A stretch of 64,000 nt of DNA, taken from an uncultured Pelagibacteraceae bacterium. Its GTDB lineage: Bacteria; Pseudomonadota; Alphaproteobacteria; Pelagibacterales; Pelagibacteraceae. Shown piece by piece: positions 1 to 64,000 of this stretch (within the stretch, counting starts at the first letter, position 1; each line of letters starts with the position of its first letter). The notes beneath the pieces were generated by a model. That model did no database searches and was not told where the DNA came from. It saw only the letters and a list, made by a program, of their open reading frames with translations. The DNA lies in contig CACJNE010000004.1 in the NCBI GenBank assembly GCA_902594675.1, positions 37,523-101,522 of the forward strand, in the 5' to 3' direction. Made by a program: the position numbers and the translations under genes.

Positions 1-1
1 A

Positions 2-1171
2 GGGTATAAGCTTGGAGGAGTTATTGCATTATTTACAGCTGAATACTTTCAAGATACAGGTATTGAAGATTACTGGCAAACTACTTTTATTGTCTTGGGA
101 GTCTTAATAATTTTAATGAACATTGGATTAATGTTTGTTCATGAACCTACAAAAAGTAATAGATTAAAAAAACAAAAACTAGAGGAAAAAAGAATTAATA
201 AGGAATTAAGTTCACCAAAATCAAGAAATATAAAAATTTTAGGAATATTCTTTTTGGTAACTTCAATTATACAAATCTTACCAGATTTTAATCAAACGAA
301 AGATTTTGTTCCTTATTTGCCATTAAATATCTATCATATTTTATTTATCGGCTTGGCGTTAGGTTTCCTTGGACATAATCATTTAAAAATGAATTTCAAA
401 ATACTTACCTTAAGCTTAATTGTATTTTTATTACTATATCAATATATACTTTCTTTTTTAGTTGTAGATTTTATATTTTTAGTTTTGGGTGTAGCTTTAA
501 TAAATATAAGTAGCAATTGGGGTAATGTTACAGCAAGCTGGATTTCTGGAAAAATTGGTGGTCCTATACTTTCATTCATAAGAAAAAATGGAGTATCTAT
601 AGCGTTAGGAATTATTGGATTTGTATTCCTATTTAAAATTGGGGAAGCGTTCTTAGGGCGTATGTCGATTGTTTTTTATAAAGAAATTGGCTTTTCCAAA
701 GGACAAATTGCTATTTATTCAAAAGGATTAGGATGGGTTACAACTGTTGTTTTTACATTAATTGGTGGAGTAATGGCCATGCGAGCTGGAACAATAAAAA
801 CAATGTTTTTTGCTGGCGGATTAATGGCTTTAACTAACCTTATATTTGCAGTTTTAGCCTGGACAGGTAAATCTGAACTTCTATTTGCAATAGCTGTAAT
901 TGCAGATGACATAACAGCAGCATTTGCAACTGTGGCATTTGTTGCTTTCATTTCTTTGCTAATAGACAGAACTTACACTGCTACTCAGTATGCTTTGCTT
1001 GCATCAATTGGAACAGCTGGCAGAACTTTACTTGCATCTTCTTCAGGAGCACTAGTGGATTGGCTTGATGGGGACTGGGGCACATTTTTTGTGATAACTA
1101 CAATAATGGTTATACCATCACTTGTTTGTCTCTGGTTAATTAAAAACAAAGTAAAAGTTGGTGCAAAATAG
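2..1171 (+). CDS. ampG: AmpG-like muropeptide permease, MFS family (5' end outside window)
   Basis: Inner-membrane major facilitator protein. In this family AmpG imports anhydro-muropeptides released from the cell wall into the cytoplasm for recycling. The reading frame is open from base 2, so the gene starts upstream of the window; the TTG at 95 used by the ORF track is internal. The visible part is rich in hydrophobic segments. The second half has an AmpG/PAT-like helix pattern, with FYKEIGFSKGQIA followed by a loop and GVMAMRAG, and later the conserved-looking AFISLLIDRTYTATQYALL stretch. A poorly conserved middle region (about residues 60-130 of the visible part) carries extra hydrophobic segments. 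It overlaps the next gene, an NlpC/P60 peptidase, by 14 bp, which fits peptidoglycan recycling. Family is fairly sure; substrate is inferred. Confidence 0.8.
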   Translation, partial: GYKLGGVIALFTAEYFQDTGIEDYWQTTFIVLGVLIILMNIGLMFVHEPTKSNRLKKQKLEEKRINKELSSPKSRNIKILGIFFLVTSIIQILPDFNQTKDFVPYLPLNIYHILFIGLALGFLGHNHLKMNFKILTLSLIVFLLLYQYILSFLVVDFIFLVLGVALINISSNWGNVTASWISGKIGGPILSFIRKNGVSIALGIIGFVFLFKIGEAFLGRMSIVFYKEIGFSKGQIAIYSKGLGWVTTVVFTLIGGVMAMRAGTIKTMFFAGGLMALTNLIFAVLAWTGKSELLFAIAVIADDITAAFATVAFVAFISLLIDRTYTATQYALLASIGTAGRTLLASSSGALVDWLDGDWGTFFVITTIMVIPSLVCLWLIKNKVKVGAK

Positions 1172-1913
1172 CTATTTTTGTAAAAGTTCATATTTAAACG
1201 TTTATGAGCTGGCCTCAAAGAAATCAGATTTAAGTACTCAATTGATTTATGGTGAAAAATTCAAGGTATTAGGGAAAAAGAATAAATTTTTCAAGATTAA
1301 AACTGATTTTGATAATTACATAGGTTTTATAAAGATTGAAAAATTTAATAAAGTTTTAAACAAGACTCACAAAGTTAACATATTAAAATCAAATATTTAC
1401 AATAAACCAAAGAATGGTAAGAAATTTTTATCAAAAAATTACCTTCCTTTTTCATCAGAAATTCAGATTTTAAAAAAAAGAAATGATTTCGTTATGTTTG
1501 AAAAGAATAAATGGATAAAGTTAAATGATTTACAAATTATAAGTAAACAAGATTATAATTTTACTAAAATATTCAAACTTTTTTTAAATATAAAATATAA
1601 ATGGGGTGGTAAAACTTTTAATGGTATTGATTGTTCAGCATTACTCCAAATTTTTTATAAATATAACCATAAATTCTTCCCTAGAGATACAAAAGATCAA
1701 GTTAAAATCAGAAAAGGTGTTAAGAATAAAAAAGAATTTAAAAAAGGAGATATTATTTTCTGGAAAGGACATGTTGCCATTTGTTTAAGTCCAAAAGAAT
1801 TAATTCATGCATATGGCCCAAGAAAAAAAGTAATAATAATGCCTATAATAAAAACCATTAAATTAATTAAAAAAACTGCAAATTTAAAAGTGATTAAAAT
1901 TATATCGATTTAA
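1158..1913 (+). CDS. NlpC/P60 cysteine peptidase with SH3-like N-terminus, probably cytosolic
   Basis: Predicted gamma-D-glutamyl/diamino-acid endopeptidase of the NlpC/P60 family, acting on peptidoglycan stem peptides. The C-terminal half shows YKWGG, then DCSAL with the catalytic cysteine, then GHVAI with the first histidine and IHAYG with the third polar catalytic residue. About 130 residues before it resemble one or two SH3b-like beta domains (YGEKFKVLGK and later repeats). There is no signal peptide, so it probably works in the cytoplasm like YkfC-type recycling peptidases. The start is TTG (1158) or GTG (1161); no ATG fits the family start. It overlaps the AmpG gene by 14 bp and the convergent tyrA by 4 bp. 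Family sure; cytosolic recycling role inferred from context. Confidence 0.85.
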   Translation: MVQNSYFCKSSYLNVYELASKKSDLSTQLIYGEKFKVLGKKNKFFKIKTDFDNYIGFIKIEKFNKVLNKTHKVNILKSNIYNKPKNGKKFLSKNYLPFSSEIQILKKRNDFVMFEKNKWIKLNDLQIISKQDYNFTKIFKLFLNIKYKWGGKTFNGIDCSALLQIFYKYNHKFFPRDTKDQVKIRKGVKNKKEFKKGDIIFWKGHVAICLSPKELIHAYGPRKKVIIMPIIKTIKLIKKTANLKVIKIISI

Positions 1914-2809
1914 TTTTGATCTCTTCCAAAATCTGGTTTAGCTATATCTTGTTTTAAATTCAATATTTGCTGTCTTACTTTTTTTGAATTAACTAATTTT
2001 TTTCTTAAAGTTTTATCATCTGAATTTTCAATATTTTTTTTAAAAGATTTCAAATTTTTGATAAATAAGTTAATTGCAATAACAACATTTTTTTTATTAT
2101 TAAAAAAAATATCTCTCCACATTATTTCATTTGATGCAGCTATCCTTGAAAAATCTCTTAACCCTCCCGCACTAAATTTAATTACATCTTTTTTTTGAGT
2201 TTTTTGAAAATCTTGGGCGGTCTTTATTAAATTGTAAGCTATTAAGTGAGGTAAATGACTTGTAATTGAAAATATCTTATCGTGAACTTTCTCATCCATA
2301 ATTATTACTTTAGAACCAATTTTTTTCCAAAAATTTACCAATTTTTTTTGTTTTATTTGGTTTTTGTCACTAAAAACAATGCACCATTTATTAGTAAATA
2401 GACTTTTACTTCCATACTTTGGTCCACTTACCTCTGACCCAGATATTGGATGACTCATAATCCAATCAAGCGACTTTGACAGTCTATTATTTTTTAATTT
2501 GCTGATGTTTTCCTTTGTAGAACCAACATCGGTAATTAAAGATTTTTTACTTAAATACTTATTTAAGTGGGGAATAATTCTTTCATACTGACTCATCGGA
2601 GTAGCAATAATAACAAAATCCATATCTGAAATTTTATTATTGAGTTTCTTTAAAATAATTATTTTTTTATTTATTTTTTTGATTTCTCTAATATTTTTTT
2701 TTGATTTTTCATAAACAAAAAAGTTTTTAGAAGTTTTTTTATTTATAGATGCTCTTAAAATTGAAGATCCAATTAATCCGCAACCAATGATCAATATATT
2801 TTTAAACAT
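1910..2809 (-). CDS. tyrA: Prephenate/cyclohexadienyl dehydrogenase (TyrA family)
   Basis: NAD(P)-dependent oxidative decarboxylation of prephenate or arogenate, the tyrosine branch of aromatic amino acid synthesis. The N-terminus has the dinucleotide-binding motif GCGLIGSS (residues about 9-16). Family motifs MSHPISGSEVSGP and the helical region SHLPHLIAYNL follow. Length 299 aa is normal for a monofunctional alphaproteobacterial TyrA without ACT or chorismate mutase domains. It follows hisC with an 8-bp overlap, so the two are co-transcribed. The aminotransferase partner may supply the transamination step. It overlaps the convergent NlpC/P60 gene by 4 bp. Cofactor and substrate preference cannot be read from the sequence. 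Confidence 0.92.
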   Translation of the reverse strand: MFKNILIIGCGLIGSSILRASINKKTSKNFFVYEKSKKNIREIKKINKKIIILKKLNNKISDMDFVIIATPMSQYERIIPHLNKYLSKKSLITDVGSTKENISKLKNNRLSKSLDWIMSHPISGSEVSGPKYGSKSLFTNKWCIVFSDKNQIKQKKLVNFWKKIGSKVIIMDEKVHDKIFSITSHLPHLIAYNLIKTAQDFQKTQKKDVIKFSAGGLRDFSRIAASNEIMWRDIFFNNKKNVVIAINLFIKNLKSFKKNIENSDDKTLRKKLVNSKKVRQQILNLKQDIAKPDFGRDQN

Positions 2810-3887
2810 TCTTAAAAATTTTTTTTATCTGCTTAATTAAAAGTATATTTTCTCTTACATTTCCAATTGTAAGTCTTAAACAATTTTTAATTCCATACGA
2901 ATTCATCTCTCTAAGAATAATTCCTGATTTCTCAAGATTTCTCTCAACAAAATTAGCAGTTAACTTACAACTTTTAAAATCTAATAGAAAAAAATTTGGT
3001 CCAATTTCATTTGTTTGAATATTATAAGAATTCATTATTTTTTTTATTTTTTTTGCCCAATCTAAATTATGTTTTACAGATTTTTTTATAAAACTTTTAT
3101 CTTTAAGAGATTCAACTGCACATTCCTGTGCTATTTTATTAACATTAAATGGTGGTTTAATTTTATATAAAGCATCTACAATTTTTTTACTTCCATAACC
3201 CCATCCCACTCTTAAAGATGCAAGTCCATAAATTTTTGAAAAAGTTCTTAATATAAATACATTATTTTTATTTTTAAAAAGCTCTAAACCAGATCTATAG
3301 TCTTTATTTAACATATATTCAAAATAAGCATCATCAACTACTAGTAAAATTTTTTTATTTAAACGCTTTCTTAGATCTAATAACTGATTTTTAGAAATGT
3401 ATGTGCCTGTAGGATTATTTGGATTAGCTATAAATACAATTTTAGTTTTTTTAGTTGTTTTTTTTATAATTTCGTCATTTGATACTTTAAAATTTTTTTC
3501 TTTAGAAAATATAACTTTTGCTCCTACTATTTTTGCATAAATTCTGTACATTAAAAAACTGTACTCTGGCACGACTACTTCATCTCCTTTATTCAAAAAT
3601 AACTGACATAGCATTTGAATAATTTCGTCAGATCCAGACCCACAAATAATCTGATTTTGCTTGCAATTATACTTTTTTGAAATTGTGGATGTTAATTCCT
3701 TAAATTTCCCATCCGGATACTTTGATATATTATTTTTGGATTTTATTATTGCTTTATTAGCATTTTTGCTCATGCCTAAAGCTGATTCATTAGCTGATAG
3801 TTTTATAATACTTTTTTTTTTATTTAAGAAAGATCTTCCTGGCTTGTAGGCCTCTAGGTTTAATTTTCTAAATAATGGAGTATTCAT
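2802..3887 (-). CDS. hisC: Histidinol-phosphate / aromatic aminotransferase, PLP-dependent
   Basis: Fold-type I aminotransferase of the HisC family: histidinol-phosphate to imidazole-acetol phosphate, often also acting on aromatic 2-oxo acids. The sequence shows the HisC-like N-terminal LSANESALG, the substrate/PLP loop NPNNPTGTY, the Asp-Tyr region VVDDAYFEY, the PLP-lysine motif RTFSKIYGLASLRVGWG, and an Arg-containing C-terminus (CLRLTIGN). 361 aa is typical. It lies upstream of tyrA with an 8-bp overlap rather than with his genes, suggesting a role (perhaps dual) in tyrosine/phenylalanine synthesis. It is divergent from metX across 183 bp that hold the metX control region. I could not find a confident promoter for hisC itself. 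Confidence 0.9.
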   Translation of the reverse strand: MNTPLFRKLNLEAYKPGRSFLNKKKSIIKLSANESALGMSKNANKAIIKSKNNISKYPDGKFKELTSTISKKYNCKQNQIICGSGSDEIIQMLCQLFLNKGDEVVVPEYSFLMYRIYAKIVGAKVIFSKEKNFKVSNDEIIKKTTKKTKIVFIANPNNPTGTYISKNQLLDLRKRLNKKILLVVDDAYFEYMLNKDYRSGLELFKNKNNVFILRTFSKIYGLASLRVGWGYGSKKIVDALYKIKPPFNVNKIAQECAVESLKDKSFIKKSVKHNLDWAKKIKKIMNSYNIQTNEIGPNFFLLDFKSCKLTANFVERNLEKSGIILREMNSYGIKNCLRLTIGNVRENILLIKQIKKIFKNV

Positions 3888-3952
3888 GATGGTTAATTTT
3901 ATTAATAAATAGTCAGATAATTAGATAATACAATCAATAATTCTAAAAAAAA

Positions 3953-3979
3953 TTGACATCTAAAAAGCTATCTTATAAA
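3953..3979 (+). promoter_or_regulatory. Candidate sigma-70 promoter of metX
   Basis: TTGACA at 3953-3958 and TATAAA at 3974-3979, spaced by 15 bp, which is slightly short. A start about 7 bp after the -10 would fall near 3986, just where the riboswitch begins. That agreement is the main support. The -10 lies in the loop of an inverted repeat (AAAAAGC 3962-3968, GCTTTTT 3981-3987). Confidence 0.55.
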
Positions 3980-3985
3980 AGCTTT

Positions 3986-4043
3986 TTGCGCTGATTTAAC
4001 TGAATTGCGAGCGCTTTAAAAAACCTGCTAAATAAGTTTTTTT
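3986..4043 (+). ncRNA. SAM-II riboswitch upstream of metX
   Basis: S-adenosylmethionine-sensing pseudoknot of the SAM-II (metA/metX) class. The P1 stem GCGCT (3988-3992) pairs with AGCGC (4010-4014). The loop begins with GATTTAAC, the strongly conserved SAM-II loop sequence, and has the ATTGC element before the closing strand. The conserved 3' segment GCTAAA lies at 4027-4032, where the pseudoknot strand should be. A run of seven T follows at 4037-4043. SAM-II elements are known before metX/metA in alphaproteobacteria, and the next gene is metX, so the biology fits. High SAM is expected to lower metX-metW expression. It is unclear whether control is at translation, as usual for the class, or at the T-run by termination. 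Confidence 0.88.
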
Positions 4044-4070
4044 CTCACAATTCATTTCAGCAAAATTTTT

Positions 4071-5204
4071 ATGGGCAATTTAAATAAAATGAAAAGTATA
4101 CTTATTGAGAAAACTCTTAAGCTTGATTGTGGCAAAGAAATATCAAACTTTCCATTAGCTTATGAAACTTATGGAAATCTTAATGAGAAGAAAGATAATG
4201 CTATATTAATTTTTCATGCTCTAACCGGCGACCAATATGCTTCAGGAATCAATCCAATTACAAAAAAAGAGGGTTGGTGGAATTATGCAGTTGGTCCAGG
4301 TAAATCATTCGATACTGATAAATTTTTTGTTATCTGTGCGAATGTAATTGGTGGATGTATGGGATCCTACGGACCAGGAACTATTGATCCTTTGACCAAT
4401 AAACCTATAGGTACAAATTTTCCTGTCATTACAATTAACGATATGGTTAACGCTCAATATAATCTGCTAGATTATTTTAAAATAGAAAAATTATTTGCAG
4501 TTGCTGGTGGCTCAATGGGTGGAATGCAAGTTTTACAATTCGTATCAAACTTTCCAAATAAGGCTAGAGTAGCATTACCAATTGCTTGTACGGCTAGTCA
4601 TTCAGCTCAAAATATTGCTTTTAATGAACTTGGAAGACAAGCAATAATGTCTGATAGTAATTGGAAAGAGGGATTGTATGATGAAAAATCAACAAATCCA
4701 GATAAAGGCTTAGCTGTCGCTAGGATGGCTGCTCATATTACGTATTTATCAAAACAAGGTTTACAAGAAAAGTTTGGAAGAAATCTTCAAGAAAGATCTG
4801 ACTTAAAATTTGGGTTTGATGCTGACTTTCAAATTGAGAGTTATTTGAGATATCAAGGTTCTGTATTTGTAGATAGATTTGATGCAAATAGTTATTTGTA
4901 TATCACGAGAGCAATGGATTATTTTGATTTAACTAAACAATTTAATGGAAACCTGTCTAAAGCATTTAAAGATACTAAAACAAAATTTTTTATTATTTCC
5001 TTTACTTCTGATTGGTTGTACCCAACCTCTGAGAATAAAGATATTGTTATAGCACTTAATGCAATAGGTGCCGATGTTGGTTTTGTTGAAATTAAAACTG
5101 ATAAAGGCCATGATTCCTTTTTATTAGATGTGCCAGATTTTTTAAGCACTATTAAAAATTATTTAAACACAACTTATTCTAATATTAATGAAAGAAGAAT
5201 TTAA
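4071..5204 (+). CDS. metX: Homoserine O-acetyltransferase
   Basis: Activates homoserine with acetyl-CoA for methionine synthesis; alpha/beta hydrolase fold enzyme in the cytoplasm. The nucleophile elbow is GGSMGGMQ (serine at about residue 147). The catalytic Asp lies in TSDWLYPTSE and the catalytic His in DKGHDSFLLD near the end. FHALTGD and GCMGSYGPGT are MetX family signatures. 377 aa is normal. The ATG at 4071 gives the longest product; a second ATG at 4089 starts a protein beginning MKSILIEK and is equally possible, as neither has a clear Shine-Dalgarno. It is preceded by a SAM-II riboswitch and overlaps metW by 17 bp. Confidence 0.94.
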   Translation: MGNLNKMKSILIEKTLKLDCGKEISNFPLAYETYGNLNEKKDNAILIFHALTGDQYASGINPITKKEGWWNYAVGPGKSFDTDKFFVICANVIGGCMGSYGPGTIDPLTNKPIGTNFPVITINDMVNAQYNLLDYFKIEKLFAVAGGSMGGMQVLQFVSNFPNKARVALPIACTASHSAQNIAFNELGRQAIMSDSNWKEGLYDEKSTNPDKGLAVARMAAHITYLSKQGLQEKFGRNLQERSDLKFGFDADFQIESYLRYQGSVFVDRFDANSYLYITRAMDYFDLTKQFNGNLSKAFKDTKTKFFIISFTSDWLYPTSENKDIVIALNAIGADVGFVEIKTDKGHDSFLLDVPDFLSTIKNYLNTTYSNINERRI

Positions 5205-5784
5205 AGTTATATCTAAGTTTATTGAGGAAAAATCAAGAGTCTTGGACGTTGGATGTGGTGATGGAATTTTAATGGAATATCTATCAAAAAATAAAGTGGT
5301 AGATGTTAGAGGACTTGAAATTTCTAAAGAAAAAGTAAAAAAATGTTTATCGAAAGGGCTAGCTGTTATTGAAGGTGATGCTGAAAATGATTTAAAACAG
5401 TTTCCAGATTTATCATTTGATTATGTAATATTAAGCCAAACGCTTCAAGCATTTATGAGTCCAGAAAAAGTAATTGAAAATTTATTAAGAGTAGGAAAAA
5501 AGGTAATCGTAACAATTCCAAATTTTGGACATTGGAAAGTTAGATTAGATTTGCTATTAAAAGGAGAAATGCCAGTTACAAAGAATTTACCTTATCAATG
5601 GTATAATACCCCCAACCTACATATGTGTACAATTCAAGACTTTTACAATTTTTGTAACAACAAAGGAATTAATATTTATAAAACAATTTCTTTAAATGGA
5701 GAAAAAATATCAAATATCTTGAATTCAAATTTAAAATATAAAAACTTGATATCTGAATTGGGCATTTTTTTATTAGAAAAGTAA
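5188..5784 (+). CDS. metW: MetW, methyltransferase-fold partner of MetX
   Basis: MetW is a small class I SAM-methyltransferase-fold protein found next to metX in many proteobacteria and needed for, or stimulating, MetX activity. The N-terminus has the SAM-binding loop VLDVGCGDG (residues about 18-26). The acidic strand end is at RGLEISKEKV, and VILSQTLQA and TIPNFGHWKVR are MetW family motifs. 198 aa is normal. It overlaps the end of metX by 17 bp, so translation is probably coupled, and it is followed 1 bp later by gloB. Whether it methylates anything is not evident from the sequence. Confidence 0.92.
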   Translation: MKEEFKVISKFIEEKSRVLDVGCGDGILMEYLSKNKVVDVRGLEISKEKVKKCLSKGLAVIEGDAENDLKQFPDLSFDYVILSQTLQAFMSPEKVIENLLRVGKKVIVTIPNFGHWKVRLDLLLKGEMPVTKNLPYQWYNTPNLHMCTIQDFYNFCNNKGINIYKTISLNGEKISNILNSNLKYKNLISELGIFLLEK

Positions 5785-5785
5785 A

Positions 5786-6505
5786 ATGAAAATAGAAATT
5801 ATAAAATGTTTAAAAGATAATTTTTCCTATTTATTAATTGATGAATTAACAAAATCTACTATTGTAATAGATCCAAGTGAAGCAAAGCCTATTATAAATA
5901 AAATTGAAAGTCTTAATTTAAAATTAAAATTCATAATGAATACTCACCATCATTATGATCATGTAGGAGGTAATAAAGAACTCAAGAAATTATATAATGC
6001 TAAGGTTATAGGTTTTGATGAAGATAAACATAGGATACCAGAAATAGATATATCTTTAAAAAATGATGAAACTTGGAAGGACGGTATATTTGAAGCAAAA
6101 GTTTTTCATATTCCAGGACATACTTTGGGCCATATATGTTTCTATTTTTTTAATGAAAAAGCATTATTTTCTGGAGATACATTATTTTCATTAGGTTGTG
6201 GAAGAGTGTTTGAGGGCACTCATGAACAAATGTTTAATTCTTTGCAGTTGTTAAAGAATTTACCAATTAAGACAGAAATTTATTGTGGGCATGAATATAC
6301 ATTAAAAAATTCAGATTTTTGTCTAAAACACGATCCAGAAAATAAAGCTTTAGTTTCGAAAATTAAGTTTATTAAAAAGCAACTGGCCAAAGGTCAGCCA
6401 ACCATTCCATCAACACTTGAAGAGGAGCTGAAAACTAATATTTTTTTAAGGTCAAAAAATGTTGAAAACTTTTCAAAATTGAGAGATTTAAAGGATAATT
6501 TCTAG
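5786..6505 (+). CDS. gloB: Hydroxyacylglutathione hydrolase (glyoxalase II)
   Basis: Metallo-beta-lactamase-fold enzyme hydrolysing S-D-lactoylglutathione to D-lactate and glutathione, the second step of methylglyoxal detoxification. The binuclear metal motif is THHHYDHVGG (residues about 52-61). Further ligands are in FHIPGHTLGH, the Asp in FSGDTLF, and the late His in YCGHEYT. The C-terminal helical domain (about residues 170-239) is typical of glyoxalase II and binds glutathione. It follows metW by 1 bp, so it is probably in the metX operon, though no functional link to methionine is obvious. No gloA is in this window. Confidence 0.9.
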   Translation: MKIEIIKCLKDNFSYLLIDELTKSTIVIDPSEAKPIINKIESLNLKLKFIMNTHHHYDHVGGNKELKKLYNAKVIGFDEDKHRIPEIDISLKNDETWKDGIFEAKVFHIPGHTLGHICFYFFNEKALFSGDTLFSLGCGRVFEGTHEQMFNSLQLLKNLPIKTEIYCGHEYTLKNSDFCLKHDPENKALVSKIKFIKKQLAKGQPTIPSTLEEELKTNIFLRSKNVENFSKLRDLKDNF

Positions 6506-6515
6506 CTTATTCAGC

Positions 6516-6543
6516 TTGACTAACATAGGACCCTGACTATATT
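6516..6543 (+). promoter_or_regulatory. Sigma-70-like promoter of the rplU operon
   Basis: TTGACT (6516-6521) and TATATT (6538-6543) are separated by 16 bp in the 64-bp gap between gloB and rplU. Both hexamers are close to consensus. A transcript would start near 6550, leaving a leader of roughly 20 nt. This is the most convincing ordinary promoter on the plus strand in the window. Confidence 0.65.
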
Positions 6544-6569
6544 GCTGATAATTAAAAATTAGGTTCATT

Positions 6570-6980
6570 ATGTCATACGCTGTTATACAAACGGGGGGAA
6601 AGCAATACAAAGTATCGGCTGGAGAGATTATTAAAATTGAAAAATTACCTGATTCTAATCCAGATACTAAAGTAGAATTTAAAGAAATTTTAGCATACGG
6701 AGATGATAAAAGTATTGAGTTAGGAGCACCAACAGTAAGTGGAGCTAAAGTTGAAGCAGAATTGTTAAAAAATGGTAAAGAAAGAACAGTTTTAATTTTT
6801 AAAAAAAGAAGAAGAAAAAATTCAAGAAGAAAAAATGGACACAGACAGCAATTCTCATTAATTAGAATTAGTAAGATTTTTTCAAAAGATGGTAAAGTAC
6901 TATCAGAGGCTGAGAAAATGAAAAAAAAAGAAACTGTAGTTAAAGAAGCTAAAGAAGAAAAAATTGAGGCTTCAAAATAA
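6570..6980 (+). CDS. rplU: 50S ribosomal protein L21 with charged C-terminal tail
   Basis: Large-subunit protein that binds 23S rRNA. The family start MSYAVIQTGGKQYKVSAG is clear, and the basic RNA-binding segment FKKRRRKNSRRKNGHRQ is at about residues 80-95. The L21 core ends near residue 105. About 30 further residues are lysine/glutamate-rich (for example VVKEAKEEKIEASK) and are absent from standard L21 of about 103 aa. Similar tails are seen on S16 and L19 in this window. It starts the operon rplU-rpmA-obgE, an order widely conserved in bacteria, and lies 26 bp behind the promoter. Confidence 0.95.
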   Translation: MSYAVIQTGGKQYKVSAGEIIKIEKLPDSNPDTKVEFKEILAYGDDKSIELGAPTVSGAKVEAELLKNGKERTVLIFKKRRRKNSRRKNGHRQQFSLIRISKIFSKDGKVLSEAEKMKKKETVVKEAKEEKIEASK

Positions 6981-6991
6981 ATAGGTAAATT

Positions 6992-9353
<2,362 letters not shown>

Positions 9354-9357
<4 letters not shown>

Positions 9358-10601
9358 AGAAATATTTAGAAAAGATTGGATCAAATGCTAAGATTGCTTT
9401 TGAGAAGAAAATAAGCAATAAAAAAAAAAATAAAGTATTAAATTATTACACTCAACTAATAATAAAAAATCAAAAAAAAATTTTAAGTGAAAATGCGAAA
9501 GATGTAAAAATTGCAAAATCCAAAAAACTCAAAGAAAATTTAATTAAAAGACTTACTCTTGATCAAGATAAAATAAAATCAATAATTAAATCAATAAAAA
9601 CTATTTCTAATTTTAAAGATCCAGTAGACTTAAATTTAGATACATGGAAAAGACCAAATGGATTAAAAATTAGAAAAGTATCAATTCCAATAGGTATTAT
9701 TGGTGTAATTTACGAGAGTAGACCAAACGTAACATCAGATGTTTCAACTCTTTGTTTTAAATCAGGAAATTGCGTTATATTAAGAGGTGGCTCCGAAGCT
9801 TATTTTAGTAATAAAATTTTAGCAGAACTTTTTAGAAAATCGTTAGAAAAAAATAAAATTAATAAAAATTTTGTCCAATTTATTGAGAATAAAAATAGAA
9901 AGCTTGTTGATTACATGCTGTCAAAAATGTCAAAATTTATTGATGTCATTATTCCAAGAGGAGGAAAAAATCTTGTAAAAAAGGTACAAGACCTATCCTC
10001 TGTACCTGTCATTGGACACCTTGAAGGTATATGTCATACTTATATTGATAAAGATGCAAATCTTTCGATGGCAAAAAAAATTTTGGTTAATGCTAAATTG
10101 CGAAATACAAGCATTTGTGGAGCTACAGAAACATTATTAATACATAAAAATAAATCTAAAAATATTAATGAGATATTAACTGAATTAACAAAAAGAGAAT
10201 GTTCTATTTATGCTGACAAAAAAATATTTCAAATATTTAAAGGAAATAAAAAATTAGCGAACAATAAGACTTGGTCTAAAGAGCACCTTTCTGCAAAAAT
10301 TTCTGTAAAGTTAGTAAATAGTATTCGTGATGCTGTTAATCATATTAATAAGTATGGCACAATGCATACAGATGCTATAATTACAAACAATAGACTATCT
10401 GCAAAGTATTTTATTAAAAATATTAAAAGTTCTATTGCAATTCACAATTCATCAACACAATATGCAGATGGAGGTGAATTTGGTTTTGGAGGAGAGGTTG
10501 GAATTTCAACAAATAAACTTCCACCAAGAGGCCCTGTTGGGCTTAATCAGCTGGTAAGTTACAAATATGAAATTTATGGCTCTGGACAAACTAGAAAATA
10601 G
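9354..10601 (+). CDS. proA: Gamma-glutamyl phosphate reductase
   Basis: Second step of proline synthesis: NADPH-dependent reduction of gamma-glutamyl phosphate to glutamate semialdehyde; aldehyde-dehydrogenase fold. Motifs seen: YESRPNVTSDVS, GNCVILRGGSEA, VIIPRGGKNLV, the catalytic cysteine in RNTSICGATETLL, and the C-terminal FGFGGEVGISTNKLPPRGPVG signature. 415 aa is normal. The N-terminal 60 residues are unusually rich in lysine and asparagine, as expected from AT-rich codon pressure. It overlaps proB by 4 bp and nadD by 35 bp or less, depending on the nadD start. Confidence 0.96.
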
Positions 10602-11112
10602 AAAAAAAATTGGTATTCTTGGTGGATCTTTTGATCCTGCACACATAGGACATATAAAAATTTCTAGAGAAGCAAAAAAAAAATTTGGTATTGATAAGAT
10701 TATTTGGGCTATAACAAAAAAAAATCCTTTTAAAGGCAAAAGTAGTTTGAGTTTGCAAAAAAGAATTAAACATGCAAAAAAAATTAATCAAAACAACTTA
10801 TTTATAAAAGTAAAATATTTTGAGGATAAAATTAAATCAAATAGAACAATCGATTTGCTGAGATATATTAAAAAAAAAAATAAAAATACTGATATTTTTT
10901 TTTTAATGGGAGCAGATAGTCTTATTAATTTTCATAAATGGAAGGATTCTGATTTAATTTCATCTATTTGTGAGATTCTTGTATTTGATAGAGATAGATA
11001 TAAGAGGAAATCATTAAGTTCTGTGAGCTTTAAGAAGTATAATAAAAAAAGCTTAAAATTTATTGAATTTAATAAGGTCAATATTTCATCTTCTAAATTA
11101 AGAAAAATTTGA
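10567..11112 (+). CDS. nadD: Nicotinate-nucleotide adenylyltransferase
   Basis: Transfers AMP to nicotinic acid mononucleotide in NAD synthesis. The nucleotidyltransferase motif GGSFDPAHIGH (residues about 19-29) contains the HxGH-type signature, and the C-terminal ISSSKLR corresponds to the second ATP-binding motif. FLMGADSLINFHKW is a NadD family motif. Start choice is open: ATG at 10567 (35-bp overlap with proA) or ATG at 10576. The conserved part begins only at residue 17, so both are compatible. It is followed 17 bp later by rsfS, the common nadD-rsfS pairing. Confidence 0.93.
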   Translation: MKFMALDKLENRKKIGILGGSFDPAHIGHIKISREAKKKFGIDKIIWAITKKNPFKGKSSLSLQKRIKHAKKINQNNLFIKVKYFEDKIKSNRTIDLLRYIKKKNKNTDIFFLMGADSLINFHKWKDSDLISSICEILVFDRDRYKRKSLSSVSFKKYNKKSLKFIEFNKVNISSSKLRKI

Positions 11113-11129
11113 TACTCTTTAAATAATTA

Positions 11130-11480
11130 ATGGACAAAATCTCTTCTCTTCATAAAAATGTAATTAACATTTTGGATTCAAACAAAGCTTTAGATATTGT
11201 TTTAATAGACTTGAATGGAAAATCATCAATAGCTGACCAAATGATTATAGCAAGTGGAACTTCTTCAAGACATATCCAAGCTTTATCAGAGCAAGTGTAT
11301 GAATACTTAAAAAAAAATGGTGTAACTAATTGTAAGATTGAAGGAAAAGATAGTAATGATTGGAAACTTGTTGATGGAATAGATCTTATAATTCATATTT
11401 TTAATCCTGAAAAAAGAAAATTTTACGAAATAGAAAAAATTTGGTCTGAGTTAATACCAAAAGAAAAGGTAATTATATGA
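11130..11480 (+). CDS. rsfS: Ribosomal silencing factor RsfS
   Basis: Binds L14 on the 50S subunit and blocks subunit joining in starvation. The protein shows the family features LDIVLIDLNGKSSIADQMIIASGTS and EGKDSNDWKLVDGIDLIIHIF. 116 aa is normal. It follows nadD, as in many bacteria. In many relatives the next gene is rlmH, but here ctpA begins with a 4-bp overlap, so rlmH is not at this site. Confidence 0.93.
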   Translation: MDKISSLHKNVINILDSNKALDIVLIDLNGKSSIADQMIIASGTSSRHIQALSEQVYEYLKKNGVTNCKIEGKDSNDWKLVDGIDLIIHIFNPEKRKFYEIEKIWSELIPKEKVII

Positions 11481-12622
11481 TAAAAAAATTTTATATATAT
11501 TTTTTTTTGTTGTTAATTTTTTTTTTTCAAACAAATTTAGTTAGTTCATCAGAGGAAGATGACATTTATAAAAAAATAGATATTTTTTCAGAAGTTTTAG
11601 ATAAAATTAATAAAGAATTTGTTGATGATGTAAATCAAAGTGAGGCTATGGATGCGGCAATCAATGGTGTTTTGCAATCTTTAGATCCGTACTCTGCTTA
11701 TATGACACCAGAGTTATATGAGAGCATGCAAACAGAAACAAGCGGAGAGTTTGGTGGATTAGGAATTGAAGTAAGTATGGAGGCTGGAGTTATAAAAGTA
11801 ATTACTCCAATGGATGACTCACCAGCGGCTAAGGCTGGAGTAAAAGCAGGTGATTACATCGTAAGAATAAATGACATTCAAGTCCAAGGTAAATCATTAA
11901 GCGAAGCAGTTGACATTATGAGGGGGCCAGTGGGAACAGATATAGAAATAACTGTTCGTAGAAGAGGAGAAAGAAAAGCATTGATTTTCAATATAACGAG
12001 AGAAAAAATTAAAGTAGCATCAGTTAAATCTGAAATTTTAGAAGATCAAACTGGTTATATTAGACTTACTTCATTTAATGAAAATAGTGGTGACCAAATA
12101 AAAGATAAAATTAAAGAATTCAAAAAAAATGAAAAAATTCAAAACTATATTTTAGATTTAAGAAACAATCCTGGTGGATTACTTTCCCAAGCTATTAAAA
12201 TTACAGATTTTTTTATTGATAGTGGAGAGATAGTATCAACCAAGAGTAAAAGAAAATATGAAAGTAGAAAATTTTTTGCTAAAAAAGGTGATTTAATTGA
12301 TGGGAATACTATTGTTATTTTAATTAATTATGGTTCTGCATCAGCCTCTGAAATAGTAGCAGGGGCTCTTAAGGATCACAAAAGAGCAATAATAATCGGT
12401 GAAAATAGCTATGGAAAAGGCTCTGTTCAGTCTATTATTCCATTAAAGAATAAGGGTGCTATTAGACTTACAGTGTCTAAATACTATTTACCATCAGGAA
12501 AATCTATTTCTGAAATAGGTGTATCACCTGACATTGAAGTAGCTGAAGGATCTAGTAACTTTAGAATAAATACTGATTCTGATAATCAACTCCAATTTGC
12601 TTTAAAACTTCTTAACGGCTAA
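11477..12622 (+). CDS. ctpA: C-terminal processing peptidase, S41 family
   Basis: Periplasmic serine protease that trims or degrades proteins from the C-terminus. An N-terminal hydrophobic signal segment (about residues 5-24, rich in F, I and L) is followed by a helical region, a PDZ domain (about 90-170, with FGGLGIEV) and the S41 catalytic domain. The nucleophile serine is in NYGSASASEIVAGAL and the lysine base in SYGKGSVQ. 381 aa is on the short side but complete. It overlaps rsfS by 4 bp and is followed 1 bp later by rppH. Substrates are unknown; cell-wall hydrolases are typical targets. Confidence 0.93.
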   Translation: MIKKFYIYFFLLLIFFFQTNLVSSSEEDDIYKKIDIFSEVLDKINKEFVDDVNQSEAMDAAINGVLQSLDPYSAYMTPELYESMQTETSGEFGGLGIEVSMEAGVIKVITPMDDSPAAKAGVKAGDYIVRINDIQVQGKSLSEAVDIMRGPVGTDIEITVRRRGERKALIFNITREKIKVASVKSEILEDQTGYIRLTSFNENSGDQIKDKIKEFKKNEKIQNYILDLRNNPGGLLSQAIKITDFFIDSGEIVSTKSKRKYESRKFFAKKGDLIDGNTIVILINYGSASASEIVAGALKDHKRAIIIGENSYGKGSVQSIIPLKNKGAIRLTVSKYYLPSGKSISEIGVSPDIEVAEGSSNFRINTDSDNQLQFALKLLNG

Positions 12623-12623
12623 C

Positions 12624-13103
12624 ATGAGAGAGAAATATAAAAATTTACCACTTAGAAGTGGCGTAGGTATAGTTGTTTTAAATAAAGAAAATAAAGTTTT
12701 TGTTGCAAAAAGAATAGATAATAAGAAGAACTTTTGGCAAATGCCTCAGGGAGGAGTTGATAAAGGAGAAAACCTTTATGAAGCAGCTATAAGAGAACTA
12801 GATGAAGAGACTAGTATAAAGTCAGTAAGTTTAATTAAAAAAATAGATGGTTTATTAACTTACCATTTACCAGATGAACTTTTGGGAATTATTTGGAAAG
12901 GTAAATTTAAAGGACAAGAACAGCAATGGTATATTATGAGATTTAATGGTGAAGAAAAGGAGATTAATATTAAAACTAAACACCCAGAGTTTCTTGAATG
13001 GAAGTGGGTAGATATTGACGAAATTACTAATTTAGTCGTAACATTTAAACTTCATGTATATGAGAAAATTCAGAAGGAAGTTAAAAAAATATTAGTTAAT
13101 TGA
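12624..13103 (+). CDS. rppH: RNA pyrophosphohydrolase (Nudix)
   Basis: Removes pyrophosphate from 5'-triphosphate RNA, starting mRNA decay. The N-terminal RSGVGIVVLN and the phrase FWQMPQGGVDKGE are RppH hallmarks. The Nudix box runs from GGVDKGE to RELDEETSI, with the usual glycine near its end replaced by serine; the catalytic glutamates are present. YHLPDEL and QQWYIMRF are also family motifs. 159 aa is normal. It is the last gene of the rplU operon and overlaps the convergent atpC by 12 bp without an intrinsic terminator. Confidence 0.93.
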   Translation: MREKYKNLPLRSGVGIVVLNKENKVFVAKRIDNKKNFWQMPQGGVDKGENLYEAAIRELDEETSIKSVSLIKKIDGLLTYHLPDELLGIIWKGKFKGQEQQWYIMRFNGEEKEINIKTKHPEFLEWKWVDIDEITNLVVTFKLHVYEKIQKEVKKILVN

Positions 13104-13483
13104 TTTTAATACTTCAATTTTCTGATCTAACAAATATTTTGCTTGATCACTGATCTCAGACTTACTTAATTCTTCCTCTGCTGATTTCATAATTTCTGAA
13201 ATTTTTTGTTTATCAATATCTTTCAAATTAAAAATAAGACTTGTAAGTATAGAAAGATTATTATTTTTAAATTCAATTATGCCATCATTCACATAGTAGC
13301 TATCCTCTCCAGACTTAGAATAGATCTTGATTATTCCAGGTTTTAAAAAAGATATGATAGAAATATGGTCCTTTAAAATTCCAATTTCTCCTTCAAATGC
13401 AGGCGCGACTACTTCGGTAACATCTTTTTTAGATAAAAATGACTTTTCAGGGTTTACTATTTCTAGTGAGTATTCTTCGCTCA

Positions 13484-13484
<1 letters not shown>
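13092..13484 (-). CDS. atpC: F1 ATP synthase epsilon subunit
   Basis: Rotor subunit of F1 that couples gamma to the c-ring and can inhibit ATP hydrolysis. The N-terminal beta-sandwich has EIVNPEKSFLSKKDVTEVVAPAFEGEIGIL and GIIEFKNN. The C-terminal helical part (about residues 90-130) is short, as in many alphaproteobacteria. It is the last gene of the atpHAGDC cluster, its start abutting the atpD stop. It overlaps the convergent rppH gene by 12 bp. Confidence 0.93.
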
Positions 13485-15780
<2,296 letters not shown>

Positions 15781-15785
15781 TATTT

Positions 15786-17321
15786 TTATGATTTAAAATC
15801 TTTCTTAAGTTCAAGAATAATTTCGTTCAATTCCTTTTCTTTATCTTCTTCAAGTTTTCCAGAGCTTGAGATTGAATCAATTATGTCTGATTTTTCAGCT
15901 TTACATTTTTCAATAATTTTATTCTCAAAACTAGCTATGTCTTTCTGATCTATATCATCAAGATGTCCTTTTACTCCACAAAATACAGAAATTACTTGTT
16001 CTGCAACTGTCATTGGAGAATATTGATTTTGTTTTAAAAGTTCAGTCAATTTTGAACCTCTATTGAGTAATTTCTGAGTAGATGCATCAAGATCGGAACC
16101 AAATTGTGCAAATGCTGCCATTTCACGATATTGTGCTAGTTCTAACTTCATTGAGCCAGATACCTTTTTCATCGCTTTAGTTTGAGCTGAAGACCCAACT
16201 CTTGATACAGACAAACCAACATTTATCGCTGGTCTTATACCTTGGTTAAATAGTTCAGTTTCAAGGAATATTTGACCATCAGTAATTGAAATAACATTTG
16301 TTGGTATAAATGCCGATACATCTCCACCTTGAGTTTCAATAATTGGAAGTGCCGTTAAAGATCCTCCACCATGCTCGTCTCCCAATTTTGCAGCTCTTTC
16401 AAGCAATCTGCTGTGTAAGTAAAAGACATCACCAGGATAAGCTTCTCTCCCTGGTGGTCTTCTTAATAAAAGAGACATTTGTCTATAAGCCACTGCCTGT
16501 TTTGATAAATCATCATATATTATCAAAGCATGCATACCATTATCTCTAAAGTACTCGCCCATAGCACATCCAGTATATGGAGCTAGAAATTGTAAAGGTG
16601 CTGCATCTGATGCGGTAGCAGCAACTATCGTTGTATACTCCATTGCACCCGCTTCTTCTAAAGTTTTTTCAATTTGTCTAACAGTTGAACGTTTTTGACC
16701 TACAGCAACATAAATACAATAAAGTTTTATCTTCTCATCACCAGACTCATTAATTTTCTTCTGATTTATAATGGCATCTATAGCTACGGCTGTTTTACCA
16801 GTTTGTCTATCGCCAATGATTAGTTCTCTTTGACCTCTCCCGATTGGAACTAAACTATCAATTGATTTAAGCCCAGTCTGCATTGGCTCACTTACAGATT
16901 TACGTGGAATAATACCAGGAGCTTTTACCTCAACCCTACTTCTTTTTACACTTTTATCTAAAGCACCTTTTCCATCAATTGGATTTCCCAAACCGTCAAC
17001 AACTCTACCTAATAATTCTTTTCCAACTGGTGTATCTACAATTGCACCTGTTCTTTTTACAGTGTCTCCCTCTTTTACAGCTTTATCATCCCCAAAAATT
17101 ACAACCCCTACATTTTCACTCTCAAGATTTAAGGCCATACCTTTTGATCCATCAGAAAACTCTACCATCTCACCAGCTTGAACATTATCTAATCCATAAA
17201 TTCTCGCTATACCATCACCCACAGACAAAACTTGTCCTACTTCAGTGACCTCAGCTTTATCGCCAAATTTTTTAATTTGTTCTTTTAATATTTTTGTAAC
17301 CTCTGAAGGATTTATTTCCAT
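15786..17321 (-). CDS. atpA: F1 ATP synthase alpha subunit
   Basis: Regulatory nucleotide-binding subunit of F1. The Walker A motif is GDRQTGKTA (residues about 169-177). Other alpha-type signatures are [43 protein letters not shown] and the arginine-finger region [20 protein letters not shown]. 511 aa is normal and the ends fit the family (start [16 protein letters not shown]). It abuts atpH upstream. Identification is certain. The Fo genes (atpB, atpE, atpF) are not in this window, as expected for alphaproteobacteria where the Fo operon is separate. Confidence 0.99.
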
Positions 17322-17879
17322 TTAAGCCTCTATCATTGTATTTTCGATTTGTTGCAATTTATTTTTAATAGAGGTGTCAACCATAATACTTCCGACTTGT
17401 ATTATTAAACCTCCAATTAAACTTTTATCATACTTATAGTCTAATTTTATTTTTTTGCTAAAGTTCTGAGCTAATTCATTTTTAATTTTGCTTACTTGAT
17501 CATCTGATAAATCTTTTGAAGATATTAATTCTGCTTTAATCTCACCTCTTTTTTTTGAACAGGTATCAACGAAATCTTTTAGAATTGTTTTTAGATAAAA
17601 AAATCTTCTTTTTATAATTAAAAATCCTAAAAACTTTGATAACAAAATATTGAATTTATAAATATTTGAAATTTTACTTATTACATTTTGTAAGTCATTT
17701 ACTGAGTTAGTTGGATCTTTTATTAATGACTTAAAGTCTTCACTGTCATCTATTAATTTTAATATAGAGATTGATTGATTTTCAATCTCCTCTATTACAC
17801 TAACCTCTTTTGCCAACTCATATAAAGCCAAAGAATACCTGCTAGCTGTGGTTACTGAAAAATTGTTATTTTTGCTCAA
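17322..17879 (-). CDS. atpH: F1 ATP synthase delta subunit, TTG start
   Basis: Peripheral-stalk subunit linking the top of F1 to Fo subunit b. The N-terminal helical domain begins TTASRYSLALYELAKE, a typical delta start, and the C-terminal domain contains DKSLIGGLIIQVGSIMVDTSIKNKL, the family signature. 185 aa is normal. The only reasonable start is TTG at 17879: upstream in frame to the stop near 17913 there is no ATG or GTG. It is the first gene of the F1 cluster, 98 bp downstream of priA; that gap should hold any local promoter, but I found no convincing pair of hexamers. Confidence 0.93.
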   Translation of the reverse strand: MSKNNNFSVTTASRYSLALYELAKEVSVIEEIENQSISILKLIDDSEDFKSLIKDPTNSVNDLQNVISKISNIYKFNILLSKFLGFLIIKRRFFYLKTILKDFVDTCSKKRGEIKAELISSKDLSDDQVSKIKNELAQNFSKKIKLDYKYDKSLIGGLIIQVGSIMVDTSIKNKLQQIENTMIEA

Positions 17880-17977
17880 TTTAAACTCTCTATAATTCGA
17901 TGATTTTCTGGATTAAGTAGCACATGAGTATGATGTCTTCAAGTATCAGATTTATTATTTAATACCTATTTTGTCTC

Positions 17978-19933
17978 TTAATTAAAGGTTATTGGATCAA
18001 CATCAACCGTCAGTTTTATTTCGGGTGACAATTTATGTTTATTTAATATATCACCCAATTTTTTCTGAATTATTGACCCTTTTTTTGATCTTATTAAGAA
18101 CCTTTGTCTGTACTTACTCTTAACTTTGTAAATAGGAGCATTTACTGGTCCCAAGACTCTATCATCAAGAGAATTTAAGAGCTTATTTTTAAAACTTTGT
18201 GACTCTTTTTCTAAAATATTTTCTTTTGATGAAGTAAGTATTATTGAAACAAACCTTTCATATGGTGGCAGATTATTTTTCTCTCTTAGTTTTAATTCGT
18301 TATCTAAAAAAATAAAAGGATCATTGTTAGTAATTTGATTTATAGTATTTTTATCAATACCATAAGTTTGAAAATATACTTTAGCTGGTTTTCCAGTTCT
18401 ACCCGCTCTTCCTGATAATTGGTGATATAGTTGAAGATTTTTTTCTGCACTTCTTAGGTCATGTCCATTCGATGCAAGGTCAATATCCAAAACAACAATA
18501 CAATTTAAATTTGGAAAATGAAAACCTTTAGATATCAACTGTGTACCAATTAAGATATCAACTTCACCATTCAATATTCTTTCAAGTTGATATTTAGATG
18601 ATTTTTTATTCATCGTATCACTAGAAAAAATTGATATATTTTTATTTGGAAATTTTGCCTTTACTTCTTCGGCAATTCTTTCAACCCCAGGTCCACTGAA
18701 AACAAAATCACAAATACCACCTTTTATACAACTTCTATTTAATTTGTTTTTGAAGCCGCAATAATGACAAAGCAAAGTGTTTTTGTGTTTATGAAAAACT
18801 AAATTTATTGAACAATTTGGACAAGAATAAACTTTCACACAATTTTTACACAAGACATAGGGGGCAAAGCCCCTTCTGTTCATGAAAAATAAAACTTGAT
18901 CCTTTTTTTTCAGGTGATCTTGAACTTTAATCAAAGTTTCTGAAGCAATCCATGATTGCTTATCTAGTTTATTTTTTTTTAAATCAATTATTTCAAATGA
19001 AGGATGATTTGCATCTTTATATCTTTTGGTTAATCTTGAAATTGAATATTTGTTACTTTTAATATTTGCGTAAGTCTCAATAGACGGAACTGCAGTCACA
19101 AGGTTTATAGGAATATTTTCAAAATTTGCCCTAGCTATTGCCATATCTCTAGCATTGTAAATTACACCTTCATCTTGCTTAAACGATTGATCATGCTCCT
19201 CATCAACTATTATTAACCCTAATTTTTTAAATGGGAGAAATAGAGACGATCTAGCTCCTATAACAACTTTTATTATCCCAGATGAAATACCACTCCAAAT
19301 AATTTTCTTTTTTTTTGGAGATATTCCAGAATGCCAAATAGCCGGCCTAAAACCAAAAAATTCTTCAAATTTTTTTTCGAACTCTGTAGTGAGTCCGATT
19401 TCAGGTAACAAAATTAAAGTTTGTTTGTCTTTTTTTAGCATTTCCTCTATTTGTTTGAAATATACAATGGTTTTTCCAGATCCAGTTGTACCTTGAAGTA
19501 GGTGAACTCTAAATTGGTCATCTTTTTTTAACATTTCTCTAAACACTCTATCTTGATCGTGAGAAAGTCTAAAAGTTTGAGTATTTACTTTATTGTTAAA
19601 TATTAAATACTCTTTATTATCAAATTTTGGTATTGCATCTCCTCCAAGCAAATGAAGTTTTAATGACATTCCAACAGGCACCAAATTATAACTCGAAAAC
19701 CAATTTAAAAATTTTATTGTCTCTATTTTTAAAGGATCTACATTAATGATAGATTTAATTTTTTTAAGTTTAAAACTTTTTTTAGTTTTTTGTTCATACA
19801 AATTCCAGATGACACCAGTTAAATCTTTTCTGCCAAATGGAACTTTTACATATGTTCCTGGGCTCAGTTTTTTGTCACTTTCATAAGTAAATGCGTGGTT
19901 AAAAATGTTTGGTAATAAAACTGGAATTTGCAT
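17978..19933 (-). CDS. priA: Primosomal protein N' (replication restart helicase PriA)
   Basis: 3'-5' DNA helicase that recognises stalled forks and reloads the replisome. After an N-terminal DNA-binding region (QIPVLLPNIFNHAFTYES, about residues 1-105) come helicase motifs: Walker A LLQGTTGSGKT, DEEHDQSFKQ, then RRGFAP. The zinc-binding cysteine pairs are CKNC, CPNC and CHYC. The last pair is unusual, with five residues between the cysteines instead of two. Next come FSSDTMN and QLISKGFHFPNL, and the final motif QLSGRAGRTGKP. 651 aa is shorter than the E. coli protein but complete. It is followed by the atp genes and preceded by the sulfotransferase with no gap. Confidence 0.94.
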   Translation of the reverse strand: MQIPVLLPNIFNHAFTYESDKKLSPGTYVKVPFGRKDLTGVIWNLYEQKTKKSFKLKKIKSIINVDPLKIETIKFLNWFSSYNLVPVGMSLKLHLLGGDAIPKFDNKEYLIFNNKVNTQTFRLSHDQDRVFREMLKKDDQFRVHLLQGTTGSGKTIVYFKQIEEMLKKDKQTLILLPEIGLTTEFEKKFEEFFGFRPAIWHSGISPKKKKIIWSGISSGIIKVVIGARSSLFLPFKKLGLIIVDEEHDQSFKQDEGVIYNARDMAIARANFENIPINLVTAVPSIETYANIKSNKYSISRLTKRYKDANHPSFEIIDLKKNKLDKQSWIASETLIKVQDHLKKKDQVLFFMNRRGFAPYVLCKNCVKVYSCPNCSINLVFHKHKNTLLCHYCGFKNKLNRSCIKGGICDFVFSGPGVERIAEEVKAKFPNKNISIFSSDTMNKKSSKYQLERILNGEVDILIGTQLISKGFHFPNLNCIVVLDIDLASNGHDLRSAEKNLQLYHQLSGRAGRTGKPAKVYFQTYGIDKNTINQITNNDPFIFLDNELKLREKNNLPPYERFVSIILTSSKENILEKESQSFKNKLLNSLDDRVLGPVNAPIYKVKSKYRQRFLIRSKKGSIIQKKLGDILNKHKLSPEIKLTVDVDPITFN

Positions 19934-21301
19934 TTATTTTAACCAGTTATATTTATCTTGGTAATTATTGAATAAATTATAGTATTGTGAATATTTCTTA
20001 TGATCATAACTATTTATCTTATCTCGAATTTGGATATTACTTGTTGTTCTAATATCCAGATCGTGTCTCTTATAAAACTCAAGAACATTAGAATTCCATT
20101 TTATATTACAAAAATTAAATATATCTTTTGAAACTTCTTCTTTGTTTTTAGTTAAATACTCTAGGGAAATATCAAAAATTTTATCTGGATATTTTTTTTT
20201 GAAGTAATCCATTATTTTTTTATAGTTTTCTATATACTTAATTATGTTTTCTATACTATGAGTCCAGGATAAATCAGGTAATAACGATTGATAAATACCG
20301 ACTATTGAATCTTTAAGGTTTCTATGGCAATGTAGGAAACGAGCTTTAGGAAAAATACTTAATATAAATTCTATATTAAAAAAATTTTCTAAAGACTTAT
20401 CTACAAAATTTATTGTTTTATTTTTTATCAATGAAAACTGAGAATATTTTTTATATACGAAATCTTGGAATTCATTAACTTTAAAATAAAATATATTTTG
20501 GCTTTCAATATTAGATAATATTTTAGATGAAAGTTGGTTAAGTACTCCCATGTTAATAAAGGCGCTCTCTCCAAATGATGGGATTTTATCCTCAGACGAT
20601 GTAATAATCGCCTCAACTAAAGTTGATCCTGATCTAGGCAAACCGATTATAAATATTGGTGAAATATTATTAAACAGATTATTTTTTTTATTATTATCTA
20701 TAAAATTTGGTTGATTGTAGTGCTCTAAAATTATTTTTGAGTAATATTTTTGTGATTGGAGATTATACTCTTTTTTAAAATTAAAACAAATATTGTGAGC
20801 ATTGTTTAAAAAAAACAATTCCCTATCAAGATTGCCATCATTTTTCTCTTTTTTAGACATTAAAAAATCAGATAAAAATTTTTCTAAAATATTTGCTTTT
20901 GGGTTCTCATTAATTTTTTTGATTACTTCAAAGTGGTTCTCTTTTAGAAAGTTCGGATTTAATGTGAAAATTCCGTAATAAGCTCTTATATCTCTTATGT
21001 TTATTTCTAACACTTTAAGATAAGTTGATAATGATTTTTCTATATCACCTGTAGACTGTTGCAGGAATGCAATTTTAAGGTATGTATTTAAAGATCTAGA
21101 ATCTATTTTTATACACTTTTTGAAGTATTTTAAACTTAGTTTAATTTTTTTTAATTCAAAATTAATAACTCCAAGATTATAATTAATTTCAAAACTATTA
21201 TTATTTTTATATAAATCTAGAAATACTTTCTCAGCATCCTTAAAATTTTTTTGCGAAAGAAATTTTTTACCTAAATCTATACTCATTCTTAAATATATCA
21301 C
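19934..21301 (-). CDS. TPR-repeat sulfotransferase-family protein
   Basis: Two-part protein. The N-terminal half (about residues 1-140) has tetratricopeptide-like helices, for example SLNTYLKIAFLQQSTGDIEK and the preceding KNFKDAEKVFLDLY. The C-terminal half has a sulfotransferase-type 5'-phosphosulfate loop PIFIIGLPRSGST (about residue 215) and a 3'-phosphate-binding-like segment FLHCHRNLKDS. In the family such proteins move sulfuryl groups from PAPS to a hydroxyl or amine acceptor; this acceptor is unknown. The start is GTG at 21301 or, perhaps better, ATG at 21286 (MSIDLGKKF). It sits between lpdA and priA with no functional link visible. Asparagine, lysine and isoleucine are more frequent than in the neighbouring metabolic genes. 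Confidence 0.8.
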   Translation of the reverse strand: MIYLRMSIDLGKKFLSQKNFKDAEKVFLDLYKNNNSFEINYNLGVINFELKKIKLSLKYFKKCIKIDSRSLNTYLKIAFLQQSTGDIEKSLSTYLKVLEINIRDIRAYYGIFTLNPNFLKENHFEVIKKINENPKANILEKFLSDFLMSKKEKNDGNLDRELFFLNNAHNICFNFKKEYNLQSQKYYSKIILEHYNQPNFIDNNKKNNLFNNISPIFIIGLPRSGSTLVEAIITSSEDKIPSFGESAFINMGVLNQLSSKILSNIESQNIFYFKVNEFQDFVYKKYSQFSLIKNKTINFVDKSLENFFNIEFILSIFPKARFLHCHRNLKDSIVGIYQSLLPDLSWTHSIENIIKYIENYKKIMDYFKKKYPDKIFDISLEYLTKNKEEVSKDIFNFCNIKWNSNVLEFYKRHDLDIRTTSNIQIRDKINSYDHKKYSQYYNLFNNYQDKYNWLK

Positions 21302-21346
21302 TACTTTATGATTTACATAATGAAAGATATGATTTTTAAATTTGAT

Positions 21347-22741
21347 CTAAGAGTGAATTTGTCTCTTATCTACAGATAATGCTGCTTCCTTAATTGCCTC
21401 TGAAAAAGTTGGATGTGCGTGACAAGTTCTTGCAATATCTTCAGAACTTGCTCCAAACTCCATAGCAACAGACATCTCAGCAATCATTTCTCCAGCATGT
21501 GGACCTATAATATGCACACCTAAAACACGATCTGTTGAACTATCAGCTAATATTTTTACGAATCCCTCAGGCTCGTTTATTGCCTTAGCTCTTGAATTTG
21601 CCATAAAAGGAAATTTTCCAATTTTATAACTGATATTTTTTTCTTTAAGCTGCTCCTCATTTTCACCTACATACGCAACTTCTGGAGATGTATATATTAC
21701 TCCTGGAATCAAGTTATAATTCACATGTCCAGATTGACCTGCAATTAGTTCTGCAACAGCAATCCCTTCTTCCTCTGCCTTGTGAGCAAGCATAGGACCA
21801 TCTATCACATCACCTATTGCGTAAATATTTTTTATATTTGTTTCAAAATTTTTATCAACTTTAATTCTGCCTTTTTTGTCCAGACTAATACCAATGTTAT
21901 CCAAATTTAAATTATCAGTGTAAGGTTTTCTACCTACTGAAATAAGAACAACATCTGCTTCTAACTTACTTTTTTTTCCTTCATTTGAAATTTCAACAAT
22001 AACTCCTTCACTATTTTTAGAAATTTTTTCAACCTTAGTTTTTAAATCAAATTTAATATTTTGTTTTTTCAAAATTTTCATAAACTCACTTGAAATTTCT
22101 TTATCTAATCCAGGAGTAATATGATCTAGATACTCTATAACTTGAACCTCAGTTCCCAATCGCGACCAAACTGATCCCATTTCTAAACCAATATAACCAC
22201 CACCTACAACAATCATTTTTTTTGGTAGCTTGGAAATAGACAATGCGCCTGTAGAGGATAGTATTTGCTTTTCATCAAACTCTATACCAGGAATAGGTAA
22301 AGGGGCAGAGCCAGTACTAATAATTATTTTGTCAGACTTTATTTTTATTTCTTGATTATTATTTTTTACTAATATTTCATCTTTTTTAATTAATGTTCCA
22401 GTTCCCTTAATGTATGCGACCTTGTTTTTTTTAAATAAAAATTCCACACCTTTTGTCAACGTCGATACTGATTTTTCTTTATTTTCCATCATTTTTTTTA
22501 AATTTAGTTTTATCTCACCCGTTTCAATACCAATATCAGCAAAATTTTTAGCTTTATAAAAATTCTCAGAGAGATTTAATAAACTTTTTGATGGTATACA
22601 TCCAATATTTAAACAAGTTCCTCCTAAAGATCCTCTTGACTCAATACATGCAGTGTTTAGGCCTAATTGAGCCAATCTTATAGCACAAACGTATCCTGCA
22701 GGACCACCACCAATTACTGTAACATCAAATTTATCAGCCAT
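21347..22741 (-). CDS. lpdA: Dihydrolipoyl dehydrogenase (E3)
   Basis: FAD/NAD disulfide oxidoreductase that reoxidises dihydrolipoamide in 2-oxo acid dehydrogenase complexes. It shows the FAD-binding VTVIGGGPAGYVCAIRLAQLG, the redox disulfide GGTCLNIGCIPSK, the NAD loop VVGGGYIGLEMGS, the second FAD contact IYAIGDVIDGPMLAHKAEEEG, and the catalytic His in CHAHPTFSEA. 464 aa is normal. It follows sucB with a 1-bp overlap, so here it most likely serves the 2-oxoglutarate dehydrogenase complex; it could also serve pyruvate dehydrogenase or glycine cleavage. Confidence 0.97.
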   Translation of the reverse strand: MADKFDVTVIGGGPAGYVCAIRLAQLGLNTACIESRGSLGGTCLNIGCIPSKSLLNLSENFYKAKNFADIGIETGEIKLNLKKMMENKEKSVSTLTKGVEFLFKKNKVAYIKGTGTLIKKDEILVKNNNQEIKIKSDKIIISTGSAPLPIPGIEFDEKQILSSTGALSISKLPKKMIVVGGGYIGLEMGSVWSRLGTEVQVIEYLDHITPGLDKEISSEFMKILKKQNIKFDLKTKVEKISKNSEGVIVEISNEGKKSKLEADVVLISVGRKPYTDNLNLDNIGISLDKKGRIKVDKNFETNIKNIYAIGDVIDGPMLAHKAEEEGIAVAELIAGQSGHVNYNLIPGVIYTSPEVAYVGENEEQLKEKNISYKIGKFPFMANSRAKAINEPEGFVKILADSSTDRVLGVHIIGPHAGEMIAEMSVAMEFGASSEDIARTCHAHPTFSEAIKEAALSVDKRQIHS

Positions 22742-24081
22742 TATATATTTAAAAATAATCTCCTTGGGTCCTCAAGATTTTCCTTAACAGTTTTTAGAAA
22801 TGTGACGGACTCTTTTCCATCTATTATTCTATGATCATATGATAATGCTAAATACATTATAGGTTTAATTTTAATTTCACCGTTAACATTAACTGGTCTT
22901 TCTACAATATTATGCATTCCCAAAACACCAGATTGAGGTGGGTTTAAAATAGGAGTTGATAACATTGAACCATAAACTCCACCATTACTAATTGTGAATG
23001 TTCCTCCCTGAAGATCCTCAATTGACAAATTTCCGCTATTGGCTTTTTCTGAAAGTCTTTTAATTTCTTTTTCTATATCAGCAAATGACATTTCGTCCGC
23101 ATTTTTCAAAACTGGTACAACCAATCCTTTATCAGTGCCAACTGCAAAACTTATATTATAATAATTTTTGTAAATAATATCTTCACCCTCAATTTCAGCA
23201 TTTATTGCTGGAAATAATTTTAAGCCAACGATACAGGCTTTTACAAAGAATGACATTAATCCTAGCTTTATTCCAAATCTACTTTTAAAATCTTCTTGGT
23301 TGTCCTTCCTCATCGACATTATACTAGACATATCTACTTCATTAAAAGTTGTTAACATTGCTGCATTTTCTTGCGCTTGTTTAAGTCTTTTAGCTATAGT
23401 TTGTCTTAACCTAGTCATTTTAATTCTCTCTTCTTCACCATATTGAATTCTTCTTTGATTAGGTTGTGGATTTGTTCCCATCAAGCTTAAAAGGTCACCT
23501 TTTAATACTCTACCATCTCTTCCTGTACCTTTAACCTTTTCCACATCAATATTATTTTCAGCAGCAATTTTTCTCACCGCTGGTGAAAGAACAATAGGAT
23601 TAACTTTTGTAGTTTGGTTTGTTTGAACTTCGTCAGTTAGCAGAAGAGGTTCTTCATTAACCTCATCTAAAAGTTCCATTGGCTCTTCTTTGCTAGTTGC
23701 AGAAATTTTATCTAATTTTGGAGTAGGTTTTTTCTCTATTTCTAGATTTATTACATTTGTATTTTCTTCTTTTATTAGATCTTCAGGAATGGTTTCTACT
23801 TCTTTTTCTTGCTTTAAGGATGCTTTTTTCTCTACATTTGATTTCCCTTCAGAAACAGAACCTAGCACTGCCCCAACTTCAACAGTATCTCCATCTTTTG
23901 AGTTAATTTCTGATAAAATTCCACTTAATGGTGATGGAACTTCTAAGTTAACCTTATCGGTCTCAAGTTCGACAATAGCTTCATCTGCTTGAACTGGATC
24001 TCCAACTTTTTTAAGCCATTTAGAAACAGTTGCTTCTGTAATACTCTCACCTAATGCAGGAACTAATATTTTTTCACTCAT
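22741..24081 (-). CDS. sucB: 2-oxoglutarate dehydrogenase E2 (dihydrolipoamide succinyltransferase)
   Basis: Core of the 2-oxoglutarate dehydrogenase complex. The N-terminal lipoyl domain has the lipoylated lysine in [12 protein letters not shown] long acidic/charged linker (about residues 80-165) follows. The E3-binding domain reads [16 protein letters not shown]...[13 protein letters not shown]. The acyltransferase domain ends with the catalytic motif [11 protein letters not shown] place the start at the ATG at 24081 ([13 protein letters not shown]); the track's upstream TTG at 24087 adds only two residues. It overlaps sucA by 8 bp and lpdA by 1 bp. Confidence 0.96.
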
Positions 24082-26974
24082 TATCAAAAACTTTTTTTAT
24101 AATCTCTTCTTGTTCTACCATATGCCTTTTTGCATAGCCAGTTGCGGGAGATGCATCAGGATTTCTTCCTATATAAGAAATATTATTATTTTTAGCTTTA
24201 ATAGTTTCTAATGTCCATTGAATATAATCTCTCACTGAAAACCATGCTCCCATATTTTTTGGTTCTTCTTGGCACCAATAGAATTTAGCATTATTTGAGT
24301 AAGGCTTAAGCTCTTTGACTAAGCTTTTTACGGGAAAAGGATATAATTGTTCTATTCTAAACAAGATCACATCGTCTTTTTTAATTTTTTCTCTAGCAGC
24401 TAATAAGTCAAAATAAACTTTTCCAGAACAAAGAATAACTTTTTTAATTTCTGCAGGTTTTTTTAATTTTATAAAATTTTTAGAATTTTCATTTAGTGCG
24501 TGGTCCCATAAAATTCGGTGAAATGAAGTTTGCTTATTAAAATCCTCAATACTTGAAACACAATATTTATTTCTTAAAAGTGACTTTGGTGTCATTAAAA
24601 CTAAAGGTTTTCTAAAGTCACGATGAATTTGTCTTCTAAGAGCATGGAAGTAATTAGCTGGTGTTGTGCAATTCATCACTTGAAGATTATCATTAGCACA
24701 CAGCTGTAAAAATCTTTCTAATCTTGCAGATGAATGCTCAGGACCCTGACCTTCATATCCATGAGGTAATAACATTACTAAACCAGAGGCTCGCTGCCAT
24801 TTTCTTTCACCTGAAGATATAAATTGATCTATTATAACTTGTGCTCCATTAGCAAAATCACCAAATTGCGCTTCCCAGATTGTTAATGTATTGGGCTCAA
24901 CTAAACTATAACCATACTCAAAACCAAGAACTGCTAACTCCGATAAGAAACTATCTACAATTTCAAATTTCTTTTGATTTTTTGAAATACTGTTTAGAGG
25001 TATATATCTGGTATTATCTAATTGATTACGTAAGACTGAGTGCCTTTGACTAAAAGTTCCTCTTCCAGAATCTTGACCTACAAACCTTACTGGGAAACCC
25101 TCTTCCAACAATGAACCAAAGGCAAGTGCTTCTGCTGATGACCAATCAATATTAAAGCCTTGATCAATTGTTTTTTTTCTGTTTTGAAATATTTTACTAA
25201 TAGTCTTGTGAACAGTAGTTTCTTTAGGAATTATATTTATTTTATCTGATATATTTCTTAACAAATCAGGATCTGCACCTGTAATTCCCTTTTTATCTTT
25301 TCCTTTTTTAGGCTTATAACTCGACCAAGCACCTTCAAACCATTCTATTTTTGGTTTATAATCTTTTGCAGTTTTAAATTGATCATCTAACAAAGTTTTA
25401 AATTTATTAATGTGATTATTTAAATCATTTTCTGAGATTAAATCCTCACCTATAAGTTTTGATCCATAAATTTTGGCAGTGGAAGGATGTGACCTTATTT
25501 TTTTGTACATGAGAGGTTGAGTAAAAGATGGCTCATCTCCCTCATTATGACCAAATCTTCTATAACAAACTAAATCTAAAACCACATCTCTATTAAATTT
25601 AAGCCTGAACTCTGTTGCAATTCTTGATCCATAAACTACAGCCTCTGGATCATCACCGTTAACGTGAATTATTGGCGCTTCAACCATTTTAGCAATATCT
25701 GATGGGTGAGGCGAAGATCTTGCAAATCTTGGACTAGTTGTAAATCCAATTTGGTTATTTACAATTATATGAATTGTTCCACCGGTATTATGCCCTGGTA
25801 AACCAGACATGGCAAAACATTCAGCTACAACACCTTGTCCTGCAAAAGCGGCATCTCCATGAATTAAAATTGGAATAACCTTATTTCTTTTTACATCCTT
25901 GTGAAAAAATTGTTTTGCTCTAGTTTGACCTAAGACAACTGGATTGACTGCCTCTAAATGTGAAGGATTGTCAGTAAGACTTACATGCACTACATTTCCA
26001 TCAAATTCTCTATCGGAAGATGCTCCTAAATGATATTTCACATCACCGGCACTATCTTCCTCTGTATTATTAATTTCACCAGCAAACTCGTTAAATATTC
26101 TCTTATATGATTTTTGTAAGACGTTAGCTAAAACATTTAGTCTTCCCCTGTGGGACATACCAATTTTAACTTCTTTAATATTTGACTGACCACCAATTTT
26201 AATTATTTGCTCTAACGCAGGTATCAAACTTTCACCACCATCTAGACCAAATCTTTTTGATCCCACATATTTTGTGTGTAAAAATTTTTCAAAACCCTCG
26301 GCTTGTATTAATTTGTTTAAGATTGCATTTTTTCCATTTACTGTAAATTTCAAGGCATTTTCATCTTTTTCAACTCTATCACGAAACCATTTTCTCTCTG
26401 TTGGATTTGAAATATGCATATATTCATAACCAATATTTCCACAATAAATTTTTCTTAATACAGAGAGAATTTCTTTTATATTAGAATATTCTTTATTTAA
26501 GACACCATCTAAGTAAATTTTTTTACTATAATCATCTTTTTTAAATCCATAATTTTCAGGATGTAGTTCGTCAAGATACTCACTTTCTCTCATTTCTAAT
26601 GGATCAACTTTTGATAATAAATGACCACGCTGTCTATAAGCTCTAATCAAAGAGACTGCTTTAATGGAATTACTGTTACTTGCAACTATATCGTTTTGAT
26701 CTATTTTTTTATTTTGACTTTCTAGAATTTCAATTTCATTTTCAAGTATTTTACTCTCATCAATTTTATTTTTTCTTGGACTCCAAGATGGTCCATTAAC
26801 CTCTTTAACAATTGAATTAATATCATCACCAATATCAATAAAATATTTTTTCCAACCCTCAGGTAAATTTGGATCATTATTTACATACTTCACATACATT
26901 TGTTCTATAAATGCACTATTTGATTTGTTAAGAAATGAAGTTTTTTTGTATTCTAAATTTTTAGATGACGACAT
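24074..26974 (-). CDS. sucA: 2-oxoglutarate dehydrogenase E1
   Basis: Thiamine-diphosphate enzyme that decarboxylates 2-oxoglutarate and passes the succinyl group to the SucB lipoyl arm. Motifs include an N-terminal [22 protein letters not shown] segment, the TPP/Mg region [15 protein letters not shown] with INNQIGFTT-like [31 protein letters not shown] and the C-terminal [23 protein letters not shown]. 966 aa is full length. It lies 33 bp downstream of sucD and overlaps sucB by 8 bp, giving sucA-sucB-lpdA as one transcription unit. Confidence 0.98.
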
Positions 26975-27007
26975 TTTTAAATATAATTATACACGAATAA
27001 GGTGTTA

Positions 27008-27883
27008 TCAATTAGACAATTTATTCAATAGAGTTATTCCAATTTCAGATGGTGATTTTGCCATTGTAATACCAGATTTTTCCATAATTTTAATTTTTTC
27101 ATCAGCGTTACCTTTTCCCCCTGATATTATTGCACCAGCATGACCCATTCTTCTACCAGGTGGTGCTGTAATTCCAGCTACAAATCCCACCATTGGTTTT
27201 TTAATCTTATGATTTTTTATAAATTCAGCGGCTTCTTCTTCAGCAGTTCCTCCGATTTCACCAATCATGACTATAGACTCAGTTTCTTCATCATTTAAAA
27301 ACAGATCTAGACAATCAATAAAATTGGTACCATTTATTGGATCTCCACCTATTCCTATACATGTAGATTGACCGAGGCCATTTTCTGAAGTTTGGGCTAC
27401 AGCTTCGTAAGTTAATGTTCCTGATCTAGAAACAATACCTACTGTTCCTTTTTTATGTATATTTCCAGGCATTATCCCAATTTTACATTCATCAGGAGTT
27501 ATTATACCTGGACAGTTGGGACCAATAAGTCTTGATTTAGAGTTCGAAAGTTTTCTTTTTACTTTTAGCATGTCTAAAACTGGAATTCCCTCACTTATAC
27601 ATACAATCAATTCTATAGAAGAGTCTATTGCCTCTATAATTGCTGAAGCTGCAAATTTTGCAGGAACATAAATCATTGTTGCATTTGCACCTGTCTGATC
27701 TTTAGCTTCTTTAACAGTATTAAATACTGGTCTTTCCAAATGAATTTGACCTCCTTTTTTAGGAGTAACTCCACCAACCAAGTTAGTTCCATACTTAATA
27801 GATTGTTCAGAATGAAAAGTTCCATGAGCGCCAGTGAAACCTTGACAAATTACTTTAGTATCTTTGTTTATTAAGACTGACAT
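27008..27883 (-). CDS. sucD: Succinyl-CoA synthetase alpha subunit
   Basis: Substrate-level phosphorylation step of the TCA cycle. The CoA-binding Rossmann domain starts near [14 protein letters not shown], and the phosphohistidine is in [10 protein letters not shown] (about residue 248). [14 protein letters not shown] and [10 protein letters not shown] are family signatures. 291 aa is normal. Its start codon overlaps the stop of sucC by 1 bp, and sucA follows 33 bp downstream. Identification is certain. Confidence 0.98.
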
Positions 27884-29043
27884 TATTTTATAGCCTCGAC
27901 TATTTTTTTTGCTGCATCAGATAAATCATTTGCGGAAATTATCTCTAATCCTGAATTATCTAAAATTTTTTTTCCCTCTTTGAAATTTGTGCCTGCTAGT
28001 CTCACTACTAAAGGAACTTTAATTTTAATTTCTTTTGCTGCATCTACAACGCCTTGTGCAAGTACGTCACATCTCATTATTCCTCCAAAAATATTTATTA
28101 GTATTCCTTTTACATTTTTGTCAGATAAGATAATTTTAAATGCTGCTGAAACTTTTTCTTTAGAGGCACCACCACCTACATCTAAAAAATTTGCAGGCTC
28201 TTCTCCATATAATTTAATAATATCCATGGTGGCCATTGCTAATCCAGCACCATTTACCATACATCCTATATTTCCGTCCAATTTAATATATGCGAGATCA
28301 TGTTTGCTTGCTTCAATTTCAGTTTCTTCTTCTTCATTAAAATCTCTTAGTTTCTGAATTTCCGGATGTTTAAATAATGCATTTTCGTCAAAAGTCATCT
28401 TTGCATCCAAACACACAATTTTGTTTTTTTTGGTTAAAATTAGAGGATTTATCTCTACTAAATTTGCATCTGTATCAATGAACATTTTGTAAATTGATTT
28501 TATTAAATTGATTGCTTGTTTACTTGCATCGTTGTCTAAATCAAAAATTTTAATAATTTTGTTACAGTATTCCTCTGAAATACTTTCATTAAAATCTACT
28601 TTAGTAGTAATTATTTTATCTGGTGATTTTTCAGCAACTTCCTCAATATTCATTCCACCCTGATAGCTGGAAATAAATGCAATTTTCGCGGAAGCTCTAT
28701 CAACAAGACAAGACAGATAGAATTCTTTTTCTATTTCTGATGCAGTTTCAACATACAATCTTTTCACCTCTCTTCCTAAGGGTCCAGTTTGATGGGTAAC
28801 CAATGTTTTACCAAACAATTTTTTCGCTTCCTCTTCCAAAAGAGTAATATTATCAACAATTTTTACTCCTCCAGCCTTTCCTCTACCTCCTGCATGAATT
28901 TGAGCTTTTAATACATACTTATCGGCTTTGAGATTTTTTACTTTTTCAATTAATTCATTTACATTAAGAGCATAAACGCCTTCGGGTACAACCGCGCCAT
29001 ACTTTTTAAGTATTTCTTTTGCCTGGTGCTCGTGGATATTCAT
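27883..29043 (-). CDS. sucC: Succinyl-CoA synthetase beta subunit
   Basis: ATP-grasp subunit that binds succinate and nucleotide. It starts [17 protein letters not shown], has the ATP-grasp segment [18 protein letters not shown], the Mg-binding LVEINPLIL, and the C-terminal [30 protein letters not shown] plus [11 protein letters not shown] motif. 386 aa is typical. It abuts mdh upstream and overlaps sucD by 1 bp. The nucleotide (ATP or GTP) cannot be assigned by eye. Confidence 0.98.
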
Positions 29044-31504
<2,461 letters not shown>

Positions 31505-31528
31505 GATTGAAATTATTTAATTAAGTAA

Positions 31529-32299
31529 TCAAGCTGTTGCAAGCATTTTCTTTATCTCTGCAATAGCTTTTGCAGGATTTAAGCCCTTAGGGCAAGCATT
31601 TGTACAATTCAAGATAGTATGACATCTATAAAGTTTAAGCTCGTCAGCAACTTTTTTAAGTCTTTCTTTTCTGTCCTCGTCTCTACTATCAATTATCCAC
31701 CTGTAAGCTTGAAGTAAAACTGCAGGACCTAAATATTTTTCACCATTCCACCAATAACTTGGGCAGGATGTTGAACAGCATGCACACATTATACACTCAT
31801 ATAAACCATCTAATTTTGCTCTATCCTCTTTTGTCTGAATGTTTTCTTTGTCATTTATTTTTGTTGTTTTTAGCCAAGGTTCAACTGACTCGTATTGTTT
31901 ATAAAGAGTACTTAAGTCTCCAATTAAATCTTTTAAGACTTTTAAATGTGGTAATGGATAAATATCGATATCTCCATCTAATTCAGAATGAGATTTGGTA
32001 CACGCTAGACCATTCTTTCCATTCATATTCATTGCACATGATCCACATACTCCATGAGCACATGATCTTCTATATGCAATAGACGGATCAATTTCATTTT
32101 TGATTTTATTTAAAATATCTAAAACTTTAGAAGAGCAATTATCCATATCAACTTCATAAGTATCAATTCTTGGATTTTCATTTTTAGATGGATCCCATCT
32201 ATAAACATTTACTTTTCTTATATTTTTTGATCCTGTTTTGTCTTTGTAATATTGACCTTTTTTTATTTTTGAATTTGACGGTAAATTAAACTGTACCAT
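31529..32299 (-). CDS. sdhB: Succinate dehydrogenase iron-sulfur subunit
   Basis: Carries electrons from the SdhA flavin to quinone through 2Fe-2S, 4Fe-4S and 3Fe-4S clusters. Cysteine motifs are visible: [12 protein letters not shown] with a later C for the 2Fe-2S cluster, [11 protein letters not shown], and [17 protein letters not shown] for the other two clusters. 256 aa is normal. It is the last of sdhCDAB, with its start overlapping the sdhA stop by 1 bp. All cluster ligands appear intact, in contrast to the missing heme ligands of the anchors. Confidence 0.98.
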
Positions 32300-34074
32300 T
32301 AATATACTCTTTCCTGTGGAGGAAAATATTGTACATCATTAGTTAGTGTTGATCTATGAACTGGTCTATAATTTATTTTTGTTTTAGAGCCATTACACCA
32401 TGAGAGAGTATGTTGCATATAATTTTCATCATCTCTTTTCGGAAAGTCTTCTCTTGCATGTGCCCCTCTACTTTCTTTTCTGTGATAAGCTGAGTCCATA
32501 GTAGTAATCGCTTGTCTAATTAAGTTATCGAATTCTAAAGTTTCGACTAGATCTGTATTAAATATTAATGATTTATCTTTTACAGATAAAGATTCCATGC
32601 CCTCAAAAGGTTTTCTTATTTCATCAACACCTTCCTTTAATGTCTTTTCACTTCTAAATACAGCACATTTAGACTGCATCGTTTTTTGCATTGATAGTCT
32701 AAGTTCAGATGTAGGATTAGAACCTTGAGAGTTTCTAAGTTTATCAAATCTATCTAAACATCTATCAGTCTCACTTTTATCGATTTCGTCATGTTTCATT
32801 CCTGGTTTTACAAGTTCTGCTGCTCTTTTTGCAGCTGCTCTTCCAAAAACTACAAGATCAATTAATGAGTTTGAGCCCAATCTATTAGCACCATGAACAG
32901 ATACACATGCAGCTTCTCCGATCGCCATTAAACCAGGAACAGTTTTCTCCGATCCATTAACTGTTAGAACTTCGGCCTTATAGTTTGTTGGTATTCCTCC
33001 CATGTTGTAATGCACAGTTGGAACAACTGGTATTGGCTCCTTAGTTACATCTACGTTAGCAAATAATTTAGAAGCTTCAGAAATACCTGGTAATCTTTCT
33101 TCTATAACTTTAGGGTCTAAGTGATCTATATGAAGATGAACATGATCTTGTTCTTTTCCTATACCTCTACCTTCATTTATTTCTACCGCAATTGATCTAC
33201 TTACTACGTCTCTTGATGCTAAATCTTTTGCTTTTGGTGCGTAACGCTCCATAAATCTTTCACCTTTTGAATTTACTAAATAACCTCCTTCACCTCTAAC
33301 ACCTTCTGAAATTAAAGTTCCATGGCCGTATATGCCAGTTGGGTGAAATTGTACAAATTCCATGTCTTGTAAAGGCAAACCAGCTCTTAAAACCATCGCA
33401 TTACCATCTCCAGTACAAGTATGAGCAGAAGTAGCTGAGTAATATACTTTTCCATACCCTCCTGTTGCAATAATTGTAATGTGAGATCTGAATCTGTGTA
33501 TGGTTCCATCGTTAAGGTTCCAAGCAATTAAACCTTTGCATGCTCCATCTTTCATTATTAAATCTAAAGCAAAGTACTCAATAAAAAATTCTGTATTGTG
33601 TTTCAGGGCTTGACCATACAAAGTATGAAGTATCGCATGACCTGTTCTATCAGCAGCCGCACATGTTCTCTGGACTGTCTCGTTCCCATAATTTTTTGTC
33701 ATACCTCCAAAAGGTCTTTGATAGATTTTTCCATCCTCTGTTCTACTAAAAGGAACTCCATACTTTTCTAATTCTAGCACCGCTGCTGGAGCCTCTTTAC
33801 ATAAATATTCTATTGAGTCCTGGTCTCCCAACCAATCTGCACCTTTAACTGTATCATACATGTGCCATCGCCAGTCATCCTCACCCATATTTCCTAACGC
33901 TGCAGAAATACCTCCTTGTGCAGCAGAAGTATGACTTCTTGTGGGAAATACTTTTGACACACAGGCTGTTTTTAGACCAGCTTCACTTAGGCCAACTGCA
34001 GCTCTTAAACCTGAGCCACCAGCACCCAAGACAACTACATCATATTCATGATCAATTATTTTGTACGAACTCAT
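32299..34074 (-). CDS. sdhA: Succinate dehydrogenase flavoprotein subunit
   Basis: Oxidises succinate to fumarate through covalently bound FAD, facing the cytoplasm. FAD-binding [17 protein letters not shown], the FAD-linked histidine in [11 protein letters not shown], the active-site region [21 protein letters not shown], and the C-terminal [20 protein letters not shown] are present. 591 aa is normal. It follows sdhD by 2 bp. Identification is certain. Confidence 0.99.
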
Positions 34075-34076
34075 AA

Positions 34077-34400
34077 CTATAAATTAAATACTAAGATAAT
34101 AATTAATAATGGAAATACTATAGCAAAGATATTTAAGGTTTTATTTGCGGCATTTTTGATATTTTTGTGTTCAATATAATCTTCAAAAACCTCGCTTATG
34201 CTTAGTGCAGAGAAAAAATATGCAAAAATCAAAAACATGCTAAATAATAATTTGGATGGCTGTGAAGATATAAATGTTAGAACCTCATTATAGCTTTTGT
34301 CATAAATAGAAGCCAAACTCATTGCAAACCATATCATTAAAGGTATTAAAATTGCTGAACTTACTTTTAAAAACAACCATTTCTTAGTTACAGATCCCAT
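34077..34400 (-). CDS. sdhD: Succinate dehydrogenase membrane anchor SdhD, lacking the heme-ligand histidine
   Basis: Membrane anchor with three hydrophobic helices (about residues 12-33, 50-72 and 87-106). The family landmark EDY (E. coli Asp82-Tyr83, with Tyr83 at the quinone) is present in [10 protein letters not shown]. Counting 11 residues back from that Asp, where E. coli has heme ligand His71, this protein has Phe in the run AYFFSALS. The only histidine in the protein is after EDYIE, outside that position. 107 aa is a normal size. It overlaps sdhC by 1 bp. The assignment rests on position and EDY, so it is slightly less certain than SdhA/B. Confidence 0.88.
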
Positions 34401-34783
34401 TATATTATTAACCTTCCGATAGCATAAATTGAAACTGATATAGGAAAAGAGCCAATCAAAACAATCAATCCAGATATTTTTGTAGTTTTGGGTTCAAAAC
34501 CATATCCTAAGTCCATTAACAAATGCCTTATCTCACTTAGAACTTGAAATGTGAAAGACCAGATTATTCCAATACAAATAAATTTACCGAAAAAAGAGGA
34601 CAAAAAAGAACTTGTGTGTTCATAATAAACCTCACCCAATAATAATGAGGCTATCCATAAACCTATTAAAGTAACAGCAAAAAAATTTATTATACCAGTT
34701 ATCCGATGTGATATTGAAACCAATGAGGAAATGTGCCAGTTATAAATCTGTATATGTGGTGATATTGGATTTTTATCTTCCAT
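34400..34783 (-). CDS. sdhC: Succinate dehydrogenase cytochrome b556-type subunit SdhC, lacking the heme-ligand histidine
   Basis: Membrane anchor forming the quinone site with SdhD. It starts with the family motif SPHIQIYNW and has SISHRITG, matching the E. coli Ser27-His30-Arg31 quinone-site segment. Three hydrophobic helices follow. The second signature SEIRHLLMDLGYG aligns with E. coli GIRHMMMDFGYL; seven residues before that RH histidine, where E. coli has heme ligand His84, the codon is CAA (Gln). 127 aa is normal. It is the first sdh gene and overlaps the end of asd by 11 bp. Confidence 0.93.
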   Translation of the reverse strand: MEDKNPISPHIQIYNWHISSLVSISHRITGIINFFAVTLIGLWIASLLLGEVYYEHTSSFLSSFFGKFICIGIIWSFTFQVLSEIRHLLMDLGYGFEPKTTKISGLIVLIGSFPISVSIYAIGRLII

Positions 34784-35783
34784 AAAAATCTTTTTCTATT
34801 AAAGCTTCAGCAATTTCAACAGCATTAAGTGCTGCACCTTTTAATAAATTATCTGATACTATCCACATATTAATTGAATTAGGTTGTGAAGAGTCATCAC
34901 GAATTCTTGATACAAATGTCTCAAATTTATCCTCAGCCTCAACTGGAGTGATGTATCCACCATCTTTATGTTCATCAACCACTTTGCATCCTGGAGATGA
35001 TGATAAAACAGTTTTTACTTCTTCTAAGTTATGTTTCTTATTAAATTCTACATTCACACTTATTGAGTGAGATACAAGAACAGGAATTCTTACACAAGTA
35101 GATGTAATATTAATTTTATTATCTAAAATTTTTTTCACTTCATCATGATTTTTTTGCTCCTCTTTTGTACTTCCATTTTCAAGAAAGCTATCGATATGTG
35201 GTATTGCATTGAAAGCTATCTGCTTAGTAAAGTTTTTAGACTGGACATTTTTGTTTTCCAATACTTCTTTTGTTTGAGATATCAGTTCATCCATGCCAGC
35301 TTTTCCTGCGCCTGATACTGACTGGTAAGTAGATGCAACTATTCTTTTGACATTATATAAATCGTGTAAAGGTTTAAGAGCTACAACTATTGGAATTACA
35401 GAGCAATTAGCATTTGCTATAATATTTTTATTTTTAAATTTTGGTAATTTTTTTGAATTTACTTCAGGTACAATTAAAGGAATTTCAGGATCTTTTCTAA
35501 AAAATTTTGAATTATCTATAACGATTGTTTTTTCAGCAGCTATTGGCGCCCATTTTTCAGCTATTGCTGATCCAGCTGCAAAAAATGCTATTTTTACTTT
35601 TGAAAAATCAAACTCCTCTAGGTTTATTACTGTATGTTCGTTGCCTAAAAAATGTATTTTTTTTCCAGCACTATTTGGGGAAGCAACTAAGTAAGCTTTG
35701 GTTAGAGGAAAATTTTTTTTTTCCAAAACTTCAATTAATTTTCGACCTACGTTTCCAGTTGCACCAACTATTGCTATATTCAT
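34773..35783 (-). CDS. asd: Aspartate-semialdehyde dehydrogenase
   Basis: NADPH-dependent reduction of aspartyl phosphate, the branch point to lysine/diaminopimelate, threonine and methionine. NADP loop IAIVGATGNVGRKLIEVL, the catalytic cysteine in ANANCSVIPIV, the glutamine/substrate region STYQSVSGAGKAGMDEL, and RIPVLVSHSISVNVE are present. 336 aa is normal. It lies 18 bp after dmdA and overlaps sdhC by 11 bp. Together with dapF and metX elsewhere in the window it serves the aspartate family. Confidence 0.96.
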   Translation of the reverse strand: MNIAIVGATGNVGRKLIEVLEKKNFPLTKAYLVASPNSAGKKIHFLGNEHTVINLEEFDFSKVKIAFFAAGSAIAEKWAPIAAEKTIVIDNSKFFRKDPEIPLIVPEVNSKKLPKFKNKNIIANANCSVIPIVVALKPLHDLYNVKRIVASTYQSVSGAGKAGMDELISQTKEVLENKNVQSKNFTKQIAFNAIPHIDSFLENGSTKEEQKNHDEVKKILDNKINITSTCVRIPVLVSHSISVNVEFNKKHNLEEVKTVLSSSPGCKVVDEHKDGGYITPVEAEDKFETFVSRIRDDSSQPNSINMWIVSDNLLKGAALNAVEIAEALIEKDFYGR

Positions 35784-35801
35784 GATATTTAGAGTTTTAT
35801 A

Positions 35802-36911
35802 CTAAATGAAAGGTAAATCACAAACTTTTCCATCAAAATGATTACCATTTATATTGATTTTGAAGGATTTCGACTCCTCAAAGTGAGGTTTATTTATCAT
35901 TGCTATTCCAATAACTTGGCCGAATGTTGGATTATAACATCCGGATCTTAATTCTCCAATTAATTGATTATTTTCATCAATTAAATCCATTGAACCAGTA
36001 ACATTTATTTCCTTAGTATCAATTTTCACTCCCATCAATTTTTTTTTAATTCCTTCTGATTTTATTTTCTTTAATTTTTCTTTACCTAAAAAATCTACGT
36101 CACTGTCAATATTGATATATTTATCAAATCCACATTCATATGGATTGTCTCCATTGTCCATGTCATTTCCATGTGAAAGTAAACCACTCTCAATACGTTC
36201 AATTAAATTTGGCCCACCTGGTTTAATATTAAATTCTTTACCAATTTCAAAAAGGTGATCGTATAGTTTTAAACCTGACTCGTTGTGTTCCATATAAATT
36301 TCATAGCCACCTTGTTTTGACCATCCAGATTTTGCAATAAGATGTTTATCTCCGCCAAATTCAAAATAATCAAAGCCAAAAAATTTTAAATTTACAATTT
36401 TTTCTCCAAAAACTTTTTCCATTAATTGGAATGATTTTGGTCCTTGCACTGCCATTATGTCAACATCGGGTTCAGAAATTTTTACATCAAATTTGTTTCC
36501 AATCGCTAATCCTTTGGCAAATAGAATTACATCTGAGTCAGCTAAAGAAATCCACCATCTATTTTCATTTAGTCTTAAGACTACAGGATCATTAATTAAA
36601 CCTGCATTATCATCAATGATTGGGCAGTAATAACATCTTCCATCTTTAGATTTTGATAAATCTCTACAAGTCATTAGTTGAACTAATTTAGCAGAATCCT
36701 TACCAGAAATTTCAACTTGTCTTTCAGCGGCAACATCCCAAATTTGAACATGCTCTTTCAAGTGATGATAAGCATCTTCTACAGAACCAAATGCTGCTGG
36801 CAACAACATATGATTATAAATGGTGTAAGCAGTCACACCTTGTTTCTCGATTCTAGAGGTATACGGTGTTCCTCTTAGTCTTCTTGATTTTGCTATTAAA
36901 AAGTTTTTCAT
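35802..36911 (-). CDS. dmdA: Dimethylsulfoniopropionate demethylase
   Basis: Transfers a methyl group from DMSP to tetrahydrofolate, giving 3-methylmercaptopropionate; GcvT/aminomethyltransferase fold, cytoplasmic. The sequence (start [20 protein letters not shown], then [23 protein letters not shown] and [18 protein letters not shown]) matches what I know of the Pelagibacter enzyme, and the 369-aa length agrees. The spacing from the upstream acyl-CoA ligase is 51 bp; asd is 18 bp downstream. The adjacent ligase and acyl-CoA dehydrogenase fit the demethylation pathway. A generic GcvT-like protein is unlikely given the strong resemblance. Confidence 0.95.
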
Positions 36912-36962
36912 TTATTTTCCCGCATTACTGTCATCTTATTCCAATTTTGTAAAGAAACTATA

Positions 36963-38591
36963 TTAGCTAAGCTCTCTAGCTTGTTTTCTTAATTCAAACT
37001 TTTGAATTTTACCCGTTGATGTCTTTGGCAATGGAGCAAATACTACTTTCTTTGGAAGTTTAAACCCAGCGAGGGTTTCTCTACAAAAAGTAATAATTTC
37101 CTCCTCTGTGCTAGATTTCCCTTCTATCAACTCCACAAAGGCACATGGAGTTTCTCCCCATTTCTCATCAGGCTTTGCAACCACTGCTGCTAGAGATACA
37201 GCAGGATGTTTTGATATTGTATTTTCGATTTCGATAGATGAAATATTTTCTCCGCCAGATATAATAATATCTTTAGACCTATCCTGAATTTTTATGTAAC
37301 CACTTGGATGCGTTACTGCTAAATCTCCTGAATGAAACCATCCACCTTCCATAGATTTTTCTGTTGCCTCTTTATCTTTAAAATAGCCTTTCATTACAAC
37401 ATTCCCTCTAATCATTATTTCACCCATAGTTTTTCCGTCATGAGGTATTGGTTTCATAGTTTCTGGGTCCATGACAACAACACCCTCCGTGTTTGGATAT
37501 CTTACACCTTGTCTAGCCTTGATTTCATTTTGATTGTCTTGATCTAATCCATCCCACTCGTCATTCCATGCACATTGTAAAATATGACCATAAGTTTCCG
37601 TTAAACCATAAACATGCATTACTTCAAATCCAAGTTTTTTCATTTTTTCAAAAATTATACTTGGAGGAGGAGCACCTGCAGTTAACACGTAAACTTTTCT
37701 TTTTAATTCTTTTTGTTGATCTTTTGGTGCGTTAGCCAGCATATTTAAAACAATAGGGGCACCTCCAAAATGTGTCACTTCGTATTTATCTATCAATTCG
37801 AATATTTTTTTAACATCAATGTTTCTTAAACATATGACTCTTCCATGAATCATTGACATTGTCCAAGGATAGCACCATCCATTACAATGAAACATCGGAA
37901 CTGTGTATAAAAAGTTTAATTTATTAGGCATGTTCCATGCGACAGCACTTCCGGTTGCCATTAAATATGATCCTCTATGATGATAAACTACTCCTTTTGG
38001 ATTCCCTGTTGTTCCTGATGTATATCCCAAAGCAATTGCCTGCCACTCATCTTTGGGTAATTTCCATGTATAGCCTTCATCACCTGTATTAAGAAAATCT
38101 TCATATTCCAAAGAGCCTATTGCTTTAGAGTCTTTTAAATTCGCATCTTTATCATCAATATCTATTATTTTTATTTCCTGCTTCACGTCTTCTAAAGCTT
38201 TTTTGATTACATCGTGAAATTGTCTATCTACTATTAATACTTTTGCCTCACTGTGATTTAGGATGTAGCTTATTGTCTTAGAGTCAAGTCTTGTGTTAAT
38301 TGCATTTATTACTGCACCAACCATTGGAATAGAATAATGTGCCTCAAAAATTTCTGGAGTGTTAAACGCTAAAACAGATACTGTGTCACCAGTTTTAATT
38401 CCAATCTTATCTAGTGCACTGGCAAACTTCACACATCTTTTATAAACTTCGCTCCAAGTATATTTTCTACTCTCGTAAACTACTGCCTCATAATTTGGGT
38501 AAATATCTTTTGCCCTCTCTAAAAAAGATAAAGGCGTTAATGGAACATAATTAGCATCATTTTTATCCAAATTTGTCTCATAATGGTTCAT
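36963..38591 (-). CDS. dmdB: Acyl-CoA ligase, probable methylmercaptopropionate-CoA ligase
   Basis: AMP-forming ligase that, in the DMSP demethylation route, converts methylmercaptopropionate to its CoA thioester. The ATP-binding motif is YTSGTTGNPKGVVYHHRG. Adenylation-domain landmarks follow: VYGLTETYGH, WFHSGDLAV, DIIISGGENISSIEIE, and the catalytic lysine region in LPKTSTGKIQKFELR. 542 aa is normal. It lies 1 bp after the acyl-CoA dehydrogenase gene and 51 bp before dmdA. The specific assignment is from neighbourhood and family; related ligases act on medium or short acids. Confidence 0.85.
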   Translation of the reverse strand: MNHYETNLDKNDANYVPLTPLSFLERAKDIYPNYEAVVYESRKYTWSEVYKRCVKFASALDKIGIKTGDTVSVLAFNTPEIFEAHYSIPMVGAVINAINTRLDSKTISYILNHSEAKVLIVDRQFHDVIKKALEDVKQEIKIIDIDDKDANLKDSKAIGSLEYEDFLNTGDEGYTWKLPKDEWQAIALGYTSGTTGNPKGVVYHHRGSYLMATGSAVAWNMPNKLNFLYTVPMFHCNGWCYPWTMSMIHGRVICLRNIDVKKIFELIDKYEVTHFGGAPIVLNMLANAPKDQQKELKRKVYVLTAGAPPPSIIFEKMKKLGFEVMHVYGLTETYGHILQCAWNDEWDGLDQDNQNEIKARQGVRYPNTEGVVVMDPETMKPIPHDGKTMGEIMIRGNVVMKGYFKDKEATEKSMEGGWFHSGDLAVTHPSGYIKIQDRSKDIIISGGENISSIEIENTISKHPAVSLAAVVAKPDEKWGETPCAFVELIEGKSSTEEEIITFCRETLAGFKLPKKVVFAPLPKTSTGKIQKFELRKQARELS

Positions 38592-38592
38592 G

Positions 38593-40356
38593 CTAATTAA
38601 ATTTATAGTTCATAATATAATTACTTCCAGTTGTTGCAGTAATATAACTACTTTCTATTCTAGGAAGTACTCTATTGAAGTAAAAGTTTGCGGTTTGAAT
38701 TTTGTCCTCATAAAAGTTTTTATTGCTGTCATATTCCTTAAAAGAAACCTCAAGCACTTTCAACCATGCATGTCCTGTAGCCACTAAACCTAAAACTTTT
38801 AAATAATCATTACATGCTCCACTAGCATCCTCTGGAGAATTTTTGATTTTTTCTTTCATCCAATCAGTAAATTTGTATAAAATATCTAAATGATAATTAA
38901 GTTGTTTTATAAATGGCTCTGCTTTTTTGTCTGTGATGTTAATCTCGTCTTTAACTAGGTTTAAATAGTTTTCAATAACATCACCATTTTTGTTAATTAA
39001 CTTTCTAAAAACTAAGTCAGCCGCCTGAACTGAATTCGTTCCCTCATAGATAGGTGTAATTCTATTATCTCGATAGAATTGTTCAATACCTTGATCTTTT
39101 GTAAATCCATACCCTCCATGAATTTGCATTGCTTCACTGGTTATCTCCATTGCATTGTCTGTGAAAAGTGATTTAACAACTGGTGTCATCAATGAAACAA
39201 GATCTGAAGCCTCCTGTTTTATTTTTTCATCAGAATGATTCAAACTTACTTCAATTTGCTGAGATAGCCAGAAACTCAATGCTCTTTGTCCTTCTATCAT
39301 AGATTTCATGCTTAAAAGTGATCTTCTTATATCAACATGATCAATAATAAAATCTGCGCCATTGTTTGATTTAGAATTAAATGCCTTCCCCTGTTTTCTT
39401 TCTTTGGCATAAGTAAGAGAATTTTGGTATGCAATTTCTGAAATTCCAAGTCCCTGAATCCCAACAATTATTCTTTCTAAATTCATCATTGTAAACATAG
39501 AGTTTAGACCTTTATTTTTAGGTCCAATCATGTATCCAACAGCATCATCAAAATTTAAAACACATGTTGCAGATCCTTTAATTCCCATTTTATTTTCAAT
39601 AGAGCCTGTTGAAACACCATTTCTTGGTCCAACAGTTCCATCTTTATTTAAAACGAATTTGGGAACTAAAAATAAACTAATTCCTTTAGTCCCTGCCGGA
39701 GAGTCTGTTGATCGTGCTAACACTAAATGAATAATATTTTCTGTTAAATCTTGGTCACCTGAGGTAATGAAAATTTTTTGTCCACTTATCTTGTATGTTC
39801 CATCTTTTTGATCTACAGCTTTAGTTTTTAACAAACCTAAATCTGTTCCACATACTGGTTCTGTAAGACACATTGTACCACTCCATTTCCCCTCTACCAT
39901 TTTAGGTAAATAAGTATTCTTTATTTTTTCATCTGCATGTCTTAGTAAACAATTATATGCCCCAATTGTTAGTTCGCTATAAAGTTTAAATGACAAGCTT
40001 GCTGATGAAAGCATTTCATCAAAAAATGTACTGACTGTTTTTGGCATTCCTTGTCCACCGTATTTTGGATCACAAGATAAAGAAATCCATCCATCTTCTA
40101 TAAATTTTTGGTAAGCCTCTTTGTATCCTGGGGGTGTTCTGACAACTCCATTTTCAAGAACTGCAGGCGTTTCATCTCCACTCTTTGCAAGAGGCAAAAT
40201 TAAGTTTTGAGTTATTTTAGCTGCTTCATCCAAAATATCTTTCACTAATTCTGAGTTAACTTCCTTGTATTTTTCAATCTCATTATATTTTTTATTGTTT
40301 CTCAATTTATCAAAGAGAAACATCATATCTTCGACGGGTGCATTATAAGTTGGCAT
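38593..40356 (-). CDS. dmdC: Acyl-CoA dehydrogenase, probable methylmercaptopropionyl-CoA dehydrogenase
   Basis: FAD-dependent alpha,beta-dehydrogenation of an acyl-CoA thioester; in this pathway, of methylmercaptopropionyl-CoA. The protein has the long DmdC-like form (587 aa, versus about 380 for ordinary acyl-CoA dehydrogenases), with GTMCLTEPVCGTDLGLLKT, KIFITSGDQDL, MQIHGGYGFTKDQGIEQFYRD and the catalytic Glu segment PIYEGTNSVQAADLV, followed by a C-terminal helical domain. It is 26 bp after leuB and 1 bp before the ligase. No enoyl-CoA hydratase (DmdD-like) gene is nearby, so the last step must be encoded elsewhere. Confidence 0.86.
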   Translation of the reverse strand: MPTYNAPVEDMMFLFDKLRNNKKYNEIEKYKEVNSELVKDILDEAAKITQNLILPLAKSGDETPAVLENGVVRTPPGYKEAYQKFIEDGWISLSCDPKYGGQGMPKTVSTFFDEMLSSASLSFKLYSELTIGAYNCLLRHADEKIKNTYLPKMVEGKWSGTMCLTEPVCGTDLGLLKTKAVDQKDGTYKISGQKIFITSGDQDLTENIIHLVLARSTDSPAGTKGISLFLVPKFVLNKDGTVGPRNGVSTGSIENKMGIKGSATCVLNFDDAVGYMIGPKNKGLNSMFTMMNLERIIVGIQGLGISEIAYQNSLTYAKERKQGKAFNSKSNNGADFIIDHVDIRRSLLSMKSMIEGQRALSFWLSQQIEVSLNHSDEKIKQEASDLVSLMTPVVKSLFTDNAMEITSEAMQIHGGYGFTKDQGIEQFYRDNRITPIYEGTNSVQAADLVFRKLINKNGDVIENYLNLVKDEINITDKKAEPFIKQLNYHLDILYKFTDWMKEKIKNSPEDASGACNDYLKVLGLVATGHAWLKVLEVSFKEYDSNKNFYEDKIQTANFYFNRVLPRIESSYITATTGSNYIMNYKFN

Positions 40357-40382
40357 AAGTATACTTTAGAGTAAATGTTAAA

Positions 40383-41489
40383 TTATTGCAATTTTGAAAT
40401 TATCGCATCACCCATTACTGATGTAGATACCTCTTTCATTCCTTTGGAAATAATATCTTTAGTTCTAAGACCTTCATCTAGAACATCTTGAACAGCTTTT
40501 TCCAAACTATCTGCTTCTTTATCAAGGTCTAAGGAATATCTCAAAGCCATAGCAAAGCTTAAAATTGTAGCAATTGGATTCGCTATACCTTGTCCAGCTA
40601 TGTCTGGTGCAGATCCATGAACTGGCTCATATAGTGATCGCATATTACCATTTTTATCTTTTGCGCCTAAAGAAGCTGATGGTAAAAGTCCTAGAGAACC
40701 AGTCAGCATTGCTGCTTCATCAGATAACATATCACCAAAAAGGTTATCGGTAACAATGACATCAAATTGTTTTGGATTTCTTACTAATTGCATTGCACAA
40801 TTGTCAGCAAGCATATGATTTAATTCAACATCGCTATATTCTTTGTCATGAATTGATTGAACTTCTTCTTTCCATAATTGGCCAGCTTCCATTACATTTG
40901 ATTTTTCACAAGAAGTAACTTTATTGTTTCTTTTTCTTGCTAGATCAAATGCAACTCTAGCTACTCTCTGAATTTCACTTGAGGTGTAAATATGTGTATT
41001 TATTCCTTTTCTCTCTCCATTATCTATAGGCTTTATTCCTCTCGGTTCACCGAAATAAATTCCTCCTGTTAATTCTCTTACGAAAAGTAAGTCTAAATCA
41101 GAAACAAGCTCGGGTTTTAAACTTGATGCATCAACAAGTTGTTTAAAACATATTGCAGGTCTAAGATTTGCAAATAACTTTAATTCTTTTCTTAATTTTA
41201 AGAGTGCTCTCTCTGGTTTTTTAGAAAAGTCAAGATTATCCCATTTCGGTCCACCTACTGCACCTAAAATAACTGCTGCACTTTCCTGTGCCTTATAAAA
41301 AGCCTCATCAGTTATTGGTGAACCATGCTTATCATAAGCAGCTCCACCAACTAGGTCTTTGTCTATTTCAAAATCTAAAGATTTTTTCGAGTTGAACCAT
41401 TTAATTATTTTTTCAACCTCGGCCATAACTTCCGGACCAATACCATCACCAGGCAATAATAGTATTTTTCTCTTTTTAATTTTAATCAC
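40383..41489 (-). CDS. leuB: 3-isopropylmalate dehydrogenase
   Basis: NAD-dependent oxidative decarboxylation of 3-isopropylmalate in leucine synthesis. Start [16 protein letters not shown], substrate arginines in [17 protein letters not shown] and [14 protein letters not shown], and the metal/NAD site [27 protein letters not shown] are clear. 368 aa is normal. It overlaps leuD by 8 bp. The acyl-CoA dehydrogenase of the DMSP group follows 26 bp downstream. Confidence 0.97.
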
Positions 41490-42087
41490 TAAAAATCCAA
41501 GGCTTTGATGTTTTTATTTTATTTTCATAGGAAATTATTTTGTCCGACTTTTCTAATGATAATGCAATATCATCAAGTCCTTCTATCAAACATTTTTTCT
41601 TAAATTGATCTATTTCAAATTTGATTTCTTTATTTCCAAAATTTATCGTTTGTTCATGCAAATTTACAGAAATTTCCTCTTTTCTTTTTGAATATTCTGA
41701 GATCTCTTTAATTTGGTCTTCTGAAATTGTAATCGGCAAGATGCCATTTTTAAAACAGTTATTGTAAAATATGTCTGCATAACTAGAACTTATCACACAA
41801 GTAATTCCAAAATCTAACAAAGCCCAAGGTGCATGTTCTCTCGAAGATCCACATCCAAAATTTTTTCCTGCTATTAAAATTTTTGAATTATCGTAAGGAC
41901 TATTATTTAAAATAAAATCATTAATTTCTTTACCACTTTGGTCATATCTCATTTCAAAGAATAAGTTTTTTCCTAACCCTGTTCTTTTAATAGTTTTTAA
42001 AAACTGTTTGGGAATTATCATATCTGTATCTATGTTTACGATAGGAAGATAAGCAGGAATACTTTTGATTGAACTAAATTTTTTCAT
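41482..42087 (-). CDS. leuD: 3-isopropylmalate dehydratase small subunit
   Basis: Forms the swivel domain of isopropylmalate isomerase with LeuC. The sequence contains [22 protein letters not shown] and the signature [21 protein letters not shown]. 201 aa is standard for the proteobacterial form. It directly follows leuC (no gap) and overlaps leuB by 8 bp. Identification is certain. Confidence 0.97.
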
Positions 42088-43491
42088 TTAATTTTGGTAC
42101 TTTCTAACATCATCTAAATTCCCTGATATTGCAGCTGCTGCAGCCATTGCAGGGCTAACTAAATGTGTTCTACCACCTCTTCCTTGTCTTCCCTCAAAAT
42201 TTCTGTTTGATGTCGATGCACACCTTTCCTCTGGCTTAAGTTTATCTGCATTCATAGCTAAACACATTGAACAGCCTGGTTCTCTCCATTCAAAACCTGA
42301 TTGTAAAAATATTTTATCTAAACCCTCTTGTTCAGCTTGCTCCTTAACTAATCCAGATCCAGGAACGATCATAGCATGCACATGATTGGCAATTTTTTTA
42401 TCTTTAAGAATTTTAGCTGCTTCTCTGATATCTTCTATTCTACCATTAGTGCAGCTTCCAATAAAAACTTTATCTATCTTAATATCTTGGATTTTAGTGT
42501 TTGGTTTTAAACCCATATAATTTAATGATCTATTAATTGAATTTTTTCTATCTGGATCAGTTTCGTTTTCAGGACTCGGAACTTTACCATCTATTTCCAC
42601 CACATCTTGTGGAGATGTTCCCCAAGTTACCATTGGTTTTATTTGAGAACCATCTAATGTTAACTCTTTGTCAAAGTTTGCATCTTTATCAGACTTTAAT
42701 GTGTGCCAATATTCTAAGGCTTTATCCCAGTTTTCTCCCTTTGGTGACATTGGTTTTCCTTTTAAATACTTAAATATTTTCTCATCTGGTTGTATAAGTC
42801 CTGCTCTAGCACCACCTTCAATAGTCATATTGCAAATTGTCATTCTCTGCTCAACACTTAGATCAGAAATAAGATTTCCAGCATACTCAATTACGTAACC
42901 TGTGCCTCCTGCTGTACCTATTTTTCCAATGATTTGTAAGATTACATCTTTCGATGTTACCCCAATAGGTAATGACCCATTAACACTTATCCTAAAATTT
43001 TTTGATTTCTTTTGAACTAAAGTTTGTGTTGCTAAAACATGTTCTACTTCAGACGTTCCGATTCCAAATGCTAAAGCTCCAAATGCACCATGTGTTGCAG
43101 TATGACTATCACCACAAACAATAATATTACCAGGTTGTGTAAATCCTTGCTCTGGTCCAATGATATGAACAATACCTTGTCTTTTGTCATCCATTCCAAA
43201 TAACTCTACTCCAAATTCTTTACAGTTCTTATTCAAAGTTTCAACTTGAATTCTTGAATCTTCATCAGCAATTCCCTCTGATCTGTCAGTAGTAGGAACA
43301 TTGTGATCTGCAACAGCAAGTGTTAATTTTGGATGTCTGACTTTTCTATTAGAATTTCTTAATCCCTCAAATGCCTGAGGGCTGGTCACCTCATGAATTA
43401 AATGTCTATCTACAAATAATAAAGATGTTCCATCTGGTTGTTCATCAACTAGGTGATCATTCCAAATTTTATCGTAAGTTGTAAGTGACAT
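42088..43491 (-). CDS. leuC: 3-isopropylmalate dehydratase large subunit
   Basis: Aconitase-family 4Fe-4S enzyme that isomerises 2- to 3-isopropylmalate. Cluster cysteines are seen in [12 protein letters not shown] and [54 protein letters not shown] and [12 protein letters not shown] are family signatures. 467 aa is normal. It begins only 11 bp after rplS, so the leu genes appear to be read from the ribosomal/SRP operon, with no leader peptide or attenuator visible between. Confidence 0.98.
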
Positions 43492-43502
43492 TTAGAAAAA
43501 AA

Positions 43503-44060
43503 TTATTTTTTCTGATCTTGATTATCTTTCGTTTCTTCTTTTTTAGCAGGTTCTACTTTTGGAGCTTCTGCTTTAGCCTCTTCTTTTGGAGCTTCTGCTT
43601 TAGCCTCTTCTTTTGGAGCTTCAGTTTGAGGCTCTGTCGAAGGCATTACATTCTCTTCAGTGACTTCATTAATTTTAGTTTCTAAATCAATACCAATAGT
43701 TTTCTTAATTTTTTCAGCTATTCTTGCAGATTTACCTGTTCTATCTCTTAAGTAGTATAATTTTGCTCTTCTTACTTTACCTGATCTAACAACTTTAATT
43801 GTATCAACAATTGGGCTGTACAATGCAAAAGTTCTTTCCACTCCTTCACCAAATGAAATTTTTCTAACCGTAAATGAGGAGTTTATATCTCTACTTTTTT
43901 TTGCAATACAGACACCCTCAAAATACTGAATTCTGTCTCTTTTACCCTCGGTTATTCTAACTCCAACTTTAACTATATCCCCTGGAAAGAAGGCTGGATG
44001 TTTTCTCTCTGCAATGATTTTATTTAAATTTGATCTGTTAATTTCTTCTATATTTTTCAT
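43503..44060 (-). CDS. rplS: 50S ribosomal protein L19 with repeat-bearing C-terminal tail
   Basis: Large-subunit protein at the 30S-50S interface. The L19 core spans about residues 1-125 with [29 protein letters not shown] and [19 protein letters not shown]. Family members usually end near residue 115-140; here an acidic, alanine/proline/lysine-rich tail continues to residue 185. The tail holds three near-copies of a 9-residue unit (AEAPKEEAK type) also found in S16. It follows trmD by 1 bp and precedes leuC by 11 bp. Confidence 0.96.
43542..43625 (-). repeat. 27-nt tandem repeat in the rplS 3' end
   Basis: Three adjacent in-frame units encode [18 protein letters not shown] and [10 protein letters not shown]. 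The period is 27 nt (30 in the last unit). The units are almost the same as those in the rpsP tail about 1.1 kb away on the same strand. Confidence 0.9.
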
Positions 44061-44061
44061 T

Positions 44062-44745
44062 TTAATTTTTCTTATATTTTTGCCATAAATCTGGTCTTCG
44101 GTCGCGTGTTATAGCCTCAGATTGAGATAAACGCCAGTCTTTAATTTTGGCGTGATCGCCTGAAATTAGCACATTTGGGACCTGTTTTTTCTCCCAAATT
44201 TGAGGTTTTGTAAATTGAGGATACTCTAGAAGACCATTTTCAAAACTTTCATCTCTTGATGAATTTAGATTGCCTAAAATTCCTGGAATAAATCTAAGGA
44301 TAGAGTCAATTACGACAAAAGCAGCAACTTCACCTCCTGACAATATAAAATCACCAATACTAATTTCCTCAATATTTCTGCTTTCTAGTATTCTTTCATC
44401 TACACCTTCGAAGTGACCACAAATTAAATTTATTGAATTTTCATTAGAAAATTCTCTTGCAAGTTTTGAGTTAAATACTTTCCCTCTAGGACTCAAATAA
44501 ATGGTTTTTTCCCCACTTTTAACATTCGCATCTAATGAGCTTGCCAAAACATCTGCTTTCATTATCATTCCATTTCCGCCGCCATATGGAGTGTCATCAA
44601 CAGTTTTATGTTTATCCAAAGCGTAGTCTCTTATATTTATAATTTCTAAATTCCATTCTTTTCCCTTAGACTTTCCAAAAAGACCTTTGTTAAGATAACC
44701 AGGAAAATAATCTGGATACAAAGTAAACACTCTAGATAAAAACAT
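44062..44745 (-). CDS. trmD: tRNA (guanine-N1)-methyltransferase
   Basis: SPOUT-class enzyme that makes m1G37 in tRNAs and prevents frameshifting. It starts [17 protein letters not shown]. Motifs [30 protein letters not shown], the SAM-knot region [22 protein letters not shown], and [19 protein letters not shown] are all present. 227 aa is normal. It lies 5 bp after rpsP; the usual rimM between rpsP and trmD is missing here. Confidence 0.97.
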
Positions 44746-44750
44746 TTATT

Positions 44751-45218
44751 TTATTTAGCCTCTTCTTTTGGTGCTTCTGCTTTAGCTTCTTCTTTTGGTG
44801 CTTCTGCTTTAACTTCTTCTTTTGGTGCTTCTGCTTTAACTTCTTCTTTTGGTGCTTCTGCTTTAGCTTCTACTTTTGGAGCTTGAGCTTTAGCTTCACT
44901 ACCCTCTTCGGTTTTCTTTCTATCTTTTTTTGGAATTGCTTTTTGAGGATTGTTACCTTTTGCTGGCATTGGCATTATTTCATTTTCTCCCAACAATCTT
45001 GCTACTCTAGTTGTTGGTTGAGCACCTTGACCTAACCAATACTTAACTCTTTCAACATCTAAACCCATTCTCTCTTTTTTTTCTTTTGGAATTAGGGGAT
45101 TAAAAAAACCTAATTTTTCAATAAATCTTCCATCTCTTGGAAACCTGCTATCAGCAACTACTATTTTATATACTGGTCTCTTCTTAGTACCTCCCATTGA
45201 TAAACGCATTTTTAACAT
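44751..45218 (-). CDS. rpsP: 30S ribosomal protein S16 with repeat-bearing C-terminal tail
   Basis: Small-subunit assembly protein. The core is residues about 1-85, starting [30 protein letters not shown] and containing [11 protein letters not shown] and [12 protein letters not shown]. The tail to residue 155 is made largely of five 9-residue units (AEAPKEEVK type), giving a protein nearly twice the standard length. A strong Shine-Dalgarno AGGAG (45224-45228) lies 5 bp before the ATG at 45218 and fixes the start. It is 12 bp after ffh and 5 bp before trmD. Confidence 0.96.
44754..44888 (-). repeat. Five-unit 27-nt tandem repeat in the rpsP 3' end
   Basis: Five in-frame units of 27 nt encode [18 protein letters not shown] (twice) and AEAPKEEAK (twice), reaching to the stop codon. 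The unit closely matches that of rplS, so copy number could vary by slippage or recombination between the two genes. Confidence 0.93.
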
Positions 45219-45230
45219 TTTTTCTCCTAT

Positions 45231-46589
45231 TTATTTTAATTGATTAAAAAGTTCTGGAGGTAGGCCTTTATCCGCCATCCCTTTCATATTTCCTTTTGAC
45301 ATTTTTTTCATCATCTCTGACATCATTTTAAATTGCTTAAGCAATTTATTGATAGTGGCCACATCTGTACCTGAGCCATTAGCAATTCTTTTTTTTCTGG
45401 AACCATCTATTATCTTTGGATTTTCTCGTTCTTTTTTAGTCATCGATAATATTACAGCCTCATTTTGGATAATTATCTTTTCATCGACTCCAGCTTGATC
45501 CATTTGGGATTTAACTTTTGAAACACCAGGTAAAAAAGACATTATACCTTCAATACCACCCATTTTTTTCATCTGTCTTAGTTGAGTAAGATAATCCTCT
45601 AAAGAAAACTGACCTTTTTTAAGTTTTTCTTCTGTTTTTTTCAATTTTTCTTCATCAAGATCTTCAGCGGCTTTTTCTACTAGGGAAACAATATCTCCCA
45701 TACCCAAAATTCGATTTGCAATTCTATCTGGATGGAAAACTTCAAAGTTTTCTACCTTTTCGCCAACCCCTAAAAACTTAATAGGTACATCTGCAACATA
45801 CTTCATGCTTAGTGCTGCCCCACCTCTACCATCACCATCTGATCTTGTAAGAATGATACCAGTAAGATTTACTGTACTTTTAAATTCTTTTGCAACATTT
45901 GCAGCAACTTGACCTGTAAGAGAGTCTGCAACAAGTATTGTCTCTGATGGATTTATAATGCCTTCAATTTGTTTGATCTCACTCATCATTTGTAAATCAA
46001 TTTGTGTTCTACCAGCTGTATCAAATAAAATTACATCTACTCCATTAAGATTAGCTGCACTAATTGCTCTTCTACAAATATCTGCAGGTAACTGATCTTT
46101 AATAATTGGAAGTGTGATTATATTGTTTTGTTCACCAAGAAGTTTTAATTGCTCTTGTGCAGCAGGTCTGTAAACGTCTAAACTCGCCATCATCACTTTT
46201 TTCTTTTTATTAGTCTCTAAAAATCTTGCAAGTTTAGCTGTCGTAGTTGTTTTTCCAGATCCCTGTAATCCAACTAACATTATTGGAACAGGTGGAACTG
46301 CATTTAATTCAATATCAGAATTTTTATCCCCCAGGAAAGAAATTAACTCATCGTTAACAACTTTAACTACCATCTGTCCAGGTGAAGTTGATCTGATAAT
46401 TTCCTGACCTAGAGCTTTAGGTTTAACTCTATTTATAAATTCTTTTACAACTTCTAAAGATACATCCGCCTCTAAAAGAGCAAGTCTTATTTCTCTTAAA
46501 CCTTCATCTACTTGCTTTTCATCAAGTGAAGGGGCTTTTTTTAATGAAGAAAATATTTCTTCAAATTTATTTGTTAAGTTTTCAAACAT
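45231..46589 (-). CDS. ffh: Signal recognition particle protein Ffh
   Basis: GTPase that binds signal sequences of nascent membrane proteins and, with SRP RNA and FtsY, targets them to the membrane. The NG domain has the P-loop GLQGSGKTTTTAKLARFL, DTAGRTQIDLQMM and TRSDGDGRGGAALS. The M domain (about residues 300-452) has GMGDIVSLVEKA, and the C-terminus is methionine-rich (MMSEMMKKMSKGNMKGM). I set the start at the ATG at 46589 (MFENLTNKFEEIF); the track's extra eight residues come from the leader RNA region. It leads the operon ffh-rpsP-trmD-rplS. FtsY is encoded divergently nearby. Confidence 0.97.
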   Translation of the reverse strand: MFENLTNKFEEIFSSLKKAPSLDEKQVDEGLREIRLALLEADVSLEVVKEFINRVKPKALGQEIIRSTSPGQMVVKVVNDELISFLGDKNSDIELNAVPPVPIMLVGLQGSGKTTTTAKLARFLETNKKKKVMMASLDVYRPAAQEQLKLLGEQNNIITLPIIKDQLPADICRRAISAANLNGVDVILFDTAGRTQIDLQMMSEIKQIEGIINPSETILVADSLTGQVAANVAKEFKSTVNLTGIILTRSDGDGRGGAALSMKYVADVPIKFLGVGEKVENFEVFHPDRIANRILGMGDIVSLVEKAAEDLDEEKLKKTEEKLKKGQFSLEDYLTQLRQMKKMGGIEGIMSFLPGVSKVKSQMDQAGVDEKIIIQNEAVILSMTKKERENPKIIDGSRKKRIANGSGTDVATINKLLKQFKMMSEMMKKMSKGNMKGMADKGLPPELFNQLK

Positions 46590-46692
46590 AATTCCATCCA
46601 GCAAGCATCGCACCAGTGGGCGAACTCTCGCTGACTGGTGTCGATCTCTTTGTTACCAAAGACACCGCAAATTGCTGTATTTTGCGGAAACG
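46590..46692 (-). ncRNA. Structured ffh leader RNA (candidate cis-regulatory element)
   Basis: The leader is clearly richer in G+C than its surroundings and forms three consecutive hairpins on the minus strand. Hairpin 1 is a perfect 7-bp stem, CCGCAAA/TTTGCGG (46681-46687 with 46665-46671). Hairpin 2 has CTTTG/CAAAG closing a GTAA tetraloop, extended by GTGT/ACAC with an asymmetric bulge (46638-46665). Hairpin 3 is CACCAGT/ACTGGTG with an inner GCGA/TCGC helix (46611-46640). A structured element before the SRP-protein gene was reported for Candidatus Pelagibacter in a search of G+C-rich intergenic regions, and this is most likely the same motif. Its ligand is not known to me. It lacks the SRP RNA tip sequence, so it is not ffs. 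Confidence 0.8.
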
Positions 46693-46699
46693 GCAATAA

Positions 46700-46725
46700 A
46701 CTATAATAGAGGTTCAAAATGTCAA
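46700..46725 (-). promoter_or_regulatory. Candidate promoter of the ffh operon
   Basis: On the minus strand TTGACA (46725-46720) is followed by TATAGT (46705-46700) after only 14 bp, shorter than ideal; the overlapping TATTAT lies closer still. A start near 46693 would place the transcript's 5' end just before hairpin 1 of the leader. The same segment reads TATAAT (46702-46707) on the plus strand and might serve dapF in that direction. Confidence 0.4.
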
Positions 46726-46749
46726 TAAATAAGTTAAATACTGAAGTAT

Positions 46750-47574
46750 ATGGAATTTAAAGCTTTTAAAATGGATGGTCTTGGAAATGATTTTGTAATT
46801 ATTGATAATAGGTCAAATAATGTCGAATTAACCAGGGATCAAATAATTAGAATTTGTGATCGAAAATTCATTGGTTGTGATCAACTAATATTTGTAAACA
46901 AAAGTAATAAAGGCGATGCCGAAATGGAATTTTATAATTCTGATGGAAGTATTTCAGGCGCATGTGGAAATGGTACAAGATGTGTAGCATTTTTAATATT
47001 TAAAGAAACAGACAAAAAAGTTGTAGATCTATTTGTAGGATCCAATCAATTAAAATCAAAAATACTTGAGAATAGCGAAGTTGAAACAATTATAGGAGTA
47101 CCAAAAACTCATTGGAAAGATATTCCAATGTCAGAAAATCTTGATACCAAAAATTTAGGTATTGAAATTAGTGACAAAAATAATTCAAGCTCAAAAGGAG
47201 GTATAGCTGTTAACGTTGGAAACCCTCATGTGATTTTTTTTGTGAATAATATTGACGATTTTGATTTAAAAAAAATTGGTCCAATAATTGAAAATAACAA
47301 ATTATTCCCAGAGAAATGTAATTTTACACTTGCAAACAAAATAGGAAATAATCATTATAAAGTTAAGGTTTGGGAAAGAGGAGCGGGGTTGACAAAAGCA
47401 TGTGGTACAGCAGCATGTGCAACAGCAGTAGCAGCAAATTTAGAAAAATTAGAAAATTCATCCACAGAAATTGAATTCAGCTTAGGCAAATTAATAATTG
47501 ATATTGATCAAGACAAAAAAATTCATATGAGGGGACCAGTCTCAGAGATAAAAGAAATAAAAATAAATATATAA
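46750..47574 (+). CDS. dapF: Diaminopimelate epimerase
   Basis: Interconverts LL- and meso-diaminopimelate for lysine and peptidoglycan synthesis. The two catalytic cysteines lie in GACGNGTRCVAF (about residue 75) and KACGTAACATAV (about residue 220). The start FKAFKMDGLGNDFVIIDNR and the motif NVGNPHVIFFV are typical. 274 aa is normal. Its stop overlaps the ftsY ATG by 1 bp. In many alphaproteobacteria a tRNA methylthiotransferase gene sits between dapF and ftsY; it is absent here. Confidence 0.96.
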   Translation: MEFKAFKMDGLGNDFVIIDNRSNNVELTRDQIIRICDRKFIGCDQLIFVNKSNKGDAEMEFYNSDGSISGACGNGTRCVAFLIFKETDKKVVDLFVGSNQLKSKILENSEVETIIGVPKTHWKDIPMSENLDTKNLGIEISDKNNSSSKGGIAVNVGNPHVIFFVNNIDDFDLKKIGPIIENNKLFPEKCNFTLANKIGNNHYKVKVWERGAGLTKACGTAACATAVAANLEKLENSSTEIEFSLGKLIIDIDQDKKIHMRGPVSEIKEIKINI

Positions 47575-48491
47575 TGGGAATTTTTGAAAAGTTTAAATTT
47601 GGTTTTAAAAAAAGCGCAGAGAATATTAAGTCTGGTCTAAGGGAAATAATTGTCAAAAAAGAAATAGATGACGACACATTAAATAAAATTGAGGAATTTT
47701 TAATAAGTTCAGATGTTGGTATTGATGCTGCGTCTGAAATTAAAAATATAATTGCTGAAAAGAAGATTGATCCAAATAACGAAACCGTTGATGAAATTAA
47801 TTTAATATTAAAGAATTATATTCTAGAGCTGATGAGACCATTAGAAAGAAAAGATTTTTTTGAAAATAAAGAAAAGTTAAATATTACTTTAGTATCTGGT
47901 GTTAATGGGGTTGGAAAGACAACAACGATTGGAAAAATTGGACAAATTTTTAAAAATAATGGGTCTGAAGTATTATTTTCAGCTTGTGATACTTTTAGGG
48001 CAGCTGCTATAGAACAACTTGAGGCTTGGTCAGGCAAAGTTGGTGTCCCAATAGTAAAATCTGATCCGGGTTCTGACCCAGCATCTGTCGCATATAAATC
48101 GATAGAATACGCTAAAAACAACAATATTAAGCGTGTATTGATTGATACCGCTGGAAGACTGCAAAATAAGAAAAATTTGATGGATGAATTTAAAAAAATA
48201 GCAAAAGTTATAAAAAAAACTGATGAAACTGCTCCTCATGATGTTGTTTTGGTCTTAGATGCAACATCAGGACAAAATATAATAAATCAACTTGAAGAAT
48301 TTAATAAAATTATAAAAATTACAGGTTTAATTATGACAAAACTTGATGGAACAGCAAAAGGTGGGGTACTAATTGCAATTTCAAAAAAATATAAAGTTCC
48401 AATTTTGGGTCTTGGCCTTGGAGAAAAAGAAGATGACTTACAAATTTTTAGTGCAGAACAATTTGCTGATGCTTTTACTCAATTTAATTAA
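47574..48491 (+). CDS. ftsY: SRP receptor FtsY, short form
   Basis: Membrane-associated GTPase receptor that docks Ffh-ribosome complexes at the translocon. NG domain motifs: SGVNGVGKTTTIGKI, ACDTFRAAAIEQLEAW, DTAGRLQNKKNLMDE, TKLDGTAKGGVL and GLGLGEKEDDLQIF. 305 aa is an NG-only form; the long acidic A domain of E. coli FtsY is missing, as in many alphaproteobacteria, leaving the N-terminal basic amphipathic start GIFEKFKFGFKKSAE as the likely lipid contact. It overlaps dapF by 1 bp and the convergent exported-protein gene by 8 bp. Confidence 0.96.
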   Translation: MGIFEKFKFGFKKSAENIKSGLREIIVKKEIDDDTLNKIEEFLISSDVGIDAASEIKNIIAEKKIDPNNETVDEINLILKNYILELMRPLERKDFFENKEKLNITLVSGVNGVGKTTTIGKIGQIFKNNGSEVLFSACDTFRAAAIEQLEAWSGKVGVPIVKSDPGSDPASVAYKSIEYAKNNNIKRVLIDTAGRLQNKKNLMDEFKKIAKVIKKTDETAPHDVVLVLDATSGQNIINQLEEFNKIIKITGLIMTKLDGTAKGGVLIAISKKYKVPILGLGLGEKEDDLQIFSAEQFADAFTQFN

Positions 48492-49044
48492 TTAAATTTT
48501 TAGAAATTAAAGGTTTTTCAATAGAACATTCAAAATTATTCTTATTTGTTTTATATCCACAAATTTCTGCGTAGCTTGAAATAATAAAATTTAATTTACC
48601 ATTACTAGAAAATTTTTTTAACTTTTTAGTTTCAATATTATATTCTAAATTTTGATGAAAATTTTTTTTACCACTAACTAGAATCAGAGTATTATTATCC
48701 TTCATTAAGTAATAAGCAAAGTCCTCTGGAAAAACTGGGTACGAATAATTTTTTACAAGTTTTTTTACTTTTTTTGGAAACCACTCGTAAGTTAGTAACG
48801 GGTGATCTTCTTTTGAAGTATGGTTGTAAATATATAAATCTTGTGGATAATCATTAATATAATTTGTTTCTTCTCCTTTTGCTAAAATAGCTTTATTTCT
48901 AGTTTTAAAATATAAGGTGAATTTATCATTATATGATTTCATTTTTCCAATATAAAAATATTTATTTCTAGTTTCACTACTAATTTCTGCATAAGAAATA
49001 TTTGAAATAAAAATTATAAGTATTATAGATAAAATTCTTGTCAT
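48484..49044 (-). CDS. Uncharacterised exported protein
   Basis: I do not recognise this family. The protein begins with a clear signal peptide: a short basic start, a hydrophobic run LSIILIIFISNI and a likely cleavage site after SYA. The rest (about 165 residues) is hydrophilic with alternating beta-like segments (KFTLYFKTR, TLILVSGKK) and two cysteines near the C-terminus (EICGYK and FECSIE) that could form a disulfide in the periplasm. No lipobox is seen. It is 49 bp after the alpha/beta hydrolase gene and overlaps ftsY by 8 bp. A periplasmic location is a fair inference; function is unknown. Confidence 0.7.
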   Translation of the reverse strand: MTRILSIILIIFISNISYAEISSETRNKYFYIGKMKSYNDKFTLYFKTRNKAILAKGEETNYINDYPQDLYIYNHTSKEDHPLLTYEWFPKKVKKLVKNYSYPVFPEDFAYYLMKDNNTLILVSGKKNFHQNLEYNIETKKLKKFSSNGKLNFIISSYAEICGYKTNKNNFECSIEKPLISKNLIN

Positions 49045-49093
49045 ATGAGACTTAACATAAATAAAGTTGATTAATTTTTGTTTGAATTGTGTC

Positions 49094-49906
49094 TTAATTT
49101 AAATCTTTAATAAACAACTCAATTGAATTAATAAGATTTTTATTAAAATCCATCATATGGTCATCATTTTCAACAAAAAAACTTGATTTTTCTCCATTAA
49201 ACTTGGTAAAAATTTCTTTTCCCATTTTAAATGGTACGATTTTATCTCTCATACCGTGCATAACAAGTATTGGAGCAGAGTTATTGTTCAATTTACTAAT
49301 TGAATTGTATTTATCTTTTAACAAATATTTAACCGGTAAATATGGATAATAACTTTTTGCTAATGTTTCCATAGATGTAAAGGGAGACTCCAATATCACG
49401 CCACTAAACGAATAATCTTTCGCAAGGTTAAGTGCGATAGCTGTACCCAACGATTCTCCATACAGTATTATATTTTTATCTTCTATTTTCTTTGAATTTA
49501 GCCATTTCTTTGCTGCTAAAGCATCATCATAAAGACCAATTTCTGAAGGATTTCCATCATTTCCACTAAATCCCCTGTAAGCAAATATCAAATAGTTAAC
49601 ATTCATTTTTGAAAATTCATTTAATTTATAAATACGATTATCAAGTTTGCCAGCATTTCCATGAAAAAATAGTATGGTCTTATAATTTTGGTTCTTTTGA
49701 AAATGCCAACCAACTAATCTACTTTCTGAGTTAATATAAATCTTTTCAATTTTGTGATTTAAGGGACCTTCATCTAAATAATTATTTTCCCCTGGATGAT
49801 AAAGTAGATTTCTTTGGTAAAAGTAAATGAAAATACAAATAATAATATAAATTAGTGGTATTAAAAAAAGAAATTTAGATAATGTCATTTTAAAATTAAT
49901 TCTCAT
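49094..49906 (-). CDS. Membrane-anchored alpha/beta hydrolase (BEM46/YfhR-like)
   Basis: Predicted serine hydrolase of unknown substrate. One N-terminal hydrophobic segment (about residues 10-28, LFLIPLIYIIICIFIYFY) should anchor it in the inner membrane. The oxyanion motif is FFHGNAG, the nucleophile elbow ILYGESLGTAIAL, the acid region LVMHGMRDKIVP, and the catalytic His near the end in ENDDHMMDF. 270 aa and the NLLYHPG motif after the helix match the BEM46-like group. It overlaps the MFS gene by 11 bp. The family has esterase or thioesterase-like members, but no substrate can be given. Confidence 0.82.
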   Translation of the reverse strand: MRINFKMTLSKFLFLIPLIYIIICIFIYFYQRNLLYHPGENNYLDEGPLNHKIEKIYINSESRLVGWHFQKNQNYKTILFFHGNAGKLDNRIYKLNEFSKMNVNYLIFAYRGFSGNDGNPSEIGLYDDALAAKKWLNSKKIEDKNIILYGESLGTAIALNLAKDYSFSGVILESPFTSMETLAKSYYPYLPVKYLLKDKYNSISKLNNNSAPILVMHGMRDKIVPFKMGKEIFTKFNGEKSSFFVENDDHMMDFNKNLINSIELFIKDLN

Positions 49907-51107
49907 TTTTATTAAAATAAATAAAAAACAGATAGCTAAAAATACATAAAATTAAAAATATAGAGAAGGAAATCTTATAGCTTGTGACTGTGTTTGCACC
50001 CATATTTTTAGAAAGATCAATTAATAATCCAATTCCCCATTGTACAAAAAATGTTCCTGAATGAATAAATACATTTATAGAGGTTAATGATTTTCCAGCA
50101 AGATTTTGAGGAAAACTTAAGGCTAAGGCAGGTTGTGTTAAAGATAAAACAATTGACGATAAAATATAAAGAGTAAACATTATAGCCCCTGCATTTTGGC
50201 CCATTATTATTATAGAAAATAAAACAACATAACTTATTGGCAAACCAATCTTTACAATCTTTATGCTGTCAATGCCTAAAGATGAAAATTTTGGTAAAAT
50301 ATATCCCCAAAACATAAATGCAAATAACATTGTTATATTTATCCAAAACAAGCCTGTAGCACTATCAAGTGGAGAATAACCTGCAACATTTAACATCCAA
50401 GGACCTGCCCATAAAGTTTGGACTGCTTGAACGCCTCCGTAATTTATAAAACATAGTGGAATTAAACTTATGAAAAATTTATTTTTCCATACATCTAAAA
50501 GATTTCCTTTCTCCTGAGTTATTGTATTTTTAGGATTATTATTCCAAGATGGGGTAAAAACTAAAATTAAAATAATACTTAATAAAATCAAAATTGAAAT
50601 TAAAAGAAAAATAGATCTCCAGCCGATCATCGGTAGTAAAATTTGTACTGGTAATGTTGAAATTACAAAACCAAAACTTGCTACCATCAACATCCATGAA
50701 TTTGCTCTTTGCTGATATTTTTCTTCAAACCAAACACGATAACCAGTCAGAGGTCCCATTAAACATGCTGCAACACCAACACCAATAAAAAATCTAGAAA
50801 TTAATAATCCTGTAAAACTTTTTGCAAATGCAAAAGAAATGGTACTAATCAGAGCTATCAATAAAAGATATGCTACGACTTTTTTTGGGCCATACTTATC
50901 AAGAAGTAAACCTGCTGGTATTTGCATTAATGAAAATCCTAAAAAATAACCACCTGCTAGCAGCCCAAGGTTACCCGCTGATAAATCAAATTCACTTGTT
51001 AGAACTGGAGTAAGTGTGGCAGTAATTGATCTTAATAAATTAGAAATAAAAAAGCCAAAGGCAAATACACAAAAAATTAAAATACTTTTATTTGCTTTAC
51101 TAATCAT
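49896..51107 (-). CDS. Major facilitator superfamily transporter
   Basis: Twelve-helix-type secondary transporter in the inner membrane. The MFS loop motif between helices 2 and 3 reads LLLDKYGPKKV, and helix 5 has the pattern GPLTGYRVWFEEKYQQRANSW. 403 aa is normal. The substrate is not readable; the general form resembles MFS members for organic acids or sugars but also unassigned exporters. It is divergent from the ggt-like gene with only 26 bp between start codons, and overlaps the downstream hydrolase by 11 bp. Confidence 0.82.
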   Translation of the reverse strand: MISKANKSILIFCVFAFGFFISNLLRSITATLTPVLTSEFDLSAGNLGLLAGGYFLGFSLMQIPAGLLLDKYGPKKVVAYLLLIALISTISFAFAKSFTGLLISRFFIGVGVAACLMGPLTGYRVWFEEKYQQRANSWMLMVASFGFVISTLPVQILLPMIGWRSIFLLISILILLSIILILVFTPSWNNNPKNTITQEKGNLLDVWKNKFFISLIPLCFINYGGVQAVQTLWAGPWMLNVAGYSPLDSATGLFWINITMLFAFMFWGYILPKFSSLGIDSIKIVKIGLPISYVVLFSIIIMGQNAGAIMFTLYILSSIVLSLTQPALALSFPQNLAGKSLTSINVFIHSGTFFVQWGIGLLIDLSKNMGANTVTSYKISFSIFLILCIFSYLFFIYFNKNEN

Positions 51108-51133
51108 TTATATCTCTCTACTTAATCATTACT

Positions 51134-52717
51134 ATGAATAATCAATCAACAAAAGATAAAGATGCACGATCGTCGAATGCAATGGCAGCGACTTCTCATC
51201 CATTGGCCACTGAAGAAGCATTAAAAATACTTAAAATGGGAGGAAATGCAGTGGATGCCTCTATTGCTGCTTCAATTGTTTTATCAGTTGTTGAACCTAA
51301 CGCAACAAGTATCGGTGGTGATTGTTTTGGAATTGTTAAAATGAATAATAAAGATGCAGTATCTTTTAATGGATCTGGTTTGGCTCCAGAAAAATTAAAT
51401 TATGATTTCTTTAAGGAAAAAAATATAGATAAAATTGGATTAACAAGTCCTCATTCGGTAACTATACCTGGAGCAGTTCATGCTTGGGAAACTATCCATA
51501 AAGAATTTGGCAAACTTGATTTTGAACAATTATTTTCAGGAGCAATTAATATTGCAAAAAATGGTCATAAAATTTCTAAAGTAGTATCGCAAGCTTGGCA
51601 AAACAGTTTAAATAAAATTAATGGAAATGAGAATTCAAAAAAAATTTTTTTAAAAGATGGTCGTACATATAAAGAAAATGAATTAATGAAAAATATTGCG
51701 TTGGGAGAAACGCTTGAGGCAATTAGTAAAAAAGGAAGTAAAGAATTTTATGAAGGTGAAACTGCAAAAGATATAATTGAGAGTTTAAATGAATTAGGAG
51801 GCGTTCATACTTTTGAAGATTTTTCTAAGCAGAAAACAATAAGATCAGAAACTATCAAATCTTTATATAAAGGTAATTTTATTCATCAATGCCCTCCTAA
51901 TGGACCTGGTGTTACGGTATTAGTTATGATGAAATTATTAGAAAGACTTAACATTCAAAACTATAAATTTAACAGCGTAGAAAGATTTCATCTTGAAGCA
52001 GAAGTTACAAAACAAGCCTATAAAGTTAAAGAAACAAGTTTAGGTGATCCAAGTTTTGCAAATATTAATTTGGATGAAATTTTAAGTGATAAAAATATTG
52101 AAGATATTTTTAATAAAATTAATCTAAATTCATGCAGTGATGTTGGTGACTTAAATATTCCAGCTCACCCAGAGACAATTTATCTAACAGTAGTAGATAA
52201 AGACTTAAATAGCGTATCAATAATCAATTCTGTTTGTTATGTTTTTGGATCAGGGATTACAACAAATAAAAGTGGAATACTTTTGCATAATAGAGGTACA
52301 AATTTCAGAGTAGAGCATGGACACCCTAACTGTATTGCTGGCTTAAAAAGACCATTGCATACTATTATTCCAGGTATGGTCATTGATAAAGATAACAACG
52401 CAACCTTAAGCTATGGTGTTATGGGTGGTCAATATCAACCAGTCGGACAAGTTCATGTTTTAAATAATATGATTGATTATGGGATGGGACCGCAAGAAGC
52501 TTTAAGCTTTCCTAGAGCATTTCATTTTAATAATATTTATAAGCTCGAAAAAACTGTTGATAAAGAGATTTTTTATGGTCTTAAAGAAGTAGGTCACAAT
52601 GTAGAATATATTGATGGTACACATGGTGGAGGGCAAGCAATAAAAATTAATAGAAGCGAAGGTGATCTATTAGGTGGATCAGATCCTAGAAAAGATGGGT
52701 ACGCAAAAGGATATTAG
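51134..52717 (+). CDS. ggt: Gamma-glutamyltransferase-family protein without signal peptide
   Basis: Ntn-hydrolase family enzyme that acts on gamma-glutamyl bonds such as in glutathione. The start region contains AATSHPLATEEALKILKMGGNAVDASIAASI and SIGGDCFG. The precursor cleavage site and nucleophile appear as the Thr in PETIYLTVVD, aligning with the NTTHYSVVD-type segment of E. coli; later GSGITTNKSGILLHNRG and LKRPLHTIIPGMV fit the small subunit. Unlike periplasmic GGT it has no signal peptide, so it is probably cytoplasmic. 527 aa is normal for the family. It is followed 2 bp later by the ligase gene. The exact substrate is uncertain. Confidence 0.85.
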   Translation: MNNQSTKDKDARSSNAMAATSHPLATEEALKILKMGGNAVDASIAASIVLSVVEPNATSIGGDCFGIVKMNNKDAVSFNGSGLAPEKLNYDFFKEKNIDKIGLTSPHSVTIPGAVHAWETIHKEFGKLDFEQLFSGAINIAKNGHKISKVVSQAWQNSLNKINGNENSKKIFLKDGRTYKENELMKNIALGETLEAISKKGSKEFYEGETAKDIIESLNELGGVHTFEDFSKQKTIRSETIKSLYKGNFIHQCPPNGPGVTVLVMMKLLERLNIQNYKFNSVERFHLEAEVTKQAYKVKETSLGDPSFANINLDEILSDKNIEDIFNKINLNSCSDVGDLNIPAHPETIYLTVVDKDLNSVSIINSVCYVFGSGITTNKSGILLHNRGTNFRVEHGHPNCIAGLKRPLHTIIPGMVIDKDNNATLSYGVMGGQYQPVGQVHVLNNMIDYGMGPQEALSFPRAFHFNNIYKLEKTVDKEIFYGLKEVGHNVEYIDGTHGGGQAIKINRSEGDLLGGSDPRKDGYAKGY

Positions 52718-52719
52718 AA

Positions 52720-54228
52720 GTGTCAAAAAGAATTGTTAAAAATATTTTTGAAAATAGTGAAACTGATAAAATTGCAATTTCGTCTGAAAACAATTCAAAA
52801 ATTAGTTACAGAGATTTAAAAATATTTGTTGAAGATATTTCAAAACAATTATCAGGAAATGGTATATCAAATAAGGATAGAGCCGCAATAGTTCTTCCGA
52901 ATGGACCATCCATGGCCACTAGTTTTTTAGGAATTTCAAGTTACATGTCTGCTGCTCCTCTTAATCCATCATATAAATCAGAAGAGTATGAGTTTTATCT
53001 TAAGGATTTAAATCCTAAAATAATTATTGTTGAAAAAAATTCAAATAATCCGTCAGTAGAAGTTGCAAAAAAATTAAATATAGAAATTTGTGAATTGAAA
53101 ATCCATAAAGATCAACCTGAAGGTTTGTTTGATTTGTTTGATAACAAAAGTGATTATTCATCCCCAAATGAAAATGATGAGGCTTTGGTCCTGCATACTT
53201 CAGGAACTACCTCAAGGCCAAAAATTGTGCCGTTATCTAATAATAATATTTATTCATCTTCTGAAAATATTTCAAAAAGTTTAAGTCTTACAGATAATGA
53301 TCATTGTTTAAATATTATGCCATTATTTCATATTCATGGACTTATAGCAGTTTTAGCGACATCAATGAAAGTTGGTGCATCAGTATGTGCCTCTAGCGGT
53401 TTTAATGCATTAAAGTTTCTTGATTTGGCTAGATTAGAAAAAATTACTTGGTATTCAGGCGTACCAACTATGCATCAAGCAATCTTATTAAGAGCAAATA
53501 AAAATAAAGAGGCAGCAAAAAACTTAAATTTAAGATTAATTAGATCTTCCTCAGCTTCATTACCTCCTGCTGTATTTAAAGATTTAAATGAAGCATTTGA
53601 TTGTCCTGTTATTGAAGCATATGGGATGACTGAAGCAACACATCAAATGACGTCAAATCCATTACCACCAAAACAACAAAAAGCAGGATTTGTAGGCCTA
53701 CCAGCAGGTCCAGAAGTATGTATTATGAGTGAAAATGGTGACATCATGAAAAAAGGTGAAGAAGGCGAAGTATGTATAAAGGGTGAAAACGTAACACTTG
53801 GCTACGAAAATAATGAAGAAGCAAACAAAACAAGTTTCACAAATGGTTGGTTTAGAACTGGTGATCAAGGATATTTTGACGAAGACGGATATTTGAAAAT
53901 TTCAGGAAGATTGAAAGAAATAATTAATAAGGGTGGAGAAAAAATATCTCCTTTGGAGGTTGATAATGTTTTAATGGATCATCCATCAATAGACCAAGCT
54001 GTATGTTTTGGTTACGAGGATAAAATGCTTGGTGAAAATATAGCAAGCGCTATAATTATTAAGTCCGGAGAGATGTGTTCAGAAGAAGATGTATTAAAAT
54101 ATGCTCAAGAAAAATTAGCAAAATTTAAAATTCCTAAGAAAATTTTTTTTGTAGATGAAATTCCAAAGGGAGCAACTGGTAAGTTACAAAGAAACGTTTT
54201 AGCAAAAAAATTTGGTTTAAGTAGTTAA
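52720..54228 (+). CDS. AMP-dependent acyl-CoA synthetase, oxalyl-CoA-synthetase-like
   Basis: ANL-superfamily ligase that adenylates a carboxylate and usually transfers it to CoA. ATP-binding motif LHTSGTTSRPKIVPLSNNN, then IMPLFHIHGL, EAYGMTEATHQMTSNPLPP, WFRTGDQGYFDEDGYL, and the catalytic lysine in PKGATGKLQRNVL. The pattern after the A5 motif (HQMTSNPLPP) recalls plant and fungal oxalate-CoA ligases, but I would not fix the substrate. The start is GTG at 52720, 2 bp after the ggt stop, and the stop overlaps the PanE-like gene by 1 bp. All three genes are therefore one unit. Confidence 0.83.
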   Translation: MSKRIVKNIFENSETDKIAISSENNSKISYRDLKIFVEDISKQLSGNGISNKDRAAIVLPNGPSMATSFLGISSYMSAAPLNPSYKSEEYEFYLKDLNPKIIIVEKNSNNPSVEVAKKLNIEICELKIHKDQPEGLFDLFDNKSDYSSPNENDEALVLHTSGTTSRPKIVPLSNNNIYSSSENISKSLSLTDNDHCLNIMPLFHIHGLIAVLATSMKVGASVCASSGFNALKFLDLARLEKITWYSGVPTMHQAILLRANKNKEAAKNLNLRLIRSSSASLPPAVFKDLNEAFDCPVIEAYGMTEATHQMTSNPLPPKQQKAGFVGLPAGPEVCIMSENGDIMKKGEEGEVCIKGENVTLGYENNEEANKTSFTNGWFRTGDQGYFDEDGYLKISGRLKEIINKGGEKISPLEVDNVLMDHPSIDQAVCFGYEDKMLGENIASAIIIKSGEMCSEEDVLKYAQEKLAKFKIPKKIFFVDEIPKGATGKLQRNVLAKKFGLSS

Positions 54229-55244
54229 TGACAAAAATTTGTATATTTGGTGCAGGATCTATCGGTGGATATTTGGCAGCTTGTTTAAGTAAAACAAATA
54301 TAGATTTATCTCTTATAGCTAGAGGACCACACAAAAAAGCGATAGAGGAAAATGGATTGACATTAATTAAAGAGGGTAGGTCTGAAAACTTTAAATTAAA
54401 AGTAACCGATGATCCCAAAACATTAGATGTACAAGACTATATATTTATTTCTGTAAAGGCTCATGCAATTTCAAATATTGTTGATTCACTTAAAAATATA
54501 ATTGGAGAAAAAACTTCGATTTTATCAGCTGTAAATGGCCTTCCTTGGTGGTATTTTTATAAAGCAAATACTGGAACGAATTTAGACAACCATCATATTG
54601 ATAGTGTGGATCCCGAGGGAAAAATATGGAAACATTTAGATCCAGCAAAAGCTATTGGTTGTGTTGTTTACCCAGCTGCTGAAATAACTGAACCAGGTGT
54701 AATAAAACATAATGGAGGAGAAAGATTTACACTTGGTGAACCTGATGGATCTAAATCAGAAAGACTTAAACTCATTGCTGATTTATTAATTGCAGGCGGC
54801 TTAAAAGCTCCTCAAAAAAGCAATTTAAGAGATGAAATTTGGATAAAACTTTGGGGTAATTGCTCATTTAATATCATTAGTGCTCTTTATGATAAAACCT
54901 TGGATGAAATTGGAAATGATCCAGAATTGTTAAAAATAGTAAGAAAATTGATGGAGGAATGCCAACAAGTAGGTGAAAAAATTGGTGTAAAATTTAATGT
55001 TTCTATTGATCATAGAATAAATGCTGCGATTTCTATTAAGGGTCATAAACCATCAACAACTCAAGATTTACATGCTAAACGTCCATTAGAAATTGATCCA
55101 ATTATTGGTTCTCTTATTGAAATTGGTAACAAAGTTAACATCAAAACCGAAAATTTAAAATATGAGTACGAAAAATTAAAAACAAAAGCGGAAAATCTTG
55201 GTTTATACCAAAGATCAAAATTAATTGATCAAATCACAAAATAA
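54228..55244 (+). CDS. 2-dehydropantoate 2-reductase family protein (PanE/ApbA-like)
   Basis: NADP-dependent reductase of a 2-keto acid. The N-terminal Rossmann motif is CIFGAGSIGGYLAACL, followed by the conserved lysine region VKAHAI, and the C-terminal helical domain has RDEIWIKLWGNCSFNIISALY and KPSTTQDLHAKRPLEIDPI, which is the ketopantoate reductase hallmark. 338 aa is slightly longer than E. coli PanE (about 300). It may be a true pantothenate enzyme or a paralog for another 2-keto acid; the operon with a GGT-like enzyme and an AMP ligase argues for the latter. It abuts the convergent dctM. Confidence 0.85.
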   Translation: MTKICIFGAGSIGGYLAACLSKTNIDLSLIARGPHKKAIEENGLTLIKEGRSENFKLKVTDDPKTLDVQDYIFISVKAHAISNIVDSLKNIIGEKTSILSAVNGLPWWYFYKANTGTNLDNHHIDSVDPEGKIWKHLDPAKAIGCVVYPAAEITEPGVIKHNGGERFTLGEPDGSKSERLKLIADLLIAGGLKAPQKSNLRDEIWIKLWGNCSFNIISALYDKTLDEIGNDPELLKIVRKLMEECQQVGEKIGVKFNVSIDHRINAAISIKGHKPSTTQDLHAKRPLEIDPIIGSLIEIGNKVNIKTENLKYEYEKLKTKAENLGLYQRSKLIDQITK

Positions 55245-57896
55245 TTAAAAGTTTAAAGATATATCTCTGTGGATAGAATTACATTTTGAAACATATATAG
55301 CTTGTTCTTTTGTAAGTTTTGATTGCAATCTTAATCCAATAGTCTCACTAATAACTTTGTCATGAGCATTTATTCTATCCATATATTTTTTCTTGAAATT
55401 TTTTCTCCAACTAACTTCTTGCTCAAATAACTCAATAGTATCGACCGTTGAGGATTGAAGTTTTTCAAAATCAACTTCGTCCTCATCCATTAAAGTGATA
55501 AGATAATCTAATTTATCGGCAAACTCATCAGATCCAGAAATTTCTCCGACTTTTTCAAATATATTATCTATAAACTCTATTGCATCAATGTAACCTCTGT
55601 TATCTATTTTATTTTTAAGAAGTTTCATTTCTTGCTCTAATTCTTCAAATTTTTCACCATCATTTATAAAACTCTTAATCAACAATAAATCTTCGTAAGC
55701 ATTATCAACTGTTTTTCGATATTTTCTTGTTGCAAGATTTTTTGCTTTATTAATTTTGTTAAATTCATCATTTTTTGATTTCCATTCTTCTGGGATTTGA
55801 CTACTTATCTCGTCTATTTCTAGTTTCACATTTTCAATTTTTTGTTCAAGTTTGTTTTTATCTGAAACATCTTCATCATCTAAGTTTCTAATCTCAGCTT
55901 TATACTTATCTATCTTTTTATTTAATTTTAAAATCTTCTTTTGTTTCTTTCTGGTTTTAAAATGTAAGTCTCTGTAATCAACTGCATAATCGTTATATAA
56001 TGTCTCTGTACTTTTAACCTCATTAACAAGTTCAAAAGAGTAATTAGAATTATCAACATGGCGTTGGAAATAACTTAATTTATCTGCTGGTAAATTTGCA
56101 AGAATAATGTCGTCAAAGTCAGTTATACTTTTATTTATTACATCAGCATTATTAGAGTAGTTTGCAAATTTATACTCTTGTAAGCAATATTGTAGTTTTG
56201 GATTCATCGGAGGTGGAGCAACATTAGATGTTAAGTAAACCCTGTTTGGTAAATAATTTACTAGACTAGGGTATGCACCCACAATTCCTAAACCGATAAG
56301 TTGTAAGATAATAAAAGGAACAACACCTTTCCAGATATCTAATGTTTGGACCACTTTTGGAGCTACACCTTTTAAATAAAATAAAGCAAATCCAAATGGC
56401 GGTGTTAAGAAAGAAGTTTGTAAATTAACACCTATCATTACTCCAAGCCATACAGCTGTAACATTTGCTCCTGTTTCAGCTAGCAATATTGGTGCAATTA
56501 TTGGTACAACAACAACTGCAATCTCAATAAAATCTAAAAAGAAACCTAACAAGAAAATTACAATCATGACCACAACAAACTGAGTCCAAAAACCTCCTGG
56601 TAAATCTTGAAGAAAATCTCTTACTAATTCCTCACCACCAAATGCTCTAAAGCCTGATGTAAGCATTGCAGCACCAAGAAGGATTATAAATACCATTGAA
56701 GTAGTAATACATGTCTCAGTAACAACTTCTTTTAAAACATTTTCAGTTTTAAATGTTCTCCAAAAACTCCATGCAATACCATAAACGAGTATTGCTACAA
56801 AAAATGCGGTAATATAGATAGCACCTAAATTTCTTTCTTCTAAATTTTTAACATTAAGTTCATATGTGGATGCAAGAAAAGTAATAGGTATTAATGATCC
56901 AATTATAAGAATTAAAGGATAAAAAGCACTTTTCTTACCTTCAAATAATCTATAACCAGCCATCAACGTTGCGCCAATTGCTCCAATTGAACCAGCTTGG
57001 TTAACTGTTGCTATACCCATCAAGATTGAACCCAAAACTGCAAAAATAAGTGCAAGAGGAGGAATAATTATAACAATTACTCGTAACCAAAATTTAAGAT
57101 TAAATTCTCCTTTAAATGGAACTGGTGGGGCTACACCTTTTTTTATTCTCGCATAGAAAAATACATAAATCATGTAAAGCGCAACTAAAACGAGACCAGG
57201 TAAAAGAGCACCAAGGAACATATCACCAGCACTTGAAGACCCAACTCTAAATTCTCCTGGCATGTTAAATTCTCCAGTGACTGCTTTGTAATCATTTTGA
57301 CGGATGTTGTTTGCAACATCTGATGCGCTAGCTAATTGGTCAGCAATAATAATTAAAACAATAGATGGGGGTATTATTTGACCTAACGTTCCAGATGAAC
57401 ATACGATACCACTGGCAAGTTTCCTATCGTAGTTATTATTTAACATAGTAGGCAATGAGATTAATCCCATTGCAATAACAGTTGCCCCAACAATACCTGT
57501 AGTTGCTGCTAACAATGCCCCAACGAAAATTACTGAAATACCAAGACCACCAGGAATTGGACCAAATAATTGACCCATTGTTATTAATAAATCTTCTGCA
57601 ATTTTGGATTTTTGCAGCATAATTCCCATAAAAATAAACAAAGGAATTGCAATTAGGGTGTCAGTTTCAACATCCCAATAATTACTCCTAAAGTTTGTAA
57701 TACCAGCAACAAGCCATTCTATCGGACCATCAACTGCAAAATAAGCATCTGCATCACCTTCAAATAAATATCCAAAAAATGCAGCTAATCCAATTGATAT
57801 TATAGCTGAACCAGGAAGCGCAAATGCTACAGGATATCCTGAAGCAAGAGCAACTATCATTATTAAGACTAAAACTGCTAAGAAAAATAGTTCCAT
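55245..57896 (-). CDS. dctM: TRAP transporter large permease (DctM) with long soluble C-terminal extension
   Basis: Ion-coupled membrane subunit of a TRAP uptake system. Residues about 1-550 are a DctM domain with many hydrophobic helices (start LAVLVLIMIVALASGYPVAFALPGS; TDTLIAIPLFIFMGIMLQ; SGTLGQIIPPSIVLIIIADQ; LLGFFLDFIEIAVVVVPIIAPIL; LTPPFGFALFYLKGVAP). There are hydrophilic insertions between helices near residues 205-225. From about residue 555 to 883 the protein is soluble and charged, with coiled-coil-like stretches (KLNKKIDKYKAEIRNLDDED; EQKIENVKLEIDEISSQ). Standard DctM ends near 430 aa, or about 550-600 in the mannitol/chloroaromatic-type group. It follows dctQ by 3 bp. Confidence 0.93.
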   Translation of the reverse strand: MELFFLAVLVLIMIVALASGYPVAFALPGSAIISIGLAAFFGYLFEGDADAYFAVDGPIEWLVAGITNFRSNYWDVETDTLIAIPLFIFMGIMLQKSKIAEDLLITMGQLFGPIPGGLGISVIFVGALLAATTGIVGATVIAMGLISLPTMLNNNYDRKLASGIVCSSGTLGQIIPPSIVLIIIADQLASASDVANNIRQNDYKAVTGEFNMPGEFRVGSSSAGDMFLGALLPGLVLVALYMIYVFFYARIKKGVAPPVPFKGEFNLKFWLRVIVIIIPPLALIFAVLGSILMGIATVNQAGSIGAIGATLMAGYRLFEGKKSAFYPLILIIGSLIPITFLASTYELNVKNLEERNLGAIYITAFFVAILVYGIAWSFWRTFKTENVLKEVVTETCITTSMVFIILLGAAMLTSGFRAFGGEELVRDFLQDLPGGFWTQFVVVMIVIFLLGFFLDFIEIAVVVVPIIAPILLAETGANVTAVWLGVMIGVNLQTSFLTPPFGFALFYLKGVAPKVVQTLDIWKGVVPFIILQLIGLGIVGAYPSLVNYLPNRVYLTSNVAPPPMNPKLQYCLQEYKFANYSNNADVINKSITDFDDIILANLPADKLSYFQRHVDNSNYSFELVNEVKSTETLYNDYAVDYRDLHFKTRKKQKKILKLNKKIDKYKAEIRNLDDEDVSDKNKLEQKIENVKLEIDEISSQIPEEWKSKNDEFNKINKAKNLATRKYRKTVDNAYEDLLLIKSFINDGEKFEELEQEMKLLKNKIDNRGYIDAIEFIDNIFEKVGEISGSDEFADKLDYLITLMDEDEVDFEKLQSSTVDTIELFEQEVSWRKNFKKKYMDRINAHDKVISETIGLRLQSKLTKEQAIYVSKCNSIHRDISLNF

Positions 57897-57899
57897 ACC

Positions 57900-58889
57900 T
57901 TAATTTTCCTTACCATTTAAAATTTTATAACTACTACCCATGAAATAGCTCGTAAACTGTAAAAGCATGGTAACTGCAAATACTGCCAAGTAAACGGCCA
58001 TCAAATATAAAAGGTATAAACCATTAGATCCTTGTTGCGTAACTTCAAAGGCAACCACCGGTCCATTTATTATACTTGCTTTTCCATTAAGTCCTAAAAA
58101 TAAAACTATCAATACAAGTGGAACACCCAGAAGAGCAGAGCCCAAAAGATTTGTCCAAGCTTTTTTTCTTTCACTAAAGGAAGAGTATAGCACATCTACT
58201 CTTACATGACCTTCGTGAATTAAAGCATAAGCACTTGCAAATAAATATAATGCAGCATACCAGAAACGAACAAGATCTCCTTGAAAAGCTTGCTCGTAAG
58301 AAAATATAAATCTAGATAAGACAATTATGAATTCACTGACAACAACTAAAACTGCTAACCAAATAAAACCAACAGATTTTGTAAAGTAACCAATTACAAA
58401 TGAAATTAATATAATTGGAAAATGTATAAATGTAATTCTTTCTGGTGATTTCACCATAAAGGCTTTCACTTCTGGACTGAAAATAGCTTCCCATAATCTT
58501 TCAACGACCATAAATGAAATTATAAAATCAGCCACTCCGACTAAGAATACTGCCCAAAAAGATGACCTAACTAAGTAGGCTGAAAAATTTGATAGTATCT
58601 CTGAGTCTCGTTCTAAAGTTTGAGAGTAAGTTTTAAAAACATAAATTATTACAGCTACAATGCATATTAAGTAAACTCCAATTTGCATAAAACCATAACT
58701 CAAAGTGGATCCTTCAAGTGCTTTTTTCTTAAAACCAAACATTTCATAATGAGAGAAAATTTTCTTAACTCCAGGCCAGTCAATCCAAACTGTTAAAACA
58801 TTATTTATGAGGAATGCCAGAGTGAAAGCTAATACTGAGTAGCTAGCAATTCTTAGATATAGAGATATTTTGCTATTTTCTGAACTCAT
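57900..58889 (-). CDS. dctQ: TRAP transporter small permease (DctQ), extended form
   Basis: Small membrane subunit that pairs with DctM. The C-terminal half (about residues 160-325) is the DctQ domain with four helices and the motif HEGHVRVDVLYSSFSERKKAW. The N-terminal half adds about four more hydrophobic segments (for example ASYSVLAFTLAFLINNVLTVWI and FMQIGVYLICIVAVIIYVF), making the protein 329 aa instead of 160-200. This extended form is consistent with the mannitol/chloroaromatic TRAP subgroup. It lies 89 bp after dctP, behind a terminator hairpin. Confidence 0.88.
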   Translation of the reverse strand: MSSENSKISLYLRIASYSVLAFTLAFLINNVLTVWIDWPGVKKIFSHYEMFGFKKKALEGSTLSYGFMQIGVYLICIVAVIIYVFKTYSQTLERDSEILSNFSAYLVRSSFWAVFLVGVADFIISFMVVERLWEAIFSPEVKAFMVKSPERITFIHFPIILISFVIGYFTKSVGFIWLAVLVVVSEFIIVLSRFIFSYEQAFQGDLVRFWYAALYLFASAYALIHEGHVRVDVLYSSFSERKKAWTNLLGSALLGVPLVLIVLFLGLNGKASIINGPVVAFEVTQQGSNGLYLLYLMAVYLAVFAVTMLLQFTSYFMGSSYKILNGKEN

Positions 58890-58929
58890 ATGAATTTAAA
58901 TTTCTCTTAGTAATACTTAATTTTGAAAT

Positions 58930-58959
58930 AAAAAAAAGGGCCCAAAAGAGGGCCCTTTT
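58930..58959 (-). terminator. Intrinsic terminator between dctP and dctQ
   Basis: On the minus strand AAAAGGGCCC, a 6-nt loop (TCTTTT) and GGGCCCTTTT form a perfect 10-bp stem, with eight T in a row (58937-58930) at its 3' side. It lies about 20 bp after the dctP stop and before dctQM. Partial read-through would give more binding protein than permease. It is the only strong rho-independent terminator I found. Confidence 0.9.
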
Positions 58960-58978
58960 AATATCAAATTAAGCTTGA

Positions 58979-60109
58979 TTACATTCCTAAAGCTCTGTTT
59001 CTTTGAGAAATGTAAGGTGAGTCAGACAAGTTAGTCCAAGATCCAATGTCTTTTCTTGCTTTTAAGAAGCTCGAATGAACTCTTTCAGCAAGACCACTGC
59101 TAGCTCTTGTTTCTTCAAACACTTCGTTAGCAGCTGAAGCAAAGCCATCGTATACCTTGTCGCTAAACTTCTCAAGTTTAACACCATGATCATTGATCAA
59201 TCTAGCTAAAGCCGCACCATTTTTAGCATTGTACTCAGACATCATTACGTCATTTTCCATTGCTGCAGCAGCTTCAATCAATAATTGATCTGATTTGTTT
59301 AAGCTTGTGAACCATGATTTATTTGTTCCACATGCTAACATTGATCCAGGCTCGTGCATACCAGGATAGTAGTAGTACTTAGCAGCTTCTTGGAATTTCA
59401 TAGCTTCATCATTCCATGGACCTACCCACTCAGTAGCATCAATTGCTCCAGATACTAGGTTTTCGTAAATTTGTCCACCAGGTAATGAAACCGGAGATCC
59501 TCCAAGTTTACCAATTACTTGTCCACCTAAACCAGGCATACGCATTTTTAAACCTTTGAAGTCATTAGGGCTTCTAATTTTTTTGTTAAACCATCCACCC
59601 ATTTGAACTCCTGTGCTTCCACACATAAAGTTTTTTAAACCAAATTTGTCAGCTAGTTCATCCCATAACTCTTGACCACCTGCAAATCTAATCCATGCAT
59701 TCATTTCAGTGTAAGTAAAACCAAATGGTACCGCTGTAAAATAACCCCAAGCTGGATCTTTCTTCACCCAGTAGTAGTCAGCAGCATGGTACATTTGTGA
59801 GTTACCAGATGCAACTTCATCAAATGAGTCAAATGCTTTAACTCTTTCGTTCGCTGCATAATAAGTAACTTGAATTCTACCATCACTTATATCTGAGATT
59901 CTTTGTGCAAATCTTTGAGCTCCTGTTCCTAAACCTGGAAAATCTCTTCCCCAAGTAGCAACCATTGATGCTTCAATTCTTTCAGCAGCAACAGCTGGAG
60001 CAGCTAAAGATGATGCAGCTACGGCAGCAACACCAGTTGCGGCAGCAGCTTTAAAGAACTTACGTCTTGAAGGTGTTTTGTTAACCTTCAGCTTTTTGTC
60101 TTTAATCAT
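58979..60109 (-). CDS. dctP: TRAP transporter solute-binding protein (DctP), Tat-exported
   Basis: Periplasmic receptor for the TRAP system, DctP/TAXI-like fold of the mannitol/chloroaromatic-associated group. A twin-arginine signal is clear: PSRRKFFKAAAATG, then an alanine-rich hydrophobic stretch and cleavage near AVAA. Mature part motifs: WGRDFPGLGTGAQRFAQRI, KGLKMRMPGLGGQVIGKLGGSP and VSGAIDATEWVGPWND (the substrate-contact Arg and Trp/Glu region). 376 aa is normal. The start is fixed by a strong GAGGAG Shine-Dalgarno (60116-60121), rare in this window, fitting high expression. Substrate is unknown; family members bind keto, hydroxy or other small organic acids. Confidence 0.93.
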   Translation of the reverse strand: MIKDKKLKVNKTPSRRKFFKAAAATGVAAVAASSLAAPAVAAERIEASMVATWGRDFPGLGTGAQRFAQRISDISDGRIQVTYYAANERVKAFDSFDEVASGNSQMYHAADYYWVKKDPAWGYFTAVPFGFTYTEMNAWIRFAGGQELWDELADKFGLKNFMCGSTGVQMGGWFNKKIRSPNDFKGLKMRMPGLGGQVIGKLGGSPVSLPGGQIYENLVSGAIDATEWVGPWNDEAMKFQEAAKYYYYPGMHEPGSMLACGTNKSWFTSLNKSDQLLIEAAAAMENDVMMSEYNAKNGAALARLINDHGVKLEKFSDKVYDGFASAANEVFEETRASSGLAERVHSSFLKARKDIGSWTNLSDSPYISQRNRALGM

Positions 60110-60141
60110 TTATTTCTCCTCTTTAGTTAATTAACTGCAGG

Positions 60142-60171
60142 ATATTAAACACATATGTAACTTAGAGTCAT
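60142..60171 (-). promoter_or_regulatory. Candidate promoter of the dctP operon
   Basis: Minus-strand ATGACT (60171-60166) and TAATAT (60147-60142) separated by 18 bp. Transcription would begin near 60135, about 26 nt before the ATG, leaving room for the strong Shine-Dalgarno. The -35 match is moderate (four of six). Confidence 0.5.
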
Positions 60172-60184
60172 TTTAAAAATGACT
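60166..60184. promoter_or_regulatory. Inverted repeat overlapping the dctP -35 (possible operator)
   Basis: AGTCATTTTAAAAATGACT contains the perfect 8-bp arms AGTCATTT and AAATGACT around a 3-nt centre. It is not followed by a T run on either strand, so it does not look like a terminator. Its place over the candidate -35 of dctP suggests a binding site for a dimeric regulator. Confidence 0.45.
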
Positions 60185-60213
60185 GATATTCAATTAAATA
60201 CAACTTCAGATTG

Positions 60214-61167
60214 TTAATTTACTTTGTTTTTACAGTTTCCTGTTTTGAAGAATTCGTCAATATTATCAATGGCTAAGTTAGCCATCGCAGTTCTTGTTTC
60301 CTTAGTAGCACTGCCTAAATGTGGAAGAATGAAAGCACTTTTGTGCTTATAGTAACCTTTATTTAAATGTGGCTCATTTTTATAAACATCTAATCCTACG
60401 GCATAAACTTTTCTTCTGTTAAGTGCATCTATCATTGCCTCATCTTCAATAATATCTCCTCTTGCAACATTGGTTACAACTGCACCCTTTGGTAAATATT
60501 CAATTGTATCTTTGTTAATCATATCAATTGTTTCTTTTGATGCTGGACAGCATACGGATAGCACATCTGATACAGATAGAAGATCTTTTAGATTGTCATG
60601 ATAAATAGCGCCTTGCTCTTTATCTTCACTTAGTTTTGATCTGTTATGATAGTGAATTATCATACCAAGAGATTTTGCAACTTTTGCAATTTTTTGTCCA
60701 ATTCTTCCCATCCCTAGAATTCCTAATCTAGTGCCTGTCAGTTGTTTTCCAATTAAAAGGTCAGCTGACCAAACCCATCCTCCTTGTCTTGCTTGTTCAA
60801 TTCCTTCTGATGCTCTTCTGCATGCACCCAAAATTAACAATACTCCAATTTCAGCAGTAGCATCTGTTAAAACATCTGGAGTATTTGTTACAGCAATTCC
60901 TCTATTTTTTGCTGCCTCCAAATCAATATTTCCAAATCCAACTGCAAAGTTTGAAAGTATTTTAATACTATCCGGTAATTGATTAATTGTATCAGCATCC
61001 AGCTTGTCAGTTAATGCTGATAGTATACCATCACAACCTTGGCTCATTTCTATTAATTTTTTTTGTGAGTAAAGTTCATCATTTAAATTTAGATTTGCAT
61101 CAAATATTTCCTTTGCTCGATCTTCACAAGATCTTAGCAATCTTCTAGTAACTAATATTTTTTTCAT
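60214..61167 (-). CDS. D-2-hydroxyacid dehydrogenase (glyoxylate/hydroxypyruvate reductase-like)
   Basis: NAD(P)-dependent interconversion of 2-hydroxy and 2-keto acids. Nucleotide loop LGILGMGRIGQKIAKVAKSLG, the substrate arginine in VTNVARGDIIEDEAMI, the glutamate in VYKNEPHLNKGYY and the catalytic histidine in ILPHLGSATKETRT are all present. Early motif LSNFAVGFGNIDLEAAKNRGIAVTNTP is typical of glyoxylate reductases. 317 aa is normal. It lies 9 bp after the FAD-oxidase gene and 104 bp before dctP, suggesting the same metabolic module. The substrate is likely glyoxylate or a related 2-keto acid, by family only. Confidence 0.88.
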   Translation of the reverse strand: MKKILVTRRLLRSCEDRAKEIFDANLNLNDELYSQKKLIEMSQGCDGILSALTDKLDADTINQLPDSIKILSNFAVGFGNIDLEAAKNRGIAVTNTPDVLTDATAEIGVLLILGACRRASEGIEQARQGGWVWSADLLIGKQLTGTRLGILGMGRIGQKIAKVAKSLGMIIHYHNRSKLSEDKEQGAIYHDNLKDLLSVSDVLSVCCPASKETIDMINKDTIEYLPKGAVVTNVARGDIIEDEAMIDALNRRKVYAVGLDVYKNEPHLNKGYYKHKSAFILPHLGSATKETRTAMANLAIDNIDEFFKTGNCKNKVN

Positions 61168-61176
61168 ACAGATTGA

Positions 61177-62550
61177 TTAGTTTAAATCAAAAATTTTTCC
61201 AGGATTCATTATGTTATTAACATCTAATGATCTTTTAATAGATTTCATAACAGGAACATTATCTGGATGTTCTCTAAGTAAATAATGTTTCTTTTGTAGT
61301 CCAATACCATGTTCACCAGTAATTGTTCCCTCAAGTTCAAGTGCTTTATTAATTAAGTCATCACTGTATTGTCGGATTTTTTTTTGTTTTTCCTCATCAT
61401 CTGGATCATAAAGTACTATTGAGTGAAAGTTTCCATCTCCTACATGTCCTACCATTGGTGCAGTTAATCCTAACTTTTGTACCTCTTTTTCTGCCCATGA
61501 AATACATTCTACTAATCTTGAAATTGGCACACAAACATCTGTGGAATAAACCTTCATATCGTTACCCAAGGCTTTAACTGAATAATAAACATCATGTCTT
61601 GCCTTCCATAATTTTTTCTGTTCCTCAGGTGAAGATGCCCATTGAAAGTCACTTCCGCCGTTACTTTTTGAAATTTCTTCAACTATCCCAATTGACTCAT
61701 TATTTGAATTTACACTACCATGAAATTCAAAAAACAAAGTGGGTGATGCTTTTATATTATCTAATTTTGAATATTTAATACTTATTTCCATTTGGTCTTT
61801 ATTTAGCATTTCAATTCTAGCTATTGGAACACCGTATTGAATAACTTCTTGAGCAGCTTTTACTGCAGAGTCTAAATCTGGAAAGTAACATACTGCACTC
61901 ATTATACTTTCAGGTATCGGAGATAATCTTAATTGAACTTCAGTGATTATTCCCAGTGTTCCTTCAGAACCAATAAATAAATTTGTTAAATTATATCCTG
62001 CAGAAGTTTTTTTTGTTCTAGCTCCAGTTTTAATAATATCTCCATTTGGAAGAACAACTGTTAAACCTGAGATTACAGTTCTCATAGTTCCATATTTCAC
62101 AGCCATTGTACCTGATGCCGATGTTGCAGCCATTCCACCAAGAGCAGCGTCTGCTCCAGGATCTATTGGAAAGAATACTCCATCCTCACGAAGATATTCA
62201 TTTAGTTGTTTTCTGGTTACATTTGCCTGTACTCTACAATCGAAATCTTCAGCATTGACACTCAATACTTTGTTCATTTTTTCAAGAGAAATTGTTATTC
62301 CATTTTGATTTCCAACAACATGGCCTTCTAATGAAGTTCCTGTACCAAAAGGAACAACCGGAATTTTGTGTTCATTACATAACTTTAATAACTGTGAAAC
62401 TTCTTCATTAGTTTCAGGAAATACGACAGCTTTTGATAGAATTGGATCATAAGTATCTTCTCCTCTAGCATAGTTTGCTCTTGTAGACTCTGAGGTTGAA
62501 AACCTTCCATTAAAAATCTTTTTTAATTCTGTTTGAACAGTTTCATTCAT
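61177..62550 (-). CDS. FAD-linked oxidase of the GlcD / D-lactate dehydrogenase family
   Basis: Oxidises a D-2-hydroxy acid such as glycolate or D-lactate with bound FAD. The FAD-binding PCMH domain (about residues 30-210) has VVPFGTGTSLEGHVVG, PGADAALGGMAATSASGTMAVKYGTMR and NLFIGSEGTLGIITE. The C-terminal half has GHVGDGNFHSIVLYD and GTITGEHGIGLQKK, with the metal/substrate histidines typical of the family. 457 aa is normal; no separate GlcE or GlcF gene is nearby, so it may be a single-subunit D-lactate dehydrogenase. It is 9 bp before the hydroxyacid dehydrogenase gene. Confidence 0.88.
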   Translation of the reverse strand: MNETVQTELKKIFNGRFSTSESTRANYARGEDTYDPILSKAVVFPETNEEVSQLLKLCNEHKIPVVPFGTGTSLEGHVVGNQNGITISLEKMNKVLSVNAEDFDCRVQANVTRKQLNEYLREDGVFFPIDPGADAALGGMAATSASGTMAVKYGTMRTVISGLTVVLPNGDIIKTGARTKKTSAGYNLTNLFIGSEGTLGIITEVQLRLSPIPESIMSAVCYFPDLDSAVKAAQEVIQYGVPIARIEMLNKDQMEISIKYSKLDNIKASPTLFFEFHGSVNSNNESIGIVEEISKSNGGSDFQWASSPEEQKKLWKARHDVYYSVKALGNDMKVYSTDVCVPISRLVECISWAEKEVQKLGLTAPMVGHVGDGNFHSIVLYDPDDEEKQKKIRQYSDDLINKALELEGTITGEHGIGLQKKHYLLREHPDNVPVMKSIKRSLDVNNIMNPGKIFDLN

Positions 62551-62587
62551 AATTAAATATTATAGAAGTTTCTTTTAAAAATACAGT

Positions 62588-63754
62588 CTATTTAGAAAGC
62601 ATCTTGCCTATGTTTTCTAAGGCTTGTTGTATGTTATCTCTAGATGCGGCAAAACTAAATCTTACATAATCTTGGCAAGTTTGACCAAAAGCGGTTCCGG
62701 GTACTATTGCTACTCCAGCTTCATGCATAGCTTTTTTACAAAACTCAGCACCTGTCATTCCAGTTCCTTTTACATTTGGAAAAGCATAAAACGCACCACC
62801 TGGTAAACTACATTCTACTCCTGGTAACTCATTTAAACCTGTATGAATTAAATTTCTTCTTAAAGTAAATTTGTCCAACATGTCTTTAATTGAGTCATCT
62901 GGACCATCTAAAGCAGCTATTCCAGCAAATTGTGCGGCTGCGTTCACACAAGATACACTATTAATTAGTAGTTTGTTTACATGTTCAACAAGTTCTTTTG
63001 GCCAAAAACTCCAACCTAACCTCCATCCAGTCATTGAATATGCTTTGCTCCAACCCTCTAAAACAATAAGCCTATCTCTTAAATTTTCATAGTGGAAGAA
63101 CGATGGCATTTCTTTGTAATCAAATATCTGTCTACTATAAATTTCATCACTTAAAATAGTTACATGTGGATGTTTTTCTAGTTCCTTGGCAAAATAATCT
63201 ATAACTGGCTTCTCAACAAAACTTCCTGTTGGATTGTTGGGATTAATTAAAATTAACAATCTTGTTTTATCAGTTATAAGAGAAAGTATTTTATCAGGAT
63301 CAAACTTTAAATCTTTATCTTCAGTTAGATCATACGGTACTGGAGTAGATCCAGTATAGTTAATCATTGACTCATAAATAGGAAATGCAGGTGTAGGATG
63401 GATTATTTCTGCTCCTGGTTCACCATAACATTGTATTGCATAACTCATTGTAGGTTTTCCACCTGGCATAATTAAAATTCTTTCAAAATCTATATCTGTA
63501 TTGTAACGTTTTTTAATCCATCTTGTTACGGCTTGCCTACATTCTGGAATTCCATTTGACATAACATAGCCATGATGACCATCATCTAAAGCCTTCTTAG
63601 CAGCCTCGACTACATGTTTTGGAGTTTTAAAATCTGGTTGTCCTAAACCCAAATGTATCATTGGATGACCTTTGGCCTCTAATGCTTTCGCCTCAGCTAA
63701 GACACTAAACGCAGATTCTGTTCCTAAATTTTCTAAACTTTTTGCTAATTTCAT
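62588..63754 (-). CDS. Class I/II pyridoxal-phosphate aminotransferase
   Basis: Fold-type I aminotransferase related to aspartate/alanine aminotransferases. It has LGLGQPDFKTPKHVVEAA, INPNNPTGSFVEKPVI, the Asp/Tyr region ILSDEIYSRQ, the PLP lysine in LEGWSKAYSMTGWRLGW, and the substrate arginine in YVRFSFAASRDNI. 388 aa is normal. It lies 37 bp upstream of the FAD-oxidase gene in the same direction. In this setting it may pair keto acids with amino acids (for example glyoxylate or pyruvate); specificity cannot be set from motifs. Confidence 0.88.
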   Translation of the reverse strand: MKLAKSLENLGTESAFSVLAEAKALEAKGHPMIHLGLGQPDFKTPKHVVEAAKKALDDGHHGYVMSNGIPECRQAVTRWIKKRYNTDIDFERILIMPGGKPTMSYAIQCYGEPGAEIIHPTPAFPIYESMINYTGSTPVPYDLTEDKDLKFDPDKILSLITDKTRLLILINPNNPTGSFVEKPVIDYFAKELEKHPHVTILSDEIYSRQIFDYKEMPSFFHYENLRDRLIVLEGWSKAYSMTGWRLGWSFWPKELVEHVNKLLINSVSCVNAAAQFAGIAALDGPDDSIKDMLDKFTLRRNLIHTGLNELPGVECSLPGGAFYAFPNVKGTGMTGAEFCKKAMHEAGVAIVPGTAFGQTCQDYVRFSFAASRDNIQQALENIGKMLSK

Positions 63755-63850
63755 AACTTTAATTTTAAGGTGTGAAAACTAACTGAAAAGTTAGTGTATG
63801 TCTATTATATTTAATTTTTTTTACTTATTTTTTATATTAGTAATTTTTAT

Positions 63851-64000
63851 TTATTTTCGGAAAATAATTTTTGATTCATCAAGGTCTTTGATACTTTTGC
63901 AGCCCATCAATATCATGTTACGTCTTATTTCATCATGCATATTTTGTAATAATCTTTCAATACCTTGTTGTCCGCCAGCCCCTAAACTAAACAAAAATGC
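63851..64000 (-). CDS. lldD: FMN-dependent alpha-hydroxyacid dehydrogenase, C-terminus only (LldD-like)
   Basis: Not in the ORF track because the window cuts it. The minus-strand frame reads AFLFSLGAGGQQGIERLLQNMHDEIRR, then NMILMGCKSIKDLD, and ends in FRK and TAA at 63851-63853. This is the usual C-terminal helix of the L-lactate dehydrogenase/glycolate oxidase FMN family (GxxGVxRALxxxxxE-like, then MxLxGxxxIxxLD). About 50 residues are visible; the FMN and catalytic residues lie outside. It precedes the aminotransferase by 96 bp on the same strand. Confidence 0.82.
   Translation of the reverse strand, partial: AFLFSLGAGGQQGIERLLQNMHDEIRRNMILMGCKSIKDLDESKIIFRK

Follow-up and report, generated by a model that had tools for sequence, protein, structure and literature searches.

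The sdhCDAB operon of an uncultured Pelagibacteraceae bacterium, carried by the 64,000-nucleotide stretch of DNA that we analysed (the window), very likely codes for an active complex II that derives from the one-heme type and works without heme b, with protein contacts replacing the heme. Both histidines that bind heme b in the E. coli enzyme were substituted in the membrane anchors, by Gln in SdhC and by Phe in SdhD, and a glycine of SdhC located one helical turn from the lost ligand was replaced with Glu. Comparison with related loci indicated that ligand loss is derived and graded and that it characterises particular lineages within SAR11 instead of the entire group. Most of the ocean SAR11 sampled had lost one or both heme histidines while their working parts were intact, and these enzymes are very probably heme-free.

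All four Sdh proteins scored above the curated cut-offs of succinate dehydrogenase families in a profile search and were encoded by one operon on the minus strand of the window in the order sdhC-sdhD-sdhA-sdhB, followed by genes for an aldehyde dehydrogenase, Mdh (mdh) and SucC (sucC). The genes and the residues of interest were located as follows.

34400-34783, minus strand: sdhC, membrane anchor, 127 aa (TIGR02970, 115 bits, cut-off 52.3; PF01127; aligned to E. coli SdhC from the PDB).
34077-34400, minus strand: sdhD, membrane anchor, 107 aa (TIGR02968, 48.6 bits, cut-off 41.8).
32299-34074, minus strand: sdhA, flavoprotein, with the covalent-FAD His and substrate residues retained (TIGR01816; E. 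coli H45, H242, R286, H354, R399).
31529-32299, minus strand: sdhB, iron-sulfur subunit, with all cluster cysteines retained (NF004616; residue check).
34544-34546, minus strand: SdhC Gln80, codon CAA, at the position of the E. coli heme ligand His84 (HMMER and multiple alignments).
34532-34534, minus strand: SdhC Glu84, codon GAG, at the position of E. coli Gly88 (alignment; this Glu is shared by 139/139 SAR11 loci in the family that have lost a ligand).
34212-34214, minus strand: SdhD Phe63, codon TTC, at the position of the E. coli heme ligand His71 (alignments).
34200-34202, minus strand: SdhD Ser67, at the position of E. coli Gly75 and of Glu112 in heme-free yeast Sdh4 (alignments).
34365-34367, minus strand: SdhD Lys12, at the position of E. 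coli Arg20 and of Lys73 in heme-free yeast Sdh4 (alignments).
34703-34705, minus strand: SdhC Arg27 (E. coli Arg31), invariant quinone-site Arg and proposed partner of Glu84 (alignment).
34176-34181, minus strand: SdhD Asp74-Tyr75 (E. coli Asp82-Tyr83), an invariant pair of the quinone site (alignment).

The genome assembly (1.24 Mb in 31 contigs, ~90% complete) contained no second, heme-type sdhCD pair, its sole PF01127 matches being the sdhC and sdhD of the window. The nearest SdhC genes with a name, the best six of them 76-96% identical, came from Pelagibacteraceae single-cell genomes, which makes the host a SAR11 bacterium. A phmmer search with SdhD found no relatives in the PDB. The matches of the anchors to TIGR02970 and TIGR02968 pointed to descent from type C complex II, whose His ligands at SdhC84 and SdhD71 were absent, and SdhC scored 20.1 bits against Fumarate_red_D, below the cut-off of 25, which placed it outside the FrdC/FrdD anchor families. 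By descent the SAR11 enzyme is type C; it should work like type D without belonging to the FrdCD family.

HMMER pairing with E. coli SdhC and the multiple alignments agreed on Gln (CAA, 34546-34544) at the His84 position, and the multiple alignments placed Phe (TTC, 34214-34212) at the His71 position, both as stated in the original prediction. Its description of the remaining residues was also borne out: the single histidine of SdhD was His78, just past the EDY motif; Ser27, His30 and Arg31 of the SdhC quinone site and Asp82 and Tyr83 of SdhD (E. coli numbers) were retained in the alignments; and a residue check found all SdhB cluster cysteines in place. SdhC His91 and Asp95 were retained too, as were Pro160, Trp164, His207 and Ile209 of SdhB (all E. 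coli numbers), and the covalent-FAD His and the substrate, Fe-S and quinone-site residues that were checked proved invariant. The histidines of the window's SdhC were His10, 17, 26, 56 and 87 (the protein's own numbering), and the SdhC and SdhD alignments showed no replacement histidine gained near the lost ligands. Beyond the predicted substitutions, we found SdhC Gly88 replaced with Glu, SdhD Arg20 with Lys, Ala23 with Ser or Gly, and Gly75 with Ser or Thr. Misalignment of the ligand sites was rejected, as HMMER and MAFFT agreed and the SxxHR, IRH and DY motifs anchored both proteins. Sequencing error, a pseudogene or chance was rejected as well, since the ligand changes recurred without exception across the window's genus (64 loci, each lacking one or both ligands); together with the His/His pair in nearly all loci of other alphaproteobacteria and in every non-alpha locus besides E. 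coli, this recurrence argued against both sequencing error and chance.

The survey comprised 339 sdh loci, which are counted here as loci and not as independent genomes because some genomes were represented twice. Non-alpha Proteobacteria apart from E. coli were His/His throughout (55/55 loci), and among other alphaproteobacteria 94/97 loci were, the exceptions being L156 and L157 (Tyr/His at SdhC84/SdhD71) and L182 (His/Tyr). The 64 loci of the window's genus (g1) were divided between Gln/Phe (51), Gln/Tyr (6), Gln/His (5) and His/Phe (2). Within the same SAR11 family, six genera (g3, g5, g6, g8, g9 and g12) were His/His, g2 and g4 were His/Phe or Gln/Phe, g7 was Tyr/Asn and g14 Gln/Asn. Three Tyr/His or Asn/His genera were found in the sister family f2, along with g16, which was His/His. 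The original expectation of Gln and Phe across SAR11 therefore held for most g1 loci but was too broad, as the loss was confined to certain lineages, some of which keep one His. Five g1 loci (L142-L146) had His at SdhD71 together with Gln84 and Glu88 and were nested among Phe/Tyr relatives, which looks like a reversion at a site that would no longer be a ligand. In f2, loci L114-L123 combined Tyr or Asn at SdhC84 and Cys, Ser or Asp at SdhC88 with a retained SdhD His71, an independent and partial loss. The alphaproteobacterial exceptions L156 and L157, with Tyr at SdhC84, had Glu at SdhD75, the position of yeast Sdh4 Glu112, and may represent further heme losses.

The substitution at SdhC88 accompanied ligand loss without exception within the window's SAR11 family: Glu was found in 139/139 ligand-loss loci versus Gly in 31/31 His/His loci. 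The same 139 loci were variable at the ligand positions themselves, with Gln (118), His (19), Tyr (1) or Phe (1) at SdhC84 and Phe (114), Tyr (16), His (5) or Asn (4) at SdhD71. Glu88 was encoded by GAA in 92 and GAG in 47 of them, and this use of both codons indicated that selection maintains Glu88, whereas the ligand positions are drifting. SdhD Arg20 was changed to Lys in 134/139 of these loci, although Lys at this position was also seen in a few His/His enzymes, and the Ala23 to Ser/Gly and Gly75 to Ser/Thr changes of SdhD accompanied Glu88. In their E. coli work, Tran et al. selected SdhD Val19 and Ala23 among the residues lying within 5 Å of the heme (PMC3290573). In the complete set, all 152 proteins with a lost ligand had a residue other than Gly at SdhC88 (150) or SdhD75 (Glu in L156, Ser in L182), and Gly stood at SdhC88 in 183/185 His/His proteins, tallies that count related sequences and correspond to about four independent pairs on the trees. 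An independent-pairs test gave agreement in 3/4 pairs and disagreement in none, too few events for significance.

Trees built from five genes (SdhA, SdhB, the aldehyde dehydrogenase, Mdh and SucC) grouped g7, a genus with Tyr84, Asn71 and Glu88, with g9 and g12 (support 99/98) and put it amid His/His genera, g5 being the third; g7 thus lost its ligands and gained Glu88 independently. Family f2 separately lost the SdhC ligand, the residue at 88 there being Cys, Ser or Asp. According to these trees, ligand loss in SAR11 has at least three origins, one of which, besides that of the window's group, brought the same Glu. In the free five-gene tree the His/His genera g3, g6 and g8 were placed weakly beside g1 (81/77), and a single Glu88 origin for g1, g2 and g4 was not rejected (p-AU 0.388). 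A regain of His/His in g3, g6 and g8 was considered, as a quick SdhA-only tree nested them in the loss group; it was set aside given their weak five-gene placement and the single Glu88 origin that was not rejected. Several members of g2 and g4 were His/Phe, suggesting that the main lineage probably gave up the SdhD ligand first and the SdhC ligand later.

In such an enzyme, electrons would pass from FAD through [2Fe-2S], [4Fe-4S] and [3Fe-4S] to ubiquinone, a route that leaves the heme aside, and the heme's job of holding SdhC and SdhD together would be passed to protein contacts. The carboxylate of SdhC Glu84 (E. coli 88) is expected near the place of the would-be heme propionate, where it probably pairs with SdhC Arg27 (Arg31) or SdhD Lys12 (position 20); Lys12 may in turn pair with SdhC Asp91 (Asp95), like the Lys-Asp pair of heme-free yeast complex II. 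Glu88 and Lys20 would thereby replace the propionate contacts, with the conserved Arg31 and Asp95 as their partners. An AlphaFold model of the fused SdhC-SdhD chain of a relative (L147) had a mean pLDDT of 89 and a pTM of 0.58, with the relative placing of the subunits unsure, and its best solved matches were E. coli SdhC structures, one of them that of the His84Met mutant; E. coli SdhD ranked lower. These matches agree with descent of the anchors from the type C families.

Natural heme-free complex II occurs in yeast and Tetrahymena, so the kind is already known. The S. cerevisiae enzyme (PDB 9QDL/9QDM) is naturally heme-free; its Sdh4 Glu112 replaces a glycine and pairs with Sdh3 Arg97 in the place of the heme propionate, and Sdh4 Lys73 pairs with Sdh3 Asp167 (PMC13066397). 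In our alignment, yeast Sdh4 (checked against PDB 9qdl_D) placed Lys73, Tyr108 and Glu112 on E. coli Arg20, His71 and Gly75, and Sdh3 Arg97, which bridges to the Glu at the SdhD75 position, is the equivalent of Arg31. SAR11 thus shares Lys20 and an aromatic residue 71 with yeast and carries the carboxylate on the other anchor. Both enzymes are derived from type C, with heme absent (as predicted for SAR11) and Glu in place of the glycine four residues after a ligand. However, S. cerevisiae keeps the SdhC His and has the Glu on SdhD (position 75), whereas SAR11 loses both His, has the Glu on SdhC (88) and represents a separate, bacterial origin. The natural complex II of Tetrahymena thermophila also has two core anchors without heme (PMC10227065), the state predicted for SAR11, but it has diverged strongly, carries additional subunits and has cardiolipin where the heme would be, in contrast to the ordinary-sized anchors and standard operon of SAR11. 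The passages of PMC3290573 concerned with E. coli cite a heme-free SdhCDAB variant, of the same family, that works without heme, with significant activity and growth on succinate, and describe the heme as lying off the cluster-quinone path and stabilising the enzyme. This variant was made by mutation and is less active, whereas SAR11 has natural residues that may compensate. E. coli FrdABCD (type D) has two anchors and no heme, again as predicted for SAR11, with anchors of different families. FrdABCD works mainly in the direction opposite to succinate dehydrogenase. A further comparison is with the His/His complex II of the six SAR11 genera, an orthologous enzyme of the same family and operon that keeps both ligands and Gly88. 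The novelty in SAR11 lies in separate bacterial origins, in the disappearance of both ligands and in SdhC Glu88.

Steric fit or other residues could still keep the heme in place, SdhC His30, His91 or a weak contact of Gln84 being examples. Loss-type SAR11 had an invariant His91 and an almost invariant His30, SdhB His207 was conserved as well, the E. coli His84Met and His71Met mutants have been crystallised, and E. coli single-ligand mutants can retain heme, to judge from the title of Maklashina 2001 as cited in PMC13066397. Ligand loss alone is therefore no proof of heme absence, least of all in the one-His relatives. However, His30, His91 and SdhB His207 also serve the quinone site and the interface, and His30 and His91 occur equally in the His/His enzymes, so nothing was gained there. 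The charged Glu that every loss-type protein of the family has in place of the glycine next to the ligand, and ligand positions that drift freely, unlike a retained site, also make a retained heme improbable. A lipid in the heme pocket is a further reading: a phospholipid, cardiolipin, occupies the heme place in Tetrahymena (PMC10227065), and a lipid is buried deeper in yeast (PMC13066397). By this analogy another molecule may fill the SAR11 pocket, though we would lean against it; its presence would be compatible with a heme-free enzyme and not exclusive of it.

That the anchor is degenerate and the enzyme inactive or partly working is hardly credible. The sole point in its favour is the ligand loss itself, against which stand a complete sdhCDAB operon with mdh and sucC of the TCA cycle next to it, the invariance of the catalytic, cluster and quinone-site residues checked, the strong conservation of Glu88, and the fact that the genome's only two PF01127 matches are these anchors. 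The active, heme-free complex II of the original prediction thus stands as the best reading, with both ligands lost, a conserved Glu, an otherwise intact enzyme and heme-free relatives that work; its activity, the absence of heme and the salt bridges are what we infer. Extended to Pelagibacter-type SAR11 in general, we consider it rather likely that complex II is heme-free, with a Glu-centred salt bridge in place of the heme contacts and more than one bacterial origin, in parallel to yeast and alongside close relatives that keep both histidines or one. As anticipated, literature searches covering few subscription papers found no description of a heme-free SAR11 complex II, nor a spectroscopic study of the SAR11 enzyme.

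The original prediction also read the loss as an adaptation to iron-poor water that saves iron and heme. Field additions of iron do elicit a response from SAR11 (PMC11069385), yet six SAR11 genera keep both His, the window's genome retains ferrochelatase and a heme-copper oxidase (COX1), the single heme Fe compares with nine Fe-S irons per enzyme (1 of ~10 Fe), and loss of a dispensable cofactor fits the pattern equally well. An iron-saving motive is thus possible but unsupported, and we regard it as unlikely.

What heme b does in complex II is a matter of dispute. The natural series from His/His through one His to none, found within one bacterial order whose operon and catalytic subunits stay the same, makes this role directly testable and names SdhC Glu88 as the proposed compensating residue. 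If the heme-free reading is true, a very abundant respirer of the ocean runs a complex II unlike the textbook type.

Several features of the gene neighbourhood were also recorded. The aldehyde dehydrogenase between sdhB and mdh (30011-31504, minus strand) was of the methylmalonate-semialdehyde type (TIGR01722, 702 bits), and almost every SAR11 stretch of sufficient length contained a match to it. On its other side the sdh operon is adjoined, behind asd, by dmdA for DMSP demethylase (NF009133, 570 bits), accompanied by genes for an acyl-CoA synthetase and an acyl-CoA dehydrogenase-like protein; this region (35802-40356, minus strand) is likely a DMSP demethylation cluster. A single stop codon was all that separated sdhC from sdhD, which shared a frame, in L147/L030 and some two dozen further loci.
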